A DNA stretch of 64,000 nucleotides. Origin: Nesterenkonia sp. Act20 (GTDB lineage Bacteria > Actinomycetota > Actinomycetes > Actinomycetales > Micrococcaceae). Every line of letters begins with the position of its first letter. Positions within the stretch are counted from its first letter, which is position 1. Below, one piece after another: positions 1 through 64,000 of the stretch. The stretch is taken from the NCBI RefSeq assembly GCF_019173455.1, contig NZ_JADPQH010000001.1:992001-1056000 (forward strand), given 5' to 3'. The notes beneath the pieces are model-generated. The model worked only from the letters and a program-made list of their open reading frames with translations, was not told the DNA's origin and ran no database searches. The position numbers and the translations under genes were made by a program.

Positions 1-26
1 GGCACCGCCTGCGGACCGCGCACCGC

Positions 27-80
27 GCTCCACGCGCCCGGGGAGGGCTCCTCGCTCCACGCGCCCGGGGAGGGCTCCTC
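27..80. repeat. 27-bp tandem duplication
   Basis: Two identical 27-bp units (27-53 and 54-80) containing CGCGCCCGGGGAGG lie just downstream of the stop codon of the minus-strand response regulator gene. Copy number here is two. No function is evident; it is outside the coding sequence. Nothing else is recognisable in bases 1-88. Confidence 0.8.
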
Positions 81-88
81 GGGCGAGC

Positions 89-868
89 TCACAGCCTGCG
101 CTCCTCGAGCCGCTCGCGCACCTGCGACATCAGACGGCGGCTGACCTCGAGCTCCGCACCGGGAACCTCCACGAGCATCCGTCCCTGTCGCCGCGTCACC
201 CGTCGGACGTGGGCCAGGTTCACCAGGGAGGACCGGTGCGTGCGCAGGAACCCGTGGACCTGCCACTGCTCCTCCAGCTCGGCCAGCGGCGCGCGCAGCA
301 GGTACGTCCCGGCCTGGGTGTGCAGCCGCGCGTAGTCCCCGTGCGCCTGGACCCAGCGGATGTCCTGCAGGGCGACGAGCACGGTGGAGTCTCCCTGCAG
401 CACCGAGACTCGCACCGGATCAGCGTGCTCCTGCCTCGGCGTCTGTTGCGCCGTGGCCGCGCGGCGCAACGCCTCCGCGAGCCGCTCTGCCCGCACGGGC
501 TTGAGCAGGTAGTCCCGAGCTTCCAGTTCGAAGGCCTCCACCGCGGGATGGGCGTCGGCGGTCACGAATACGACTTGGGGGCTGGTGCGCGAAGCGCCGT
601 CTGCTCCCGCCCTCTCGTCCGGAATCTCTTCGCGCAGTCGCCGCGCCAAGGCCAGTCCGCTCATCGCCGGCATGTGGATGTCGAGGAGCACCACATCAAC
701 CTGCTGGGTCTGCAACACCTGCTCTGCGGCGCGCGCGTCAGCCGCGGTGAAGACCTCCCCTGCCTGGGGTTCGGCCGCAAGGAGCCATTCCATCTGGGTC
801 ACCGCGAGCGGTTCGTCATCGACCACCAGCACAGTGAGGCCTCGGGTGAGGGGTGCGGCGTCCATCAT
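89..868 (-). CDS. LytTR-family response regulator
   Basis: A 259-residue DNA-binding response regulator. The N-terminal receiver domain (about 10-135) shows the acidic pair D17-D18, the phosphoacceptor D63 in LLDIHMP, T103 and K123 in LLKP. The C-terminal part (about 155-255) is a LytTR DNA-binding domain with the typical FLRTHRSSLVNL motif. Its start overlaps the stop of the upstream sensor kinase gene (865-868), so the pair is translationally coupled. Together they resemble LytS/LytT and BtsS/BtsR pairs, which often control pyruvate or acetate transporters. The divergent ActP operon next door makes that the likeliest target (inference). Confidence 0.93.
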   Translation of the reverse strand: MMDAAPLTRGLTVLVVDDEPLAVTQMEWLLAAEPQAGEVFTAADARAAEQVLQTQQVDVVLLDIHMPAMSGLALARRLREEIPDERAGADGASRTSPQVVFVTADAHPAVEAFELEARDYLLKPVRAERLAEALRRAATAQQTPRQEHADPVRVSVLQGDSTVLVALQDIRWVQAHGDYARLHTQAGTYLLRAPLAELEEQWQVHGFLRTHRSSLVNLAHVRRVTRRQGRMLVEVPGAELEVSRRLMSQVRERLEERRL

Positions 869-1767
869 GAGTCGTCCTGAGCTGGCCGCGGGGTCGGAGA
901 GGTCTCGGACGTCTGCGAACTCTGCGGAGGGAGCTGGCCGGGCTGGAACTTCGGAATGCGCATGGAGACTCGCATCCCAGCCCCCGGAGCAGTCTCGACG
1001 ACCAGGCCTGCCTCGGCCCCGTAGGCCTGACGCAGCCGGAGATCCACGTTGCGCACGCCGATATGGGCATTGCCAGCCTCGCCGTGCAGCACCTCCCGCA
1101 TCGCTGCAGGTTCGGCGCCCTGCCCATCGTCCACCACGCTGATCTCCGCGTGGGTCCCGGCGTCCGCAGCGCGCAGCCAGACGGTGCCTGAACCGGTCTC
1201 GGAATCCACCCCGTGGCGCACCGCGTTCTCCACCAGCGGCTGCACGGCGAGGAACGGAATCTGCACGCCGAGCACCTCCGGCGCGATCTGCAACTTGACC
1301 TGGATCCGATCACCGAAGCGCGCCTTCTCCAAGAGCACGTAGCGTTCAATCGCCGCGAGCTCCTCGCGAAGCGTCGTGAAATCGCCCTCCGCACGCAGGC
1401 TGTATCGCGTGAAGTCGGCGAAGTCGAGGACCAGCTCGCGGGCGCGCACCGGATCCGCTGGGATCGTCGCGGCGATGGCGTTGAGGCTGTTGTAGATGAA
1501 ATGCGGGGAGATCTGCGCGCGCAGTGAGCGCAACTCCGCCTCCACCAGCTGACGCCGCATCGCCTCATCCACCGATGCCTCGCTCAGCTCAGCGCGGATC
1601 TCGGGGCTGATGACCGACTCCCCCGTGCGGGATCGGCCGGCGTCGTCGTCCGCGGCGTCGGTTTGGTGGGTTCGATACAGCAGCACGGCAGCACAGACCA
1701 CCCCGGCCACCAGGGCCAGGGCGAGTACGAAGGGGGCAAGCGCCGCCAGTGAATTCATCGTGTTCAT
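865..1767 (-). CDS. LytS-like sensor histidine kinase
   Basis: About 300 residues, with one N-terminal membrane helix (roughly residues 6-30), no recognisable sensor domain, then a His_kinase domain with QISPHFIYNSLN carrying the phospho-accepting His, followed by a GHKL ATPase (LVENAVRHG; DDGQGAEP). It would phosphorylate the overlapping LytTR regulator. The start is uncertain: ATG at 1767 and at 1758 are both possible, and a longer frame to 1797 is less likely because it precedes the membrane helix with a polar stretch. With no ligand-binding module seen, signal input may come from the membrane or from a partner such as the neighbouring transporter. Confidence 0.88.
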   Translation of the reverse strand: MNTMNSLAALAPFVLALALVAGVVCAAVLLYRTHQTDAADDDAGRSRTGESVISPEIRAELSEASVDEAMRRQLVEAELRSLRAQISPHFIYNSLNAIAATIPADPVRARELVLDFADFTRYSLRAEGDFTTLREELAAIERYVLLEKARFGDRIQVKLQIAPEVLGVQIPFLAVQPLVENAVRHGVDSETGSGTVWLRAADAGTHAEISVVDDGQGAEPAAMREVLHGEAGNAHIGVRNVDLRLRQAYGAEAGLVVETAPGAGMRVSMRIPKFQPGQLPPQSSQTSETSPTPRPAQDDS

Positions 1768-1866
1768 CCTATGAGGGGCGGGGCGTGAATGTTGCACAGC
1801 TCACGAACCGACCACTCATCGCTAATTCAGCACCGCTCATCGCACGACCCTCGAAAATGGCTGATC

Positions 1867-1880
1867 GTGACCCGGGTCAC
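1867..1880. promoter_or_regulatory. CRP/GlxR-like palindrome before the ActP operon
   Basis: GTGACCCGGGTCAC is a perfect 14-bp palindrome matching the GTGA-N6-TCAC core of CRP/GlxR sites. It sits 74 bp upstream of the DUF485 start and between the divergent kinase and transporter genes. GlxR in corynebacteria controls acetate use, so cAMP-responsive control of this operon is a reasonable inference. Confidence 0.6.
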
Positions 1881-1953
1881 ACTGCAGGGTGGAGACATAC
1901 ATCCGTGAACCTGGCTCGTGTGAGCGAGCCGAGACGACCTAGGAGGACCAGCC

Positions 1954-2316
1954 ATGACTGACGTCAATGCCCCGCATGCGGGGCCCGTTGACTACCGGGA
2001 GGTGCAGCAGCGAGAAGACTTCAAGGAGCTTCGCACAACGCACCGAAGCTTCGTCTTCCCGATGACGGCGTTCTTCCTACTCTGGTACATCGCCTTCGTG
2101 ATTGCGGCAGCGTTCTTCCCAGACTTCATGGCCATCAAGGTGTGGGGAAACATCAACCTCGGCCTGATCCTGGGGCTCGCACAGTTCCTGACCACCTTCT
2201 TGATCACCGGACTCTACGTCTGGTTCACCAATTCCAAGCTGGACCCGAAGTCCTCGGCCATCCGGCTCGAGCTCGAAGCCAGAGGCGCAGGCCTGCCTGA
2301 GGAGGAGAAGCACTGA
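1954..2316 (+). CDS. DUF485 membrane protein, ActP partner
   Basis: A 120-residue protein with two membrane helices (about 35-57 and 67-90) separated by a short loop, matching the DUF485/YjcH family. Members are almost always encoded directly before a cation/acetate symporter. A strong AGGAGG ribosome site lies 7 nt before the ATG. The stop codon shares a base with the next ATG (TGATG), giving a two-gene operon with the symporter. Its precise role is not established for the family; it may stabilise or modulate the transporter. Confidence 0.9.
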   Translation: MTDVNAPHAGPVDYREVQQREDFKELRTTHRSFVFPMTAFFLLWYIAFVIAAAFFPDFMAIKVWGNINLGLILGLAQFLTTFLITGLYVWFTNSKLDPKSSAIRLELEARGAGLPEEEKH

Positions 2317-3965
2317 TGAACTCCCTGATCACCGCGAACGCCACGGCGGCGCCGCTGGCCAGTGCCGCTGCTGAGGCCGGCTCCGATGTCGGCAGCCCGC
2401 TGGCGAACATCGCCATCTTCGTCGTCTTCGTCGGCGTCACGCTGTTCTTCGTGATCCGCGCCTCGAAGAACAACAACACCGCCGCCGACTACTACGCGGG
2501 CGGGCGCTCCTTCTCCGGCACGCAGAACGGCACGGCGATCGCCGGAGACTACCTCTCCGCAGCCTCGTTCCTGGGCATCGTCGGTGCCATCGCGGTCTAC
2601 GGCTACGACGGCTTCCTCTACTCCATCGGCTTCCTGGTGGCCTGGCTGATCGCCCTGCTGCTGGTCGCCGAGCTGATGCGCAACACCGGCAAGTTCACCA
2701 TGGCCGATGTGCTCAGCTTCCGCCTGCGGCAGCAGCCAGTGCGGATCGCCGCGGCGATCTCCACGCTGGCCGTCTGCCTGTTCTACCTGCTGGCGCAGAT
2801 GGCGGGCGCCGGCGCGCTCGTCTCGCTGCTGCTGGGCATCGATTCAGGGGTGGGTCAGTCGCTGATCATCGCCGTGGTCGGTGCGCTGATGATCTTCTAC
2901 GTGTTCATCGGCGGCATGAAGGGCACCACCTGGGTGCAGATCATCAAGGCCACCCTGCTGATCATCGGCTCGGCCGTGATGACCATCTGGGTGCTGGCGC
3001 TCTATGGCTTCAACTTCTCCGAGCTGCTCGGCTCGGCCGTGGAGAACACCGGCGAGGAGGCTCTGCTCGAGCCCGGTCTGCAGTACGGCGCGGACCTGTT
3101 CACCAAACTGGACTTCATGTCCCTCGGGATCGCCCTGGTGCTGGGCACCGCTGCCCTGCCCCACGTGCTGATCCGCTTCTACACGGTGCCCACTGCCAAG
3201 GACGCCCGCAAGTCTGTGGTGGTCGCCATCGCGCTGATCGGCGCGTTCTACCTGTTCACCCTGGTGCTGGGCTACGGCGCCGCGGCGCTGCTGGACACCG
3301 AGACGATCCTGGCAGCGCCGGGCGGGCAGAATTCGGCCGCACCGCTGCTGGCCTATGAACTCGGCGGCACGCTGCTGCTGGGCTTCATCGCCGCCGTCGC
3401 CTTCGCTACGATCCTCGCGGTGGTCGCCGGTCTGACCATCACCGCTTCGGCCTCCTTCGCTCACGATGTCTATGCCCAGGTCATCAAGAAGGGCAAGCTG
3501 GATTCCGCCGGTGAGGTCAAGGCAGCACGCATGACCGTGATCGTGGTGGGCATCCTCGCGATCCTCGGCGGCATCGGCGCACAGGGGCAGAATGTGGCCT
3601 TCCTGGTCGCGCTCGCCTTCGCCGTGGCCGCCTCGGCGAATCTGCCGACGATCCTGTTCTCGTTGTTCTGGAAGCGCTTCACCACTCGTGGTGCGCTGTG
3701 GTCCATGTACGGCGGGTTGGGTTCGGCGCTGCTGCTGATCGCCTTCTCCCCGGTGGTCTGGGGTCGCGACACCTCCTTCTTCCCGGATGTGGATCTGGCG
3801 ATCTACCCGCTCACCAACCCGGGACTGGTCTCGATCCCGCTGGCCTTCCTGCTGGGCTGGATCGGCTCGCTGACCTCGAAGGTGGCGGAGGACCCGGCCA
3901 AGCAGGCCGAGATGGAGATCCGCTCGCTCACCGGTGTGGGCGCAGAGAAGGCCACGGAGCACTAA
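2316..3965 (+). CDS. actP: Cation/acetate (pyruvate) symporter, SSS family
   Basis: A 549-residue, highly hydrophobic protein with about 13 membrane helices, of the sodium:solute symporter family. DYYAGGRSFSGTQNGTAIAGDYLSAASFLGI near residues 58-88 is the typical start of ActP/MctC proteins, and the length fits. It should import acetate or other short monocarboxylates with a cation. It is coupled to the DUF485 gene upstream and ends just before a long palindromic repeat at 3995-4062 that may act as a terminator. The upstream CRP/GlxR-like site and divergent two-component system suggest control by carbon status and substrate. Confidence 0.9.
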   Translation: MNSLITANATAAPLASAAAEAGSDVGSPLANIAIFVVFVGVTLFFVIRASKNNNTAADYYAGGRSFSGTQNGTAIAGDYLSAASFLGIVGAIAVYGYDGFLYSIGFLVAWLIALLLVAELMRNTGKFTMADVLSFRLRQQPVRIAAAISTLAVCLFYLLAQMAGAGALVSLLLGIDSGVGQSLIIAVVGALMIFYVFIGGMKGTTWVQIIKATLLIIGSAVMTIWVLALYGFNFSELLGSAVENTGEEALLEPGLQYGADLFTKLDFMSLGIALVLGTAALPHVLIRFYTVPTAKDARKSVVVAIALIGAFYLFTLVLGYGAAALLDTETILAAPGGQNSAAPLLAYELGGTLLLGFIAAVAFATILAVVAGLTITASASFAHDVYAQVIKKGKLDSAGEVKAARMTVIVVGILAILGGIGAQGQNVAFLVALAFAVAASANLPTILFSLFWKRFTTRGALWSMYGGLGSALLLIAFSPVVWGRDTSFFPDVDLAIYPLTNPGLVSIPLAFLLGWIGSLTSKVAEDPAKQAEMEIRSLTGVGAEKATEH

Positions 3966-3994
3966 GCCGCTCCTTCGCCCACCCCCCCCCGCGC

Positions 3995-4062
3995 TGAGGG
4001 GCGGATTCTCCGAGCACTTCATGCCGTTTGCCGCATGAGATGTTCGGAGAATCCGCCCCTCA
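3995..4062. repeat. Intergenic palindromic repeat, copy 1
   Basis: A perfect 19-bp inverted repeat (arms 3995-4013 and 4044-4062, core GAGGGGCGGATTCTCCGA) encloses a smaller CATGC/GCATG hairpin. It lies between the convergent actP and AbiEi-like genes, overlapping the latter's stop codon. Related copies occur at 5207-5274 and 63038-63104, so it is a dispersed family rather than a one-off terminator. It could terminate transcription from both sides. Confidence 0.85.
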
Positions 4063-5091
4063 ACTGTGTGTGGGGAGGCGCAGCGGACGCCATCCGCGCT
4101 GCAGCAGGGCTCGTTCGATCCGCGCGATGGCGAGTCGGCCCTGATCTGCCATGTGGTCCTGGGTGATCCGGACCTCGATCCAGCCCAGCTCCTCGGTGAT
4201 CTCGCTGCGGCGCACATCCTTGCGGACACTCCCGGGCGATGAGTGGAAGTCCTCGCCCTCGTATTGGATGGACACCTTGAACTTCTCCACTGCGAGATCC
4301 GGCTCGAACCAGGGATAGCCGCTGGGGTGGCTGATCAGGGGGTTCACACGCGGCTCGGGCAGTCCCGCCAGGTGCATGTAATAGCGCAGCCGCGTCTCCT
4401 GCGGGGAGTCGGACCCGACGCGGATGAGCTCCAGCGCCTCACGCGCCGCCCGGATCCCCTTGGTGCGACCCCGGACGACGACGGCGCGGCGCAGCTCGGA
4501 CAGCGTAGCCAGGGGCTCGCCGAATTCCCCGTACTCGTGCCGTGGGCGGCGCACCGCACGGTCACCGAGAATGAGCGCCTGCTCCAGGGGCCGGTTCAGC
4601 GCGAGATCCAGCCAGGTCCATGCCGGGTGGGTGAGCCGGACGCCGCCGCGTGTCACGATGAATTGTTCGGGGACCTCGATCCGGTGACCGAGGACCAGAC
4701 CCGGCCGCTCCACGCGTGGCCCATCCCGCGGACTCGTGACATGGAACGGCGGGCCCGGCTCTCCTGGCAGCAGACCCCACAGCACCGCCGCAGTGTCGAA
4801 GCTGATCACTCGGTCGGAGTCCTCGGTAAGTCCCTGCAGCAGCGCGTGATGTGCGGAGACTTCCGACCCGCCAAGGAACTCCGCCGCACCAAGGAACTCC
4901 GCAGCACCGGGAAGCCCCGTCCCGGTGTAGATCCCATGGGCGACACGGCGCATCAGACCGTTGGCCACGGAGTGTTCGAGGTCTCGGCGGGTCAGCTCCT
5001 GGGCGAGCAGTCCCGCCCGGCGGCGGCCCGTTGCAGGCATGAACACGGCGGGCCGGCGTCGACGATCGGGAGGGTTGCTGAGCAGTTCCAC
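4060..5091 (-). CDS. AbiEi-like winged-helix / DUF559 endonuclease-like protein
   Basis: A 343-residue protein from a GTG start at 5091 (ATG at 5040 is an alternative). The N-terminal region (LAQELTRRDLEHSVANGLMRRVAHGIY) resembles the winged-helix domain of AbiEi-type antitoxin/regulator proteins. The C-terminal region has the DUF559/Vsr-like nuclease pattern: FEPDLAVEKFKVSIQYEGEDFHSS followed by RSEITEELGWIEVRITQDHM. This domain pair is common as a stand-alone gene in actinobacterial chromosomes; a cognate AbiEii toxin gene is not adjacent. Biological role unknown. It lies between two copies of the palindromic repeat family. Confidence 0.75.
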   Translation of the reverse strand: MELLSNPPDRRRRPAVFMPATGRRRAGLLAQELTRRDLEHSVANGLMRRVAHGIYTGTGLPGAAEFLGAAEFLGGSEVSAHHALLQGLTEDSDRVISFDTAAVLWGLLPGEPGPPFHVTSPRDGPRVERPGLVLGHRIEVPEQFIVTRGGVRLTHPAWTWLDLALNRPLEQALILGDRAVRRPRHEYGEFGEPLATLSELRRAVVVRGRTKGIRAAREALELIRVGSDSPQETRLRYYMHLAGLPEPRVNPLISHPSGYPWFEPDLAVEKFKVSIQYEGEDFHSSPGSVRKDVRRSEITEELGWIEVRITQDHMADQGRLAIARIERALLQRGWRPLRLPTHS

Positions 5092-5206
5092 ATGGCCCAG
5101 TCCACGCGGAACGGCCTGGGCCCGCTGCGAGCGGGCACGCTCTGTGGAGAACGGAGACGGGTACGCCGCAGGGGCGGACCCTGGGGAAACTCACCCCGTC
5201 CCACCT

Positions 5207-5274
5207 TGAGCGGCGGATTCTCCGAGCAGTTGGGCCCTACTTCCGCATGAGGTACCCGTAAATTCCGCCGCTCA
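5207..5274. repeat. Intergenic palindromic repeat, copy 2
   Basis: Arms TGAGCGGCGGA (5207-5217) and TCCGCCGCTCA (5264-5274) flank a middle that resembles copy 3 (a GGCCC stretch, then a TACCCG stretch). It lies upstream of the AbiEi-like gene and downstream of the DivIVA-repeat gene. The arms have covaried relative to copies 1 and 3 (C for G, matched by G for C), which argues that the hairpin itself is maintained. Confidence 0.8.
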
Positions 5275-5304
5275 GCGAGAGGAGATCAGGCGAAGACGTG
5301 CTGA

Positions 5305-5868
5305 TCAGCCGACGGAGGCCATGATTTCGGTCATCTTGTCCAGGAAGGCGTCCACCTGGGCCTCGTCGTAGCCGTTGTGGCCGTGGGCTCCGGTGAAGGT
5401 GATCGTACGGACCTCGTCCACACTCATCGGGTTCTCGCCGTCGAGGTACTGCTCCAGCTGGCGGCACAGCTCATCCACCTGCTCCTTGCGGTAGCCGTTG
5501 GAGGAGGAGTGCGCCGGCTCGCGGAAGCGTTTGCCGTCGGGGAGCGCCAGACGTCCGCGCAGCGGCGCGGCTCGCTCGGCGAGCAGTTCATACCAGGCAT
5601 CCTCGCCATGGGCCTCGATGTACTTATCGCGTTCGGACCCGGCGAAGGCATCCTCCAGCCGGTCCAGCGCGCCGTCGACCTCTGCGGGGTCATAGCCGCC
5701 GCCGGTCATCGAGAAGCTCACGTCACGGATCTCTGAGAGGGCCATGCCCTCACCAGAGTCATAGGCCACGCGGGCCCGTCCCATGAACTCGTCGACCTCG
5801 CGCCGGTTGTACCCCTGCTCCCCGTCGTCGAGGAGCGTGAAAAGTGCGGTCTCGTTCGCCATGGTCAT
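5305..5868 (-). CDS. DivIVA-domain repeat protein
   Basis: A 187-residue protein with four spaced copies of a short DivIVA-type motif: YNRREVDEFM, YDPAEVDGAL, YRKEQVDELC and YDEAQVDAFL. Each is the aromatic-x3-x-VD-x-aliphatic signature used by DivIVA/Wag31 and related proteins to recognise curved membranes. No long coiled coil follows, unlike Wag31, so this is probably a small cell-envelope or division-associated adaptor. Its ATG overlaps the cdsA stop (5865-5868), linking it to phospholipid synthesis in one operon. Function inferred from the motif only. Confidence 0.75.
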   Translation of the reverse strand: MTMANETALFTLLDDGEQGYNRREVDEFMGRARVAYDSGEGMALSEIRDVSFSMTGGGYDPAEVDGALDRLEDAFAGSERDKYIEAHGEDAWYELLAERAAPLRGRLALPDGKRFREPAHSSSNGYRKEQVDELCRQLEQYLDGENPMSVDEVRTITFTGAHGHNGYDEAQVDAFLDKMTEIMASVG

Positions 5869-6719
5869 AAGCCTAATGGAACTCCGCCGGCATCGCCGTT
5901 AAGCGCGACCACCACGAAGAACGCGGTGGGCATGGCGAAGACCAGCGAGTCGAGCCGATCCATCACCCCGCCGTGACCTGGGAGGAGTCGAGACATGTCC
6001 TTGATGCCCAGCTCGCGCTTGACCATCGACTCGGAGAAGTCGCCAGCGGTGGAGGCGATCACCACGGTGATCGCCAGGACCGCGCCGACGTAGAGCGGCT
6101 CGTCGAAGATCAGCCAGGAGGCCAGCACCCCGACTCCGGTGGCGCCGAGCAGAGAGCCGCCGAAGCCTTCCCAGGACTTCTTCGGGCTGACCTTCGGCGC
6201 CATCGGGTGCCGGCCGAAGAACACGCCGAAGATATAGCCGAACGTGTCATTCGAGACCACCAGCAGCACGACGACGACGAGGCGCCAGTCCCCCTGGTCC
6301 AGATTCAGCAGCAGCACCGCGAAGGACATCATGAACGGCACCCAGCTGGCCACGAACACCGAGGCCAGGATGGAGCGACCTGGGTCGCGGACCCTCCAGA
6401 GCGCCGCCGCGACGATGATGGCCAGCCCGGTGACCATGAGCGCCAGGGTCAGCGCCTCCACTCCGCCGAAATAGGCGGCGGTGGGCATGGAGATGGCCCC
6501 GAGGAACAGCGGGATCTTGGGCAGCCGCAGCTGCTGTCCGTTGGGTGCGACGCGCGTCTCGAGGGCGCGCGCAACCTCCCAGACGCCCATCGAAAGCAGG
6601 ATCGTCCAGACGAAGATCAGCATCAGCTCGAAGAAGAAGATGCCGAGCAGTGCAGGTACCAGCAGGACGACGCCGGTGATGATGGCCGCGGGAAGGTTCC
6701 TCCCTGCTTTGGTCGTCAT
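5865..6719 (-). CDS. cdsA: Phosphatidate cytidylyltransferase
   Basis: A 284-residue membrane enzyme that makes CDP-diacylglycerol from phosphatidate and CTP. The family signature is clear near the C-terminus: KRELGIKDMSRLLPGHGG followed by VMDRLDSL. About eight membrane helices are visible. The start is an ATG that abuts the stop of frr. The order pyrH-frr-cdsA is conserved in many bacteria and places lipid synthesis with translation genes. Confidence 0.96.
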   Translation of the reverse strand: MTTKAGRNLPAAIITGVVLLVPALLGIFFFELMLIFVWTILLSMGVWEVARALETRVAPNGQQLRLPKIPLFLGAISMPTAAYFGGVEALTLALMVTGLAIIVAAALWRVRDPGRSILASVFVASWVPFMMSFAVLLLNLDQGDWRLVVVVLLVVSNDTFGYIFGVFFGRHPMAPKVSPKKSWEGFGGSLLGATGVGVLASWLIFDEPLYVGAVLAITVVIASTAGDFSESMVKRELGIKDMSRLLPGHGGVMDRLDSLVFAMPTAFFVVVALNGDAGGVPLGL

Positions 6720-7276
6720 CAGACCTCGAGCAGCTCCGCCTCTTTGCGCTTGCTCATCTCATCGATCTTCTCGATGTAGGTCTTGGTGAGGTTCTCGAGC
6801 TCCTTGGTGCCACGCTCGCCGTCGTCCTTGCCGACCTCGCCATCCTTGATGGCCTTCTCGATCACGTCTTTGGACTTGCGGCGGGTGTTGCGCACCGAGA
6901 CCTTGTGATCCTCGCCCTTGGACTTGATCAGCTTCACGTACTCCTTGCGACGCTCTTCGGTGAGGTCCGGGATGGTGATGCGGATCTGCTTGCCATCGTT
7001 GGAGGGGTTCGCGCCGATCTCGGAGTCGGAGAGCGCCCGCTCGATGTCGCGCATCGCCGAGATGTCGAACGGGGTGATCAGGATGGTCTTGGCGTCCGGG
7101 GTGGAGAAGGATGCCAGCTGCTGCAGCGGGGTGGCGGAGCCGTAGTAGTCGACCAGCACGCGGGAGTAGAGCGCGGGGTTGGCCCGGCCGGTGCGCACGG
7201 TGCTGAAGTCGACCGATGTCGCCTCGATGGCTCGCTCGAACTGCTCCTTGGCGTCTGCCAGGGTCTCATCAATCAC
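6719..7276 (-). CDS. frr: Ribosome-recycling factor
   Basis: A 185-residue protein matching the usual RRF length, with the family landmarks VDFSTVRTGRANPALYSRVLV, YGSATPLQQLASFSTPD and IRITIPDLTEERRKEYVKLIKSKGEDHKVSVRNTRR (the last carrying the conserved domain I helix). It splits post-termination ribosomes together with EF-G. The GTG start at 7276 has an AAGGAG ribosome site about 8 nt upstream. It lies 90 bp downstream of pyrH. Confidence 0.97.
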   Translation of the reverse strand: MIDETLADAKEQFERAIEATSVDFSTVRTGRANPALYSRVLVDYYGSATPLQQLASFSTPDAKTILITPFDISAMRDIERALSDSEIGANPSNDGKQIRITIPDLTEERRKEYVKLIKSKGEDHKVSVRNTRRKSKDVIEKAIKDGEVGKDDGERGTKELENLTKTYIEKIDEMSKRKEAELLEV

Positions 7277-7366
7277 GGGGGTCTCCTTATTGGACGACTT
7301 ATTGAACGACGTCGGGTATGACGTTGAGGATCGCGTAGGGGTTCAGTCTAATGGGGCAGCGCCAGG

Positions 7367-8089
7367 TCAGGGCGTGACCAGCGTGCCGATCTCCTCGCCC
7401 AGCAGGGCGCGGGTCACGTTGCCCTCACCCTCCATGCCGAAGACACGCATGTCGAGGTCGTTGTCGTTGCACATGGTCATCGCGGTCTGGTCCATCACCC
7501 GGATGTTCCTGCGCAGGGCGTCGGTGTAGGTCAGGTGTTCCAGCTTCTGCGCATCGGGAGTGGTCTTGGGGTCTGCGGTGTAGACCCCGTCCACGCCGGA
7601 CTTGGCCATCAGCACCATGTCGGAGCGGGTCTCGAGGGCGCGCTGCGCACAGACCGTGTCGGTGGAGAAGTACGGCATGCCGGCGCCGGCACCGAAGACG
7701 ACGACGCGGTCCTTCTCCATATGTCGCACCGCACGCAGCGGGATGTAGGACTCGGCGACCTGGCCCATGGTGATGGCGGTCTGCACTCGAGTGGGCTGTC
7801 CGGCCTGTTCCAGGAAGTCCTGCAGGGCGAGCGCGTTCATCACGGTGCCCAGCATGCCGATGTAATCGGCGCGGGCGCGGTCCATGCCCGCCTTGGAGAG
7901 CTCAGCGCCGCGGAAGAAGTTGCCGCCGCCGACGACGACGGAGACCTCCACCTGTCCCTTGACCGCCGCGATCTGCTCAGCGATCCCGCGGACCGTGGCC
8001 GGGTCGACGCCCACGGCACCTCCGCCGAAGACTTCTCCGGAGAGCTTCAGGAGCACTCTGCGGCGGTGTGGGGGGGTCTGTGCGGTCAT
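7367..8089 (-). CDS. pyrH: UMP kinase
   Basis: A 240-residue hexameric-type bacterial UMP kinase (UMP + ATP to UDP). The amino-acid kinase fold is evident from [23 protein letters not shown], the GMPYFSTDT stretch and [13 protein letters not shown]. The start at 8089 is preferred over the longer open frame to 8215: it has a GGAGGAAC ribosome site directly upstream, and the extra 42 residues are low-complexity and overlap the tsf terminator side. Confidence 0.96.
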
Positions 8090-8183
8090 GGAGTTCCTCC
8101 AGGAGTGTCGGGGCTGTGGGCGGGACGGCGTCGAACGCGGGCTGGGTGACTGTGGAGTGGTGTGTAGCGGTGTGCGCACAGAA

Positions 8184-8221
8184 AAGGGGGTGACCACCTC
8201 GTGTGAAGTGGTCACCCCCTT
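8184..8221 (-). terminator. Rho-independent terminator of the rpsB-tsf operon
   Basis: A perfect 14-bp stem (AAGGGGGTGACCAC 8184-8197 with GTGGTCACCCCCTT 8208-8221) with a 10-nt loop. Read on the minus strand it follows the tsf stop by about 70 nt and is followed by TTTTC. It separates rpsB-tsf from pyrH. Confidence 0.9.
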
Positions 8222-8288
8222 GACGTCTGGACTGATGAATCGCGACCAGTCTAGTGGGCCGCGACGCTCAGTTCAGCAGTATCGCGTG

Positions 8289-9128
8289 TCAGGCCCCGAC
8301 GCGGAAGCGAGCCAGACCCTTGGCCGAGGCGCCGGCGGACTCGAGGACCTGGGTGACGGTCTTCTTCGGGTCCTTGGCGAACGGCTGGTCGACCAGCACG
8401 TTGTCCTTGAAGTACGCGTTGGTGCGTCCTTCAATGATCTTCGTCATGGCCTGCTCCGGCTTGTTCTCGGCGCGGGCGGTCTCCTCGGCGATGCGGCGCT
8501 CGTTCTCCACCGTCTCGGAGGGGACCTCGTCGCGGGTCAGGAACTGCGGGGACAGCGCGGCGGCGTGCACGGCGATGTCGTGGGCAGCCTGCTTGGCCTC
8601 GTCCGAGTCACCGTCGACGGCGAAGAGCACGCCGACCTGTGCCGGAAGGTCCTTGGAGGTCTTGTGCAGGTAGGCGTCCACGAAGGCGCCTTCCAGCTTG
8701 GCAAGACGACGCACGACGACCTTCTCGCCCAGGATCGCACCCTCTTCGGTGACGACGTCGGAGAGCTTCTTGCCGTCGACCTCAGCCTCGAGCAGTGCTT
8801 CCACGGTGTCCACGTCATGAGCGACTGCGGTCGCGAGGACCGTGTCGGTCAGGGCGACGAACTTCGCGGACTTTGCGACGAAGTCGGTCTCGGCATTGAC
8901 CTCGATCAGGTAGCCCTTGGTGCCGTCGACGACCTTGGCGGTGACCAGGCCCTCTGCGGCGGAGCGTCCCTCGCGCTTGGCGGCGCCCTTGAGACCCTTG
9001 ATGCGGATGCCTTCGATGGCCTTGTCGACGTCGCCGTCGGCCTCGTCGAGGGCCTTCTTGACGTCCATCATGCCGGCTCCGGTGCGCTCGCGCAGGGCCT
9101 TGATATCAGCAGCGGTGTAATTCGCCAT
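8289..9128 (-). CDS. tsf: Translation elongation factor Ts
   Basis: A 279-residue nucleotide-exchange factor for EF-Tu. The N-terminal UBA-like helix bundle and signature LRERTGAGMMDVKKALDEAD are present, followed by the paired core subdomains (KGYLIEVNAETDFVAKS; GAILGEKVVVRRLAKLEG). Length is normal for actinobacteria. It lies 18 bp after rpsB, the near-universal order, and ends before a strong terminator. Confidence 0.97.
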   Translation of the reverse strand: MANYTAADIKALRERTGAGMMDVKKALDEADGDVDKAIEGIRIKGLKGAAKREGRSAAEGLVTAKVVDGTKGYLIEVNAETDFVAKSAKFVALTDTVLATAVAHDVDTVEALLEAEVDGKKLSDVVTEEGAILGEKVVVRRLAKLEGAFVDAYLHKTSKDLPAQVGVLFAVDGDSDEAKQAAHDIAVHAAALSPQFLTRDEVPSETVENERRIAEETARAENKPEQAMTKIIEGRTNAYFKDNVLVDQPFAKDPKKTVTQVLESAGASAKGLARFRVGA

Positions 9129-9146
9129 AGAAACGCAGTTCCTCTC

Positions 9147-10055
9147 TTACTTGGCTTCTTCAGCCGAAGCTTCGGTGGACTCGGTGGACTCTGCGGCGGG
9201 TGCTTCTGCAGCCTGCTCGGCCTGTGCAGGCTCCTCGGCGGTCTGCTCAGCCTGCGCGGGCGCTTCGGCTGTCGCGGTCTGCTCGGTGGCGTGCTGCTCG
9301 AGCAGTTCACGCTCCCACTCGGCCATCGGCTCTGCGGCAGTGCCGGAGCCGCCGCCGCGCTTGGATTCGCGAGCCATGAGGCCATCGGCCACGGCGTCGG
9401 CGATCACGCGAGTCAGCAGGTCCACGGACCGGATGGCGTCGTCGTTGCCCGGGATCGGGTAGTTGACGTCATCGGGATCGCAGTTGGTGTCGAGGATGGC
9501 GATCACGGGGATGCCCAGCTTCTTGGCCTCGTCGACGGCAAGGTGCTCCTTGTTGGTGTCGACGATCCAGATGGCGGACGGAGTCTTGGTCAGGTTGCGG
9601 ATACCACCGAGGTTCGACTGCAGCTTGGTGAGCTCGCGGCGCATCAGCAGCAGTTCCTTCTTGGTGTGACCGGAGCCGGCGACATCGTCGAAGTCGATCT
9701 CCTCGAGCTCCTTCATGCGCTGGACGCGCTTGGAGACCGTCTGGAAGTTGGTCAGCATGCCGCCGAGCCAACGGTGGTTGACGTACGGCTGGCCGACGCG
9801 GGTGGCCTGCTCGGCGATGGCTTCCTGGCCCTGCTTCTTGGTACCGACGAACAGGACCGAACCGCCGTGGGCGACAGTCTGCTTGACGAATTCGTAGGCG
9901 TTGTCGATGTAGGACAGCGACTGCTGGAGGTCAACGATGTAGATACCGTTGCGCTCGGTGAAGATGAAGCGCTTCATCTTCGGGTTCCAGCGGCGAGTCT
10001 GGTGTCCGAAGTGGACGCCGGAGTCGAGCAGCTGGCGCATGGTGACGACAGGCAT
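9147..10055 (-). CDS. rpsB: 30S ribosomal protein S2
   Basis: A 302-residue S2 with the conserved N-terminal block [20 protein letters not shown] and the motifs [14 protein letters not shown] and [13 protein letters not shown]. The last ~65 residues are an acidic Ala/Glu/Gln-rich tail ([20 protein letters not shown]), common in actinobacterial S2. The ATG at 10055 has AAAGGAAAT just upstream, so the five extra in-frame residues to 10070 are not needed. Confidence 0.97.
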
Positions 10056-10439
10056 GGTATTTCCTTTCAATGCCGGGCTTGGAACACGCAGGGTGAACCT
10101 GGTGCAGCTCCGGCTGGGATTCTCGGTTGGACAATGGCCCGGTTTTCTCGGGCTCCTGGCAGAGAAGGGAGATCTCCCGCGATCCTCGCCGCACCGGGAG
10201 TCCTGACGGGACTCCTGGGATGCGGACCGATGAGAATCACCCCGATTGCTCGGGCAGTCTCTGCGCGTAGTCAGCTGATCCAGGCGTGCATAGGCACACC
10301 AGTGTCAACTGCTGGGGTTCAGCTTAGCGGCTTGACGGTGTTTTCCCCAACCGTCGCTCCCCCCGCGCGAAGCAGCTGACCATCCCCCGATCGGGGGCCG
10401 TGCCACCGGCGGGCCACGCGCAACCGGCAGGCTCGTGTC
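10056..10439. promoter_or_regulatory. Divergent rpsB / M23-peptidase intergenic region
   Basis: 384 bp without a supported gene. It should hold the rpsB promoter (minus) and the peptidase promoter (plus). On the rpsB-leader side there is GGGAGATCTCCC and a CGGGAGTCC/GGACTCCTG hairpin, which may be part of an untranslated leader. No riboswitch class is recognised. Confidence 0.4.
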
Positions 10440-10657
10440 ATGAACCTCAGTCAGAACGTGCGCACTGCGCTGCGCAGACTCTCGGGGCTGCTGCTGGCGG
10501 CGGTGCTGGCATCCTCTCCGGCCTCCGCTGGTCCCGCTCCTGCGGCGAATTCCTCCCCCGCACGGTCCTTCGCGGGCCAGCCTGCGGACAGCCCCTGGCG
10601 GATGCCCGTCCAGGCCGAGGAGCTTCGACCGTTTGCGGTGCCGCCCTCGCCCTGGGG
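10440..10657 (+). pseudogene. M23 peptidase, 5' fragment (split by element)
   Basis: The first ~72 codons of a secreted M23-family metallopeptidase. They encode an N-terminal signal peptide (LLLAAVLASSPASAG) and the start of the peptidase domain (LRPFAVPPSPWGAG). The frame is cut at the core CCCTGGGG and runs 10 bp into the mobile element before a stop at 10668-10670. The missing part, beginning HRGVDLGPLALG, lies in the same frame after 52256. Joining the two across the core restores one uninterrupted reading frame. Position divergent to rpsB is typical for this gene in actinobacteria. Confidence 0.9.
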
Positions 10658-10669
10658 TGCAGGTCTTTA
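10650..10669. other. attL attachment site of the integrated element
   Basis: CCCTGGGG (10650-10657) is shared with 52256-52263. The element half-site continues as four bases and GGTCTTTA (10662-10669), the inverted partner of TAAAGACC at 52244-52251. The symmetry centre lies between T10653 and G10654, so TG is the probable crossover dinucleotide. Confidence 0.88.
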
Positions 10670-10691
10670 GAACGTACTAAGATCAATAGAC

Positions 10692-12203
10692 ATGAGTGGA
10701 CACTCCGTCATGGCAGCAATCTATGTCCGAATCTCCAAGGACTCTGAGGACCTGGGCCTCGGCGTGGCTCGACAGCGCAAGGACTGCGAGGAGAAAGCGG
10801 AGAAGAACGGCTGGTCGATCTACGACGTCTATGAGGACAACGACATTTCGGCAACTCGCTCCAAAGTTCGACCCCAATACCAACGCATGGTGCGGGACAT
10901 CGAGGCGGGTCGCGTGAAGGCCATAGTCGTGTACGACGTGGACCGTCTCACCCGCACACCACGCGAATTGGAAGATGTCATCGGGTGGGCGGACCGTCTA
11001 GAGCTGAAACTGGCCTCGGTCACCACCGATATCGACCTGTCTTCTCCTAGCGGACGAGCCATGGCCCGGATGAAGGGCACCATTGCACGGTTAGAGGCCG
11101 AGCAGATGTCGCTGCGCCTGAAGCGCAAGATGCGGGAGATCGCGGAGTCCCGACGGTATATGGGCCGACGCCCCTACGGCTGGGACTGGAGGCTCGACGA
11201 GACCGGCAACAGGACTCACGACCTCGTCCTCAACAAGGCCGAGCAAGCCATCGTCGAAGAATGTGCTCGCCGGGCGCTAGGTAAAGAACGTGGCAAAGAG
11301 GCCAACCTGCACACCATCGCCCAGGACTTGAACAGACGTGTAATCCCCACGGGCCGCCCGAGCCGAGGATGGCGTTCAAAGGACGTACGGCGGATGCTGA
11401 TTCGCCCCATAAATATCGGCTATCAGGAACACAACGGCGTGCTCCGCCAGGGCAACTGGACCCCCATCCTGGACGAAGACACCTACAACCGATTGGTGGA
11501 AAGGCTGACGGATCCCGAACGGGTCGTTAATCGCGGCACCCCGCAGCGCTATCTCTTGTCCGGCATATTGAAGTGTGAGTACTGCGGTCAGCCGACCCGC
11601 CGTCAGTACGGGTCCGTGGGGCGAAGCCGGGTGAAGATGGCCGATGGCTCCACCAAGCTGTACGAGTACCCGCGTCCCGAGGCTTACCGCTGCCCGCCGC
11701 CGGGTTGCCAAGGTGCCAGCCAGAACCGCGAGGCTCTCGATTACATGGTCACGGAGTACGTCATCCAGCTTCTGGCGCGCGAAGGGGTGGACCTCTTCGG
11801 GGGAGACGACGCCGCGCTGACGCGTGCGAGCGAACGGGTCCAAACGATCAAGGCTGAGATGGAGCTGGCGGCAGACCGGTGGGCTGAGGCCAAGATGACC
11901 GTCGAGCAGTTCGACCGATTCAACGCCCGGAAGCGACCCGAGCTGGAACAAGCTCAGTTGGAGCTCCGCCAAGCTCAGCCCCTTGAGTCCATGCAAGAGT
12001 TCGCTGGCGCGGGGGCGCGTGAAGCATGGGAGGCCGCATCCCTGGAACGTAAGCGCGAACTGCTTCGAACCCTCGAGTCTTTTGGACTGAGCATGACCAT
12101 CGGCAAAGTCGGTCGACTGGGCCCGCACAAGCGGGATATCCCGGCCTTCAACCCGGACACCGTCTACCTGAGAGCGGGGTGGAAGGCAGCGCCCGCGAGC
12201 TGA
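10692..12203 (+). CDS. Large serine integrase
   Basis: A 503-residue site-specific recombinase. It has an N-terminal resolvase domain with the catalytic serine in AAIYVRISKDSED and VVYDVDRLTRTPRELE, a recombinase domain (RRPYGWDWR; RRVIPTGRPSRGWRSKDVRRML), a zinc-ribbon (ILKCEYCGQPTRR ... YRCPPPGCQG, four Cys) and a C-terminal coiled coil around residues 375-440. It starts 35 bp inside the left end of the element and should catalyse attP x attB recombination in the peptidase gene. A separate directionality factor is not identified. No good ribosome site precedes the ATG at 10692; ATG at 10710 is an alternative. Confidence 0.95.
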   Translation: MSGHSVMAAIYVRISKDSEDLGLGVARQRKDCEEKAEKNGWSIYDVYEDNDISATRSKVRPQYQRMVRDIEAGRVKAIVVYDVDRLTRTPRELEDVIGWADRLELKLASVTTDIDLSSPSGRAMARMKGTIARLEAEQMSLRLKRKMREIAESRRYMGRRPYGWDWRLDETGNRTHDLVLNKAEQAIVEECARRALGKERGKEANLHTIAQDLNRRVIPTGRPSRGWRSKDVRRMLIRPINIGYQEHNGVLRQGNWTPILDEDTYNRLVERLTDPERVVNRGTPQRYLLSGILKCEYCGQPTRRQYGSVGRSRVKMADGSTKLYEYPRPEAYRCPPPGCQGASQNREALDYMVTEYVIQLLAREGVDLFGGDDAALTRASERVQTIKAEMELAADRWAEAKMTVEQFDRFNARKRPELEQAQLELRQAQPLESMQEFAGAGAREAWEAASLERKRELLRTLESFGLSMTIGKVGRLGPHKRDIPAFNPDTVYLRAGWKAAPAS

Positions 12204-12285
12204 CTTGGGTGTGCCCCTGGGGGGCCGCGTGGACGCCGCAACTCTTGTCTTCCACGTAGGGCATCTCCAGCGCGATACTAGGCAG

Positions 12286-12627
12286 ATGACGATGTCTGTG
12301 GCTGCGCAGAAGTACCACCACGAGCACGACAAGCTGCGTGCCGAGATTCTCGGCGCCCGGGTCGCGCTTGGGCTGAACAAGGCTCGGGGCGAGGAGACCC
12401 CGGTGTGGATCCAGCGTCTGGCCGCGATGGATGATGCGACCTTCGAGGTGATCCTGGGCCGGCGCGTCGGGTGGAAACGTATGCCCAGTGACGCGGAGTT
12501 GGCGGAGTTGGAAGACGGTCCCTTGAGCACGGGTGCCTATCTGAGGGCTCTCGACCGCTTCCAGCGTGACCTGACGCTCCTGAAGCTGGACATACTCCTG
12601 AAGCTGCGGCTGGGGCGTGACTCATAG
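12286..12627 (+). CDS. Small repeat-module protein A
   Basis: About 113 residues, family not recognised. It contains LRAEILGARVALGLNKARGE followed by ETPVWIQRLAAMD, one copy of a ~33-residue module shared with four other small proteins of the element (see 12628, 13109, 17956 and 18140). A second, degenerate amphipathic segment is at the C-terminus. The start at 12286 is chosen because GATACT sits six bases before the ATG, and an identical GATACT-plus-six arrangement precedes the paralogue at 13109, suggesting a leaderless transcript. Immediately followed by the next paralogue. Confidence 0.65.
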   Translation: MTMSVAAQKYHHEHDKLRAEILGARVALGLNKARGEETPVWIQRLAAMDDATFEVILGRRVGWKRMPSDAELAELEDGPLSTGAYLRALDRFQRDLTLLKLDILLKLRLGRDS

Positions 12628-13026
12628 ATGGGGACCCCAGAGAACCCCACTGAGCAGTGGTTGGCCCAGGTCCAGCTCCGTCGGTACATCCTGAGCGCTC
12701 AGGTCACCGTCGCGCTAAACAAGAAGTTGGGCCGCGAGACCCCGGCCACGACGCTGCAACTCTCCGAGATGAAGATGCCTACCGAGTACGATCTGGAGCT
12801 TGCCCAGTACGGACCAGACCTGCCTCGGTGGCGGGCAATGAGGTTGCTGCGTCGGATGATCCTGTCCGCACAGGTCACTGTCACGCTGAACAAGCACCTC
12901 GATCGCGAGACCCCGGCCAACACACTGATGCTCTCCGAGATGAAGCTCCCCACACGAGCGAGATCGAGCGGGCGAGGCTGGAAGATGAGGGCCCCGGGGC
13001 TCAGGCCCATGTCTGACCTGGTGTAG
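12628..13026 (+). CDS. Small repeat-module protein B (two modules)
   Basis: 132 residues, beginning on the base after the previous stop. Two copies of the module are visible: RRYILSAQVTVALNKKLGRE + TPATTLQLSEMKMP and LRRMILSAQVTVTLNKHLDRE + TPANTLMLSEMKLP, joined by a DLELAQYGPDLPRWRA linker that recurs in the 13109 protein. The conserved spacing of hydrophobic residues suggests a helix-turn-helix-like or small bundle fold, but no family is recognised and no function is claimed. The last ~20 residues are basic. Confidence 0.68.
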   Translation: MGTPENPTEQWLAQVQLRRYILSAQVTVALNKKLGRETPATTLQLSEMKMPTEYDLELAQYGPDLPRWRAMRLLRRMILSAQVTVTLNKHLDRETPANTLMLSEMKLPTRARSSGRGWKMRAPGLRPMSDLV

Positions 13027-13108
13027 CAGGGTCACCCTCTCGCCTCGGCATCTGGGGCAGTGTCGGTCGAGTCTTCCTGAGGAGCTTCCGCAGCGCGATA
13101 CTGGGCCT

Positions 13109-13495
13109 ATGGAGACTCCAGAGAGCCACGTCGCTCGGGTGCGCGGGCTGCAGCGGCTTCGCCGCGAGATCCTCGGTGCGCGGGTCACCGTCGCGCTGGA
13201 TAAAGAGCTGGAGCATGAGACCCCAGGCCCGACCCGACGGCTCGCTGAGATGAAGCTGCCCACCAGGCTTGAGATGGAACATGCTCAGTACGGCCCTGAG
13301 ATCCCTCGGGTGCGTGGTCTGAAGGTTCTGCACCGCGAGATCCTGGGCGCGCGGGTCACCGTCGCGCTGGATGAGGCGCTGGGGCACAAGACCCCAGGGC
13401 CTGTCCGCCGTCTGGCCGAGATGTCTCTCCCCGACGCCGCTGAGTTCGCCCGTGCGCGTCGCTACGACGAGCACGAGGCTCAAGAGCGTGTTTAG
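13109..13495 (+). CDS. Small repeat-module protein C (two modules)
   Basis: 128 residues with two modules: LRREILGARVTVALDKELEH + ETPGPTRRLAEMKLP and LHREILGARVTVALDEALGH + KTPGPVRRLAEMSLP. These are the best-preserved copies and define the consensus. The linker LEMEHAQYGPEIPRVRG matches the linker of the 12628 protein, so one is a duplicate of the other. GATACT six bases before the ATG again suggests leaderless expression. Family unknown. Confidence 0.7.
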   Translation: METPESHVARVRGLQRLRREILGARVTVALDKELEHETPGPTRRLAEMKLPTRLEMEHAQYGPEIPRVRGLKVLHREILGARVTVALDEALGHKTPGPVRRLAEMSLPDAAEFARARRYDEHEAQERV

Positions 13496-13503
13496 GCTCC
13501 CCG

Positions 13504-13677
13504 GTGACCTCCGCTGAGCAACAGCGGATCGCGGAGCTGACCGAGCAGCTGCATCAGGCGGAGCCGCGGGCCGCGGTGGCCGAGGCCCAGGCCGCAGAGC
13601 GTGATCGTCTCATCGAGGCCCAGCGCCACGAACTGGCCCGGCTGAGGCGACTCCCAGCGCGACAGCCGCCCCGATGA
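13504..13677 (+). CDS. Short coiled-coil protein
   Basis: 57 residues from a GTG start eight bases after the previous stop. The sequence is almost entirely a charged heptad-like helix (QQRIAELTEQLHQAE; AAERDRLIEAQRHELARLRR). Its stop overlaps the ATG of the next small gene (ATGA at 13674-13677), which supports both being translated. No function is recognised. Confidence 0.5.
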   Translation: MTSAEQQRIAELTEQLHQAEPRAAVAEAQAAERDRLIEAQRHELARLRRLPARQPPR

Positions 13678-13793
13678 CCCAGCTTCCTCATGCGCAGCCT
13701 GCTTCTACACCCGAGCCCCAGCCCGCGCCGGCCGAGGTACCGGCACCGAAGCCCTCGATCTGGCGCCGCATGGTCGGGGTGTCGTTGCTCTAG
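13674..13793 (+). CDS. 39-residue proline-rich peptide
   Basis: Begins within the stop of the coiled-coil gene (ATGA overlap) and encodes a Pro/Ala-rich peptide (STPEPQPAPAEVPAPKPS) with a short hydrophobic/basic end (IWRRMVGVSLL). It could be a membrane-proximal or interaction peptide. The support is translational coupling and GC-rich codon use only. Confidence 0.4.
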   Translation: MTQLPHAQPASTPEPQPAPAEVPAPKPSIWRRMVGVSLL

Positions 13794-14083
13794 GCAACTT
13801 TTTTTCTTATACAAGTTATACAAGTTCTATAAGCTATATAAGTCATGCGTTGTGGGGCTCGCGCGCCGATGCGATATCGAAACGATGGTGCGTGTAATCG
13901 CTAGGAGAATGCGCCTCGCAATGTCTCGGGTTGCGCTCGATCGGTGCAGCGGCGCGACAGGATCGACACGAGATCGACGCTGGATCCGCGCAGGACCGGC
14001 TGGAGGCGACCCCGTCGCTGCGGTCGCGCGATCAGAGCCTAATTGTATCTGGCAACTTTTTTCTCCTTTACAGTCTTTACAGT
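13794..14083. repeat. Twin AT-rich blocks with 9-bp tandem repeats
   Basis: Two blocks start with the same GCAACTTTTTT...TCT string (13795 and 14052). The first is followed by four 9-bp units (TTATACAAG twice, TTCTATAAG, CTATATAAG; 13807-13842). The second is followed by CTTTACAGT twice (14066-14083). They sit in an otherwise GC-rich, gene-free stretch (13794-14313) next to the HTH and KfrA-like genes. A partition or replication site, or repeated promoter regions, are possible; function unknown. Confidence 0.6.
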
Positions 14084-14265
14084 GCGAGGCCCTGACGCCC
14101 AACCCGTCCAATCACTGCAGCTCGCCTGCGATGTGAGTGCGAGTCCCTTTCACCTCGAAAACAACTCGACCTCACTTCGCTATCAGGTCGCCATCATCCC
14201 GGTGCGGGGTCGGGCTGATATCGACGCGTGCAAACGCATCACCCCCGGTGGCGCCTCCGGTCCCG

Positions 14266-14311
14266 ATGTTACGCAGCGTGCACTTTCATGAAAGTGCAGG
14301 TACCGTAACAT
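14266..14311. promoter_or_regulatory. Concentric operator dyad of the HTH gene
   Basis: A perfect 20-bp palindrome TGCACTTTCATGAAAGTGCA (14279-14298) lies inside a second inverted pair, ATGTTACG (14266-14273) and CGTAACAT (14304-14311). Both share the same centre. The outer right arm overlaps the likely -10 (TAACAT) just before the XRE start, so binding would block transcription; autorepression is the natural reading. Confidence 0.7.
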
Positions 14312-14313
14312 TT

Positions 14314-14598
14314 ATGATGTTCCTGCAGAACCTTTACGAGCTCGGCTTGGCGGTGCGCCAGGAGCGCCGGGAAGCCGGTCTGACCCAGCTGGAGCTAAGT
14401 AAGCGCGCGCTCGTCTCGCGTCGATGGCTCATAGACCTGGAGACCGGGAACCTGAACGCCCCCGACGCGAGAAAGATCTTCAGCGTCCTGCGGGCCTTAG
14501 ATCTGCGCTTCGGCCTGGAGTCTCGGACCCAGGTGCCCCAACGGCCGCTGAATCAGGCGACTCGCGATGCTCTGCGTTTGATGGACCAGATGGACTGA
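14314..14598 (+). CDS. XRE/HipB-like HTH repressor
   Basis: 94 residues (ATG 14314 or 14317) with a classic helix-turn-helix: LGLAVRQERREAGLTQLELSKRALVSRRWLIDLETG, followed by the HipB-like NLNAPDARKIFSVLRALDLRF. This type usually pairs with a HipA kinase, but none is encoded nearby, so it is probably an autoregulated control protein of the element. The promoter carries a double palindrome. Confidence 0.85.
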   Translation: MMFLQNLYELGLAVRQERREAGLTQLELSKRALVSRRWLIDLETGNLNAPDARKIFSVLRALDLRFGLESRTQVPQRPLNQATRDALRLMDQMD

Positions 14599-15017
14599 CT
14601 GCTCATCACTTCTCCCTGAGCCCTCTGGCGTGGGGGCCTTCCTGTGTGCGGATGTGCTCGTGCGTGGTGGGCAGGCCTCCATCTGGGCAGCTGCCTACCT
14701 TCTCTCTGGCGTCACACCCCGGCACCGGGGTCAACTAGTCCAGTGACAGTGTTCGCTCGGGAGTTGCGCTGCATCGTTGCCATGTCGCGGGGAATCAACA
14801 CCAGATCACCGTCAAAAGGCCTGTTTGCGGGGCGCGCTGGGCCCTCTGAGGCGTGGTCGCGATGTGATCAGGACGTTTCGGTAACAACCTGTTGCAAAAC
14901 CTGTATCACCAGGTACAGATAACACTAGGTACACCTGTAGCGCTACAGCACATCTATTTGCTACGCCTGGTGCGCTATCTTGTGCTGTAGCGCACCTTAC
15001 TGCTACTATGGGGGGGT
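14599..15017. promoter_or_regulatory. KfrA-like gene control region
   Basis: A 419-bp gene-free stretch. Its right end contains CTGTAGCGCTACAG (14935-14948, perfect palindrome), a half-related GTGCTGTAGCGCAC (14982-14995), and between them TGCTACGCCTGGTGCGCTA. ACCAGGTACAG/CTAGGTACACCTG motifs lie just upstream. Repeated GTAGCGC/GCGCTAC words directly before the coiled-coil gene look like KfrA-type operators. The left 300 bases show nothing. Confidence 0.55.
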
Positions 15018-15656
15018 ATGGACACCAACCAGACCCCCCAGACCGAGGCGCAGCGCCGCGCCGCCGAAGCCGCCGAGGCCCTCGCCACAGCAGGGGAGGC
15101 CGTCACTTCCCGCTCTGTGCGTGAAACGGCCCAGGTTGGGGCCGACGCTGCGGCCGAGGCCGCGCGGGCGTGGAACCGGAACGCTGTCTCCGCGGTCAAG
15201 ACTTCGGAGATGCCTGAACGCGTGCGGGCTCGCAATGCCGCCTCGTGGAAGGAGGCCGCGGACCTCGCTCGTACTGAGTTCGACGCCGAGCGTGAGCTGC
15301 TCACCGCCCAGTGTGATGCTGAGGAGGAGGCGTCTACGGCTACGCTTCGGGATCTCGATGCTGCCGAAGCCACGATCGAGCAGCTCAAGACCGAGTCTGC
15401 GGCCCGGATCGAGGCCCTCACGACCGAGGTCGAGACCCTCCGCAACGACCTCACCGAGGCCGGGACCACGATCGAGCAGCTGAAGGCCGCCGTCGCCGAG
15501 GCGGAGCGGGCGGCCGCTTCCCGTACTGACGAGCAGGCTGCGGAGCTGAACACAGCTCGACTCCAGGCAGCTCGGGCCGAAGGCGCTCTGGAGATGGTGG
15601 TGGCTGAACGTGACCGGCTGCTCACTGAGATCCAGGCCCTGCGCGCGACGTCATGA
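15018..15656 (+). CDS. KfrA-like DNA-binding coiled-coil protein
   Basis: 212 residues. The N-terminal ~70 (AAEALATAGEAVTSRSVRETAQVGADAAAEAARAW) match the helix-turn-helix region of KfrA-type plasmid proteins. Residues 75-205 form one long alpha-helical coiled coil (ATIEQLKTESAARIEALTTE and similar). KfrA proteins autoregulate and support plasmid stability by forming filaments, which fits a plasmid-derived backbone. Palindromic repeats precede the gene. The stop overlaps the next ATG (15653-15656). Confidence 0.75.
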   Translation: MDTNQTPQTEAQRRAAEAAEALATAGEAVTSRSVRETAQVGADAAAEAARAWNRNAVSAVKTSEMPERVRARNAASWKEAADLARTEFDAERELLTAQCDAEEEASTATLRDLDAAEATIEQLKTESAARIEALTTEVETLRNDLTEAGTTIEQLKAAVAEAERAAASRTDEQAAELNTARLQAARAEGALEMVVAERDRLLTEIQALRATS

Positions 15657-16309
15657 GCTCCTCGGCCGACGACGAGATCCGCTTCATCAAGGAATCCCAC
15701 CGGCTGCTGAGCACCCATGTGGGCTCCACGCTGCTCTCTCGGGGGTGGGTCGCGACGGACCTCGACGACGATGAGGACCTGGAGTGGTTCTGGCGTCCGA
15801 CGGCGCCGCTCAACTACCGCGGGCACCCTGAGTGGATCCCTCCGGCGGTCCGGATTCGCCCACAGATGCACCCCGGCCCACGCCGCACGCCCTGGATTCT
15901 CCCGACCCGGATCACCGCGGCCGGCGGCTCGTGGAAGGTTTCCTACGGCGAAGCCGTGGCCCAGAAGCCCAAGAGACCCCACCGGTACCGCGACGAGGGC
16001 TCGCTGTTGGCTGACCTTGAGCGGATCGAGTGGTGGCCTATGACCGTGAAAGAGGCCCGCCGGATCCAGGCGGAGCGGGTTCTGAGCGTCGCCACCGCCT
16101 GGGCGTACGACAATCACCACATCGGGTGCGAGGTGACTGAGCCCTACGGCAGCCGGATGGAAGAGATCTCTGCCCAGAGACAGCTTCCTCGTGAGCAGCA
16201 ACGGCGCGGCAACCTCGATGCGCAGTATTTCCTCGTTGACGCTCAGGCCTGGGCCTCTGCCCAGCGCACCACACGGGCCGGTGGGCGTAAGTGGGGGAGA
16301 GACTCATAG
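15653..16309 (+). CDS. Hypothetical protein coupled to KfrA-like gene
   Basis: 218 residues, starting inside the stop of the KfrA-like gene (ATGA). It is hydrophilic and Trp/Arg-rich (DLEWFWRPTAPLNYRG; YGEAVAQKPKRPHRYRDEGS), with no membrane segment and no recognised domain. Its last 102 bp (16208-16309, encoding NLDAQYFLVDAQAWASAQR) are duplicated at 16778-16879. Transcriptional coupling suggests a partner in plasmid maintenance, but no function can be assigned. Confidence 0.65.
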   Translation: MSSSADDEIRFIKESHRLLSTHVGSTLLSRGWVATDLDDDEDLEWFWRPTAPLNYRGHPEWIPPAVRIRPQMHPGPRRTPWILPTRITAAGGSWKVSYGEAVAQKPKRPHRYRDEGSLLADLERIEWWPMTVKEARRIQAERVLSVATAWAYDNHHIGCEVTEPYGSRMEEISAQRQLPREQQRRGNLDAQYFLVDAQAWASAQRTTRAGGRKWGRDS

Positions 16310-16690
16310 TTCAGCCAGGTCACCCGCCGCCTTGGCCATGAAGTCCGGGTCGCCGGTGTGCATCGCCGGAGTATCGCCGTCGAAGCGCGGTGAGGGGGTC
16401 GCTGCCCACAGGGTGAAGGACCTGCCGCTGGTTCCCTCGTTCACCAGGATCCTCGCCATGGTCGAGACCCAGTCCCAGGTCTCTCGGTGCACCGGGTCGA
16501 TCTGGAAGGCGGGGTAGTAGGTCGCCTCAGCGTGCCTGGCGGAGATCAGTCGTCCATTGCGTGCGGCTTCAGAGGGCCAGTTGCGGCTCTTGTCGACGTA
16601 CTCAGCCATCTCACCCGCGGTGAGCAGTCGAGTCTGAGGGTCTTGGTTCAGGAGGTCGAGCTTCTCCTGGGCGGTGTCCCTGTCTCTCAT
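16304..16690 (-). CDS. Antitoxin-like (MbcA/ParS-type C-terminus) protein
   Basis: About 128 residues from ATG 16690 (a longer frame reaches 16708). The N-terminal part (LLTAGEMAEYVDKSRNWPSEAARNGRL) looks like a short DNA-binding segment. The C-terminal part ends FTLWAATPSPRFDGDTPAMH, which resembles the toxin-binding end of Xre/MbcA/ParS antitoxins (W...P...GxxP). No RES toxin is adjacent; the nearest minus-strand neighbour upstream is the Fic gene. Converges on the hypothetical gene with a 6-bp tail overlap. Assignment tentative. Confidence 0.5.
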   Translation of the reverse strand: MRDRDTAQEKLDLLNQDPQTRLLTAGEMAEYVDKSRNWPSEAARNGRLISARHAEATYYPAFQIDPVHRETWDWVSTMARILVNEGTSGRSFTLWAATPSPRFDGDTPAMHTGDPDFMAKAAGDLAEL

Positions 16691-16777
16691 CTCCACTATG
16701 CCCAGCACCTTCCGTCGCGACCGAGCAGTTAGTCAACAGATTCTAGCGCTCGTTCTGCAGGCTCACGAGGTCTGCTC

Positions 16778-16879
16778 GGCAACCTCGATGCGCACTATTT
16801 CCTCGTCGACGCTCAGGCCTGGGCCTCTGCCCAGCGCACCTCACGGGCCGGTGGACGTAAGTGGAGAAGCGGCTCATAG
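16778..16879 (+). repeat. 102-bp direct duplication of a gene 3' end
   Basis: Bases 16778-16879 repeat 16208-16309, the end of the 15653 gene including its TAG stop, with 8 mismatches and no gaps. The copies flank the antitoxin-like gene on the opposite strand. This looks like the residue of a duplicated paralogue, or of an insertion that copied the target region. Confidence 0.85.
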
Positions 16880-16901
16880 AGAGTGGTCTGACGCCCCACC
16901 G

Positions 16902-17579
16902 TCACCTCGTGGCCACGAACCCGTGAGCTCGCAGAAGAGTCTTGAGACCGTCGTCCTCTTCGAAGAGGTAGGCCCGGGCCAGCAGATCGTTGAACCTCCC
17001 GCTCAGTTCGACCCCGTGCACCACTCCGACGGGCACGGTGAGCATCGCTCCTGCCTTCTCGCTGACCAGCAGCGTGTTGGCCGTGAAGATCCCCGTGCGC
17101 TTGTTGCCGTCCTCGAACGGCTGCGCCTTGGCGATCGCAACGAACAGACTCAGCGCCTGCTCCCGCACCGACCCGGACTCCTGGGCACCGGTGATGAGGC
17201 CCTGCAGCTCGACGTCCTCGATGGCTGGCGGTGTGTGGATCCCGTAGCGGGTGCGCACGCCGATGCTCTGGTCATCTCGTCTGAACTGACCCGGGTGCAG
17301 AGGCCCGCTGCGCGTGATCGTCGCGTTCAGATCGCACACAAGCGCAGCGTCAACGCCACGACCTGCCCCGGCGTGGTCGAGGATCCGCTGGGCGATGTCC
17401 CGGAGATCTTCCAGCAGCGCCAGGTCGGCTCTGGACCGGATGAACATCGAGCTTCCGGCCCGGAGGAACTCCTCGGTAGCCTCGCTGCTTGCAGAGAGGT
17501 CGTCGAAGACTCGGCCGGCGGAGTAGATGACCGGGCTGAGCTCGGCGACGGTCATGCTCTGACCTGGGGGTGGGGTCAC
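16902..17579 (-). CDS. Fic-domain protein with altered active site
   Basis: 225 residues with a Fic/DOC fold. The core reads AQPFEDGNKRTGIFTANTL at about 152-170, where the canonical motif begins with His (HxFx[D/E]GN[G/K]R). The catalytic His is replaced by Gln (residue 153; codon CAG read on the minus strand), while the phosphate-binding GNKRTG remains. Family members AMPylate or otherwise modify proteins using that His, so this copy may be inactive, non-AMPylating or regulatory. The GTG start has GGATAG close upstream, similar to the promoters of the two antitoxin-like paralogues. Confidence 0.85.
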   Translation of the reverse strand: MTPPPGQSMTVAELSPVIYSAGRVFDDLSASSEATEEFLRAGSSMFIRSRADLALLEDLRDIAQRILDHAGAGRGVDAALVCDLNATITRSGPLHPGQFRRDDQSIGVRTRYGIHTPPAIEDVELQGLITGAQESGSVREQALSLFVAIAKAQPFEDGNKRTGIFTANTLLVSEKAGAMLTVPVGVVHGVELSGRFNDLLARAYLFEEDDGLKTLLRAHGFVATR

Positions 17580-17955
17580 GGGCCTATCCTTCCCAACATC
17601 CGCCTACGAGTCATCACGAGCGTCCTTCCGGCAGGCGGTGTCTACGACTACCGGCCCTCTCCCCCCAGCGAACGGCTCTACAAGGTGCGGGGCGGGGCTA
17701 TTCACCGTACAAGGGATATGAGAGAAATCGCTCTCTGCTCTGACTCAGACCGCCGCATACTTGAACAGGGCATCACCTACTCGGCCGGCAGCAGGTCCAT
17801 CGCCGCCAGACTATTCACCGCCCATGAAGTTGGGCGACCTTGTCGTGCATCCAGCGATCTTCAGGCATGCTGCGAGGATCTATCGCGGCAGGGTGTCGAA
17901 CATCTGCTCTCCAGTACGCTCAGGACGGCTCGGCGTGCATCTCATGGGCGCCGTC
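17580..17955. other. Intergenic region, no gene supported
   Basis: 376 bp between the Fic promoter and the 3' end of a small repeat-module gene. Plus-strand reading frames are open in places but overlap the neighbouring gene antisense and lack ribosome sites. Apart from the Fic promoter at the left edge nothing is recognised. Confidence 0.4.
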
Positions 17956-18168
17956 CTAGTGATCCTGGTCCACATTCCGGGTCCGACGCTCATCGACGAA
18001 CGGCGGCAGGTCCAGCGCGGCAAGGCGCTTGACCGCGTCGGAGGTCGGTCGGTGCAGCTGCCGGTCGAGAGTAACCTTCAGTCGCGCAGCGCGGATCTCT
18101 CGACGAAGCACCGCCTGGACCTCATCCCGGTTGTTCGGGTCATAGTTCCTCTGGACAGCAGCAGCCAC
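17956..18168 (-). CDS. Small repeat-module protein D
   Basis: 70 residues, GTG start with GGAGGAGGT upstream, overlapping the end of the next minus-strand gene. It carries a single module (LRREIRAARLKVTLDRQLHR + PTSDAVKRLAALDLPP), the same pattern as the proteins at 12286-13495 on the other strand. This shows the module family is spread over 6 kb of the element and on both strands. Function unknown. Confidence 0.65.
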   Translation of the reverse strand: MAAAVQRNYDPNNRDEVQAVLRREIRAARLKVTLDRQLHRPTSDAVKRLAALDLPPFVDERRTRNVDQDH

Positions 18169-18376
18169 AGTACCTCCTCCCCCATGGATCTCCCGGCTCT
18201 GGGCTCAGGATCGGTGGAAGCTCCATCGCGGCCACCCTCCGCACCTTATCCGGGGTCGGGCGGTGCAGCTGCTTGTCCACCGTGGCCCTCAAGCGCGCTG
18301 TCAGGATCTCGCGGCGCAGGATGTGGAACATCTCGGCCTTGCTCTTCTTGGCGTACTGCTCCTTGGTGGTGGGCAT
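18140..18376 (-). CDS. Small repeat-module protein E
   Basis: 78 residues from ATG 18376 (18382 also possible) with GGGGAG upstream. It has one module (LRREILTARLRATVDKQLHR + PTPDKVRRVAAMELPP) and a Cys-rich end (RRYCGCCCPEEL). Its last 29 bp overlap the start of paralogue D, so the two are probably co-translated. The terminal Cys cluster is unique to this copy. Confidence 0.65.
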   Translation of the reverse strand: MPTTKEQYAKKSKAEMFHILRREILTARLRATVDKQLHRPTPDKVRRVAAMELPPILSPEPGDPWGRRYCGCCCPEEL

Positions 18377-18603
18377 CAGCACTCCCCTTCGGTGTTCCTC
18401 GATTATCGACGCCGAACCCTGTCACCGCCACCCCTCCGAGCTGCCTGTGTGGGCGCCAATGACCGTCCTTGGGAGAACCCCACCCTGACGCTGTCTGAGC
18501 GGCGTACAGCGCTCATCACGGGTCCCAGAGGGAGTCGGTGGCATCCTCGATGAAACGGGTCTCAGGGGTGTCTCAGCGCGTCTACTCGCTGCTCTCCCCC
18601 AGA

Positions 18604-18966
18604 TCATCCGGAGAAGGTGTCTTCCACCATGGCGGTGGCTGCGACCATGACGTCTCTCGTCCGCATCTGACTGACCGCCTCGATCGGCGACGTCTCCCCC
18701 AGCCATGGGTTCTCCCCGATGAACCACAGCCGCGCTGTGTCCTCGCCTTCGGCGCCGGAGACTGTCCTCCATGCTCGGTGTGCCAGTCGCAGACGCTCCT
18801 GGGCCTCCGGTGACGGTTCTGGCCCGTCGAGCCGGGCCCACTGGTGGCTGATCGTCCTGTCCGGGGTTCCTGTCAGGACCGCGACCAGCGTGGGCCCGAG
18901 GGTGCTGTTCAGCTGACGGGCTACCTCGCGGACGCTCAGCTGCTCGGGGTTCTCATGGGTCGTCAT
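18604..18966 (-). CDS. Antitoxin-like protein, paralogue 1
   Basis: 120 residues. The N-terminus is REVARQLNSTLGPTLVAVLTG; the C-terminus (LWFIGENPWLGETSPIEAVSQMRTRDVMVAA) resembles the MbcA/ParS toxin-binding domain with its N-P-x-L-G-x-x-S-P core. It is about two-thirds identical by eye to the neighbour at 19026-19388, sharing the first residues and the promoter (AGAATAGCCCC before ATG). No toxin gene is adjacent. They may serve as plasmid regulators or as orphan antitoxins. Confidence 0.65.
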   Translation of the reverse strand: MTTHENPEQLSVREVARQLNSTLGPTLVAVLTGTPDRTISHQWARLDGPEPSPEAQERLRLAHRAWRTVSGAEGEDTARLWFIGENPWLGETSPIEAVSQMRTRDVMVAATAMVEDTFSG

Positions 18967-19025
18967 GGGGCTATTCTGCACCTTGACGAGCCCGGTGCAG
19001 GGGTCTCCTCGCCGCTATCCCCTGA

Positions 19026-19388
19026 TCAGCCGGAGAAGTCTTCCGCGACTATTGCCGTGGCTGCTCTCATCACCTCCCGGGTGCGCAGCAGACGGATCGC
19101 CGTGAGCGGCGTGGTATCCCCCAGCCAGGGGTTGCCCCCGATGAACCAGTGGCGGGCGACGTCCTCCCCCTCGACCTCGGAGACCGTCCGCCATGCACGG
19201 TGGGCCAGACGCAGCCGCCCCTGCTCCTCTGGGGAGGGTGCGCGTCCGTCGACGCGTGCCCACTCGTGAGGGGTGCGCAAGTCCTGGTGTCCCGCGAGGG
19301 TCGCCACGAGTAGAGGGCCCAAGGCGCTGTTCAGCTGACGAGCTATCTCACGGACGCTCTGCTGCTCGGGGTTCTCATGGGTCGTCAT
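19026..19388 (-). CDS. Antitoxin-like protein, paralogue 2
   Basis: 120 residues and the tandem paralogue of the 18604 gene: REIARQLNSALGPLLVATLAG at the start and HWFIGGNPWLGDTTPLTAIRLLRTREVM at the end. The start at 19388 is fixed by the shared MTTHENPEQ N-terminus and the identical AGAATAGCCCC-ATG context. The longer frame to 19580 runs into the iteron-like region and is rejected. Recent duplication with divergence is evident. Confidence 0.65.
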   Translation of the reverse strand: MTTHENPEQQSVREIARQLNSALGPLLVATLAGHQDLRTPHEWARVDGRAPSPEEQGRLRLAHRAWRTVSEVEGEDVARHWFIGGNPWLGDTTPLTAIRLLRTREVMRAATAIVAEDFSG

Positions 19389-19475
19389 GGGGCTATTCTC
19401 CGTCCTCCCCCAGGAGATGGTCACGTCTTCGAAGTCACGGCACTTACAGACCTCCCGGTGCACACCTTGAGCCGA

Positions 19476-19797
19476 TGGAGGGCAACAACCTTCGGGGAGG
19501 GCAAGTGGAGGGAAGCGGCAAAACCTCTGCCCTCCGCTGCAGCCCTGGAATGACAGAGATATTCTCTCTTGGGAGGGCATGGAGGGCAGTAACCAGTACT
19601 AAGAGACATAGAGGGCTATCCCAACTCGCTGTCTGTCTCCTTGTACACGCACACGCCTGTAGGGACCGAACCCTTCTAGTGCTGCCCTCCCTGCCCTCCA
19701 ATATTCCGAAATGTCTGAAATTTCAACGAATAACGGGAGGGCAGGGCCTTGGCGGGGCCCTCCAGATCGTCTGGACTTACCCTCCGTGCTCCCTCCA
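19476..19797. other. Iteron-like cluster, candidate replication origin
   Basis: At least nine near-copies of TGGAGGGCA occur in 320 bp: direct at 19476, 19495, 19506 (one mismatch), 19571, 19580 and 19735; inverted at 19528, 19683, 19692 and 19756, with weaker CCCTCC matches to 19797. Two head-to-tail pairs (19571-19588 and 19683-19700) face each other, with about 95 bp of more AT-rich DNA between them. Position directly upstream of the TOPRIM-helicase and polymerase genes suggests binding of an initiator. The rest of 19389-20015 is gene-free. Confidence 0.6.
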
Positions 19798-19986
19798 CCG
19801 TTCCGACCGGTTTTAGCGTGTCCACAGGTGGGTGTACAAGCTTGGTATAAGTTGTTATAGTTCTGGATTACAACAAGAGTGTTGTCACGCTCATGGCTAC
19901 GTTGGTCCGGAGACACGCCCGGGCCACCGATTCTGTAAGTGCAGATCGGTAACGGCGACAAGGGAACCCGGGGTTCGGTTTCCGAA

Positions 19987-20012
19987 GCACTCCTCTTTCC
20001 CTAGAGGAGTGC
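19987..20012 (+). promoter_or_regulatory. Hairpin covering a ribosome-binding site
   Basis: GCACTCCTCT (19987-19996) and AGAGGAGTGC (20003-20012) form a 10-bp stem with a 6-nt loop. The right arm contains the AGGAG site for the GTG start at 20016, so folding would hide it. This may hold down translation of the first gene of the replication operon. Confidence 0.6.
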
Positions 20013-20015
20013 GCC

Positions 20016-20357
20016 GTGACAACTGCCCTACCTGAAGAGCTCGATCTCCATCGTGCCGCCGAGATCCGCAATGAGGACGACGAGCGGGTCTTCGGTTGCT
20101 GGAAGACTCTTCGCCGCGACATTGAACGCGATCTACTTCCTGCCGTGTTCAAGCAGGGCAAGTACGTGGTCCGCCGCGAGGACCTCGAAGCCCTGCCCGC
20201 CAAGAAGGCGGCTGCGAAGCGCGGGGAGCCTGATCTCTTCGAAACCACCCGGCGCCAGATCGCGTCCGCGCTGAACGCCACTCCCCCGCTCCCTCCTGAC
20301 AAGCGCGCCGAGCTCGCCGGCATGCTGGCTCCTGCTGGGGGTGGTCAGCATGGATGA
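20016..20357 (+). CDS. Winged-helix/excisionase-like small protein
   Basis: 113 residues from GTG 20016. FGCWKTLRRDIERDLLPAVFKQGKYVVRREDLEAL looks like a MerR/Xis-type winged helix, in which the basic helix is followed by the 'x-Y-x-V-x-x-x-D-L' wing seen in excisionases and plasmid regulators. It is the first gene of the replication operon and overlaps the next start. It could be a recombination directionality factor for the serine integrase or a replication regulator; the sequence does not decide. Confidence 0.55.
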   Translation: MTTALPEELDLHRAAEIRNEDDERVFGCWKTLRRDIERDLLPAVFKQGKYVVRREDLEALPAKKAAAKRGEPDLFETTRRQIASALNATPPLPPDKRAELAGMLAPAGGGQHG

Positions 20358-22989
20358 TCTCTACAGAGAAAGCCCCCCGGCGGAGAACCGAGGGGCCGAC
20401 ATACATCTCACTTCCAGGGCTACGGAAGATACCAATCACGATACTCCTTCTCACTTCGCATTAACAGCTCATCTCAGCGGCTATGTGAATCTTTCGGAGG
20501 AACACGCTCAGGAGCTGTTCGACAGCGCAATTCCCCCTTCAGTGGCAGCTGAGCAGTGCGTCCACACAGCCCGCACCCGATCCGAGCTACCCATATGGGC
20601 ACAGTGGATCACGATGCACGGCGACGATGCCCTTCCTGCGCTGGTGTATCCGATGCAGCACCCTGACGGCTCTGCGACCGGGCAGGTGAAACCTGCGCCA
20701 GGAAGCGTGACCGATGCGGATGGAGATGTGCTGAAGTATGTCTCCCCCAAGACGGAGTCCAATCCCCCTAAGCTCCCGGTTCTGCGGCAGGTGGAGAATC
20801 CCAGCGTCGTGCTCATCGTCGAAGGCGTGAAGCAGGCCCTGGCCGCACTGGCGTGGGCCCCTGCAGACTGGAGCATCTACCGGATCACCGGCATCTGGTC
20901 CTGGTTGGTCGCCGGTGAGGGCGACGAACACGGCGCTCCAACATCACATCTGGCCGAGGTCCACGACCAGAACGTCGTCATCGTTCCTGACGCTGACGCG
21001 GGGACCAACGCGAAGGTCTTCGATGGAGCAGATGCGCTCGGTAAAGCATGTTCGAACTACGGTGCCAAGAGTGTGAAGTTCGCCCAGCTTCCCGGTGGCG
21101 GCAAGGACGGTCTGGACGACGTGCTGAAGCCCCATGACGAAGGCAAACGCTCAGGGCTACTCAAGAGCTGGGTGAACAACGCCAAGTCCAAGCCTGCTGA
21201 CCTGACTAAGGGCGACCTGACAAAGCTGCGTGCCGCTCAACGACGTAAGAACATCCGGAAACAGGATGAGGCGTCTGGAGACAAGCGCGTCGTGGTCAAC
21301 ATAGACGGTGACCGTCTGGGGGTGGTTCGCGAGCTGGTCGGCGCCCTGAAGGATCAACGTGCTGGGAAAAGTGTCTTCCGGGTCGGTGGAAGCCTGGTTC
21401 GACTTCGTCGAACCGATGATGAGCTCCAATCCGCAGAGCTGGACCTTCACGGTCTGCACAACGAACTGTTGCAGGTCACACGGCCCCGGACGATAAAAGG
21501 GGAAGAAGGCGGCGACGTCGAGGTCCCCAGGGCGCTGCTCGGTGTGGTTGCGGACCGATGGGACGAGTTCCCTCTGCTCGCCGGTATTTCACGGTCTCCC
21601 GTGGTGCGGCCCGACGGCACGATTCTCGCAGAGAACGGATACGACGAGGAGACGAAACTCGTCATGGAGCTGACGGACGACGTCATCGGTATCGACGTCC
21701 CGGAGCATCCCTCTGACACCGACATCGCCTCGGCACGGAACCTGCTTCGCGATGATCTCTTCGCGATGGATGGCGCCGGTGGCTATGACGGCTGGGTCTT
21801 CGAGGAGGTGGCAGACCAGACCAACGCCATCGCCGCACTGCTGACCCCTCCTCTCCGTGCTTTCACCGGTCCGACCCCCATGTACTTGTTCGACGGGATC
21901 CAGCGCGGTGTCGGAAAGAACGAAGCCATCGAGGTCATCCATCTGGTGAACTTCGGGACCTCGGCACCGGTACAGCCCGCTCCCTCAGAAGGTGCGGAGA
22001 TGGGCAAGCGGCTGACCGCTTCCTATCTGGGAAATAACCTCACGTTTGTCCTCGACGAAGTCCAGAAGGAAGAGGAATGCTGCCTGGACTCACGGGAGTT
22101 GAGCGCGGCACTGACCTCCCGGATCTACAGCAGTCGTGAGCTGGGCAAGTCCAGGGCCCTGAACCTGCCGAACCTGATGACATTCTTTGCCTCAGGCAAT
22201 AACGTCCAGGTGCCAGCCGATATGGCACGGCGAGTCTGCCCCATTCGACTGAGCTCGGACCGACCCAATCTCGAGAACAGGGACAACTTCCGACTCGACC
22301 TCGGTACCTGGATCCCCGAGCATCGCCGCGAGCTGCTGAGGGCTTGCCTCACCTTGATCCGTGCCTGGTTCGACCGGGGGCAGCCGGCGGCGCCGAAAGA
22401 CTTCGGCTTCGCCAGCTTCTCCCGTTGGCAGGCAGTTGTGGGCGGGATTTTGCACCTGGCCGGGTTCGAGGACTTCCTCGGCAACGTCATGGAAGTCCGT
22501 GAAACCACGGACTCCGAGGCAGTCGACAACCGTGAGCACTGGGAGTGGGTCGAGGAGAAGTTCCCTGCGGGACAGAGGTTCTCTGTAAGTGACGTGCTGG
22601 TCCAGGCTCGGAAAGATGTCGATGACGCCCCACCGCCATACGATATGTCCTGGGAAAAGCTCGCTGCTCGGAAGCTCTCTATGTACTACGGTCTGCACCG
22701 GAAGTGGTACGGCGACCTTCGCATCAAGGCTGACGGCACGATCCACGGCAAGAAGAAGGCCTACGTCGTCGAGCGGCTCAGTACGGGTGCCGCCGCAGAG
22801 TCGGTCGACGGAAGCGGCGAGGCTCCGTCAAACTCCGTCCCCGCCAGCCGGGTCTCACGGCCAGCGGCTGGCGCAGGTCCTGACGAAACCATTCAGTACC
22901 AGGACCGCAATGGATTCACCGTAGCTGCAGCCCGTGCCATGCCCGAGATGGAAGGCACGACCATCTCGGAGCTCGGGGGTGGGAGCTGA
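20350..22989 (+). CDS. TOPRIM (DUF3854-like) - helicase replication protein
   Basis: 879 residues from ATG 20350. The N-terminal part holds a DUF3854/TOPRIM-like region (VVLIVEGVKQALAALAWAP; QNVVIVPDADAGTN), a middle linker of about 150 residues, and a C-terminal P-loop ATPase of plasmid/phage replicative type (LFDGIQRGVGKNEAIEVIHL as a degenerate Walker A, LTFVLDEVQKE as Walker B, then ASGNNVQVPADMARRVCPIR with a sensor/arginine finger). Such proteins act as primase-associated helicases. Its stop overlaps the polymerase ATG. The Walker A has K-N in place of K-T/S. Confidence 0.75.
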   Translation: MDDLYRESPPAENRGADIHLTSRATEDTNHDTPSHFALTAHLSGYVNLSEEHAQELFDSAIPPSVAAEQCVHTARTRSELPIWAQWITMHGDDALPALVYPMQHPDGSATGQVKPAPGSVTDADGDVLKYVSPKTESNPPKLPVLRQVENPSVVLIVEGVKQALAALAWAPADWSIYRITGIWSWLVAGEGDEHGAPTSHLAEVHDQNVVIVPDADAGTNAKVFDGADALGKACSNYGAKSVKFAQLPGGGKDGLDDVLKPHDEGKRSGLLKSWVNNAKSKPADLTKGDLTKLRAAQRRKNIRKQDEASGDKRVVVNIDGDRLGVVRELVGALKDQRAGKSVFRVGGSLVRLRRTDDELQSAELDLHGLHNELLQVTRPRTIKGEEGGDVEVPRALLGVVADRWDEFPLLAGISRSPVVRPDGTILAENGYDEETKLVMELTDDVIGIDVPEHPSDTDIASARNLLRDDLFAMDGAGGYDGWVFEEVADQTNAIAALLTPPLRAFTGPTPMYLFDGIQRGVGKNEAIEVIHLVNFGTSAPVQPAPSEGAEMGKRLTASYLGNNLTFVLDEVQKEEECCLDSRELSAALTSRIYSSRELGKSRALNLPNLMTFFASGNNVQVPADMARRVCPIRLSSDRPNLENRDNFRLDLGTWIPEHRRELLRACLTLIRAWFDRGQPAAPKDFGFASFSRWQAVVGGILHLAGFEDFLGNVMEVRETTDSEAVDNREHWEWVEEKFPAGQRFSVSDVLVQARKDVDDAPPPYDMSWEKLAARKLSMYYGLHRKWYGDLRIKADGTIHGKKKAYVVERLSTGAAAESVDGSGEAPSNSVPASRVSRPAAGAGPDETIQYQDRNGFTVAAARAMPEMEGTTISELGGGS

Positions 22990-24830
22990 TGGCCGGAATT
23001 GTCTACCTCGACCTGGAGACTGCTGACGCCGACCGGTTGTGGGACTACGGCCCGGGCTTTGTCCGGCTGGCCGGCTTCGCCGTGGGTGACGCAGACGTGG
23101 TGACCACCACGGACATCGCTTCGGTGGTGGAGGTCGTCCAGCAGGCCGACATCGTGGTCGGGCACAACGTGCTCGGATTCGACCTGGCGGCCCTGGAGCG
23201 GTATCACGGCCTGGACCTGACCAGCCTCGTGGCGGCCAACCGCGTCGTGGACACGCTGCTGGTCGCCCGACAGAACGATCCGCCTCTCTCCGGCAAGGCT
23301 GACGTCCAGCGCTACAACTTGGAAGCTGTGTGTCGGCGAGTCCTGGGCGTGGGCAAAGTCGCCGGCGAAGGTGGTTCGGCGCTGAAGGCTCTGGCCAGGG
23401 AGCACGGCGGCTACGACCAGATCCCTGTGAATCACCCGGACTATGTCCGCTACCTCGTCCAGGACGTTCACCTTGTCCGCGAGCTCTCCCGGCACCTCGT
23501 GATTGATGACTACCTCTGGCGTGAGCACAAGGTCATGTGGCGGTTGAACCACATCAGCAAGCAGGGCTTCCGCGTGGACGTGGACTTGGTGACGCGGCTG
23601 GTCGCCGAGCGTGAGGCGCGGCTCAGAGAGCAGAAAGAGTTCCTGCACCGAGAGTTCGGGCTGCCCCTGGACGGAAAGAAGCCACACACCACCACGGCAG
23701 GCAAACTGAGCCTCGAGAAGGCCTTCTCGCAGCTCGGCATCGAACCTCCACGCACGGAAAAGGGCGCGCTGGCCACAGGCAAGGAAGCACTCGAGAAGCT
23801 CGAAGCACAGCACCGGGACAATGAAGCCCTGGTGGCCCTCTGTCAGGCTCTGCGGTCCTTCAACGGCGACAGATCAATGGCGCAGACGCTGCTGGACCAC
23901 ACAAGCATCGATGGGCGTATCCACCCCAGTGTCAGCGCCGGACAGGCCACGGGGAGAATCTCGGTGACCAAGCCCGGACTGACGGTCCTTGGAAAAAGAG
24001 ATCGCAGCAACGTGTGCGAGAGAGCGATGTTGCTTCCTGATGTGGGCGACGTTCTCATCGGAGCCGATCTGGCACAGGTTGACGCCCGCGCCATCGCGAT
24101 CCACGCACAGGATGCGGGCTATATCGCCGCTCTGGAACCTGGCAAAGACATGCACTCAGAGATGGCCGCCGCCGTCTTCGGGGAAGAGGGCTGGAACCGT
24201 CAAGCGGGCCAGCACCCTCGTCGCGCTGACGCCAAGGCCATCACGCATGCAACGACCTACGGAATGGGAGCCGCTGGCCTGGCCCTGAACGCCGGAATCA
24301 GCGAACAGGACGCTCGCCGTCAGCTGGCGGCACTGGACGCACAGTTCCCTGCCCTGGCTGGCTTCAAGCGGCAGATCCGCGAGGAAGGTAAGAAGCAGAT
24401 CATCTGCAACGCCTTCGGTCGGCGGATGCGGGTGGCGCCGGGCAAGGAGTACACCCAGGCGCCAGCGCACATCGGTCAGGGCACAGCGCGGGACCTGATG
24501 ATGCAGGGAATTCTTCGACTGCCTACCTGGCTCCTTCCCTGCCTCCGCGCTGTCGTCCACGACGAGATCGTGCTCAGCGTCCCCGAGCACCGCGCAGACG
24601 AGGCCGAGAAGGCTGTGCTGGAGGCACTGCAGTTCCCCCACCAGATCACTCCCGAGGCGAAGCCGGTGCCGGTCTTGGCACAGGCCTCAGACCAAGGCCG
24701 GGACTGGCTCGATTGCTACCGCTCTGAGAAGCCGTGGCCTGAGGTGAGCAGGGCTCACCGCGAGCAGGCTGGGTGCGACGACCCCGACTGCACGTGGCAC
24801 CAGACCGCTCGCTCAACGGAGGGGAGGTGA
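22989..24830 (+). CDS. Family A DNA polymerase with 3'-5' exonuclease
   Basis: 613 residues. The exonuclease domain is intact: VYLDLETADAD (Exo I), VGHNVLGFDLAALE (Exo II) and YVRYLVQDVHL (Exo III). The polymerase has motif A (GADLAQVDARAIAIHAQD), motif B (RRADAKAITHATTYG) and motif C (AVVHDEIVLSV). There is no 5' nuclease domain, so it resembles phage or plasmid polymerases rather than chromosomal PolA. Coupled to the helicase upstream, it gives the element its own replication enzymes. GC and codon use match the backbone. Confidence 0.93.
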   Translation: MAGIVYLDLETADADRLWDYGPGFVRLAGFAVGDADVVTTTDIASVVEVVQQADIVVGHNVLGFDLAALERYHGLDLTSLVAANRVVDTLLVARQNDPPLSGKADVQRYNLEAVCRRVLGVGKVAGEGGSALKALAREHGGYDQIPVNHPDYVRYLVQDVHLVRELSRHLVIDDYLWREHKVMWRLNHISKQGFRVDVDLVTRLVAEREARLREQKEFLHREFGLPLDGKKPHTTTAGKLSLEKAFSQLGIEPPRTEKGALATGKEALEKLEAQHRDNEALVALCQALRSFNGDRSMAQTLLDHTSIDGRIHPSVSAGQATGRISVTKPGLTVLGKRDRSNVCERAMLLPDVGDVLIGADLAQVDARAIAIHAQDAGYIAALEPGKDMHSEMAAAVFGEEGWNRQAGQHPRRADAKAITHATTYGMGAAGLALNAGISEQDARRQLAALDAQFPALAGFKRQIREEGKKQIICNAFGRRMRVAPGKEYTQAPAHIGQGTARDLMMQGILRLPTWLLPCLRAVVHDEIVLSVPEHRADEAEKAVLEALQFPHQITPEAKPVPVLAQASDQGRDWLDCYRSEKPWPEVSRAHREQAGCDDPDCTWHQTARSTEGR

Positions 24831-24964
24831 GCCGCACGGCACTTTTTCGCAGAGTCGCCAGCGAACCGCTAAGCGCGAACCCCGAGTTGCAGCAGCAACG
24901 ACGACGTTCTCGCCACGAGTGGAACAGCGAAGTTCTAAGCAAGTTCAACCTCAACCCGATCTAG
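24827..24964 (+). CDS. 45-residue basic peptide
   Basis: GTG at 24827 overlaps the polymerase stop, with GGAGGGG just upstream, and encodes an Arg/Gln-rich peptide (ELQQQRRRSRHEWNSE). A good ribosome site and coupling to the replication genes are the only support. Family unknown. Confidence 0.4.
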   Translation: MSRTALFRRVASEPLSANPELQQQRRRSRHEWNSEVLSKFNLNPI

Positions 24965-24977
24965 GAGATCAGTCACC

Positions 24978-25334
24978 ATGACGATGAAGTTCAACCCTAA
25001 GGCACGCGCGGAACAGATCGCTGCCCAGCTCAAGGCGGCGCAGGAGATGCAGGACGCCTACGACCAGAACATCGAGACGGCAGTCAAGCACGCCGGACGC
25101 ACCCGGGCCGAGTTCGTGGAGATGCTGTATGACCTCTTCGATATCGGACCTGAGAAGACTCCCCGGATGAAGGACGGTCAGCCCGTGAAGGACAAGCGTG
25201 GCGAGACTGTCATGGTCAGTACCGACAAGGACGAATCGATCCGCATCGGGAAGCTCGCGGCGAAGTTCGAGGTGCTGGTCAACGACTTCCAGCGACGCCA
25301 GCGCGAGGATCCCGACCGCGGCGAGCGTGCCTGA
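24978..25334 (+). CDS. Hypothetical helical protein
   Basis: 118 residues, ATG preceded by AGGAGA. It is charged and largely helical (AEQIAAQLKAAQEMQDAYDQNIETAV), with a Lys/Asp-rich centre (PRMKDGQPVKDKRGETVMV). It is the last gene of the replication operon. No family is recognised; it may be a small replication accessory protein. Confidence 0.65.
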   Translation: MTMKFNPKARAEQIAAQLKAAQEMQDAYDQNIETAVKHAGRTRAEFVEMLYDLFDIGPEKTPRMKDGQPVKDKRGETVMVSTDKDESIRIGKLAAKFEVLVNDFQRRQREDPDRGERA

Positions 25335-25727
25335 ACGAGGGAGTGTCCGGGTCGGACCAGGGAGATCCAACCCAGACACTCACCTTATCTGTCTTGCGTG
25401 CGGCTCCAGGGAACGCACAGATCTTCCGTGGACCCGCGGCCGTCCTCAAGCAGTAAAAGGAGGAGGCTCCCCCGAGCACCGAGCCGAAGGCGAGTGCGCA
25501 GGTGGAGGAACCGCTGAAACGTCCGGCCCAGGCCGGGAGCGAGCCGAAGGCGAGGTTATTTGTCATACGTTTCAAAGTGGTTCTCGAACTCGGAAACGGG
25601 TGTGGTTCCAGGTCAAGTCGAGATCTGAATACATCCTGTGACTGACTTGTTTGAAGGGAGACTTGAAACGTATACTGATACCGATTTCTACGCGTATCAA
25701 TTGACCTATTTCAGTGAGGTGGACACC
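25335..25727. other. Pre-relaxase region, candidate oriT
   Basis: 393 bp before the mobilisation genes, more AT-rich than its surroundings. ATACGTTTCAA (25565-25575) and its inverse TTGAAACGTAT (25663-25673) bracket about 90 bp, and GAGCCGAAGGCGAG occurs twice (near 25484 and 25541). An oriT with relaxosome-binding inverted repeats is expected here, but the nick site cannot be pinned down by eye. Confidence 0.4.
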
Positions 25728-26192
25728 GTGACCGGAACGAAGACCCGGAGGTCGAAACCTATGAACTTCGGGGCGCGTCGTTCCATCCGACTCAGCCCGT
25801 CCGAGGAAGCATCCGTCGAGGCCATGCGAGAAGCGCTTGCTCACCTCCGAGGAGTCCCGATGGAGAAGGTTCCATTCTCCGAAGGGCTTCGACTTCTCCT
25901 GACCGCGAATGAGAAGACCGCCCGCGTGATGGCAGGACAACCGGAACAGCTGGCCACGGCATCGACCTTTGTGGACGTCCCAGCCGACCTCTGGAACGGA
26001 CTCACCGAATGTCAGAACCGGCTCTCTCATTCCCAGGGCTCCCTCTACACGGTCATGCGGAAGCTGAATTTCAACGAGGGCATCACCGGGGATGAAGTCC
26101 GTGCGGCATTCACAGCCGTCCAAGAGTCCAAGACCGCTGTCGTCCGAATGGAAGAGCGCCTCCTGGACTTCGTCGAGGCTCAGGGCTCCTGA
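25728..26192 (+). CDS. MobC-like relaxosome accessory protein
   Basis: 154 residues from GTG 25728, which has a GAGGT ribosome site; an in-frame ATG at 25638 would add 30 residues. RRSIRLSPSEEASVEAMREALAHLRG is a ribbon-helix-helix-like start typical of MobC/accessory proteins, followed by a helical C-terminus (EVRAAFTAVQESKTAVVRMEERL). It ends where the relaxase begins (overlapping TGATG), as accessory and relaxase genes usually do. Confidence 0.6.
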   Translation: MTGTKTRRSKPMNFGARRSIRLSPSEEASVEAMREALAHLRGVPMEKVPFSEGLRLLLTANEKTARVMAGQPEQLATASTFVDVPADLWNGLTECQNRLSHSQGSLYTVMRKLNFNEGITGDEVRAAFTAVQESKTAVVRMEERLLDFVEAQGS

Positions 26193-27835
26193 TGGCGACG
26201 GCATCGGCGCAGAGCACACGCCGATCAGGAGCGTCACAGAACTATGCGAAGAAGGGTGCTGTGGCCATCTCCGCCATCAACGCGACGGTGCCTCGGTTCG
26301 AACAACAACTCCAGGAGATCCGTCTCGCCCACGGCAAAGACGGTCTCCGTCCGAGGCAGGCTGTAGACGAGGATGGGAAGACTCTGCGCGACAAGAACGG
26401 CGACCCCGTCATCGCGCGCGATCGCTGGGGCGAGGCTGTCTACGAAGCCAAATACATCCAGGCGTACTCAGCGGTTCAGAGCTTCGGGCGCGAGGAACTC
26501 GACCCGGATGATCCAAGCTCATGGACAAGGGCGAATGAGCTCGGCAGAGCGTTCGCTCACGACAGGGCCCCGGGGCACCCAGCTCTGATCGCGACAGAGA
26601 TAAGCGGCCGATCAGGGATGGTTCACAATCACATAATCTTCGGTGCCGTTCACCCCGAGACAGGGAAGAGCATCGATTCCAACGTCTTCACGCCGTCGAG
26701 GATGATCGTCGCCCATGACCGGGTCCTGGCGGAGCAGGGATTCGAGCAACCAGCGTTCATGCGCCAGATCGCAATGGCGGTCGAGGCCGAGATGGCAATG
26801 CGTCGCTGGCAAATCGAGGACGCCGCACCGGCTGGCCTCAGCCCGTCTCAGCTGGGGCGCCGGATCAGTGCTGCGGAAAGCTCAGTCAAGGTTCGTCACC
26901 ATGTCGACCACGCGGGGCGGCAGACTCCTGAGCAGGTGCGTGAGGCCCGACAGCAGCGTGAGTACGAAAGGTACGAGCTGAACGAGGCAACCCGTAGTGG
27001 CGCCCTAGCTATCGGAGTCACTCCCCCGAAGGAGAGGTTCTGCGAGCTGGAGCTCGAGTCTCGCGTCGTGAACTCTTTCAACGACCCCCGCTCGATCGGA
27101 TGGGCGGAGCTGAGCACAGTGGGTCGCGAGCGGGGTGTCACGATCAGTCGTCGCGGTGAAGACGTCACTTACGGCATGATGCTGGCAGACTCCAACGGGG
27201 AACTGCAGGAGCCCGCCAGGGCCCACCGCCGGCGTGGAACGAAGCTTGGTGAGGGCTACCGCGTCGAGGATGTCGAGTCCTCCCTAGAGCGCAACAGATT
27301 GCTCAATCTGCAGAGGGAGAAGAGACAGTCGCTCCGGGCCGTGCAACCTGAACTGATTCAGCTCGGAGTCGCGGAAGGGCCTGTGTTCGAAGACCCCAGA
27401 CGTGAGCATGCTCAGGAATCGACCCACTCGAAGAGCCGAGGCGAAACGCCGGCCAAGGGCACCGAGCGGGTGGGAGATCAGCATGACCTCTCGGCCACCC
27501 CCACCGCTGCACAGGGAGCGGATCAAGGCCGTGGCCGACATCGACAAGAGCCCCGCCGCGGCGCTGTCCGGACCAACCCCCACGGTGCGCACGAGGGCCT
27601 GCGAGTTCCCGAAATTGAACAGGAAGATCTACTGGTCGCGCCTGAGCTCGCAGATGGCCCCAATGCCAGCCTGCGTCGATCCCGAGAAGTCCATCAGGCC
27701 CGAAGAGGTCGCGACCAGGAGCTGGCAGAGGCAAGGCGTGAGGCTGCCGCAGCGCGACGGCGAACTCTTGCTGAGCGTGTCGCAGAGATTGACCGGAATG
27801 GCAAGGACCGTCAGTCAGGACATGGGTTCAGCTGA
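26192..27835 (+). CDS. Relaxase (MobA/VirD2 type)
   Basis: 547 residues. The N-terminal relaxase domain shows the metal-binding HxH motif in RSGMVHNHIIFGAVHPETGKS (His145, His147) and an N-terminal Tyr (SQNYAKKG, Tyr18) that may be the nicking residue. The C-terminal half is basic and helical (RDQELAEARREAAAARRRTLAER). The enzyme would nick oriT and pilot DNA in conjugation. No type IV secretion genes are on the element, so transfer would need a helper (mobilisable rather than self-conjugative). From about 27400 another frame is also open, but no frameshift is needed. Confidence 0.82.
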   Translation: MATASAQSTRRSGASQNYAKKGAVAISAINATVPRFEQQLQEIRLAHGKDGLRPRQAVDEDGKTLRDKNGDPVIARDRWGEAVYEAKYIQAYSAVQSFGREELDPDDPSSWTRANELGRAFAHDRAPGHPALIATEISGRSGMVHNHIIFGAVHPETGKSIDSNVFTPSRMIVAHDRVLAEQGFEQPAFMRQIAMAVEAEMAMRRWQIEDAAPAGLSPSQLGRRISAAESSVKVRHHVDHAGRQTPEQVREARQQREYERYELNEATRSGALAIGVTPPKERFCELELESRVVNSFNDPRSIGWAELSTVGRERGVTISRRGEDVTYGMMLADSNGELQEPARAHRRRGTKLGEGYRVEDVESSLERNRLLNLQREKRQSLRAVQPELIQLGVAEGPVFEDPRREHAQESTHSKSRGETPAKGTERVGDQHDLSATPTAAQGADQGRGRHRQEPRRGAVRTNPHGAHEGLRVPEIEQEDLLVAPELADGPNASLRRSREVHQARRGRDQELAEARREAAAARRRTLAERVAEIDRNGKDRQSGHGFS

Positions 27836-28060
27836 ACTCGCGCTGGACCTCGCTGACAACAAATCAGGCTCCCCGGGTACGCCTCCGAAACAACGAATCC
27901 GAGCGTGGGGTACGTCTGGACACCCGCTCCAGGTGTCTCTGACGGGGTTGCGGGGCTTCTTCCCTCACACAAGAGGTCACGCATTTCCGGGAAGCATGAG
28001 TTTGTGAGACATGCCCACCATTCTTGAGACTCATGATCACGCCATCACTTGCCGCTTAGC
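27836..28060. other. Gene-free spacer after the relaxase
   Basis: 225 bp with no supported gene. It contains TTGTGAGACATGC and TTGAGACTCATGA words near 27998-28035. A plus-strand frame continues to 28007 but is out of frame with the relaxase and has no start of its own. Confidence 0.35.
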
Positions 28061-28381
28061 TCAGGTGTGATCTTGGCTTCCGAACAGCGCCTGGTGAAAG
28101 TCTTGGGATTCCGGTCCCGGAACTTCGCAGCGGCTGGCGACGCGCACCATGCCGAGGGCATGGTCCACATGGTTGGCAACGGCGACGGAAGGTGTGTGCT
28201 CAGACTTCGGCCCCCGCGTCCTGCCGGATGGGGCTCCCCAGGCCTCGAGCAACTCCAAGTAGCGGTTGTAGTCTCGGCTCGAAGTTGTGAAGAGGCTGAC
28301 TCCCCCTTCCTCGGTGGTGCGGTCCGCAATCCAGTCACGAACGCGCTTATTAGGGATCGGAGCGACCTCCGGGCCGTCCAC
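28061..28381 (-). CDS. Hypothetical protein, possible fragment
   Basis: 106 residues from GTG 28381 with AGGAGTGAACG immediately upstream. The first half looks like normal protein (NKRVRDWIADRTTEEGGVSL; SSRDYNRYLELLEAWG), while the second half is less convincing. It may be the start of a larger gene truncated at its 3' side. No family recognised. The region 28382-28621 downstream of the lipoprotein gene has no gene. Confidence 0.4.
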   Translation of the reverse strand: MDGPEVAPIPNKRVRDWIADRTTEEGGVSLFTTSSRDYNRYLELLEAWGAPSGRTRGPKSEHTPSVAVANHVDHALGMVRVASRCEVPGPESQDFHQALFGSQDHT

Positions 28382-28621
28382 CGTTCACTCCTGCCAGTGC
28401 CCAGATCGGCTGCCGTGTGCCTGACCTGTCGGCCCTCGCGCAGGAGAGAGATAGCGCGGGTCCTGAACCCTGGAGGATACGGGCGTGGCGTGGTGATCAG
28501 CCTTCCATGAAGGCCATCGGCTAGCGAAGGGCGGTGGGAAACTAAACTGTAGGTCCCGTCAAACTGTCACCTATCGGTGCGACAGACCCGCCGCTCAGTG
28601 GGTGCCCAGGGTGTTGCGGCT

Positions 28622-29182
28622 CTAGAAGAGTTCGTTGAAGGCTGCTTCATACTCATCGGCCGTTGAAGGCTTCAACTCACCGGAGACTCGAAGCAGGAAC
28701 TCACCGTGGAGATAGTTCCACTCCGATCCGAGAATACCGCCACCTTCTTTCTGGATCTCTTGGATGTAATCTGACCGGGCTTGTGCATCGCTCTCACTGC
28801 CCCACTGCTCAACAGTCGCGCCCGTGTCGACACCGAGGTCCTCGCTGGGTTCTCCACCTTCGTCAGCGATAACGGCTGCCCCCGTATAACCGTTAGGGCG
28901 ACCGATCAGGTCGTTGGGGTCATTGTCCTCAGTGACCTCAGTTACTTCGGTGGCAGAACCGACTGCCTCGGTCACGGCCTCGGCTACTTCCGTCGCGGTC
29001 TCTGGAGTCTGGTCCTGCTCCGATGCCGTCGTGCTCGCCGAGTCCCCAGCATTGTCAGATTGTGTCTCCGCGGATTCCTCTGTCGAACCACAACCACTAA
29101 GAGCAAGAACTCCTATGAGCGCCACAGCAGAGGACCAGTTTCTATGATTCATTATCGATTCCTTATTCTTATTCATCGTCAT
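28622..29182 (-). CDS. Lipoprotein, acidic
   Basis: About 186 residues from ATG 29182 (AGAGGATC upstream). The signal peptide ends in a lipobox (LIGVLALSGC), then a long Ser/Thr/Glu-rich stretch (TEESAETQSDNAGDSASTTA), then a small folded domain (LIGRPNGYTGAAVIADEGGE ... YLHGEFLLRVSGELKPSTADEYEAAF). Anchored on the outer face of the membrane. It follows the membrane-helix protein gene by 89 bp and may be co-transcribed with it and the DUF262 gene. Function unknown. Confidence 0.7.
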   Translation of the reverse strand: MTMNKNKESIMNHRNWSSAVALIGVLALSGCGSTEESAETQSDNAGDSASTTASEQDQTPETATEVAEAVTEAVGSATEVTEVTEDNDPNDLIGRPNGYTGAAVIADEGGEPSEDLGVDTGATVEQWGSESDAQARSDYIQEIQKEGGGILGSEWNYLHGEFLLRVSGELKPSTADEYEAAFNELF

Positions 29183-29271
29183 TGAGTTGAGATCCTCTCG
29201 ACCCGGTTTCTGGGTCACAGTGCGTGCTGGTGCTTCACGCACCACTGTCGAGTGGCGAGCTAAGGGATGTT

Positions 29272-30480
29272 CTAGGAGATCAAGGGTTTCTCCGTGACAA
29301 ACGCATGCTGACCCGCCTCGTCCTGCCAATACACGAGAGTCGGAGCGCTCTCAGCATCTGACGGGTTGGACGAATCAAGCGCCTTTCGCGTCTTACTGGC
29401 AGAGTCAATGAGCAAGGTGTACTCCCTCATGAGCTCGCGTTCGCCTTCCATTGTCGAGGTGTAGGCACTCTCTACATTCGCGAGATCCTTCGCGACTGAC
29501 GAACCCTCGCCACGGGGCAGATTGCGCTGGCGCCAGCTCATACCTCCGAGCTGGTCTTTGAGCTCGGTCACCTTGTCCTTGAGGCTTTGTGAGCGACTGA
29601 GTAGAAACTGCCAGAATTCGATGCCCTCGTCGATGCTTGATTTAAGGTGCTCGACAGACGAACTCACCGAATGGGGATTCTCCTGCATATCGACACACAC
29701 CCGGAGGTAGGAGACTCGCAGCTGCGTCAACGACGCCAACATCGCACTGTGATCGTCGTACTTCACCTGAGCGAACTTGGTGGTCTCATCGAAAGTAGTG
29801 ACGTCTCGGTCTTTCACCAGATGGCGGAATCTGGCGGCTAGCGCGCCCATGTCACGCTCTGCCAACGCCAGGCGGATGAGCATGTCGTTGGAGAATGATC
29901 CCTCGAGGCTGTACTGCTGATAGACATCATCGACGACCCTCGAGGCAGCGAACAGCTCCCCTACGTGGGTCGCCTCGATCCTGGAAATCGCGTCATCCAG
30001 TGTGGTCTTGATCGAGTCCAGCTTCTGGTCGACCTGCTTGAACTGCTGCATGATCACTGCGGTATTGAGCGCCTGGACAGCCATTATTGGGGCGATAATC
30101 GGCAGCGCAATCGGGACAGCGACGAACGGCGCCTGACCGACAATTCCACCAGCACCCATCACTGCGCTACCTACACCGTTTCCAAGCTCCATCAGCGTGG
30201 ACGGGTTAGCAGTGGCTATATAGAGCGTCGGGGACAAAGCCGCCGAGACCCCGGTGGTACCGGCTGCCGCTCCCGCGACGGTAAGAGACATCGCGCCTTG
30301 CGCCGATACCGCTTTGGCCCCCGGCACATAGCTCCCATGAGTCAGGTATCCCTCGCGAAAGCTCGAAAGAATCTTTTCGCGTAGCCCCCCTTCGAAGTTG
30401 AAGACCGCGAGCTCAGAGTCCCCTGTGCCCAAACGACGCACGGTGACTTCCTGGCGGTTATCTTCTGCGAGTGAGTCCAT
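29272..30480 (-). CDS. Membrane-hairpin / coiled-coil protein beside GmrSD
   Basis: 402 residues from ATG 30480, selected because GAAGGAG lies 6-8 nt upstream (the frame is open to 30588). A Gly/Ala-rich region (about 60-125) leads into a hydrophobic segment (APFVAVPIALPIIAPIMAVQ) and then long helices (MQQFKQVDQKLDSIKTTLDD; SSSVEHLKSSIDEGIEF). This layout resembles alpha-pore or death-effector proteins, but no family is recognised. Its position directly downstream of a restriction-type nuclease hints at an effector role in defence; this is inference. Confidence 0.6.
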   Translation of the reverse strand: MDSLAEDNRQEVTVRRLGTGDSELAVFNFEGGLREKILSSFREGYLTHGSYVPGAKAVSAQGAMSLTVAGAAAGTTGVSAALSPTLYIATANPSTLMELGNGVGSAVMGAGGIVGQAPFVAVPIALPIIAPIMAVQALNTAVIMQQFKQVDQKLDSIKTTLDDAISRIEATHVGELFAASRVVDDVYQQYSLEGSFSNDMLIRLALAERDMGALAARFRHLVKDRDVTTFDETTKFAQVKYDDHSAMLASLTQLRVSYLRVCVDMQENPHSVSSSVEHLKSSIDEGIEFWQFLLSRSQSLKDKVTELKDQLGGMSWRQRNLPRGEGSSVAKDLANVESAYTSTMEGERELMREYTLLIDSASKTRKALDSSNPSDAESAPTLVYWQDEAGQHAFVTEKPLIS

Positions 30481-30703
30481 TAGTTCTCCTTCAGTTCTGA
30501 TGACCACCTGTGGGTCTTCTCGTCGCTGCAGGACCGATCCCTCCTGAGGTCCCACAGCGAATAAAGCACTCACATCTTGGCTCAGCATTTTCGAGGGGGT
30601 TCAAAATGATCCAGAAGGTAGAGGTGGCCCTTCGGAATGACCTTGACGGCAGTGAAGCCCAGAGGACCCTGCCCGGTAGACCGAATCTCCACAGAGGTCT
30701 TGC

Positions 30704-32521
30704 CTATCCCTCCATTGCTGCATCCAGCTCTGACCCGCCAAGCTGCTCATCACCCTCGACAGTGGCCGATGTCGCGACGCTTGAGGACAACTTGCGGCGG
30801 ATACGCTCCGCTAAGGCAGCCTGGCGGGCCTCGAAGAAGTCCACGAAAGCGTGGGCATCGTGCGGGAGGGTCGTGAGCTCGTTGAGCGACAAGTAGCTGT
30901 CCATAGCATCAGGTGTTGGATACGCGTGGGCAGCCCATTCAGACGGAGCCGTCGCGGACTTCTCGATGTTCTCTGGGCCTGGCAGCAATTGCAGGTTCGC
31001 CAAGAGATCACGGCGCTCCCCCATCGCCTCTATGTCCTCCGCCGAGAATCCTTGACTGCGCAGACGTTTAGAATTCAGCAGCGCCTTGGGGAAAACATGG
31101 TCGACATGGAATTGGTTACGGGTATCCACATGGTCGAACAACATCGCGAGCACGGCGAAGGTTCGAGCTCCGCCGTAGGAGAGGTCGAGAATGTCTTCCA
31201 CTAGCTCGTCGGAGACCGCCAGGGACTTACCGCGTGCAGCCATGGCGCGCTCGAGCTCGGTGACTGGGAAGCCGTTCTGACCATGCTCGTGGAGTACGGC
31301 TCTGAGGTCTCGAAGTAACGTGTCCAATCCGGAGCCCCAGATCCCGCGGGCAATGAGTGACCGCAGAACCCACGCACGCATCATTGCACGGTCCGATTTC
31401 TGAGCGACCGCGACCCGGTACCCGTCTCCCAGCCCCCGCGAATGCAAGTAGTAGGCCACCGGGATGATGACGCTCTTCGCAGATAGCGTTGCGTCGGAGA
31501 GGCCGAAGTCGCTGAGTAGTCCGGCTGCGAGTTTCAGGGAGTCTCCGATTTCGTCCCACTCTTGATCAAGGACTGTCATATTCTCGGTCGTGAAGTTCTT
31601 GACCTTGAAGGCGATGTCGTTGATACCGGCAAGCATAAGACCGGCCTTCAGAACTACGTCCTGGGAGAAGCTGAACCCTGCCCCAGTGTTATTGAGTGAG
31701 TCAACGAGACCATGGATGGCGTCGCGAGCATCGCGCTCCTTCCACTGCGCTGTCGCGATCGACAGCAGCAAGTCGCTGTACGAGAGCGTGGTGCCGCCGG
31801 AGTTGACTCGGATAAAGATGTCGAGGACACGCTCTACGTCTTGATCGGTCTCCTCGTACATTTGCAGGCTTTCCTTGGCATGCACCGCGTTGAATAGATC
31901 CCCGAGCACTTGGATAGCGAACCCGTTGTTTCCCAGGCCGAGCTGCGCAAGATCCTGCATCGTGTCCATGGGGTTGGTGGCGTTGAAAATCTTCGTCACG
32001 GGATACCAAGTGTGCGAGGTATCGCCGTCTGAGTCGCGGATTTGCTCGTCGGTGAGGAGACGGAAGTCGTAGCGCAGGCCAGCCTCGTTCGACGGAGCTT
32101 CTCCAAGTACGTTGAGGTATAGACGTCGCGCTGGGTAGCCGCGGGCGCTGTTATGTCGGGCGTATTTCTCGCGCACCGCATAGGAGCCACGCAGCCCGAT
32201 GTTGAGTGACGTGAGACGCTGCTGGCCGTCGAGAACTGCGGTGATCTGTTTCTGAGGCAGATCCAGGTCTGGGTTGTGACGGTTGTCGAACTGTGAGTAG
32301 TCCTTCATGAAGCCGTAGAACTTGAACTTCTCGCTCGTCTCCGGGTCGATACGCCAGGCCAGAAAGCTACCGATTGGGTACCCACGGAGGATTGAGTCGA
32401 ATAGTCGTACGACTTGGGATGGCTTCCAGACGTATTCACGTTGGATGGCTGGCAGGACGAAATCGTTGGTTTGGATCCCACGAAGTGTCGCCGCAATAGT
32501 CTTAGCTGGAAGATGACCCAT
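30704..32521 (-). CDS. GmrSD-type DUF262-DUF1524 restriction protein
   Basis: 605 residues. The DUF262 (GmrS) part has FVLPAIQREYVWKPSQVVRL and the ParB-like nucleotide-binding motif VLDGQQRLTSLNIGLRG (about 97-113). The C-terminal region has FHVDHVFPKALLNS (His-Val-Asp-His) and LLANLQLLPGPENIEKS, the HNH-like DUF1524 (GmrD) nuclease pattern. Single-chain enzymes of this type cut foreign or modified DNA and act as type IV restriction or abortive defence systems. It heads a minus-strand trio with the membrane-hairpin protein and the lipoprotein. A 223-bp gap (30481-30703) follows it with nothing recognisable. Confidence 0.88.
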   Translation of the reverse strand: MGHLPAKTIAATLRGIQTNDFVLPAIQREYVWKPSQVVRLFDSILRGYPIGSFLAWRIDPETSEKFKFYGFMKDYSQFDNRHNPDLDLPQKQITAVLDGQQRLTSLNIGLRGSYAVREKYARHNSARGYPARRLYLNVLGEAPSNEAGLRYDFRLLTDEQIRDSDGDTSHTWYPVTKIFNATNPMDTMQDLAQLGLGNNGFAIQVLGDLFNAVHAKESLQMYEETDQDVERVLDIFIRVNSGGTTLSYSDLLLSIATAQWKERDARDAIHGLVDSLNNTGAGFSFSQDVVLKAGLMLAGINDIAFKVKNFTTENMTVLDQEWDEIGDSLKLAAGLLSDFGLSDATLSAKSVIIPVAYYLHSRGLGDGYRVAVAQKSDRAMMRAWVLRSLIARGIWGSGLDTLLRDLRAVLHEHGQNGFPVTELERAMAARGKSLAVSDELVEDILDLSYGGARTFAVLAMLFDHVDTRNQFHVDHVFPKALLNSKRLRSQGFSAEDIEAMGERRDLLANLQLLPGPENIEKSATAPSEWAAHAYPTPDAMDSYLSLNELTTLPHDAHAFVDFFEARQAALAERIRRKLSSSVATSATVEGDEQLGGSELDAAMEG

Positions 32522-32848
32522 AGTACAAACTTAGCCGTACACATCGCTTCTCCGGCAACTGTGTCCATGTCAGAACTGACTTTTCGGACGGAATGTTCCA
32601 CTATCAAATGCCTCGGTCGAGAATGAAGCTGTCGCTTCAGGGTCCTGATTAAGTGGCACTGACCTTGAATAACATCTTTCTGAATATCGGTCTTGCAGCC
32701 CTTGGTTGCAAGACAGCGGATGCGACGCCTCTGGACGAGTTGAGCTGAAGAACGCTCGAGGATCTCCGAGCCGGGCGGCAAGATTTCGGCAGCAGCCAAG
32801 CGAAACCTGAAACGACAGAGTTTCAATGCTCTATCGCATACTTGGAGC
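32522..32848. other. Divergent promoter region
   Basis: 327 bp between the divergent DUF262 gene and the 573-codon frame. It should hold both promoters; no repeats or RNA gene are seen. Confidence 0.35.
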
Positions 32849-34563
32849 ATGCACATTCCTTCGATCCCGGGTTACGAAGTTCAGGACGGCCCGCCGACTC
32901 TAGGACTCCTCTGGGCTCCTCCCGACGGCGACTACCCACAGGGCTTTGGCCGGGAGCGGAACTTCTACGCATCTGTCCTGACCCGATGGGTTGGCTCACC
33001 ATTGAGGAACATTTCCATCACTCCGATGACATGTACGGCGGCACTCACTGCGTCCTCATCGACGCCGAGTCCCGAGACCATGTTTTGAGATCGGGTACCC
33101 ATTGGTCGGGGCGAAGTGACATCGGCCAGGTGGAGGTCTGGAGCGACGGGACATTCTCGGATGGTCTGACCGCCAGCCGACACGGTGACAGCGGGCTGGT
33201 TTTCTTCTCTGCTGTCCGTGAGCACCACGGGTTCGTGCTCCCCACCTTCGAAATCACACCCACCTTCCTCTGGTACTGGGACGCGTTCCCCAGCGACTGC
33301 GGCTGGTCCTACTTCGACTCGGCAGGGCGCAGCGTCGAGCTGATCAGGATTTCCATCTCCATGGACGAGTGGAAGGTCGATGTCTCGGCGTTGGAGATGC
33401 GCACGTTCCTGGCCGCGTCCGGGCGTGAACTGCTCGTCCAGAAGGATTACACACTCCTCACGACCGACGAGATCAAGCCGTTCGCACGAGTCGACGACAA
33501 CCACCGCACGACCTGGTCCAACCTCGACTGGCTCGCGATCGAGGATGACGGCTTCAGCGAAGCAACGGCATTCTCGAGCCTGATGGGTAAGTACGTCGTG
33601 ACCGGCGCGGCCACCTCACGCATGCGCCGGGTCGATGCGCGGAACGCGGATAAGAGCTACCTCGAGTACATCTACGCGATCGACGCTCGTACTGGCGACA
33701 TTCGGCGTCACACGTGCAACCCCAGGATGCTGGGCGACAATGAGGACAGCTCGCGGCTGCATTCGATGACTCCCGTTTACTTCAGCCGCGAAGTGCTCAA
33801 CCGATATGCGAGCGAACCCAACCGCTACCAGGTGACGGCCAATCGCATCTCGTGCCTGGATCTCTGGGGCCTCGACATCAGCACCAACACTGCTGGACTG
33901 ATTGAGGTCTACCTCGGCGAACTAGGTGCACTATCCGAGAGTGAACAGGCACACTGGCTCGCTCACAATGTCCCTCCCGAGGGGGAGATGGACGAGGGGC
34001 GATTCCGGCGAGACTTCTTGAACCAGTCCGTTGGGTCACCGGACCCGGGGGGCGACCTTCGGCGAGCCCGACACAGGGCAGCCGACGCGACCCGTGGGCT
34101 GCTCGGTTCACCGGTCTGGCGCGACCTTGATCCTCAGGCGGCTACCGAGTTCGAGGCGCTCCTTGGCCCGACAAGCAACGACCCGTCTGCACTGACCGCT
34201 CCGACGATCATTCTCACCAAGTCACTGGTCGACGGAATAGATCCTGCACCTTTGAAGAAGTTCCTTGGTGGAAGCGAGTCTGGTGAGAAGTCAATCGCAC
34301 TCCTGCGCCGCCTGCTGTCGTCGTTGGGTGACACTCAAGACGCTGCAGAGGTCTTCGCCGCCCTCCAGGCTTTTCGTTCCGCAGGAGGGGTCGCTCACCT
34401 TGGCGGGTCAAACGCCGGCGCGGCTCGCGCCAGGCTCGGCATCGATGGAATGGCGCCACTGGAGGCATTCGCCCACATGACGGTGAGTCTGACCTGGGCG
34501 CTGAACCACGTGGCTGCCCTGGTCGAGGTGAGTCCGACTAGCTCGTCGATCGAATCGACCTGA
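32849..34563 (+). CDS. HEPN-like protein, possibly frameshifted near its start
   Basis: The main frame (in phase with 32986-34563, about 525 residues from ATG 32986) reads WLTIEEHFHHSDDMYGGTH and continues through a beta-rich N-terminal region to a helical end. The helical end has FRSAGGVAHLG (R-x6-H), like a HEPN catalytic motif. A different frame starting at ATG 32849 encodes a plausible N-terminus (MHIPSIPGYEVQDGPP; GLLWAPPDGDYPQGF) that runs off near 32975-33000. The pair looks like one gene with a one-base shift there. Without the shift the real start could be TTG 32842. Family not recognised; the location beside a GmrSD gene suggests a defence role. Confidence 0.5.
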
Positions 34564-34739
34564 GGTCTACGGCTGATCCTGAGACGGGTCTCGGCAGTGT
34601 TCGTGTACTCACCCTGAGTCGGGAGACGCCTCTGCACAAGTTTGCGCTGAAGAACGTTCGAGGGGGATGTCGGAGTGGACGCTGGGGAATGCTGCCCACT
34701 GTCCTGGCGCCGAGATCACGCGCGCGCCCGAAGGTACGC

Positions 34740-34794
34740 GTAGACCCCGCGGCCGGAGTGTGAGGGGAACACTGTTTCCGAACGCGGGGTCTAC
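34740..34794. repeat. 12-bp inverted repeat hairpin
   Basis: GTAGACCCCGCG (34740-34751) and CGCGGGGTCTAC (34783-34794) pair perfectly; the 31-nt interior contains a small GTGT/ACAC hairpin. It lies in the gene-free stretch 34564-35075. It could be a terminator of the upstream gene (no clear T-tract) or a remnant mobile-element end. Confidence 0.6.
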
Positions 34795-34925
34795 TGAATC
34801 ACTCGCACCTTCAAGAGGTACTCACAACACTAGAGAGCTTTCTTGGATACGCCGTGGTCGTCGCCTGCGTACTCCCTGGAGTTAGCAATCGGCAGCGGGA
34901 AAGTGGAGAAGTACACGCACGGTAG

Positions 34926-34996
34926 AGGACCCCTCAGCGTGCACTGAGTTCTCAATGGGAGGATGCATGCCCGTAAGAGGACCGGCTTACGGGCAT
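34926..34996 (-). repeat. GTGCCCGTAAGCCGG repeat, inverted copy
   Basis: ATGCCCGTAAG (34967-34977) and CTTACGGGCAT (34986-34996) form a perfect 11-bp hairpin whose minus-strand reading gives TGCCCGTAAGCCGGTCC. CCCCTCAGCGTGCAC follows at 34929-34943 on the plus strand. It is the only copy of the dispersed family (see 37556, 38560, 38611, 42308) in this orientation and lies just downstream of the chromate transporter stop. Confidence 0.65.
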
Positions 34997-35075
34997 CGGC
35001 GCGACCTTCGGCCCTGTGAACAGATCACTACGTCCCGTGTGACTCTCAGGTATGGATCCACTCGGTGGGAACGTT

Positions 35076-36308
35076 CTAGAGGATGATCCATCCCAGTAGG
35101 CCAGCTGCCAGGACGACCGCCCAGGCTGGGGTCTTCCAGCTATTGAGAGCGACGAACGCCGCGACAGCCAGGAGAAGGGCGTTCAGCCCGACGTCGAGGA
35201 CCCCAGCGGTGAAGACCGGGTCATACAAAGCCGCCGCGAGCACCCCGACGACACCGGCGTTGACCCCCAGCAGCGCCTTGCGGGCGTGCCTGTTGCTGCG
35301 CAGGGTCTCCCAAAACGGAAGAGCCCCGATCACCAACAGGGCAGCGGGTAGAAAGATCGCGACCGTGGCGATCAGTGCGCCACTGACCCCGGTGGGCCCC
35401 TCGGTCGTGGAAGCACCCAAGAACCCGGCGAAGGTGAACAGCGGCCCCGGCACGGCCTGGGCCGCGCCGTATCCCGCCAGGAATGTCTCTGCCGGGACCA
35501 GTCCATCGGTTTCGGCCTGAAGCAGCGGAAGCACGACGTGTCCACCACCGAATACTAGAGAGCCTGCTCGGTAAAACAGATCAGTCAGCGTCGCGTAGCC
35601 ATTGCTTGTCAGAGACGCCACCACCGGCAGCGCGGCCAACAGCAGCCCGAACAGACCGAGGGAGAGACCGGCAGCCCGTTTCGATACTCGGACTGTGAAC
35701 GCATCCTCTGGTTTCGGCTGATCGGAGTCTGGCTTCAGCCAGACCAGGCCGATGACACCCGCGACGGCGATCGCGAGGACCAGCATGAACGGACTCGGGA
35801 GCAGCAGAACCACGATCATGGCCATAGCGGCGATGGAGGCCCTGGGGGCATCTGGTGTCAAGGTTCTGGCCATCCCGAGGACTGCGTGAGCGACCACCGC
35901 AACCGCTGCGGCCTTCAGTCCATGAACCCACCCGGCCTCAGAGAGATCGCCCACGGTGCTGATGCCGTAGGCGAAGGCGACGAGCAACACGACGGAGGGC
36001 ATGGTGAACGCGAACCACGCGGCGAACATGCCCAGATACCCGGCTCGCTGAAGTCCCAGCGCCATGCCTACCTGGGAGGACGCCGGACCGGGCAGGAACT
36101 GGCACAGCGCGACCAGGTCCGCGTAGGCCTTCTCGCTCAACCATTTACGCCGCTCCACGAACGCTTCCCGGAAGTAGCCCAAGTGTGCGACGGGCCCACC
36201 GAAGCTGGTCAGCCCCAGGCGAAGGAAGACGACGAAGACCTCCCACGGATTGCCGGGGAGTGTGCGGTTAGGGGCTGGCTGCGGCGCTGCGGTAGTCACG
36301 ACGTTCAT
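35076..36308 (-). CDS. chrA: Chromate transporter, long-chain ChrA
   Basis: 410 residues of the CHR family, with two homologous halves. The N-terminal half begins FLRLGLTSFGGPVAHLGYFR with QFLPGPASSQVGMALG; the C-terminal half has LTDLFYRAGSLVFGGGHVVL and AAQAVPGPLFTFAGFLG. Both halves keep the G-G-P and P-G-P motifs, so it is a full-length efflux pump for chromate. ATG 36308 is preferred over the TTG at 36317. Divergent from the ArsR-ArsC fusion with 38 bp between the starts, implying shared control. Confidence 0.94.
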   Translation of the reverse strand: MNVVTTAAPQPAPNRTLPGNPWEVFVVFLRLGLTSFGGPVAHLGYFREAFVERRKWLSEKAYADLVALCQFLPGPASSQVGMALGLQRAGYLGMFAAWFAFTMPSVVLLVAFAYGISTVGDLSEAGWVHGLKAAAVAVVAHAVLGMARTLTPDAPRASIAAMAMIVVLLLPSPFMLVLAIAVAGVIGLVWLKPDSDQPKPEDAFTVRVSKRAAGLSLGLFGLLLAALPVVASLTSNGYATLTDLFYRAGSLVFGGGHVVLPLLQAETDGLVPAETFLAGYGAAQAVPGPLFTFAGFLGASTTEGPTGVSGALIATVAIFLPAALLVIGALPFWETLRSNRHARKALLGVNAGVVGVLAAALYDPVFTAGVLDVGLNALLLAVAAFVALNSWKTPAWAVVLAAGLLGWIIL

Positions 36309-36346
36309 CTTGACCAAGGCTGGACGCTTCAGTCAATATTGCCTCA

Positions 36347-37087
36347 ATGAACATTGAGCAACCATCCCTGCGGGATGCATCGGGTGTGAGTCTGGGGCAC
36401 CGGGTCTCGCGACATGCTGCCCTGGCAGATCCGATGCGTCTGCGGATCACGGACCTGGTCATGGACTCGGATCTGTCCTCCTCAGAACTCCGCGAAGCTC
36501 TGGGGGTCTCTTCAAACCTGCTGGCTCATCATCTTGGGGTGCTTGAACGAGCAGGTGTGGTGGATCGGCTGCGCTCTGAAGGTGATCGACGGCGAAGCTA
36601 CGTGCGACTGAGGCCAGAGGTGCACAGAATGTTGTCCTGGGAACGCGTCCGCTCAGCAGGCGACTCTCCGGATTCGAGAGAGGTTGTCTTCATCTGTACG
36701 GGAAATTCTGCGCGGTCTCCGTTTGCCGCGGCCCTCTGGAACCGTGACAGGCAGCAAGGATCTAAGGGGGTGCGAGCCAGCTCAGCAGGGACTCACCCGG
36801 CACCGCAGGTGTCTGAGAAAGCGGTTGAGGTCGCCCAAAGCTTCGGCGTGGATCTCTCCGCACACACGCCAAGTCCTGTCGCAGCGGACCAGCCGGGGGT
36901 GGAGACGATCGTCTTGTGTGACCGCGCCTATGAAGAGCTTCCACCCGTGAGCAGGACAGGTGGTCGTCGTCATTGGGCTGTGCCCAATCCAGGACGATCC
37001 CAGTCTCAGGACGCCTATGAGCGGGTCTTTTGCGAGATCGCCGAGCGCATCGAACTTATCGCACACCGAACTGCATCGACTCATTGA
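36347..37087 (+). CDS. ArsR regulator - ArsC (LMW phosphatase) fusion
   Basis: 246 residues. The N-terminal ~95 form an ArsR/SmtB winged helix (RHAALADPMRLRITDLVMDSDLSSSELREALGV ... HHLGVLERAGVV). The C-terminal ~135 form a low-molecular-weight phosphatase-type arsenate reductase with the C-x5-R-S loop FICTGNSARSPFAAALW and a later VETIVLCDRAYEELPPV. It may couple sensing to arsenate reduction. The intergenic AATATTG/CTCAATG words next to the start could be its operator. No arsenite pump is on this fragment. Confidence 0.9.
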   Translation: MNIEQPSLRDASGVSLGHRVSRHAALADPMRLRITDLVMDSDLSSSELREALGVSSNLLAHHLGVLERAGVVDRLRSEGDRRRSYVRLRPEVHRMLSWERVRSAGDSPDSREVVFICTGNSARSPFAAALWNRDRQQGSKGVRASSAGTHPAPQVSEKAVEVAQSFGVDLSAHTPSPVAADQPGVETIVLCDRAYEELPPVSRTGGRRHWAVPNPGRSQSQDAYERVFCEIAERIELIAHRTASTH

Positions 37088-37107
37088 CCGAAAGGATGAG
37101 AGACAAC

Positions 37108-37476
37108 ATGACTGGAACCGACAGCGAGGATTTCCTGCGTCGAACAGCGCAGGCTCGTGCCCGCATCAGCGAGGTGTCAGCCGAGGACGCGCTTCGACCA
37201 GACCATGCGGATCAGATCCTGATGGATGTCCGCGGAGAGGACGAGTATGCCCAGGGACATTTGGCAGGGGCGGTGAATATCCCCCTGGATAAGTTCTCGG
37301 AGCGCGCTGAGACCGATCTGCCGGATAAGGGTGCTCCTGTGGTCTGTTACTGCAATGGTGGTAACCGAGGGGCTCTGGCTGCGGATGCGCTGCGGCAGAT
37401 GGGGTTCTCTAACGTCGTCAGCCTCGCCGGAGGCTTGAACGCGGTGCCTGAGCCACTGAAAAACCAGGATGGCTAG
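37108..37476 (+). CDS. Rhodanese-domain protein
   Basis: 122 residues from ATG 37108 (37096 also possible; AAAGGA upstream), 20 bp after the ArsR-ArsC gene. A single rhodanese domain is visible: QILMDVRGEDEYAQGHLAGAVNIP, the active-site loop CYCNGGNRG with its Cys, and FSNVVSLAGGLNAVPEPL. It would transfer sulfane sulfur; in metal-resistance operons such proteins are often thiol-related accessories. Confidence 0.88.
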   Translation: MTGTDSEDFLRRTAQARARISEVSAEDALRPDHADQILMDVRGEDEYAQGHLAGAVNIPLDKFSERAETDLPDKGAPVVCYCNGGNRGALAADALRQMGFSNVVSLAGGLNAVPEPLKNQDG

Positions 37477-37555
37477 CGAGAAGCGTCGCTGAGGGACGCC
37501 GTGGTGGGATCTCCGCTCTCGGTGATGCACGGTAGTTGTTCTTTGACGCTGCACA

Positions 37556-37585
37556 GTGCCCGTAAGCCGGTCCCCCGGCGTGCAT
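37556..37585 (+). repeat. GTGCCCGTAAGCCGG dispersed repeat
   Basis: GTGCCCGTAAGCCGGTCC then CCCGGCGTGCAT, one copy of the ~30-bp family, in the gene-free stretch 37477-37879. A GCCCGACTATCGGGC hairpin lies near 37621. Orientation is opposite to the copy at 34926-34996, so the chrA/ArsR/rhodanese block is bracketed by inverted copies. Confidence 0.65.
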
Positions 37586-37879
37586 CGAGTGCACAACTGG
37601 AGTATTTGAGCCCGAAAGACGCCCGACTATCGGGCAGTGGTAGCGATTCGCTCACAGGGCAATCCCTGGTCTCCGACCAACTGGAGTCTGTGACTCGCAG
37701 TGATGAGGGACGCTGGACTGACCGCCATGACTGTCCACACTGAAATCCCGGAGATTCCGCAGCCTCGCCTACGGTTTCGAGTCGAAGATTCGATCTGTTT
37801 ACACGCCCATCCAACAGTCGCAAAATTCGATGCCGATCTGTACCCTGACGAACTAACCCACCGGAGAGGACAATTCGGG

Positions 37880-38371
37880 ATGTCTCGATCAACGCGATTA
37901 GCTGTAGCAGCGCTCGTAGCCCTCCCTCTACTGGCGTCCTGCGGATCTGAACCGACTGAGGATCAAGAAAACCCAACTCCTTCGCCGGCCGATTCCGAAA
38001 CGCCGGGTACCCCGGACGCCGAAATGCCAACGTCACCGACGGTCTACACCGCCGACACCTCAGCCATAGGGGCAGAGATGGCTGTCGGTGGACGGCTCGC
38101 CCTGATTGAAGGGGTTTGCTATGGCGTTGAACCCACTGACGGTTCGGGCGTTCTCAGGCCAGTCGTCTTTCCTGAAGGTGTTGACGTGGAAGGTGACCAG
38201 GGAATCAGGACCCCGTCTGGACTGATCCGCATTGGTGAAGAGGTCTGGGGATCAGGGTTAGCTTCGGACGCATCGGACTCGTATGCGGTTGAAGCCGGGC
38301 TCCCGACTGAGTGTGCGGGCGATGACGATGACAGTGTGATTATTATGGCAAGATTCGACAGCCCCGAGTAA
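37880..38371 (+). CDS. Lipoprotein
   Basis: 163 residues from ATG 37880. The signal peptide ends with lipobox LPLLASC, followed by a Pro/Thr/Glu linker (TEDQENPTPSPADSETPGT) and a small beta-rich domain (MAVGGRLALIEGVCYGVEP ... GIRTPSGLIRIGEEVWGSG) with two Cys that may pair. Surface-anchored. No family recognised. The longer frame to 37700 has no start context. Confidence 0.72.
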   Translation: MSRSTRLAVAALVALPLLASCGSEPTEDQENPTPSPADSETPGTPDAEMPTSPTVYTADTSAIGAEMAVGGRLALIEGVCYGVEPTDGSGVLRPVVFPEGVDVEGDQGIRTPSGLIRIGEEVWGSGLASDASDSYAVEAGLPTECAGDDDDSVIIMARFDSPE

Positions 38372-39136
38372 GCCGAATCCCTGCGGCAGATCGGACCCCG
38401 CTGCCGAACATGTCGCACTCGACTGTGACTCCACGTTCAGAGGACCTAGCGACACAGCGTTCGAAGACGCCCATCGGGGTGACCGTAATTTTCTCCGCGT
38501 CGATCTCGGCGAAAGCGATGTAGCGGCACCCCTCCCGTCCATTGAAGGATCGCTATCGCTGCGCGCAAGCCGATCCCTCAGCGCGCATCGGGCCCTCGAC
38601 GGGAGTTCGAGTGCCCGCAAGCCGGACCCTCAGCGAGCACCAAATTAGGGGCTGCGACCCCAGGCCAGGGGTCGACTAAATCGTCAGCAGACCCAGGCTG
38701 TTCAAAAAAGACGCCTGGCGTTCAATAGAATCCTGGGAGAAGGGATTGATACTCCGGCTTCTGGGCGGCGCGGTGCTCACCGTGTTCACAGGACAACTAC
38801 CGTGGATAGCCCTTGGAGCATTCCTCGGCCCCGGTATCGGCTACAAGATGGGCCGACAACAGCACCACCAAGACGGCTCCGGTCCACACCCGCCAGAGAC
38901 GAATCTCGCGTCCCCTCGAGGCGAGACGCCCCGAGCGGCGCGCCAAACGATTCAGTGGGAGGGCTCTTCTCCGGGGAGCCCACCGGTTGCCATGGGTTCC
39001 ACGAGACACCGTTCAACTCCAGCGACGCGCCCCTCCAGGAGTGACCAGGGAGCAGTCGCAGCGTCTCGCTTGAATTCGAAACAACCAAACTATGGACAAA
39101 AGTCTCTAAAAGCATTTTCCCGTGCTAACTTTTGAC
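38372..39136. other. Gene-poor region with two tandem dispersed repeats
   Basis: 765 bp. Two copies of the GTGCCCGTAAGCCGG family lie here: a degenerate one at 38560-38588 (TGCGCGCAAGCCGATCCC) and a better one at 38611-38640 (GTGCCCGCAAGCCGGACCC then TCAGCGAGCAC). A plus-strand frame at 38746-39135 (TTG start) opens with a hydrophobic, membrane-like stretch (GGAVLTVFTGQLPWIALGAF) but becomes Ser/Thr/Arg low-complexity. It may be a decayed small gene and is not called. Confidence 0.5.
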
Positions 39137-40330
39137 ATGAACAAAGTGGACACGTGTCTGCATGGCGAATGGGGGCACATTGTGCTGAATGAAGCACGCA
39201 GACAACTCGCACTTGACTCACTCAATGTCCTCGACACTCCGCCCGATGAGCGCGTGGACCGAATCACGCGGATGGCCCAGCAGATCTTCAACGTGCCGAT
39301 GGTCAGCGTGAATCTCTTAGATCGAGAGCGCCAGTGGAGCAAATCCTCGGCCGGTTTCGATGCCCCAGAAGAGCCCCGCGAAGGCGCGTTCTGCGAAGTC
39401 ACCATCAACCAGAATAAGACTCTGGTCATCGAGGATCTCGAAGAAGACGAGAGATTCGCGTCCAGCCCTTATGTCACTGAGGCCCCGAATCTTCGCTTTT
39501 ACGCTGGACACCCCATTGAGGCCCCCGGCGGCGAACATGTAGGGGCCCTGTGCCTGATGGACACCAAGCCGCGACAGCTCGATGAGCATGAGCGCGACTT
39601 GCTGGAAGATCTTGCCCACTGGGTCCAGACCGAGCTGGCCCAGCAGCAGGAGCTCGACCACGCCGCTGTCATCCAGCGCGCGCTGACCCCTCGCGAACTG
39701 CCCCAGCCGGCCGGTTATACGGTGACGGCCGGCACCGTTCCCGCGGGCTGCGTCTCGGGCGACTTCCACGACGTGGTACTCCGAGAGGGTCGCCTGCGCG
39801 TCACCCTGGCTGATGTCATGGGCAAAGGCACCGGCGCTGGCATCATCGCCTCGGCAGTCCGGGCGTCCATGCGCACCACCCCTGGGCGTTCACTGCTCGC
39901 CACCGTCTCGGAGACTGACGCGCTTCTCGAGCAGGACGTCGGGGACTTGAACATGTTCGTCACCCTGTTCTGCGCCGACCTCGACACCGCATCCGGCCAC
40001 GTCAGCTATGTCGATGGTGGGCATAGCCTGAGTTTCATTCGCCGTGCCAACGGCAGCTGGGAGCATCTGAACTCCACCGGGCTGCCGCTGGCAATGGGCA
40101 TGGGTCAACCCCACGAGCTCGGCACCGCCCAGCTACACCCCGGTGATGCGCTCATGTGCTGCAGCGACGGAGTGTTGGACCTGTTCGACCTGGAGGACCC
40201 TTTCAGCCAGGCCGATGGACTCCTTGCCAAATACAGCGTCGACGGGGCCGTGCAGGAAACCCTACGACGTGCCCGAAAAACTCAGGCCCTCGACGATGTC
40301 ACTGTAGTCGTGGTCCGACGGGATTCTTGA
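39137..40330 (+). CDS. GAF - SpoIIE-type serine phosphatase
   Basis: About 397 residues. The N-terminal GAF domain (about 35-165: NVLDTPPDERVDRITRMAQQIFNVPMVSVNLLDRERQ ... LRFYAGHPIEAPGGEHVGALC) is followed by a PP2C/SpoIIE phosphatase with SGDFHDVV, LADVMGKGTGAGI, YVDGGHS, CSDGVLDLF and DDVTVVVVR, where the metal-binding Asp residues are present. Such enzymes usually act in sigma-factor/anti-sigma or stress signalling. The start is uncertain (ATG 39137 or GTG 39122; no clear ribosome site). Confidence 0.87.
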   Translation: MNKVDTCLHGEWGHIVLNEARRQLALDSLNVLDTPPDERVDRITRMAQQIFNVPMVSVNLLDRERQWSKSSAGFDAPEEPREGAFCEVTINQNKTLVIEDLEEDERFASSPYVTEAPNLRFYAGHPIEAPGGEHVGALCLMDTKPRQLDEHERDLLEDLAHWVQTELAQQQELDHAAVIQRALTPRELPQPAGYTVTAGTVPAGCVSGDFHDVVLREGRLRVTLADVMGKGTGAGIIASAVRASMRTTPGRSLLATVSETDALLEQDVGDLNMFVTLFCADLDTASGHVSYVDGGHSLSFIRRANGSWEHLNSTGLPLAMGMGQPHELGTAQLHPGDALMCCSDGVLDLFDLEDPFSQADGLLAKYSVDGAVQETLRRARKTQALDDVTVVVVRRDS

Positions 40331-40553
40331 GTCACCATCTGACCCCGTCCCTGATCACTGGCTCACGTGTCCAGGCTGCTTGACGTGGAGCCCCTGGAAG
40401 GTGAGTGACTCCTGAGGGGTCGGCACCTGAGGTGCTGCGTCGGAGACGTGCCCCTCTAGGGGAGGTCTCCGAGACGCCACTGTGCGAAACCCCCTCGCCG
40501 TCGACGCACTCGAGACGCGGTCCATCGGACATCTGCCTACGAGAGTCAGTGCC
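40331..40553. terminator. Hairpin-rich convergent intergenic region
   Basis: Between the phosphatase and the convergent membrane-protein gene, GGAGAC (40442-40447), CCCCT (40451-40455), AGGGG (40458-40462) and GTCTCC (40465-40470) form a two-part stem. A GCACCTGAGGTGC hairpin precedes it. Bidirectional termination is likely; no T-tract is obvious. Confidence 0.45.
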
Positions 40554-40766
40554 TCAACGCGGGCTGCGAACCGCCCGCTGCCGGACACCTTGAGAGGCAA
40601 CAGATGGAGAGCTGCGCAGCCGGTGAACGATCACCGACACAATAGTTGCCATGGTGAGTGTCGCCATCAGCAGCACACCCACCGCGAGCACATTCCATCC
40701 CACCCCGAAGGCAACGAATCCGGAGAGGGCAATCTGAGAGGCCTGGGTCATATCGGCTCCGTACAT
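40554..40766 (-). CDS. Small membrane protein after the glycosyltransferase
   Basis: 70 residues beginning directly after the glycosyltransferase stop (zero gap), so translation is likely coupled. One or two membrane helices (SGFVAFGVGWNVLAVGVLLM; TIVSVIVHRL) and a basic tail. It may be a subunit or stabiliser of the neighbouring membrane glycosyltransferase. Family unknown. Confidence 0.6.
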   Translation of the reverse strand: MYGADMTQASQIALSGFVAFGVGWNVLAVGVLLMATLTMATIVSVIVHRLRSSPSVASQGVRQRAVRSPR

Positions 40767-41828
40767 CTATACTCCGCCTTCTGTCATGCGGGGTGCGCCC
40801 AGGTGGGCCCACACCCCCTGTGAGGAATTCAGCTTCTGCCACACCGCACCGACGTAAGCGCTCTGCAGGATCAGGGCGTAGATCAGTTCAGGGAGCACGA
40901 GGGCGGCGAAGATGCGGTAGCGCCAGGGCTGGTCCCAGACGGTGACCACACGCTCGAGTGCGAAGATGCCACCGATCAGCAACCACGCGGGCTCCACCCA
41001 CACGAAACCATTGATGGCGTACGACGCCGTGGTCAGGACAACCAAGGTGCTCATCAATACGACCGAGAGAGCCAGCATGAACTGTTGGACGATGTAGCGC
41101 TGGGTCACGCGAGTCCAGCCCATCTCAGAGATGTTCTGAAGAGCTCCGAGGTACCACCGTCGCCGCTGCAGCCACAAGGTCGGCACATTGGGCATTGTCT
41201 CAGTCGTGCTCTGACACTCGGCGGGGGAACGCACCTGCCATCCGCACTCCCTCAGCGTCATCGTCAAACGCATGTCTTCGGTGATCGTCGCTTCGTCATA
41301 AATCGATCCGAATCGGGACTCCACGTCTTTCAATGCGGCCCATCTGATCAGCGCCGCGGTCCCCGACATGACGAATGTCTTGCCGGTGCGTTCAAGCTGC
41401 TCGGCGTACCGCACCCATTCGAGATATTGACACAGCTCCAAGTAGCCGGTGGGTCGGTCACCGTAGAACACTGCTCCCACCCCGCCCACGACAGGGTCCC
41501 TGAGCTCTTCCAATGCGCGCTCTATGAAGTCGGGGACGATCTGCGTATCAGCGTCCATGACCAACACGAATCCCTGGGGCTCCACGATTTCTAGGGCCTG
41601 ATTCAGAGCGCCGGCCTTTCGTGCAGTGTTGTCAACGGTCTCCATGACCTCCACGCCAAATGCTTCAGCAATCGCCACGGTGTGGTCGGTGGATTCGTCG
41701 GACACCACGAGAATCCGGTCAGGCTGGCGGGTCTGCGCGCGAAGCGAGGCGATCGTTCCTGGAAGTGCGCCGACTTCATTGTGGGCGGGGATCACAGCCG
41801 TGATTTTCGCCCGATCTTGTTCAGGCAT
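40767..41828 (-). CDS. Processive family 2 glycosyltransferase
   Basis: 353 residues. The GT-A catalytic domain shows VIPAHNEVGALPGTIASL, the DxD site VLVMDADTQIVPDF, the ED base in TITEDMRLTM and the LQRRRWYLG (Q-x-x-R-W) motif of processive synthases. Two to four C-terminal membrane helices (QFMLALSVVLMSTLVVLTT; LPELIYALILQSAY) place it in the membrane. It could make a surface polysaccharide (cellulose/hyaluronan/poly-GlcNAc synthase fold), though it is shorter than those enzymes. Substrate unknown. Confidence 0.88.
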   Translation of the reverse strand: MPEQDRAKITAVIPAHNEVGALPGTIASLRAQTRQPDRILVVSDESTDHTVAIAEAFGVEVMETVDNTARKAGALNQALEIVEPQGFVLVMDADTQIVPDFIERALEELRDPVVGGVGAVFYGDRPTGYLELCQYLEWVRYAEQLERTGKTFVMSGTAALIRWAALKDVESRFGSIYDEATITEDMRLTMTLRECGWQVRSPAECQSTTETMPNVPTLWLQRRRWYLGALQNISEMGWTRVTQRYIVQQFMLALSVVLMSTLVVLTTASYAINGFVWVEPAWLLIGGIFALERVVTVWDQPWRYRIFAALVLPELIYALILQSAYVGAVWQKLNSSQGVWAHLGAPRMTEGGV

Positions 41829-42443
41829 GACGGGGAACGGTCCTTAGTTTCAGTTCTCGGGTCCTACCGGTGCAAGGTGACCAACGAGAACGAGCCAGTA
41901 GTAAAAATTTGAAACAACTGATAGTTAGACTATCTAAATGCTTTGCAGAGTCAAGCGGGTATGATCCGAATCACATTCGTCTCGGTTTGCGGCGCGTGCC
42001 GTGAACTCCCCCGCCACGGCGGTGATGGGTCCCTTCCAAGTGGTCGCCCTCGCAGGAGACGCCCTGGGTCGATGCCAACAGCGAGTCCAACAGGACACCC
42101 GCGAGCATCGCGGCCGGTCTGGTGACCCGCTCTACGGGACTCGACGGACGCTGCGGCCATCCTGGGGACACTGAGTTAGATCTTTCGCCACCGGGACAAG
42201 ACCGCCCTTGCCGAGCAGACCTCCGTGACAATCAGCGACCGATGACCTTCTCAAGAGATCGAAGGGTACGGGGCATTCGAAAACAGTGCTGGACTGGGCG
42301 TGGGGCAGTGCCCGTAAGCCGGTCGCTCACCGTGCACTCCCCCACCCCAAAACCGGCCCATACAGATACTGGGCTCAGAGTGCACGTTTACCCCGAACGA
42401 TTTAAAGCACGATGAAGGTCCCCTATCTGCAACACTTGAGGGC
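41829..42443. other. Region upstream of the invertase
   Basis: 615 bp without a supported gene. The left part should contain the glycosyltransferase promoter in an AT-rich stretch (41895-41945). At 42308-42337 lies a copy of the dispersed repeat (GTGCCCGTAAGCCGGTCG then CTCACCGTGCAC), with AGTGCACGTTTACCCCG about 45 bp further on, 60 bp before the recombinase ATG. Confidence 0.5.
42308..42337 (+). repeat. GTGCCCGTAAGCCGG dispersed repeat
   Basis: The copy nearest to the Pin-type recombinase gene (107 bp before its start). Ends read GTGCCCG and CGTGCAC, an imperfect inverted pair, as in resolvase or invertase subsites. No direct evidence that the neighbouring enzyme acts on it. Confidence 0.6.
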
Positions 42444-43025
42444 ATGACTGGACTTAAAATTGGATACGCCCGCGTGTCGACCACCGGACAAGACCTCACT
42501 GCCCAACGCGAAGGCCTCATCAACCTCGGGGTCGACGCCGATCAGGTCTACGTCGACCACGGACTCACCGGCACCAACCGCACCCGACCCGGGCTCCGCG
42601 AAGCCCTCGCAGCCGTCCGCTCCGGCGACACCCTGGTCGTGACGAAGCTCGACCGCCTTGCTCGATCCCTGCCTGATGCTAGGAACATCGCCGATGAACT
42701 CACCACGAAGGGCGTGACTTTGAGTATCGGCGGCAGTCTCTATGATCCCAACGATGCGGTGGGCCGACTGCTCTTCAACGTCCTGGGCATGGTGGCGGAA
42801 TTCGAGGCCGACCTCATCCGGGCTCGAACTCGAGAGGGCATGGCGATTGCGAAATCGAAAGGGCGTCTGCGCGGGAAGCAGCCCAAGCTCTCCCCCTCGA
42901 AGCGGAAACACCTTCTCGCGACCCATAAAGCAGGAACGCATACCCAGTCTGAGCTAGCAGAGTTGTTCGATGTCTCCCGCGCGACCGTCTACCGGGAGCT
43001 CCAGCGGGCGCAGCCAGAGGCCTAA
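42444..43025 (+). CDS. Pin-type serine invertase/resolvase
   Basis: 193 residues. Small serine recombinase with the catalytic Ser in IGYARVSTTGQDLTAQ, KLDRLARSLPDARNI, the LLFNVLGMVAEFEADLIRARTREGM dimer helix and a C-terminal HTH (QSELAELFDVSRATVYREL). GAGGG precedes the ATG. It resembles transposon resolvases and DNA invertases such as Gin/Hin. No transposase is next to it, so the substrate is unknown; dispersed inverted repeats nearby are candidates. Confidence 0.92.
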   Translation: MTGLKIGYARVSTTGQDLTAQREGLINLGVDADQVYVDHGLTGTNRTRPGLREALAAVRSGDTLVVTKLDRLARSLPDARNIADELTTKGVTLSIGGSLYDPNDAVGRLLFNVLGMVAEFEADLIRARTREGMAIAKSKGRLRGKQPKLSPSKRKHLLATHKAGTHTQSELAELFDVSRATVYRELQRAQPEA

Positions 43026-43144
43026 GTTCCTCACCCACCCGACTGTGCCGTAATGGCGAGGAGCATCGATTTCGAGCTCCATGGCCGGCCAGCCACCCGC
43101 ATCCCTAGTTGTGAACCCGGAAAGTTCGAGGCGTGCCCAGTCAG

Positions 43145-43594
43145 CTACGCCGACACGGTCGCCAGCGAAGTTGCGGCGACCTTAGTGTCGGTCAACTGCG
43201 GAAGCAGTAGCGAAAGGGCTCGGTGAGCCAGATCGGCCTCGAGATACAGGTAGCTCTGGGGCGGATGGTTGATGCCTAGATCTTCGGCCAGACACAGAGG
43301 AGTCGAAGCCGTATATGCCATTTTCACTCGGATTCCAGTGCCTACGGAGTGCCCACGGTAATACTTCATGAGATCCCTGTAGGCGATCCCACCCACCTCT
43401 TTGAAAGCCCCCCAAAGCTCTCGTGGTGACTCTGACACTTGTTCCTCTACGCTGAAGACACCAACGACTCTTCGAACGGGGGCCGTGGCGTAGATCAACA
43501 CATGGGTGACATCTCCAGCGACAGGCCGCTTCCGGAACTCCACGCGCTTTTGCCCTGACAGGATCTGCTCTGCGTAAACGGGATGGATAGACAT
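43145..43594 (-). CDS. ASCH/PUA-like domain protein
   Basis: 149 residues from ATG 43594, which overlaps the stop of the upstream gene (TGATG) and so fixes the start; the in-frame extension to 43630 has only a TTG. The fold signature is ALMSIHPVYAEQILSGQKRVEFRKRP with THVLIYATAPVRRVVGVF, typical of ASCH (PUA-like, RNA-binding) proteins. ASCH proteins can hydrolyse modified nucleosides or bind RNA. Obligatory coupling to the PIN-GNAT gene suggests it is the second component of a two-gene system. Confidence 0.8.
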   Translation of the reverse strand: MSIHPVYAEQILSGQKRVEFRKRPVAGDVTHVLIYATAPVRRVVGVFSVEEQVSESPRELWGAFKEVGGIAYRDLMKYYRGHSVGTGIRVKMAYTASTPLCLAEDLGINHPPQSYLYLEADLAHRALSLLLPQLTDTKVAATSLATVSA

Positions 43595-45063
43595 CAGAGC
43601 GACGCGTCCAGTTGGTGCCGTATCCAGCAAGTTCCCTCCTCTGAGAATTTGGCGATGGATTGAGGCGCGGTGGCCATACCTGCGTGAGTCGCGAAATCCG
43701 CCATAGACCAGATCTTGTCCACACGACGATCGAAACGGAATCGTACACTCAACACAGAACTCAAATCACATAGCTTCTGAATGTCACGGTAAGAGTAGAC
43801 CGTTCGCCCTGTCACCGCTTCCGCAATCTCCGAAGGATCATCAGAACGGTCCACAGATTCCACGACCCCCACCGCCGTGGGACCCGTCAACCCTTTTCCT
43901 CCGGTGCGGATAAAGACTAGAAGATCCCCAGGGACAAGTCGCTTTATCCCGGACCTGGACAAGTACGCCTTCCGAATAGCGTTGCCGCATGGTTCGTTGG
44001 GCAAGATCGCTTGCTGCTCTTCGATGTCGGGGAACAGCAGGCGATGGAACTGCGGCTGAATAGGTACCGCATAGGCGCGCTCCACACGAACGACTCCTGG
44101 CCCGTAACGCTTAGCTACCTCTAACGGGTGGAGCGTAGCCAAATTCGCACCGGGGACAAGATCCTTGACGAAGAGAATTTCACCCTTCTCGTTTCTGTCC
44201 TCCAATTCGGAGAAACCGAACCTGGGCAACCAGTTCCGAAGTGGCTCCTTGTCCTCAAGCGCACTGAGGTACAGCTGCTGAAAATGCTTGTGCCGTGCGT
44301 GATCGATGACAGCACGGAGTAGCAGCTCCCCACGCCGGTTCCCGGCTTGGCCATCCTCCACCTTGAACGTGCACACCTTGAGAACGGAGGATCCAAGTCC
44401 GTGAGGGTGTTGGTCAAGCTCAGGTTTTAGCACAGCTAGACCTTCAAAAGACTCTTCATCCCCAAGTGCGAGGCAGGTACGTCCACCCGCCACGACTTTA
44501 CTTCGCCACCAGTTCTCGAAACCCAAGTAGTCCGCTTTTAATGTGTCGAAGAAGGGGCTCGATAGATTCAACCTATAGGCCTCCACCTGATTCGCGTCGG
44601 GAACATGGTCGAGGCCCGGATCGAGGAGATTCGAGAAGAAGTCCAGCGCATCTTGGATGGAAAGCGTAGGGGCAAGATCAGCTCGTTCGGCCCGTCGCCG
44701 CATCCGTCGGTCTTCGGTGACTAGCCATGAGCTCACTCCACTGGCATGGGCAGAAAGAACTTCCATATCAGCGCAGTCCTGGACCCTTGGCGCCCAGGGG
44801 AAGACCTCAGTGACATCCGGATTGAGTGGAACTCCTTCGAGAACCAGATAATGCTTGAGACGGTCGTAACGACGCTGTTGCCTCGCTCCTTCCACCCGGT
44901 CGAAGTCGCTTACTGTTCCATGGCTTACTGTCGGGATGAAGCCCAGGCGTAAGACGAGGTCGATGAGCTGGTGTGCGGCTTCGGCGTTGATGTTGTCGAC
45001 ATCTTCGTCGTTGACATGAGCAATAACGATATTCGTATCGAGGAGCACTTTGGGGGCAGTCAC
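43594..45063 (-). CDS. PIN - GNAT - PUA-like fusion protein
   Basis: 489 residues (GTG 45063, with AGGAGG 9 nt upstream). Residues 1-150 form a PIN nuclease-like domain: KVLLDTNIVIAHVND with the first acidic residue, then DCADMEVLSAHASG and WLVTEDRRMRRRAE with further acidic positions. About 215-295 is a GNAT acetyltransferase (VLKVCTFKVEDGQAGNRRGE ... WLPRFGFSELEDRNEKGE). The C-terminal ~150 residues look PUA/EVE-like (IKRLVPGDLLVFIRTGGKG). The combination of an RNase fold, an acetyltransferase and an RNA-binding module suggests action on tRNA or a toxin-like role. No such three-domain family is known to me by name. Confidence 0.78.
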   Translation of the reverse strand: MTAPKVLLDTNIVIAHVNDEDVDNINAEAAHQLIDLVLRLGFIPTVSHGTVSDFDRVEGARQQRRYDRLKHYLVLEGVPLNPDVTEVFPWAPRVQDCADMEVLSAHASGVSSWLVTEDRRMRRRAERADLAPTLSIQDALDFFSNLLDPGLDHVPDANQVEAYRLNLSSPFFDTLKADYLGFENWWRSKVVAGGRTCLALGDEESFEGLAVLKPELDQHPHGLGSSVLKVCTFKVEDGQAGNRRGELLLRAVIDHARHKHFQQLYLSALEDKEPLRNWLPRFGFSELEDRNEKGEILFVKDLVPGANLATLHPLEVAKRYGPGVVRVERAYAVPIQPQFHRLLFPDIEEQQAILPNEPCGNAIRKAYLSRSGIKRLVPGDLLVFIRTGGKGLTGPTAVGVVESVDRSDDPSEIAEAVTGRTVYSYRDIQKLCDLSSVLSVRFRFDRRVDKIWSMADFATHAGMATAPQSIAKFSEEGTCWIRHQLDASL

Positions 45064-45371
45064 GGTCAGCACCCTCCTAACACATCCATCCTAATGCGGC
45101 AGACTATGAGACACGTGGGTGCTTTGGACATAAATAAAAATTCAACTTCCTATCCCATAAACTCAGCGGTTCCTGCGAGAGCCAGAAAGAGCTTCGACTC
45201 CAGGGGCCGACTACAGGTCTTCAAATTTTCGGCGGTGCGTCCGGCGCGTGTTCTCGCGTGGTCGAGGCCGATCGTTACCGACCTATGAACGCTGAATGGT
45301 GGCTACGCAATCCGTGGCAGGGCAGGGCCCACGGTCACCACAGACCAAGGCCCTTGTGAAACTATCGACTG
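45064..45371. other. Divergent promoter region
   Basis: 308 bp between the PIN-GNAT gene (minus) and the HEPN gene (plus). The central part near 45130-45170 is AT-rich. No repeat or RNA gene is recognised. Confidence 0.35.
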
Positions 45372-46235
45372 ATGGGAATAGTGCACTACCCCGAGTACCG
45401 GGAACACCAACGTCAGCGGGTGCAAACCAATGACACCATGATGGGTCTACTCGCTGGGTCGAAGCTCGCGTCGCAGACGCTGACGCTCACCAGCGGTTCC
45501 AACCTGCTCATGAGCGAAATCTTTCCTGGCGTTGAGCACGTCCGTCGGTTCAATCTGAGAACAGACAAAGCGCGGGAAGTCCTTGACGAAGCCGAGACAT
45601 TGCTTGGAGTTCTTGCCGTTCCACAGGTGATTGCTTTGCAAGAGCACTTGCTAGTCGGAATGCTCGAGCTCCTGGAGCAGAATCTGACGACCCTTGGCAA
45701 TATTTCGAGGAACGTTAGGGCTGTCAATGCTCATGAAGCAATTCAATCGGCGACTGGTGGACGTTTCAGCACAGACTCATTGGATCTATTTCATCTGGTT
45801 AGGCTGGCAAGAAACACCCACATACACAACGGAGCGAAGGCGAGTCCAGCCCTTGTTAACGCTGTCGCATCAACCGACGCACGGGCTCTTGAGGTGTGGG
45901 AGACCATCACAAAGACCAGCTTGCCTGCCTACCAGGTGGGTGATGAAGTACGACTTGGTCTTTCGGAACTTATCGGCATCCTGGCCGTCACGAAGCGTCT
46001 CGCCGAAGAGGCTAACCGCCTATTGCAACGAGCACTGCCGAGAAGCACCTGGGCAGACATCGCGGTACTGGACTGGTTAGACAACCGGACGCCAGGCAAC
46101 GCCTCCCAGCAAAGCAGACAGCTACTCGGGATCTCGAGAAGGCACTACGGACCCTTAAGCCTCACGAAAGTCGAACTAGAAGCTGCCAAAACCCGAACGG
46201 GTGTAACTCAAAACAAAGAGGAGCTGACCTCTTAG
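45372..46235 (+). CDS. HEPN-domain protein
   Basis: 287 residues, alpha-helical. LFHLVRLARNTHIHNGAKAS carries Arg-x4-His (R-NTHI-H), the catalytic pattern of HEPN ribonucleases. Codon use is visibly less GC-rich than the core genes, suggesting recent acquisition. HEPN nucleases often cut tRNA in the anticodon loop. The gene converges on the permuted tRNA-Asn gene, and its stop codon lies inside the hairpin that appears to terminate that RNA. No partner antitoxin is recognised. Confidence 0.7.
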   Translation: MGIVHYPEYREHQRQRVQTNDTMMGLLAGSKLASQTLTLTSGSNLLMSEIFPGVEHVRRFNLRTDKAREVLDEAETLLGVLAVPQVIALQEHLLVGMLELLEQNLTTLGNISRNVRAVNAHEAIQSATGGRFSTDSLDLFHLVRLARNTHIHNGAKASPALVNAVASTDARALEVWETITKTSLPAYQVGDEVRLGLSELIGILAVTKRLAEEANRLLQRALPRSTWADIAVLDWLDNRTPGNASQQSRQLLGISRRHYGPLSLTKVELEAAKTRTGVTQNKEELTS

Positions 46236-46248
46236 GTCAACTCCTCTT
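46216..46248 (-). terminator. Hairpin terminator downstream of the permuted tRNA
   Basis: AAGAGGAGCTGACCT (46216-46230) pairs with AGGTCAACTCCTCTT (46234-46248), 15 positions with one mismatch and a 3-nt loop. It contains the HEPN stop codon. Read on the minus strand it starts 6 nt after the 5' tRNA half and is followed by TTTTG, so it best serves the tRNA transcript; on the plus strand no T-tract follows. Confidence 0.75.
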
Positions 46249-46253
46249 CGCAA

Positions 46254-46327
46254 AACAGCCGGTGGCTTTACCAATTAAGCTACGTCTCCAATGGAGCCGC
46301 CAGGACTCGAACCCAGATCAACCGGTT
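46254..46327 (-). tRNA. Permuted tRNA-Asn(GTT), 3' half before 5' half
   Basis: On the minus strand, 46327-46292 encodes a 3' half: AA, CCGGT, 4-nt variable loop, T-arm CTGGG-TTCGAGT-CCTGG, acceptor CGGCTCC and A73. Two bases later, 46289-46254 encodes a 5' half: acceptor GGAGACG, TA, D-arm GCTT-AATTGGTA-AAGC, C, ACCGG, CTGTT. Joined at the anticodon loop they give a 72-nt cloverleaf. The anticodon stem is perfect (ACCGG/CCGGT), the loop is CTGTTAA (anticodon GTT, the canonical Asn loop), and the acceptor has 6 of 7 pairs (one A:G mismatch). No CCA is encoded. Next to the break, CTGT/ACAG and GAAG/CTTC can pair, forming a bulge-helix-bulge-like structure. Confidence 0.8.
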
Positions 46328-46770
46328 CTGTGAAGTGCTTGGTCATGAACCAGCGTGCCCCTAGGTCAGACACTTCTCGAACTGAGCCTAATCTAACCGT
46401 GGGGCGCTAGTTGACGCAAGCGTCATCATCAGGCAGACGTCCGAGTTCCCCCGGGTGCGTGGTGGGTCGACCTCGACTTCCTAAAGCTGCACGGAACCAG
46501 GTTAGTCCGGGGTCCACGACGCGCCACGGAAAACTGCAGGAACCTTGCCATCTCCGCTACCCCTGGAGTAGGCACCAAACAGTCTTCTAGGTGTCTCAAA
46601 AACCTACTAATGTCTCAGACACGCCCTAATGGTCCCGCGACGATTACTGCCGTATTTGCCCAGGCCGACAGATTGACTGAGGAGTTGCATGCGCCTAGAT
46701 TCTACGCAACAAGGGAATGTCAGTCAGGGCCCCCAGCCCCTACAGGACACACAGTAACGATTCTTCAGTC
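46328..46770. other. Leader region of the permuted tRNA
   Basis: 443 bp upstream (minus strand) of the tRNA. It may hold its promoter and leader RNA. A plus-strand frame at 46610-46810 begins MSQTRPNGPATITAVFAQAD but loses protein character after about 30 codons; not called. If splicing used a group I intron, its 3' part would lie here, but I could not identify the conserved core. Confidence 0.35.
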
Positions 46771-46815
46771 CCGAGCTAGTCAGCAGCCAGGAACGCATGT
46801 TGCTGACTAGCTCGG
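46771..46815. repeat. 15-bp perfect inverted repeat
   Basis: CCGAGCTAGTCAGCA (46771-46785) and TGCTGACTAGCTCGG (46801-46815) form a perfect stem with a 15-nt loop containing the ATG of a small open frame (46797). No T-tract follows, so it is not an ordinary terminator. It may be an RNA hairpin masking that start or a protein-binding site. Confidence 0.75.
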
Positions 46816-46916
46816 AGGAAGAGCGACAGATCGACGAAGACTTTAATCAGGTTCCCGAAGACGCCGTTCAAGATGAGGTCGACCATCTAGCAAGGCGGGT
46901 GGTTTCCATGATCTAA
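46797..46916 (+). CDS. 39-residue acidic peptide
   Basis: MLLTSSEEERQIDEDF followed by VDHLARRVVSM, an acidic, helix-prone peptide starting in the loop of the inverted repeat. There is no ribosome site upstream, so it is either translated by an unusual route or is the tail of a decayed gene. Short antitoxins can look like this, but there is no further support. Confidence 0.3.
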   Translation: MLLTSSEEERQIDEDFNQVPEDAVQDEVDHLARRVVSMI

Positions 46917-47005
46917 CGCCAAAGGAAAGATCAGCTCTGGCCGGCCGCTCCACTGGAGGCCTCACCGTATTACCCCTAAACTGCCGGCAATGGTCTAGCG
47001 CATGC

Positions 47006-47085
47006 GGTAGTTGAGGTCTACCACCCGGCGCAGATCCGAGTCTTAAAGCGGGTAGAGGCGCTTCTTCACTCCTCGGATCCGCCGG
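47006..47085. ncRNA. Structured-RNA candidate (nested hairpins)
   Basis: In the gene-free stretch 46917-47145: GGTAG/CTACC hairpin (47006-47022), then a long stem CCGGCG-CA-GATCCGAG (47025-47040) with CTCGGATC-CGCCGG (47072-47085), 14 bp with a 2-nt bulge. This encloses AAGCG/CGCTT (47046-47063) with a GGTAGAGG-like loop. The loop GGTAG word recurs in the first hairpin. It sits between the permuted tRNA and a nuclease gene. Strand and function unknown. Confidence 0.5.
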
Positions 47086-47145
47086 AATAACGCCCAGTGT
47101 GACAGACCGCCTATATTACTCCTGCTTGGAACCATCAGCTGGAAT

Positions 47146-47763
47146 CTATTTCCACGGAAAAGGAACAGCTGCGGGACATTCCCGTCGGAGCTCGCCTAGG
47201 TCTGCATCGATAGCCTGCCTGGTGTCAGATGGGAGAGTAGCGTATTCCCGCCTAAACCGCTCGAACCCAGCCAGGCTCATCGCCCCAGGGGATATTCCGA
47301 TGTTGTCCTCGGAGTCGTAGAACGAGTAGCGCAACTCGCACATGTCAGGGAGAACTACATCGAAGTAGTGATCAATATTGACAGACGAGAGCTGCACGAA
47401 ATAAGGGATCCGGACAACGTTATATCCGAGCGACCTGTAAAACGCGTCAGCCTCCTGGTCCTTAATAATGCGCTTCAGGTCCTGATAATGCTGGCGCCCG
47501 TCGAACTCGACGATTAAGGATTCAGACTCCGAGCGGTAGTCCGGCATGAAGCTTCGACGCTTATCCGTACCCCCTCGATCAATCTGAACTTCTTTTGGAA
47601 TACGAGCGTCATGCACCCATTCGTCAACCGGCACGGATGGAAAGATGGCGTCAAGATACTCCAGGAGCGGAGTGTGCCGATCAGGGTTGAAGAACTTTTG
47701 AGATGAACTCTCACGCAGATATTTCCAGCGAGCCTGGTACACAGCATCCAGATCGACAGTCAT
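47146..47763 (-). CDS. DUF559/PD-(D/E)XK-like nuclease domain protein
   Basis: 205 residues from ATG 47763 (GGGAGGGATC upstream). The centre reads FMPDYRSESESLIVEFDGRQHYQD followed by ADAFYRSLGYNVVRIPYF, the D...E-x-D/Q...pattern of Vsr/DUF559-type endonuclease folds. Family members often accompany restriction or mobile elements. The next 47764-47909 spacer has degenerate CGATAGCT repeats. Confidence 0.65.
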   Translation of the reverse strand: MTVDLDAVYQARWKYLRESSSQKFFNPDRHTPLLEYLDAIFPSVPVDEWVHDARIPKEVQIDRGGTDKRRSFMPDYRSESESLIVEFDGRQHYQDLKRIIKDQEADAFYRSLGYNVVRIPYFVQLSSVNIDHYFDVVLPDMCELRYSFYDSEDNIGISPGAMSLAGFERFRREYATLPSDTRQAIDADLGELRRECPAAVPFPWK

Positions 47764-47813
47764 GAGATCCCTCCCGAGTTGTATTAGTCGCAACATAGCA
47801 GAGAGGCGAACTC

Positions 47814-47876
47814 AGATAGCCCGATAGCTCGATAGCTCCATAGATGGCCCGATAGATAGATGGCTCGATTGCTAGA
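47814..47876. repeat. Degenerate CGATAGCT short repeats
   Basis: A run of GATAGC/GATAGA/CTCGAT words, including GATAGCCCGATAGCTCGATA and GGCCCGATAGATAGATGGCT, sits between the divergent nuclease genes. It likely contains the promoter of the NYN gene; protein-binding repeats are possible. Confidence 0.55.
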
Positions 47877-47909
47877 CGAAGTGATCAATTCATCAGTCAT
47901 GCTTGAGAG

Positions 47910-48602
47910 ATGGGAAAACCGACGGCGATCGTCTACGTCGACGGGTTCAATCTGTACAAGGGACAGCTAGAGAAGAGGCCCGAGAACAAGTGGCTCGACC
48001 TGGTCGCGCTCTTCGACGACGTCCTCCACGACTTCGATGTGCAGCATGTCCACTACTTCACGGCACGCATCAAGGGGAAGATGAACCCGGAGGATCCGCA
48101 GGCGCCCTACCGACAAGACGCCTATATCCGGGCCCTGAAGACGCTTGATCGCCTCACCGTCCACGACGACTCTCTCTTCGCCGTGCACAACGGGCATGCC
48201 CGTGAGTACGTCGACGGCAAGGAGCAGCCTCCGCTGACCTACCACCACGTCTACAAGGTCCAGGAGAAGGGCTCGGACGTGAAGCTCGCGACGCAGCTGC
48301 TCATGGACTCACTCGACGAGCTCGCCCAGACCTACGTCGTGATCTCCTCCGACTCAGACCTGGCACACCCGATCAAGGTGGCCAAGGAGAGGTTCGGGGT
48401 CCGGGTGGGAGCGCTGTATCCGCGGGATGCGAGGACCAAGCTCTACGATCAGGCCGGCGTCGACTTCAGCCTGTATCTGCACCCGTCCTACGCGGAGCGC
48501 AACCAGCTTCCCGACGTCGTCCAGGCGACGAGGAAGCCGGTGCATCGGCCCACGTCGTGGCAAAAAGCAAGGCCCCACACGAGTGCGGGGCCTTGGGCCT
48601 GA
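47910..48602 (+). CDS. NYN-domain (PIN-like) nuclease
   Basis: 230 residues. NYN signature: AIVYVDGFNLYKGQLEKRP with the first Asp, KGSDVKLATQLLMDSL with the second, and VVISSDSDLAHPIKVAKERFGVRV with the third acidic cluster; the metal site is complete. NYN proteins cut RNA. The last codons read through the terminator hairpin of the convergent restriction gene, so the natural C-terminus may end earlier in related proteins. It is 1.6 kb from the permuted tRNA. Confidence 0.88.
   Translation: MGKPTAIVYVDGFNLYKGQLEKRPENKWLDLVALFDDVLHDFDVQHVHYFTARIKGKMNPEDPQAPYRQDAYIRALKTLDRLTVHDDSLFAVHNGHAREYVDGKEQPPLTYHHVYKVQEKGSDVKLATQLLMDSLDELAQTYVVISSDSDLAHPIKVAKERFGVRVGALYPRDARTKLYDQAGVDFSLYLHPSYAERNQLPDVVQATRKPVHRPTSWQKARPHTSAGPWA
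48568..48595 (-). terminator. Terminator of the MmeI-like gene
   Basis: CAAGGCCCC (48568-48576) and GGGGCCTTG (48587-48595) form a 9-bp stem. On the minus strand it is followed by CTTTTTG, the expected U-tract. It overlaps the 3' end of the convergent NYN gene. Confidence 0.8.
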
Positions 48603-48725
48603 TCCAGAGGAACAGGGGTTGTGCCTTCACAGTAGCACTTGGACACCCGTCTTCTCCAGGGAGGACAGGGTAGGACAGGTCTGGACCGGCAAGTCATGCA
48701 CTTGGTCCTCGGTCGACCCGCCTTT

Positions 48726-51500
48726 CTAGAATGCGGCGTAGCGCTTGAGCAGGACCTCCAGACGCTCTGTGTTGTCGCTGAGCCTGCGACGGACACCAAA
48801 AGATCTATCGACGACCGTGTCCAACTCGCGATGCGCCTTCCGTAGCGGGTCGGGCATGGCCAAGGGATCGTAGAGGTCCGCAAGCGTGGCGCCCTCGTAC
48901 CGGCTCCTGGTGTCAGCGATGGCGTGCCAGGCGTCGGTCAGGTCTTCTTCGAGGTCATGGGATACGTTCGGCCACGGAATAGGGAAGTAGGAGAGTGCCG
49001 GCGAGAGCGCGAAGTCTGATTTGAGACGACCAGCAAACGTGCTGATCCATGCCATGAACATGGACGATTGCAGCAGTGCGGCGTGCCAGGGTTGAGCCTT
49101 TGGGAAGATGATGAGCTTATTACCGGCGATGACCTCCGGACCATACATCCGTCCGGGTATCCATTCGCGGTTCGATGAGGAAACTTCTGGCAGAGCGAAA
49201 TAGCTAGTATCTGGCTGACGGTCTTGCGTGAACGCTCTCGAATTATTGAACTCACGTACAGACCGAGTCTTGGAAGCGCTACGCGACTTTTCAACGCCCT
49301 CGATTCGGTGTCGCAGGATGGCTGAGGAACGCAGGTCCAAAGGGTTCGCGTCCTTCAGCCAGAGACACCACCGGCGCTCCTGTTCTTGCAGCATGTCCCG
49401 CCCTTGCACGAAGCGTCGCAAATACGGACTCGCGTGAGGGTCCGCGGCCACCTCGTCGTACTCGCCCTCATCAACGAGCAGATGCCCTCCATCGGTGGGC
49501 TGACTTCCTTTATGAGCGTTTGGCATACCCGCCGTAGCGGGTTCACGCAGTTTGCTAGGAACTACGTTGGGGCCCTCTGCGAGATAGAAGTTGATCCGCT
49601 TAGCCGACTTCTCAATAGGCTCGCCCGCAATGTGGCTGTATGTGAATAGTCGGCGTCGTCGGTCAGGCCGTTCTGTCGCCGAGAAACCGACGATCACACA
49701 GTGGACTGAGGCCGCTCCCGGGGCTTCTGATGTCCATCTGAAGGTCTGATGCGCGAAGTCGATCTCATACCCGTTGCGCTCAAGCAGGGGCACCATGGTG
49801 CGGGCCTGCTCACCTTGGGTGAGAGAGCTGGTCGAGACAAAGCCGGCGCGGGCTGATCTGGTCTGTTTGAGATAGTCCATCGTCTTCGCGTACCAGCAGG
49901 CGACGTAGTCGAGGCGACCAGGACGAAGTCCTGTGCTGTCGACCAGGGTGAAGATCTCGCGGTTGTCTTCCTGCTGTTCTCTGCTCATGCCGTTCATTCC
50001 GATGAACGGTGGGTTCCCCAGGACAACCAGAGTGTCCGTGGGAGCAACGATGTCGTTCCAGTCGGTGCGCAGCGCATTGCCTGTATGGATGGTCTCGACC
50101 TTGTCCAGAGGCAGCAACTCAGGGGCAGTCCCGAGGCGGGCTTGCATCTCCTGGTTCGCCTGGTGCTCCACCAGGTGCAATGCCGTGTTGGCGATGCGGG
50201 CGGGCCAGTCCTCCAGTTCGATCCCGTGGAAGTTCCTGACCCGAACACTGACCTGGTCGCCCAGGAAGAACAAGCCCTGGTCCAGCACCGAGGTCGACTT
50301 GCGACCCTGATCGAGTTCTTGGATCCGTTCAATGATGCGCAGCTCCAGTGCCCGCATCTCGCGGTAGGCGATGATCAGGAAGTTTCCGCAGCCGCAGGCC
50401 GGGTCGAGGAACTGCATCTCACCGAGCCGGCTGCGCATGTTCCGCAGCCCCTGTACGGAGTCCTTCTTCGCTTCGAACTCAGCCTTGAGCTCATCAAGGA
50501 ACAGCGGTCCGATGACCCGAAGGATGTTCCTCTCGGTGGTGTAGTGCGCTCCCAAGGCACGCCTAGCGGCCTTGTCCTTGACCGCCTGGAAGAGGGAACC
50601 GAAGATCGCGGGGCTGATGGCTGACCAGTTGAAGTAGCAGGCCTCGATGAGGTGGGTTCGCATGTCGGCGTCGAAGAAGGGGATCTCGACCACTTCTTCG
50701 AATAGGCCGCCGTTGACGTACGGGAACCTGGCCAAGAGCCCGGTGATGTTCTTCTGTCGCTTCTCCACGGGAGTGCGCAGCACCTGGAAGAGGAGATTCA
50801 TCTGGGAACCGAGGTCTCCACCATCCTCAGAGGTGCGGTTCTCCAGGAACTCTAGGAAGAGGTCTCGTTCGCCCCATAGGGCCGTGTCGTCGGCGTAGAG
50901 CATGAACAGTGATCGGACCAGGAACACGCTGGCCGAGTGGTCGTCATACCCAGAGTCGGACAGTCCTTCATAGAGCGAGGCCATGAGCTGGGCCGCCTTG
51001 ACCGACGCGGCCTCCCGCTCCTCGAAGGAGAGGACCCGTTGGCCATACCCAGCCAGGAACGACAGCTTGTCGGCGTGCTCATGAAAGTCTTGGATGTCCC
51101 ACTCTGCGGCGTGGGTGTCGCTGCCTTCTTTGAGGTTGAGCAGACGGAAGGTCTTGAAGTCGCTTGTGAGCACCCAACCGGGGAACTCTGCGTCTGGAAG
51201 CCCCTGGAGGTAATCCAGGGCCTGTTCCTCGGCCTTGGCGAGACTCTTCCCTTCAGATTTCATCTCGATCGCGAGGATCCCCGGGACCAGCGCGTCGATG
51301 TAGCCCTGTGCCCCGGTGGAGGATCTCTGAGCGCGACGCTCATAGAGCGCGGCGCGAGACCCCGAGAGACCGTAGACGGAGAGGAGATCTCGCACGAACA
51401 TCTGAGCCTCTTGCCGCTCGTCCCCGGCAGCGTCCTTCCAGTTCAAGACGAACTGGTCAGCTTGGCGGTAGATCTCCTCGAACGAACGGGCTTTATCCAT
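48726..51500 (-). CDS. MmeI-like type IIL restriction-modification enzyme
   Basis: 924 residues combining nuclease and methyltransferase in one chain. The N-terminal PD-(D/E)XK region has IDALVPGILAIEMKSEGKSL (D...E-x-K). A helical connector leads to the N6-adenine methyltransferase: motif I FLDPACGCGNFLIIAYREM, catalytic motif NPPF in LVVLGNPPFIGMN. The C-terminal ~300 residues should be the target-recognition domain (SNREWIPGRMYGPEVIAGNK). Such enzymes methylate one strand and cut nearby unmodified DNA. Full length for the family. The neighbouring HTH gene may be its regulator. Confidence 0.92.
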   Translation of the reverse strand: MDKARSFEEIYRQADQFVLNWKDAAGDERQEAQMFVRDLLSVYGLSGSRAALYERRAQRSSTGAQGYIDALVPGILAIEMKSEGKSLAKAEEQALDYLQGLPDAEFPGWVLTSDFKTFRLLNLKEGSDTHAAEWDIQDFHEHADKLSFLAGYGQRVLSFEEREAASVKAAQLMASLYEGLSDSGYDDHSASVFLVRSLFMLYADDTALWGERDLFLEFLENRTSEDGGDLGSQMNLLFQVLRTPVEKRQKNITGLLARFPYVNGGLFEEVVEIPFFDADMRTHLIEACYFNWSAISPAIFGSLFQAVKDKAARRALGAHYTTERNILRVIGPLFLDELKAEFEAKKDSVQGLRNMRSRLGEMQFLDPACGCGNFLIIAYREMRALELRIIERIQELDQGRKSTSVLDQGLFFLGDQVSVRVRNFHGIELEDWPARIANTALHLVEHQANQEMQARLGTAPELLPLDKVETIHTGNALRTDWNDIVAPTDTLVVLGNPPFIGMNGMSREQQEDNREIFTLVDSTGLRPGRLDYVACWYAKTMDYLKQTRSARAGFVSTSSLTQGEQARTMVPLLERNGYEIDFAHQTFRWTSEAPGAASVHCVIVGFSATERPDRRRRLFTYSHIAGEPIEKSAKRINFYLAEGPNVVPSKLREPATAGMPNAHKGSQPTDGGHLLVDEGEYDEVAADPHASPYLRRFVQGRDMLQEQERRWCLWLKDANPLDLRSSAILRHRIEGVEKSRSASKTRSVREFNNSRAFTQDRQPDTSYFALPEVSSSNREWIPGRMYGPEVIAGNKLIIFPKAQPWHAALLQSSMFMAWISTFAGRLKSDFALSPALSYFPIPWPNVSHDLEEDLTDAWHAIADTRSRYEGATLADLYDPLAMPDPLRKAHRELDTVVDRSFGVRRRLSDNTERLEVLLKRYAAF

Positions 51501-51602
51501 CCGTTCAGGCTACACACAGGCAACGTCATCATCGCGCAGTGGTCCCCACCGAGCCAATCCTCGGACGATTCAAACAATTCATCCCGTCTCAGACGAGCCC
51601 CG

Positions 51603-52025
51603 CTACGGCTCTCGGCGCGCGATCTCCTCACGCAGCTCGTCGGTGGAGAACACGGCCAGCACCTGACGTTCCAGTGCGTCGTAGCCGACAGCTCGGGCTT
51701 TATGCTCGGCAACAGTCAACTGGTCCTCAGATGCCTCCGTAAGCATGTCCAGGACATCGGTGCGGTTGACCTCACGTAACTGCCCAGGAGATATCCGCAA
51801 CGCGCTTGCAAGCCTCGCCAGCGTATCCGGGTGGGGCACCGCTCGACGCACCTCTCCCTGGCGGTATCGGAACCCCTGCATCGCGATGTGGATGGTTGCG
51901 GTCGACAATCCGGTGAGCTCAGCGAGCTCGGGCACCGTGTGCCTAGATTCCTCGTAGCAACGCCGCAGTAACTTGGATTCACCGGGGACCTGATCGTCGG
52001 GCAATGGAGTCTTCTTGGTGGACAT
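51603..52025 (-). CDS. HTH regulator upstream of the restriction gene
   Basis: 140 residues, GAGGTC ribosome site before ATG 52025. The N-terminal HTH (RCYEESRHTVPELAELTGLSTATIHIAMQGFRYRQGEVR) and HPDTLARLASALRISPGQLREV resemble XRE regulators. A C-terminal helix follows (DALERQVLAVFSTDELREEI). It precedes the MmeI-like gene by about 100 bp in the same direction and could act as a control protein. Confidence 0.75.
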   Translation of the reverse strand: MSTKKTPLPDDQVPGESKLLRRCYEESRHTVPELAELTGLSTATIHIAMQGFRYRQGEVRRAVPHPDTLARLASALRISPGQLREVNRTDVLDMLTEASEDQLTVAEHKARAVGYDALERQVLAVFSTDELREEIARREP

Positions 52026-52255
52026 GACCAGACCTCATTGGGGCGGGAGCCGGAACGTGGGACTAAGAAGATATCAGCGCGTCGTGTGCCAACATAGGTT
52101 CTAGAGGCTCACAATATCCGAAGCCTTGGATCACCCGGAGCTCAGTATCCAATGGGCCGATAACGGAGCCATTGCGTCGCTGTCGACCTAGCCGTATCGA
52201 GTTGACCTGACATCTTTCTTGACTACCCAGAATTCTCTCGCGGTAAAGACCCGCT
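52026..52255. other. Right-end region of the element
   Basis: 230 bp without a gene between the HTH gene and attR. The last 12 bp before the core carry the P-arm TAAAGACC (52244-52251). Nothing else is recognised. Confidence 0.4.
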
Positions 52256-52263
52256 CCCTGGGG
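52244..52263. other. attR attachment site of the integrated element
   Basis: TAAAGACC, four bases, then CCCTGGGG (52256-52263). The chromosomal side continues CGCTGGTCATCG, which restores the peptidase reading frame when joined to the left fragment. Compared with attL, the bases just right of the core differ at only two of eight positions (chromosome CGCTGGTC, element TGCAGGTC), which is consistent with partial attB/attP similarity. Confidence 0.88.
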
Positions 52264-52609
52264 CGCTGGTCATCGCGGGGTGGATCTGGGACCCCTGGCC
52301 CTCGGCACGAGTGTCCGCGCCCCGGCGGATGGTCAGGTCAGCTTCGCAGGTAGGGTGGTGGACCGCCCTGTGCTCTCGATCGACCACGGCGGGGGCTACA
52401 TCAGTTCCTTTGAACCGGTGGAGACGATCCTCGAGGTGGGCGCTGCGGTCTCCGCAGGGACTGAGGTGGGATTGACCGCACCGGGGAATGGGCATTGCGA
52501 AGCGTCCTGCCTGCACTGGGGTGTGCGGCTGCATGGGGAGTACATCAACCCGCTGCTGCTCACCGGCGACCTCGAACCGTCGGTGCTGCTTCCGCTGGGA
52601 CAGCAGTGA
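52264..52609 (+). pseudogene. M23 peptidase, 3' fragment
   Basis: The C-terminal ~115 codons of the split peptidase: HRGVDLGPLALGTSVRAPADG through CEASCLHWGVRLHGEYINPLL. The zinc ligand pattern H-x-x-x-D (HRGVD) and the later L-H-W-G are M23 features. It has no start or promoter here, although GTG 52280 could allow low translation of an inactive piece. Without excision of the element the peptidase is not made. Confidence 0.9.
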
Positions 52610-52715
52610 CCCTCCACCGAGCCTCATGACCGCCCCTGTTCCCTGCCCAAGAGCAGTGCCAGAATGTCTAGACCGTCCCAGTGATCTCATCAACGTCTGA
52701 ACAGAAGGAGCACGA

Positions 52716-53912
52716 GTGTCCCGACGATCCACAGAGCACGGTCAGCAGCCTCAGCCTGACGAGAACGGCAAGCCTGAGCGGATGCCCGCTCTGCGCGCGC
52801 GCACCACCCAGGCTCGAACGCTGTTCCAGCGCCCGGAGTTTCTCACCGATGTGCTGCAGATCATCAAGACCGTGATCGCCGGCACTCTCGCCTGGTGGAT
52901 CTCTACGGCGGTGCTGGAATCGGAGCTGGCCTTCCTTGCTCCCTGGACCGCTCTGCTCACGGTTCATGCAACGGTGCACCGTTCACTCTCCCGAGGCATC
53001 CAGACGACCATCGCATCCAGCCTCGGTGTCGGTCTCTCCTTTCTCATCGGTTACTTCCTCGGGGTGAGCCTCTGGACGTTTGCGCTCGCTCTGCTGGTCG
53101 GCGTCACTGCGGCCCGGATCTCGTGGATCCGTGACGAAGGGGTCGCGATCGCCACCACTGCGATCTTCGTCCTCGGCAGCGGCTTCGATGATCAGGCCCC
53201 GCTGCTGAACGACCGCATCCTGGAAGTCGCCATCGGCGTGGCCGCAGGAGTCCTGGTCAACCTGCTGATCCTCCCTCCGCTGCGGGACAAGCAGGCCGGT
53301 CGGTACGTAGACAGCGTCAACGAGCGCATGGGAAGCGTCTTGGTCAGCATCTCCGAGGAATTCTCAGACTCCTGGGACACCGACAAGGCAGAGTCGTGGT
53401 TCCAGGAGACCGAATCCATGACCCAGGAGCTCAACTCGGCCTGGGCGGTGGTGCGCTTCGCCAGGGAGTCGCGCCGCGCCAATCCCCGTGGGCATCAGGG
53501 GAAAACTTCTCTGACGCAGAGCAGCTGGAACGCCGATGAGGCGAGCTACGAGGAGATCCTCGAACGCGCCGACGAGGGAGTCTCGCACCTGCGCCACCTT
53601 GCCCGGACTCTGCGCGAGGCCTCGTACTCCGAAGGCGACTGGGACGAGGACTTCCGCGAGCAGTGGACCGAGATCGTCGGCGCGACAGGCCGAGCGATCG
53701 CGGATCCAGACCGAGAGGTCGCGCCCCTGCACGAGAGGTTGACCTCCTTGTCTACCCAGCTGTCCGAGGGTCACGGGCTTCCGAGTCAGTCCTGGCCCAT
53801 GTACGGCTCATTGATCGCCAGCGTGCGTCATATCGTCGTCGTCGTCGATGATGTCGCCTCAGCGCGTGCGGCCCGCGACGGATCATCCGAGAACCCTCAG
53901 GTCACCCACTAA
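52716..53912 (+). CDS. FUSC-family membrane transporter
   Basis: 398 residues, GTG start with AAGGAG upstream. Several membrane helices fall between about 60 and 190 (IIKTVIAGTLAWWISTAVL; FLAPWTALLTVHATVHRSL; FALALLVGVTAARISW), followed by a soluble helical half (AESWFQETESMTQELNSAWA). This matches the aromatic-acid exporter/FUSC class. It overlaps the convergent glycosyltransferase gene by 4 bp. Confidence 0.85.
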   Translation: MSRRSTEHGQQPQPDENGKPERMPALRARTTQARTLFQRPEFLTDVLQIIKTVIAGTLAWWISTAVLESELAFLAPWTALLTVHATVHRSLSRGIQTTIASSLGVGLSFLIGYFLGVSLWTFALALLVGVTAARISWIRDEGVAIATTAIFVLGSGFDDQAPLLNDRILEVAIGVAAGVLVNLLILPPLRDKQAGRYVDSVNERMGSVLVSISEEFSDSWDTDKAESWFQETESMTQELNSAWAVVRFARESRRANPRGHQGKTSLTQSSWNADEASYEEILERADEGVSHLRHLARTLREASYSEGDWDEDFREQWTEIVGATGRAIADPDREVAPLHERLTSLSTQLSEGHGLPSQSWPMYGSLIASVRHIVVVVDDVASARAARDGSSENPQVTH

Positions 53913-54997
53913 CGGCGGTGTGCAAGCCGCTCCCCCAGGGCGACGAGGCGATCTGCCGAGGCCGACCAGGAGAACTCAAGGCTGCGCCGTCGTGCCGCGG
54001 CGGAGGCTCGGGCGAACTGGGCCGGATCCTCGAGCCTCCGGACCGCGGCGGCGAAGGCCGGGGAATCCTGAGGCGGCACCAGCTGTGCCCCTGCTTCGAC
54101 CACTGCGGACCCTCCGATCTCGTGAAAGATAGGGAGCTCGGAGAGGACGCACGGTGTGCCGTGGGCCATCGCCTCCACGACCGGGAGGCCGTAGCCCTCT
54201 GCGCGGGAGAGCGTGACCAGCGCGGCCGCGCGCTGCAGCAGTCCACGGTAGTCCGGCTCGGAGATGCCGTGATGGAAGACCAGCTGCTCGGGATCCGCGG
54301 CGAGCGCGCGCAGTTGGGCCTCACGGTTCGCCGCGATCGGACTGCAGAGGTGAAGCCTGTATTCCGGGAGCCGGTTCAGCCCCGCGATCACGGCTTCGAC
54401 ATTCTTGTACCCCATGAAGGAGCCCATATAGACGAGCTCCCGGCTCGGGGAAGCTTCTGGGTCTCGTGGATGAGCAACCGTCGGCGGGGCGTTCGAGATC
54501 AGCTCCACCGGACGGCGGGTGAGGCGGTGCTCGCGGATGAGCCCCCGGGTGGTCTCCGAGACGGTGGCCACCGCGTCGGCCTGGTTGAGCACGAGCCGCT
54601 GGGGCAGGTAGCTCCAGTGATAGGCCCGCCACCCGAGCCGCACCGAAGCGGGAAGGTTCCTCGGAGGGGTGGGGTGCTCGTAGTAGATGAGGTCATGCAC
54701 CGTGAGGATCAGCGGATATGAGCGCCCGATGCCGCCCATGGTCTGCATCGGCGAGAACACCACATCCGGTCGGTGCGGGTTCAGCTGTCTGGCCACCCAC
54801 GGCTCCCTCGCCGAGGTGGGCGAAGAGATGCGCAGGTGCGGCAGGTCAGGCAACAGGTTCAGCTGCTCCGGGTCATGGATCAGCATCGTGACATCGGCCT
54901 TCTGCGCGGCAGCCTCCACAAGGGATGCGGTGAACCGAGAGATGCCGTCGTGGACCCTGGTGCGGGTATACCGGCAGTCGAAGAAGAGCTTCAGCAC
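53909..54997 (-). CDS. Family 1/4 glycosyltransferase
   Basis: 362 residues. GT-B fold: N-terminal LFFDCRYTRTRVHDGISRFT, middle LILTVHDLIYYEHPTPP, and C-terminal LVTLSRAEGYGLPVVEAMAHGTPCVLSELP with the E-x7-E acceptor motif. Start is GTG. It is divergent to the dehydrogenase and PTPS genes and part of a cluster seen in actinobacteria. Sugar donor and acceptor are unknown. Confidence 0.88.
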   Translation of the reverse strand: MLKLFFDCRYTRTRVHDGISRFTASLVEAAAQKADVTMLIHDPEQLNLLPDLPHLRISSPTSAREPWVARQLNPHRPDVVFSPMQTMGGIGRSYPLILTVHDLIYYEHPTPPRNLPASVRLGWRAYHWSYLPQRLVLNQADAVATVSETTRGLIREHRLTRRPVELISNAPPTVAHPRDPEASPSRELVYMGSFMGYKNVEAVIAGLNRLPEYRLHLCSPIAANREAQLRALAADPEQLVFHHGISEPDYRGLLQRAAALVTLSRAEGYGLPVVEAMAHGTPCVLSELPIFHEIGGSAVVEAGAQLVPPQDSPAFAAAVRRLEDPAQFARASAAARRRSLEFSWSASADRLVALGERLAHRR

Positions 54998-55048
54998 CCC
55001 CTGATTCTGGCACAGCCCCTGAGATCATCTCGGGTGGACAGCTCTGGC

Positions 55049-56119
55049 ATGATGACAGTCATGAGCCAGCCACGTGTCACCGGTGTCAGTCAGGACGAAC
55101 AGGGTGCGTCCGCACTGCCCAGGACCTCTCGCCAGTATTGGACGGAGGCTGCGCACACCGGCGCGCTGCGTGAGGTCCGCCTCCCGCAGGCCGGCTCCGG
55201 GGAGGCGCTCATCGAGACGCTGCACAGCGGGATCTCGCGTGGCACCGAATCGGTCGTGCACCGTGGTGAGGTCCCGGAGAACGTCGCCGCGATCATGCAG
55301 GCGCCCTTTCAGCTCGGCCAGCTCCCCTTCCCGGTCTCGCACGGCTACCTCAACGTGGGAGTGGTCCGTCAGGGCAGCGAGGAGCTGCTGGGCCGGACGG
55401 TCTTCACCCTTGCCGGCCACCGCGAACATGTGGTCGTGCCGGAGGCGGACTGTCACGTGCTGCCCGAGGACTGCCCTTCCGAACGCGCGGTCTTCGCCGG
55501 CGTCGGAGAAGTCGCCCTCAACGCGCTCTGGGAGGCACCCGTGTTGGCGGGCGACCGGGTCGCCGTCGTCGGCGGCGGACTGATCGGTCTGACCACCGCG
55601 CTCTTCGCCTCGAAGCTGCCGCTGCAGCGCCTGCAGGTCGTGGAGATCGACGCAGAGCGTCGGGAGTTCATCCGTGAACTCGGTCTGGACGCGGTGGCAC
55701 CCGAGGACGCCGCCGCGGACAACGACGCGGTGCTCCACAGTTCAGCGAGTTCAGCCGGCCTGGCCACCGCACTGCAGATCGCCGGGGACGACGCCGTGAT
55801 CGTGGAGCAGTCCTGGTACGGCACGGGAGAGCAGCACATCGCTCTTGGCGCTGACTTTCATGCGCGGCGGCTGCGGATCGTCGCCACCCAGGTCGGCGAG
55901 ATTCCTGGCTCACGGAGGATGCGCCGGACCCGAGGGCAGCGTCTGGCCACGGCGCTGGAGATGCTGGATCCGCGTTTCGACATGCTGATCAGCGGTCGTT
56001 CGTCCCTGGCCGAGCTCCCCGGCGTGATGCAGGACGTCGCCACCGGGGCGCCCTGGACACGCGACCAGATCCTGCACCTCATCGACTACCCGCTGACGGA
56101 GAATCACGCCTTCGGCTGA
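55049..56119 (+). CDS. Zinc-type alcohol dehydrogenase-like oxidoreductase
   Basis: 356 residues from ATG 55049 (55052 and 55061 also in frame). MDR fold: N-terminal GroES-like part with SGISRGTESVVHRGEVPEN, then the Rossmann motif VAVVGGGLIGLTTALFASKL and VVEIDAERREFIRELGLDAV. The catalytic zinc Cys is not obvious (SGISRGTE where C-G-T is usual), so it may be a non-zinc or altered member. It lies 44 bp before the PTPS homologue and is likely an operon with it. Confidence 0.85.
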   Translation: MMTVMSQPRVTGVSQDEQGASALPRTSRQYWTEAAHTGALREVRLPQAGSGEALIETLHSGISRGTESVVHRGEVPENVAAIMQAPFQLGQLPFPVSHGYLNVGVVRQGSEELLGRTVFTLAGHREHVVVPEADCHVLPEDCPSERAVFAGVGEVALNALWEAPVLAGDRVAVVGGGLIGLTTALFASKLPLQRLQVVEIDAERREFIRELGLDAVAPEDAAADNDAVLHSSASSAGLATALQIAGDDAVIVEQSWYGTGEQHIALGADFHARRLRIVATQVGEIPGSRRMRRTRGQRLATALEMLDPRFDMLISGRSSLAELPGVMQDVATGAPWTRDQILHLIDYPLTENHAFG

Positions 56120-56163
56120 CACCTCCATCACGCACCCACCACGACGAATCCTCAAGGAGAACC

Positions 56164-56550
56164 ATGAGCCGCTTCCGCCTGACCGTAGACGATCACATCA
56201 TGATCGCGCACAGCCTGAACGACCCGTTCTTCGGGCCCGCCCAGAACCTCCACGGCGCGACCCTGAGCATCCAGGCCAGCTTCTTCCGTGACGGCCTGAA
56301 CGAGTTCGGGGTTGTGATGGACATCGGTGCAGCCTCGGAGCTGCTCGCCAGCACCCTCGAGCCGCTGCGCTATAAGAACCTGGACGAGCTCGCGGAGCTT
56401 CAGGACCGGTTCACCACCACCGAGGTGATCATCGAGCACATCGCGCAGAGCCTCGCCGCCGGACTCCCGGCCGAGCACGGGCTCAGCGCGATCGAGGTGG
56501 AGGCCGAGGAACATCCCCGTGCCCGAGCCTCCGTGTGGGTTCAGCTTTAG
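56164..56550 (+). CDS. 6-pyruvoyl-tetrahydropterin/QueD-like synthase
   Basis: 128 residues, AAGGAG 5 nt upstream. The tunnelling fold is recognisable by FRLTVDDHIMIAHSLNDPFF, NLHGATLSIQ, VVMDIGAASEL, YKNLDELAEL and TTEVIIEHIAQSLA. The His/Glu positions fit the PTPS/QueD site (H-x...H-G...; E in the last motif), though only one His is left in the 'HGH' box (LHGAT). The cluster with dehydrogenase and glycosyltransferase suggests a pterin-linked secondary pathway, not queuosine. Confidence 0.8.
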   Translation: MSRFRLTVDDHIMIAHSLNDPFFGPAQNLHGATLSIQASFFRDGLNEFGVVMDIGAASELLASTLEPLRYKNLDELAELQDRFTTTEVIIEHIAQSLAAGLPAEHGLSAIEVEAEEHPRARASVWVQL

Positions 56551-56620
56551 CCGGACCGGCTCGGTAGTATGTCTCAGTGTCCTCGGCTGGCCGGTTCAGG
56601 CCGTACGGCGGAGGACACGA

Positions 56621-56694
56621 GGGGCGTTAGCTCAGTTGGTTAGAGCAGAGGACTCATAATCCTTTTGTCCTGGGTTCAAGTCCCAGACGCCCTA
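56621..56694 (+). tRNA. tRNA-Met (CAT)
   Basis: Complete cloverleaf: acceptor GGGGCGT/ACGCCCT (G1:U72 wobble), D-arm GCTC...GAGC, anticodon stem GAGGA/TCCTT with loop CTCATAA, T-arm CTGGG-TTCAAGT-CCCAG, and A73. CCA is not encoded. The CAT anticodon also fits Ile2 (lysidine); elongator Met is preferred because of the standard 1-72 pairing and no other Ile2 hallmarks. Confidence 0.9.
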
Positions 56695-56772
56695 CAAACT
56701 GCTCCTGAACATCCTCCGTCGTCGGCCGTCATCGCAAGGACTGGCCCGGGGGCGATGAACTAGGGTCGGGTC

Positions 56773-58059
56773 ATGGGACGTCTTCCTGCCATCACCGCCG
56801 GGCTCTGCACCGTGATCCTCCTCGCCGGCTGCGCGGACGCAGACCCGGGTGTCGAGTCAGATTCCGACGACGGCGCGGCGAGCCCCTCCGCCTCAGCGGA
56901 CACAGACCAGAGCTCAGGGTCGGGCTCAGACTCAACCTCAGATGCCGCCTCGCCATCGGACTCTGACTCAAGCGCCGCCTCCGAGGACGGCGAACCCTTC
57001 ATCGTCGAGGAGCAGGGCAGCTATGACTCGCCCTGGGCGCTGGAGTTCCTCCCCGGAACCGAGCAGATGCTCATCTCCACACGCACCGGCGAGCTCCTGC
57101 TCCGCAGCACCGAAGACTCCGCCGAGGCAGCCGAGGCAGCCGAGGCACCCGAGATCAGCGTGGAGGGGCTTCCCGAGGACATCGTCGTCGACGGCCAGGG
57201 CGGTCTGGGTGACGTCGTCGTCGCACCTGATTTCGAGGAGAGCCAGCGAGTCTACCTGAGCTGGGTCTCCTCCGGTGAGGGCGGCACAGGCGCCGTCGTC
57301 GGTCACGCGCGATTGGTCGCCTCCGGCTCCTCGGCCGAGCTGGAGGACCTCACCGTGATCTGGGAACAGCGTCCGAAGACCTCCGGCTCCGGGCACTTCT
57401 CCCATCGGCTGGCCTTCAGCCCCGACGGCGAGCACCTCTTCGTCACCTCCGGGGACCGGCAGCAGATGAGTCCGGCCCAGGATCTCGCCAGCGGGCTCGG
57501 CAAGGTCATGCGACTGACTCCTGAGGGTGAGCCCGCGGACGGCAATCCCTTCGCGGACGAGGGCGGCGTCTCGGCGGAGATCTTCACCTGGGGTCACCGC
57601 AATCCGCTGGGCATCGACTTCGCCGAAGATGGCGAGCTGTGGATCTCCGAGATGGGTCCAGAGGGTGGCGACGAGCTCAACCTCCTGCAGGCGGGCGAGA
57701 ACTACGGCTGGCCCGAAGCGTCGAACGGCTCGCAGTACGGCGGGGGTGAGATCCCCGATCACAGCGAGGCCGATGACTTCGCCGCGCCGGCCGCCTCCTG
57801 GACGCCGTCCATCTCCCCCGGCAGCCTGATGATCTATCAGGGCGAGCTCTTCTCCGACTGGACCGGCGACGCCTTCTTGGGCGCGCTCTCCGGTCAGGCG
57901 CTGCTGCGCGTGGACCTGGAGGGCGACTCAGCCGGCGAAGAGCAGGTCTGGGATATGGGCGCGCGGATCAGGGATGTGGAAGAGGCGCCGGATGGAAGCA
58001 TCTGGGTCGTCGAAGACGGAGACGGGGCGGGACTGCTGCGCCTGACTCCCCCGGACTAG
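56773..58059 (+). CDS. PQQ-dependent sugar dehydrogenase lipoprotein
   Basis: 428 residues. The signal peptide ends with lipobox VILLAGC (Cys20), a Ser/Asp-rich linker follows (to about 75), and then a beta-propeller of the glucose/sorbosone dehydrogenase family: SYDSPWALEFLPGTEQML, GSGHFSHRLAFSPDGEHLFV, TWGHRNPLGIDFAEDGELW and EMGPEGGDELNLLQAGENYG. It would oxidise sugars at the outer face of the membrane using PQQ. No PQQ synthesis genes are in the window. Confidence 0.9.
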   Translation: MGRLPAITAGLCTVILLAGCADADPGVESDSDDGAASPSASADTDQSSGSGSDSTSDAASPSDSDSSAASEDGEPFIVEEQGSYDSPWALEFLPGTEQMLISTRTGELLLRSTEDSAEAAEAAEAPEISVEGLPEDIVVDGQGGLGDVVVAPDFEESQRVYLSWVSSGEGGTGAVVGHARLVASGSSAELEDLTVIWEQRPKTSGSGHFSHRLAFSPDGEHLFVTSGDRQQMSPAQDLASGLGKVMRLTPEGEPADGNPFADEGGVSAEIFTWGHRNPLGIDFAEDGELWISEMGPEGGDELNLLQAGENYGWPEASNGSQYGGGEIPDHSEADDFAAPAASWTPSISPGSLMIYQGELFSDWTGDAFLGALSGQALLRVDLEGDSAGEEQVWDMGARIRDVEEAPDGSIWVVEDGDGAGLLRLTPPD

Positions 58060-58095
58060 GCAGCGTCGGCGAAAGTCCGCTCAGCGCAGGATGCT

Positions 58096-59325
58096 CTACT
58101 GGCCGCTGTTCCTGTATTGGTTCTCCACCCAGTCGGCACCGCGGTAAAGCTTCTCGAAGGCATCCATCGTGGTCTTGATGCTGTGCCGGCCCGCCATCTC
58201 TCGGCTGCGTTCCCCCATCGCCGCCCGCTCCGACGCATCACGCGAGAGCACACTGACCAGGCGCTCCGCCAGTTCCTGGGCATTGCCGGGTTCGAAGAGA
58301 TAGCCGTTGACCCCCTGATCGACCAGATGCGGCAGGGCCAGCGCGTCGGCGAGCACCACCGGCAGGCCCGCGGACATCGCCTCCAGGGAGACCAGCGACT
58401 GCAGCTCGGCAGTGCCGGGCTGGCAGAAGATATCCGCCTGCAGGTAGGCGAGACGCAGATCCTCCTCCGAGACGTGCCCCCGCATGCGCACCCGATCCCC
58501 CAACCCGAGGGCGGCGATCTGCTCGGCCAACACGTCGCGCTGCTCCCCATCGCCGACGATGTCTAGGCCGATGTCCAGCGCCGGGTCTGTCTTTGCGATG
58601 GCGTCGATCAGCACATCCACGTTCTTCTCCACTGCGAGCCGCCCGACGAATAGCACCGTCGGCCGCTCGGGACGGGTCAGCACCTCACCGGGCTGCACAC
58701 GGTAGTGCGCGAGATCGATGCCGTTGGACAGCGGCAGGACGTTCTTGAATCCCGCGCGTTCCATCATGGTGCGGGCCGCCAGTGGCGTAGGGGTTGTCAC
58801 CACGGCCGCCTTGCCCATGAGCTTGCCCATATCGCGCCAGGAGTTCTTGGCGACGATTCGGCGGAACCAGGCGGGGAACGGCAGGAACGGGTCCAGGTTC
58901 TCGGGCATGAAGTGGTTGGTGGCGATGGTGCGCAGACCACGGTCGACCGCGGCGTCGATGGCTGCTTTGCCGATCATGTAGTGGCACTGGACGTGGACGA
59001 CGTCGGGTTGGAGCTCGTCCATGAGCCGAGCCATAGCCGGCTCGATGAGCCACGGCAGGCAGAGCCGGAGGTACTCGTGGGTCGGCGCCTTGAAGGACCT
59101 GAACCGGTGCACGGTGGCTTCCTCGGTGTGCTCGACCATGTCCGGGCCACGCCCGGTGCGGGCTGCCGCGATATGGACCTCGTGGCCGCGGGCTGCCATG
59201 TTCTTCGCGAGACGATGGGCGAAGACCGCGGCCCCGTTGACGTCGGGAGGGTAGGTGTCGGCGGCAATCAGGATGCGGAGTTTGGGCTCACTGCGGGGAG
59301 CCTCGGCGGGCACATCGTTGACCAT
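58096..59325 (-). CDS. Family 4 glycosyltransferase (PimB/MgtA-like)
   Basis: 409 residues from ATG 59325, which overlaps the stop of the upstream phosphatidyltransferase gene (TGATG), so the longer open frame to 59778 is rejected. GT-B signatures: ILIAADTYPPDVNGAAVFAH, LPLSNGIDLAHYRV, PTVLFVGRLAVEKNVDVLI and LQSLVSLEAMSAGLPVVLAD. With the PgsA-like enzyme upstream it likely glycosylates a membrane lipid, as in phosphatidylinositol mannoside or glycolipid synthesis. Confidence 0.92.
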   Translation of the reverse strand: MVNDVPAEAPRSEPKLRILIAADTYPPDVNGAAVFAHRLAKNMAARGHEVHIAAARTGRGPDMVEHTEEATVHRFRSFKAPTHEYLRLCLPWLIEPAMARLMDELQPDVVHVQCHYMIGKAAIDAAVDRGLRTIATNHFMPENLDPFLPFPAWFRRIVAKNSWRDMGKLMGKAAVVTTPTPLAARTMMERAGFKNVLPLSNGIDLAHYRVQPGEVLTRPERPTVLFVGRLAVEKNVDVLIDAIAKTDPALDIGLDIVGDGEQRDVLAEQIAALGLGDRVRMRGHVSEEDLRLAYLQADIFCQPGTAELQSLVSLEAMSAGLPVVLADALALPHLVDQGVNGYLFEPGNAQELAERLVSVLSRDASERAAMGERSREMAGRHSIKTTMDAFEKLYRGADWVENQYRNSGQ

Positions 59326-59960
59326 CAGGCGGTCGAATCCTCCTCGATGCCCGGCCGGCGTTGTTCGCGTCGCTGCCGCCGCGCCTTGTTCTGGGCTTGT
59401 ATGAAGTAGTCGGCTGAAGCAATGATATGCATCCCCGAGCCCGCCGCCAGGAGCACCACGGCGATGTCGGGGAACATGCCCTGGTGCAGGCTCGCACCGA
59501 GCAGCGCCAACGGCAGACCGATCAGCAGACAGGCGGTGCGAACCTTGCCCAGCAGGGTAATCTCCAGGTCCGGGGGACCCTTGAAGAGCACGTACGTGTT
59601 GATGGAGAGGATCACGTCGGGAATGACGATCGCCAACACCACCCACACGGGCGCGATGTCGAAGACCACGAGCGTCGCCGTGACGATGATCAGTGAGAGC
59701 CGATCTGCCAGCGGGTCCAACCATCGCCCGACCGTGCTGAGCTGGTCGAAGCGACGCGCGATGTAGCCGTCGATCCAATCGGTGCTTGAGAGTGCCACCA
59801 GGACCCAGAAGGCCGTCATGAAGCGATCCTGCGCGACCAGCGCCACGAACACCGGAATGAGCAGGAAGCGCAGCACGGTCACGACATTGGGCGCGGTCCA
59901 GAAGCCCTCATGGATGGTGTACTCGAAACCCTCTCGGGTCCCGGCACCGATGAATCTCAC
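59325..59960 (-). CDS. CDP-alcohol phosphatidyltransferase (PgsA/PgsA2-like)
   Basis: 211 residues, GTG start. The catalytic signature D-G-x2-A-R-x8-G-x3-D-x3-D is present in TDWIDGYIARRFDQLSTVGR followed by WLDPLADR. Five to six membrane helices. It adds an alcohol (glycerol phosphate, inositol phosphate or similar) to CDP-diacylglycerol made by CdsA. It is coupled to the downstream glycosyltransferase gene. Confidence 0.9.
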   Translation of the reverse strand: MRFIGAGTREGFEYTIHEGFWTAPNVVTVLRFLLIPVFVALVAQDRFMTAFWVLVALSSTDWIDGYIARRFDQLSTVGRWLDPLADRLSLIIVTATLVVFDIAPVWVVLAIVIPDVILSINTYVLFKGPPDLEITLLGKVRTACLLIGLPLALLGASLHQGMFPDIAVVLLAAGSGMHIIASADYFIQAQNKARRQRREQRRPGIEEDSTA

Positions 59961-59969
59961 CTGCGCAGT

Positions 59970-60872
59970 TTATTTCTTCACAAGCTCGCGAAGGAAGACT
60001 GCTCCGGCAGCGGCAGACCCGGCGACGACGGCGAGCGGCTTCCACCGCGCCGCCACGTGTTCTCCGGCCGCGTGCGCGGCGGACTCGTGAGCAGCTGAGT
60101 CGGTCGATCCCGGGCTGCGACTCTCTGCCGGGGTTGCAGCGGCCTTCGCCGCACCGCCCGTGCCTGCGCTGCGCTTGGGCTTGGGCTTCTGTCGGCTGGT
60201 CTTGTCGCGGCTGGTCTTCTCACGCACCGTCTCGCTGATCTGTCGAGTCCCGGTGGTGATCTGGTCCTGGAGCGAGGCGAGGTGTTCACGGCGCAGTGCA
60301 GTCCGGCGCAGCAGCTCGCTGTAGGTCGGCGCCGTGGGCTCGCCGGCGCCGGGGGTCTTAGAGTCCTTCTTGGCCTGCTCGGCGGCCGCCCGCTTGGACT
60401 CCTCCTTCTCGCGACGACGCTCGGCGTCCTCGCGGTCCAGACTCTGCGGGTCGAAGCTGGTGCCCTCACGGGCCACACCAAGGTCCAGCCGGAACCCGCG
60501 GATGGCGTCCTCAGGAAGCAGCGGCATGGTCTTCTTGAGCTTGAACAGCCCGATCAGCGCGAAGATCAGCGCAATGATCAGGAAGACGCCCGCGACGATC
60601 AGCGCGGCGGCCCAGGGCTTGAAGATCAGGGCGAGGGCGGCGATTGCGGCGACGATGAGCGCCACCACGAGGAATGCGAGGAACACCGCTCCGACGATCA
60701 TGAGCGCAACGGCGATGCCGGCGGCCACGCCCTTGGTCTTCATCTGGCTGATGGCCAGCTGGATCTCGTCATTGATCTGCTTGGGGCCGAGTCGCAGAAC
60801 GACCTTGATCACATCGAGCAGCGATGTGCGGGGCGCCGTGCCCGTGGTGCGGCCAGTTTCTGGCTGAGACAA
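59970..60872 (-). CDS. Holin-like (DUF1469) / DUF3618 membrane protein
   Basis: 300 residues from TTG 60872 with GGAGG upstream. The N-terminal half has two long membrane helices (GIAVALMIVGAVFLAFLVVALIVA and ALIVAGVFLIIALIFALIGL) of the phage holin/DUF1469 type. The C-terminal half has a DUF3618-like stretch (YSELLRRTALRREHLASLQDQI) and a disordered tail ending in a hydrophobic segment. Common in actinobacteria near lipid genes; function unclear. Confidence 0.8.
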   Translation of the reverse strand: MSQPETGRTTGTAPRTSLLDVIKVVLRLGPKQINDEIQLAISQMKTKGVAAGIAVALMIVGAVFLAFLVVALIVAAIAALALIFKPWAAALIVAGVFLIIALIFALIGLFKLKKTMPLLPEDAIRGFRLDLGVAREGTSFDPQSLDREDAERRREKEESKRAAAEQAKKDSKTPGAGEPTAPTYSELLRRTALRREHLASLQDQITTGTRQISETVREKTSRDKTSRQKPKPKRSAGTGGAAKAAATPAESRSPGSTDSAAHESAAHAAGEHVAARWKPLAVVAGSAAAGAVFLRELVKK

Positions 60873-60940
60873 GTCAGCGCCTCCATGCTTGTGGGTGACT
60901 GGTGAGTTGCTTACAAACTACCACCTATACCATGAGGGAT

Positions 60941-61387
60941 ATGGCTGATCAGTACGATTTCGAAGAGCTCTACGCCAATACCTATACGGCTGCTGACCAG
61001 CTGGCGCACGAGTCTGAGCCGGCATCGAAGAAACGTTTTGTGCCAGCTTGGGCCCTGACACTTTTCCTCGGCCCCACCGGCGCCCATCGGTGGTATCTGA
61101 CCCGGCGCGTCTCGGCGCTGCTCATGCTGCTGACCACCCTGGCCGGCGTCGTCCTTCTGGTCGCGGCGCAGCAGACTCTGGGGCTGCTCTGCATGACCGT
61201 GGTGTTCGTCTGGACCTTGATCGATCTGATCATGCTGCTCACCGGGTCGATGCGTGACAGGGAGGACCTCCGGCTGGCAGGCCACCGTGAGCGGGCCGGG
61301 CTCTGCGCCGCCATCACGGTGATCCTGCTGGCCCTGGTGCTGATGATCTCCCTGATGATCGGCACCAGCGCCGGGGTCACCGGTTGA
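60941..61387 (+). CDS. TM2-domain protein
   Basis: 148 residues from ATG 60941. A TM2 domain (KRFVPAWALTLFLGPTGAHRWYL with the G-x-x-G-x-H-R-x-Y motif) is followed by two more hydrophobic helices and a C-terminal helix (AAITVILLALVLMISLMI). A small integral membrane protein of unknown role; divergent from the holin-like gene. Confidence 0.85.
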   Translation: MADQYDFEELYANTYTAADQLAHESEPASKKRFVPAWALTLFLGPTGAHRWYLTRRVSALLMLLTTLAGVVLLVAAQQTLGLLCMTVVFVWTLIDLIMLLTGSMRDREDLRLAGHRERAGLCAAITVILLALVLMISLMIGTSAGVTG

Positions 61388-61448
61388 GCGAGCCGCGACA
61401 CGGTGACCTCCACCAGCGGCGGGGTGATCTCCGCCGGGGTCGATGATC

Positions 61449-62321
61449 TCAGTCGGGGTCGATCTGCCCGACCGGAGTGCGCTTCTCCGCCTGGAACTGG
61501 TCCTCGATGCGCCCGTGGGCCCAGTATGCCGAGAGTGACATCCCCTTACGCGGCAGGCCCTTGTCCTCGACCAGCAGGCGACGGATCCGCTTGGTCTGCT
61601 CACGCTCGCCGTGGACGAAGACCTGCACATCACCCTCGGGGATGCTCAGCGATTCGAGGTAGTCCGCGAGCATGGTCGTCTCCGGGCTGAAATCGGCTTC
61701 GCGGTGCAGCCACACCAGGTCCATGCCTGCCGGCACGGTCAAGGGCTGACGCTCCGATTCATCCCGGACCTCGACGACGGCGACTCCACGCGCGTCCTCG
61801 TCCATGGACTCCAGGGCGGAGGCGATCGCGGGAAGGGCGGCCTCGTCCCCGGCGAGCAGGTGCCAGTCGGCCTCGCCTCGCGGCGCGTAGGCGCTGCCGG
61901 GACCGAAGAAGCTGAGCAGGTCTCCCGGCTGCGCGTTCTGCGCCCAGACTCCGGCGAGACCTTCATCGCCGTGGACCACGAAGTCCACCCAGATCTGCGA
62001 GTTCAGGTGATCCACGTGGCGGATCGTATAGGTGCGCGTGACCGGCATCAGCTCGCTGGGCAGCTGCTCGCGCAGCGCCTCCATGTCGAAGGGGCGGCTC
62101 AGGTCCACGTCCTGCTGCGCGCCAGCATCCTCGTGGAGGGCGTCCGGCAGGAACAGCAGCTTGATGTATTGGTCCGTCGCTGGAGAATCTCCCACCGATT
62201 TGAACTCGATGGCATCAAAGCCGGGGCCGCCGAAGATCACCCGGATCATATGCGGGCTGAGCTGCTTCTTGGTCTCGACGCGGAGCACATGCTGCACGCG
62301 TGGTTTCTTCGTCTTGGACAC
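61449..62321 (-). CDS. Siderophore-interacting protein (flavin reductase)
   Basis: 290 residues, GTG start. FAD-binding region: VIFGGPGFDAIEFKSVG, RTYTIRHVDHLNSQIWVDFVVHG and FFGPGSAYAPRGEADW. The SIP domain follows (HLLAGDEAALPAIASALESM; SLSAYWAHGRIEDQFQAEK). It reduces ferric siderophores in the cytoplasm to release iron. Length and motifs match ViuB/SIP proteins. Confidence 0.93.
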   Translation of the reverse strand: MSKTKKPRVQHVLRVETKKQLSPHMIRVIFGGPGFDAIEFKSVGDSPATDQYIKLLFLPDALHEDAGAQQDVDLSRPFDMEALREQLPSELMPVTRTYTIRHVDHLNSQIWVDFVVHGDEGLAGVWAQNAQPGDLLSFFGPGSAYAPRGEADWHLLAGDEAALPAIASALESMDEDARGVAVVEVRDESERQPLTVPAGMDLVWLHREADFSPETTMLADYLESLSIPEGDVQVFVHGEREQTKRIRRLLVEDKGLPRKGMSLSAYWAHGRIEDQFQAEKRTPVGQIDPD

Positions 62322-62449
62322 CAGCGCACTCTAATCCACTCTTCGAGCTCAGGTCAGGTTCCCCTCAGCCGGAGGCTGGACTATTACGCAAGCATGTTCT
62401 GCCCGATTGACGCGCGCACCCGGTCACCCTTCCAGTTCGGCGTCGAAAA

Positions 62450-62474
62450 AAGTTGAGTGCACCATGCTCAACTT
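62450..62474. promoter_or_regulatory. HAIR-like operator of hsp20
   Basis: AAGTTGAG (62450-62457) and CTCAACTT (62467-62474), spaced by 9 bp, resemble the HspR-associated inverted repeat (CTTGAG-N-CTCAAG). TATACT follows at 62479, a probable -10, so repressor binding would block the hsp20 promoter. Confidence 0.65.
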
Positions 62475-62567
62475 TGGAATATACTCAGAGCAGGTTCCGT
62501 TGGAATCGATGCCGCAAGGCATGAAACGTACCCGTTGAGCAATGAGTTGAAGGAGCTGATTGCTGTG

Positions 62568-63014
62568 ATGAACACCTCTCTGACCCGCCTGGATCCGTTC
62601 ACCCTCATCGATGACGTGTTCCGCACCATGCGCACCCCGGCAATGGACGCGACGCAGCGTCAATCCGGCTTCGTTCCACCGGTAGACGCCCACAGGGACG
62701 GCGAAGATTTGGTGCTGAGCGCCGATCTTCCGGGCATCGATCCGGACAAGGACGTCTCTGTCGAACTGACCGGACGCACCTTGACGGTCTCCGGCGAGCG
62801 CCGCAGCCAGACCGAGGCCGATGGGCTGCGCGAGGTCCGCTACGGGTCCTTCTCCCGCACGATCACCCTGCCGAGCGAGGTCTCCGGTGACGCCATCACC
62901 GCGAACTACGAGTCCGGGGTGCTGAAGGTCCGGGTGGCCGGGGTCTACGCCGCTGAACAGCCGCGCAAGATCCAGGTCTCCTCCACCGAGCGCCAGCAGG
63001 TGATCGATTCCTGA
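62568..63014 (+). CDS. Hsp20/alpha-crystallin small heat-shock protein
   Basis: 148 residues (ATG 62568, GTG 62565 possible; AAGGAG 10-14 nt upstream). Alpha-crystallin domain: PPVDAHRDGEDLVLSADLPGID, VELTGRTLTVSGERRS and SGDAITANYESGVLKVRVAG (G-x-L). A chaperone holding denatured proteins. HspR-type control from the upstream inverted repeat. Confidence 0.93.
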   Translation: MNTSLTRLDPFTLIDDVFRTMRTPAMDATQRQSGFVPPVDAHRDGEDLVLSADLPGIDPDKDVSVELTGRTLTVSGERRSQTEADGLREVRYGSFSRTITLPSEVSGDAITANYESGVLKVRVAGVYAAEQPRKIQVSSTERQQVIDS

Positions 63015-63037
63015 CCCGCCGCCACCACCACCACCGC

Positions 63038-63104
63038 TGAGGGGCGGATTCTCCGACTAGTTTGGCCCGATAACGGGGTCAGATACCCGGAGATTCCGCC
63101 CCTC
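63038..63104. repeat. Intergenic palindromic repeat, copy 3
   Basis: TGAGGGGCGGATTCTCCGA (63038-63056) and CGGAGATTCCGCCCCTCA (63087-63104) form a stem with one mismatch between the convergent hsp20 and purU genes. The arms match copy 1 at 3995-4062; the inner part resembles copy 2. It probably terminates both genes. Confidence 0.85.
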
Positions 63105-63120
63105 AACGTAGGGGGTCGGC

Positions 63121-63996
63121 TTAGAAGACGATCGTGGTGCTGCCGTTGCGGATCACACGATCCTCGCAGTGCCACTTCACCGCACGGGAGAGCACAGCGC
63201 GCTCGACGTCGGCGCCGAAGCGGGTGAGCTGGGCGACGTCGTCGCTGTGGGAAACCCGGATGACGTCCTGCTCGATGATCGGGCCCTCATCGAGATCACG
63301 GGTCACATAGTGCGCAGTCGCGCCGATGAGCTTCACGCCCCGGTCCTTGGCCTTCTGGTACGGGCCCGCACCGATGAAGGCCGGCAGGAAGCTGTGGTGG
63401 ATGTTGATCACCGGGGCGCCGACCTCCTCCAGGAAGTTCTCTGAAATGATCTGCATGTAACGCGCCAGGACGATCATGTCCACATTCCCGCGCAGCAGCT
63501 CCAGGTGCCTGGCCTCGGCGGCGGCCTTGTCCCCGTCGACGATGGGCACGTGGAAATACGGGATGCCGAAGGGCCGCACATCCTCGGCGAGGTCAGCGTG
63601 ATTCGAGATGACCATTGCGATGTCCATCGGAATCTCGCCGCGGCGGTGGCGCCAGAGCAGGTCCAGCAGGCAGTGATCAGTCTTAGACGCGAAGATCGCC
63701 ACCCGCTTGGGCTGATCTGCGGCGGTGAGCGAGAAGTCCATGGAGAAGCGATCGGCAAGCTTCGTCTGGACCGCCTGCTCCACATCGGGCTTGGCGGCGG
63801 CGAGACCCGGCAGATGGAAGACGGTGCGCTGGAAGAAACGCCCCCCTTCCACGCCTGTGGAGTACTGGTCGAGGCTGATGATGTTGCCGCCCATGTCTGC
63901 GATGAGCTCTGAGACCGCAGCCACGATTCCTGGCTGATCCGGGCACGAGATGATCAATCGGGCGATGTCATACGGCTGGGTCTCAGGGGTGCTCAT
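63121..63996 (-). CDS. purU: Formyltetrahydrofolate deformylase
   Basis: 291 residues from ATG 63996, four bases from the window edge. An N-terminal ACT domain (ARLIISCPDQPGIVAAVSELI) is followed by a formyltransferase-fold domain: KTDHCLLDLLWRHRRGEIPMDI and INIHHSFLPAFIGAGPYQKA, with the catalytic Asn-x-His (NIHHS). It hydrolyses 10-formyl-THF to formate and THF. Complete; nothing of its upstream region is visible. Confidence 0.94.
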   Translation of the reverse strand: MSTPETQPYDIARLIISCPDQPGIVAAVSELIADMGGNIISLDQYSTGVEGGRFFQRTVFHLPGLAAAKPDVEQAVQTKLADRFSMDFSLTAADQPKRVAIFASKTDHCLLDLLWRHRRGEIPMDIAMVISNHADLAEDVRPFGIPYFHVPIVDGDKAAAEARHLELLRGNVDMIVLARYMQIISENFLEEVGAPVINIHHSFLPAFIGAGPYQKAKDRGVKLIGATAHYVTRDLDEGPIIEQDVIRVSHSDDVAQLTRFGADVERAVLSRAVKWHCEDRVIRNGSTTIVF

Positions 63997-64000
63997 CAAG

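What the first reader, a model, noticed from the sequence alone, without database searches (positions are those of the whole stretch)
46254..46327. Circularly permuted tRNA-Asn gene in a bacterial mobile element
The 3' half of a tRNA (positions 37-73) lies before the 5' half (1-36), only 2 nt apart. Rejoined, they give a 72-nt tRNA with D-arm, perfect anticodon stem ACCGG/CCGGT, the loop CTGTTAA (GUU), T-arm GGTTCGAGTCC and a 6/7 acceptor stem. The halves meet at the anticodon-loop break, where CTGT/ACAG and GAAG/CTTC can pair as a bulge-helix-bulge-like structure. Permuted tRNAs are established in some algae and archaea; I do not know of a described bacterial example. Two unrelated tRNA fragments ending at precisely the same loop position, with matching stems, is improbable.
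Basis: partly seen in the sequence, partly recalled or inferred. Interest (0 to 1): 0.95.

Follow-up and report, generated by a model that had tools for sequence, protein, structure and literature searches.

The report
tRNA-mimicking RNA paired with HEPN-like protein
The scrambled tRNA is not a tRNA gene but the tRNA-shaped part of a conserved small RNA, related to bacterial Y RNAs, that in every relative examined sits beside a gene for a predicted RNA-cutting (HEPN-like) protein, which suggests a new kind of RNA-controlled toxin or phage-defence system.

Summary
On the minus strand at 46254-46327 a tRNA 3' half precedes its 5' half; rejoined, it reads as tRNA-Asn(GUU). Relatives show it is not a tRNA gene. 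It is the tRNA-mimic module of a ~130-nt RNA (46249-46380, minus) at the 3' end of a 287-aa gene (45372-46235, plus). I found 23 loci with that protein; all 23 have the RNA within about 90 nt of the gene's end. Covariation supports the fold: 28 of 34 pairs with changes on both sides. The anticodon position is not conserved: 12 triplets in 23, five of them stop-codon anticodons. The module is shared with bacterial Y RNAs (Rfam YrlA, below cut-off), and my model also found three RNAs beside Ro60 (TROVE) genes. But the partner differs: no Ro60 found in this genome, and the neighbour carries the HEPN motif RN-x3-H. The 5' domain looks different too. Best guess: a HEPN RNase, probably acting on tRNA, restrained by a tRNA-mimic RNA. 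The identity is strong; the mechanism is inferred.

The parts
46249..46380 (-). Y-RNA-like ncRNA (5' domain + permuted tRNA-mimic module), extent of covariance model R1
   Evidence: R1 100.7 bits, E 1.5e-24 (this RNA is one of the 17 that built R1); Rfam YrlA 33.8 bits over 46231-46345
   Evidence: column-to-base conversion by hand from A5
46332..46376 (-). 5' domain: closing helix 46371-46376 with 46332-46337 around two hairpins (second hairpin 46339-46353, loop TCATG)
   Evidence: helices 1-3: 14 of 14 pairs with changes on both sides
46390..46395 (-). probable -10 box TAGATT (possible -35 TTGCGT at 46414-46419)
   Evidence: TANNNT within 45 nt upstream in 20 of 23 relatives
46218..46246 (-). 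terminator-like hairpin followed by a U-rich tract on the minus strand; contains the stop codon of the convergent gene
   Evidence: sequence; 60 nt downstream of the RNA fold at -29.0 kcal/mol
45372..46235 (+). 287-aa HEPN-like protein, convergent with the RNA
   Evidence: no Pfam match
45810..45827 (+). codons of RNTHIH, the HEPN RN-x3-H motif (R147, N148, H152)
   Evidence: N148 and H152 invariant in 22 of 22, R147 in 21 of 22

Best explanation
The feature is the tRNA-mimic module of an independently transcribed small RNA, a sibling of bacterial Y RNAs, that forms a two-component system with the adjacent HEPN-like protein. Most likely the protein is a HEPN endoribonuclease that cuts tRNAs, and the RNA binds it directly: the tRNA-shaped module, sealed at the acceptor end and with no closed anticodon loop of its own, occupies the tRNA site without being a good substrate, and the 5' three-way domain provides specificity. 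When the RNA is lost, cut or outcompeted during phage infection, the nuclease is freed, damages tRNAs and stops growth. Shown here: the RNA's fold by covariation, its constant association with the protein, promoter-like boxes, the conserved HEPN-type motif, defence-gene neighbours in several loci. Inferred: transcription, RNase activity, tRNA as substrate, direct binding, inhibition, phage trigger.
Confidence: 0.58

Rival explanations
1. Adaptor: the RNA tethers the HEPN-like protein to another machine (for example PNPase, as Y RNA does for Ro60 in RYPER) and steers RNA decay, rather than inhibiting a toxin.
For: The shared module of YrlA is the PNPase-binding effector domain (passage in PMC8394870); the RNA has a separate 5' domain that could hold the protein.
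Against: The partner has a conserved HEPN-type RNase motif and lies near defence genes in several loci, which suggests its own catalysis. No Ro60 found here.
Confidence: 0.2
2. Activator or bait: the RNA switches the HEPN enzyme on, or serves as a lure that phage tRNA-cutting or tRNA-modifying enzymes alter, so that infection triggers the enzyme.
For: tRNA-like arms kept while the tRNA functions are lost; YrlA itself is a substrate of DusA and TruB (passage in PMC8394870).
Against: No direct evidence; it overlaps with the inhibitor model and can only be separated by experiment.
Confidence: 0.12
3. One reading: a circularly permuted tRNA-Asn gene, spliced at 36/37 into a working tRNA.
For: The rejoined sequence folds as tRNA-Asn(gtt); ARAGORN calls some tRNA in 18 of 23 relatives under at least one of several joins (204 constructs); position 33 is U in 19 of 23.
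Against: Anticodon not conserved, stop-codon anticodons in 5 of 23; acceptor segment 10 nt in L044 and 4 nt in L053; discriminator A where the ordinary gene reads G; ordinary tRNA-Asn present; no PF01974 or RtcB match; the BHB is not the conserved pairing.
Confidence: 0.03
4. Ordinary-order tRNA-like cloverleaf: the two 5' hairpins act as D and anticodon arms together with the T arm and acceptor 3' strand.
For: ARAGORN calls tRNA-Ala(cgc) this way in L034 and L051 (2 of 22 relatives); Rfam tRNA gives 26.6 bits there in L051, under its cut-off of 29.
Against: Across the family the 5' strand pairs with the acceptor 3' strand in at most 51.2% of cells at any register tried, against 89.6% for the modelled helix 1; no ARAGORN tRNA call at the RNA in the other 20 (L039 got a tmRNA call over the RNA and beyond).
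Confidence: 0.02
5. Decayed remnant: two tandem tRNA genes that lost their outer halves, or an att-site scar.
For: Tandem tRNA-Asn genes do give R1 hits in one genus.
Against: Same architecture with compensatory changes in 23 loci, promoter-like boxes, its own 5' domain.
Confidence: 0.02

Closest known systems
Bacterial Y RNA YrlA (Rfam RF02553), partner of Ro60/Rsr
   Same: Circularly permuted tRNA-like module: T arm, acceptor hairpin closed by a short loop, D arm, anticodon-stem equivalent leading outward (alignments; the papers' passages seen do not use the word permuted); R1 also picks up RNAs beside TROVE genes
   Different: HEPN-like protein instead of Ro60 as neighbour; a local three-way 5' domain (covariation); no clear pairing of the 5' and 3' ends (mean z +0.10, range -1.61 to +1.31, against -1.24, -1.73, -2.45 in three Ro60-linked RNAs; 3 of 23 overlap that range); YrlA 24-39 bits in 10 of 12 loci scanned and none in L033 and L034, cut-off 69 (Ro60-linked ones here: best 40-56)
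AbiF/AbiD with abiF RNA (HEPN-type toxin neutralised by an ncRNA; passages in PMC12373285)
   Same: HEPN-motif protein plus adjacent structured ncRNA
   Different: No Abi_2 match in Pfam; RNA downstream and mostly convergent, single copy, tRNA-shaped; RF03085 not among the Rfam matches listed
Gifsy-1 HepS (HEPN protein of a Salmonella prophage, PDB 9oij)
   Different: No sequence-level relation seen; there the Y RNA is encoded with rsr and rtcBA. That HepS is the HEPN gene STM14_3211 of PMC9879122 is inferred
Circularly permuted tRNA genes of algae and archaea (passages in PMC3978253)
   Same: Order of halves
   Different: Those are joined at bulge-helix-bulge motifs by a splicing endonuclease into working tRNAs; see membership test

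Membership tests
Circularly permuted tRNA gene | 3' half encoded before 5' half | tested here: met
Circularly permuted tRNA gene | Conserved anticodon / tRNA identity | tested here: not met
   12 triplets in 23 relatives, GTT once (stem assignment heuristic, wrong in L035)
Circularly permuted tRNA gene | Working acceptor stem | tested here: not met
   segment of 10 nt in L044 and 4 nt in L053; in the window itself 6 of 7 pairs form
Circularly permuted tRNA gene | Bulge-helix-bulge at the termini and an enzyme to cut it | tested here: not met
   CTTC pairs upstream in a covarying helix; no PF01974 or PF01139 match in the genome
Circularly permuted tRNA gene | Joined RNA in the cell | not testable with these tools
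   needs RNA
Bacterial Y RNA (YrlA) | Permuted tRNA-like module with closed acceptor hairpin | tested here: met
Bacterial Y RNA (YrlA) | Rfam gathering score | tested here: inconclusive
   33.8 of 69 bits, but the Ro60-linked RNAs found here also miss it at 40-56
Bacterial Y RNA (YrlA) | Ro60/Rsr (TROVE) partner | tested here: not met
   no TROVE match in this genome; TROVE somewhere in 5 of 18 related genomes searched
Bacterial Y RNA (YrlA) | Basal stem formed by 5' and 3' ends | tested here: inconclusive
   mean duplex z +0.10 over 23, window -0.38, but ranges overlap with only 3 Ro60-linked RNAs as control; a covarying local 5' domain speaks against it
Type III toxin-antitoxin | RNase-like gene with adjacent structured RNA | tested here: met
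   23 of 23; RNase nature rests on the HEPN motif
Type III toxin-antitoxin | Antitoxin RNA as tandem repeats upstream, co-transcribed with the toxin | tested here: not met
   one R1 match per locus, downstream, convergent in 21 of 23
Type III toxin-antitoxin | RNA neutralises the protein by binding | not testable with these tools
   needs experiment
HEPN superfamily | R-polar-x3-H motif | tested here: met
   RN-x3-H, R in 21 of 22, N and H in 22 of 22
HEPN superfamily | HEPN fold | tested here: inconclusive

The most novel reading that the evidence does not exclude
A new class of RNA-controlled toxin/defence system in Actinomycetota: a HEPN tRNA-cutting enzyme held in check by a dedicated, circularly permuted tRNA-mimic RNA, which may even display a separate anticodon-arm-like hairpin in its 5' domain (loop U-C-R). 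Because the mimic is shared with Y RNAs, Y RNAs and these RNAs may derive from one tRNA decoy, with decoying tRNases as the ancestral function and Ro60 partnership a separate specialisation.
Probability: 0.4. Interest if true: 0.9.

Novelty: new variant of a known kind. Interest (0 to 1): 0.78.

Why it matters
The role of the tRNA-like domain of bacterial Y RNAs is still discussed as open in the passages seen. Here the same permuted tRNA mimic is tied by genome position to a predicted HEPN nuclease (a class that, from memory, includes anticodon nucleases), in a compact two-gene unit that can be tested directly. If the RNA restrains the nuclease, it would be a new form of RNA antitoxin and a concrete answer to what the mimic can do. 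It also warns that permuted tRNAs seen in bacteria should first be checked against Y-RNA-like RNAs.

Tried and rejected
Permuted tRNA gene: rejected on anticodon, acceptor, enzyme and homologue evidence. Decayed tRNA pair or att scar: rejected by covariation. Ordinary-order cloverleaf (ARAGORN, L034 and L051): not kept across the family. Rfam at gathering threshold: nothing at the feature; only the E-value mode showed YrlA.

The rejoining test by ARAGORN is lenient (18 of 23 under at least one join) and does not discriminate by itself. My heuristic for the anticodon stem misplaced the T arm in L035 and gave only 3 of 5 pairs in L051 and L057. R1 hits lie in 70 of 396 genomes: 30 loci were fetched, the 28 without the HEPN-like gene were examined, the other listed matches were not. 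In L072 and L073 the mechanically listed TROVE reading frames overlap the RNA at their 5' end, so the true gene start is probably downstream. L053 was left out of the protein alignments because of its frameshift; A5 left out 6 of 23 RNAs (L043, L045, L048, L050, L054, L055). The fold energies (-25 kcal/mol or lower in 10 of 23) have no shuffle control.

Papers: passages only of PMC3978253, PMC7790460, PMC9569102, PMC8394870, PMC7824862, PMC9879122, PMC12373285; the others in search listings only. Chen 2014 (PMC4201824) is not held. Searches for prior reports; no title or abstract start listed describes a HEPN-linked Y-like RNA or a bacterial permuted tRNA gene, but the library lacks most subscription papers and preprints.

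Full report
OBSERVATION. The sequence at 46254-46327, read on the minus strand, holds a tRNA 3' half, TT, and a 5' half. ARAGORN finds only tRNA-Met at 56621 in the window, but the rejoined 72 nt is called tRNA-Asn(gtt). A strict scanner for permuted tRNAs finds one place in the window and none in 12 Markov-1 resamples. So the pattern is real.

THE RNA HAS RELATIVES. The nearest gene is 45372-46235 (plus), 287 aa, no Pfam match, convergent with the feature. Its relatives turned up in 3 plasmid records, 18 genome contigs and one further genome in a draw of 396. Those with names are Actinomycetota: Actinoplanes, Leifsonia, Kribbella, Lentzea, Tessaracoccus, Crossiella, Herbiconiux, Actinokineospora, Nonomuraea, Pseudofrankia, Streptomyces, Acidimicrobiia, Mycolicibacterium, Rhodococcus. 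In all 23 loci (the window included) a permuted tRNA-like sequence lies at the 3' end of the gene. In 21 it is convergent; in L045 and L048 it is on the gene's strand and the 5' domain is not evident. Spacing runs from -29 to +85 nt (for the frameshifted L050 and L053 from the end of the protein match). Linkage in both orientations argues for a functional pair.

STRUCTURE. A covariance model (R1) from 17 of the RNAs recovers all 23 at 56-110 bits. Loci with ordinary single tRNAs in the same search reach at most 23.5 bits, but tandem tRNA-Asn pairs elsewhere reach 60. On the R1 alignment 88.0% of cells are paired and 28 of 34 pairs show changes on both sides; the covariation score is 0.443 against 0.170 in shuffles, with 0 of 500 as high and slid controls at 0.174 or lower. 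The alignment was fitted to the model, which leans the counts towards it. The RNA has a 5' domain (a 6-bp helix around two hairpins), a linker often reading ACAGAA, and the permuted module. The second hairpin's loop keeps C in 21 of 21 and A or G after it in 21 of 21 rows with letters, U before it in 19. A TANNNT box lies within 45 nt upstream in 20 of 23, against 6.7 +/- 2.0 in shuffles and 1.4 +/- 1.2 in random 45-mers from the loci. The 60 nt downstream fold at -25 kcal/mol or lower in 10 of 23, the window included (no shuffle control).

NOT A tRNA GENE. At the canonical join the 23 relatives give 12 triplets. TTC is the commonest (7), GTT occurs only in the window, and five read as anticodons of stop codons (TCA x2, CTA x2, TTA); position 33 is U in 19 of 23. 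The acceptor segment is 10 nt in L044 and 4 nt in L053. In the window, CTTC pairs with upstream GAAGTG rather than with downstream GAAG. The genome has an ordinary tRNA-Asn just beyond the window end (47 of 77 aligned columns identical), and neither the tRNA-splicing endonuclease nor the RtcB family is found. ARAGORN on the 22 fetched relatives finds no ordinary tRNA at the RNA in 20; in L034 and L051 it reads the 5' hairpins plus the T arm as tRNA-Ala(cgc), and in L039 it calls a tmRNA over the RNA and beyond. That alternative cloverleaf is not kept: at most 51.2% of cells pair, against 89.6% for helix 1.

LINK TO Y RNAs. Rfam in E-value mode matches YrlA (RF02553): window 33.8 bits, E 7e-6, L038 39.4 bits, and altogether 10 of 12 loci scanned (24-39 bits; none for L033 and L034), each under the cut-off of 69. 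The alignment shows the same permuted module with a closed acceptor hairpin. Searching 396 Actinomycetota genomes with R1 gave matches in 70; I fetched 30 loci. Two are the HEPN-linked RNAs (L058, L059). Of the other 28, ARAGORN shows adjacent ordinary tRNAs in 25. The remaining three (L064, L072, L073) all lie beside genes with a TROVE/Ro60 domain and score 40-56 bits with YrlA. So a model trained on the HEPN-linked RNAs finds RNAs linked to Ro60: the module is common to both. The differences are the partner, the 5' domain and, less surely, the lack of pairing between the ends: mean duplex z +0.10 over 23 (range -1.61 to +1.31), against -1.24, -1.73 and -2.45 in the three Ro60-linked RNAs. 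TROVE is not found in this genome or in 13 of 18 relatives' genomes searched (L038's genome was not held, the plasmid hosts were not searched). I call the RNA Y-RNA-like, not a Y RNA.

CONTEXT. Neighbours include an MmeI-like enzyme, NYN and PIN proteins in the window, Septu-like PtuA beside an HNH gene (L038), an OLD/GajA-type ATPase (L044), a GajB-like helicase (L042), a TIR protein (L051) and Pycsar genes (L033). In one search, 4 of 10 chosen neighbours (4 of 8 loci) matched PADLOC models and 6 did not. The distribution is patchy: 1 of 295 genomes of the family draw.

MECHANISM. [quoted passage not shown] the first author's name is recalled). Here such a module is encoded next to a predicted HEPN nuclease. 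The simplest reading is inhibition by mimicry: an RNA antitoxin for a tRNA-cutting HEPN enzyme. Identity of the RNA and its partnership: about 0.9. HEPN RNase: about 0.75. Inhibition by mimicry: about 0.5. Adaptor and activator models remain open.

NOVELTY. No title or abstract start in the searches named under Tried and rejected describes it; the library is partial. It is a new variant of a known kind: the Y-RNA module with a different 5' domain and a new partner.

Noticed in passing
window 43145-45072 (-): A 492-aa PIN protein (relatives annotated GNAT) next to an ASCH-domain protein; 33 plasmid records match the first gene, and some relatives have ASCH beside it, a candidate RNA-targeting defence or toxin pair.
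   Followed up: partly
window 46700-52025: Further defence-type genes: DUF559 protein, NYN-domain protein, MmeI-like restriction-modification enzyme and an HTH regulator; serine resolvase at 42444-43025.
   Followed up: no
about 130 bases beyond the window end (G000:C1:1056130, L088): The only match to an ordinary tRNA-Asn pattern in the genome lies just outside the window, about 18 kb from the mimic; probably coincidence.
   Followed up: partly
L045 5845-5937 and L048 5799-5917 (+): Two RNAs on the same strand as the gene, with no evident 5' domain and T loop TGCGA; possibly a minimal form driven differently.
   Followed up: partly
window 46339-46353 (-) and A6 columns 28-44: The second 5' hairpin keeps a U-C-R loop (C 21 of 21, A/G 21 of 21, U 19 of 21) and is read by ARAGORN as an anticodon arm in L034 and L051; it may be an anticodon-arm mimic or a protein contact.
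   Followed up: partly
L064 1480-1850: Two Y-RNA-like modules in tandem directly upstream of a TROVE gene.
   Followed up: no
L060-L063, L065-L069: One genus carries two near-identical tRNA-Asn genes 4-5 nt apart, which score like permuted tRNAs in searches; a trap for permuted-tRNA scans.
   Followed up: yes
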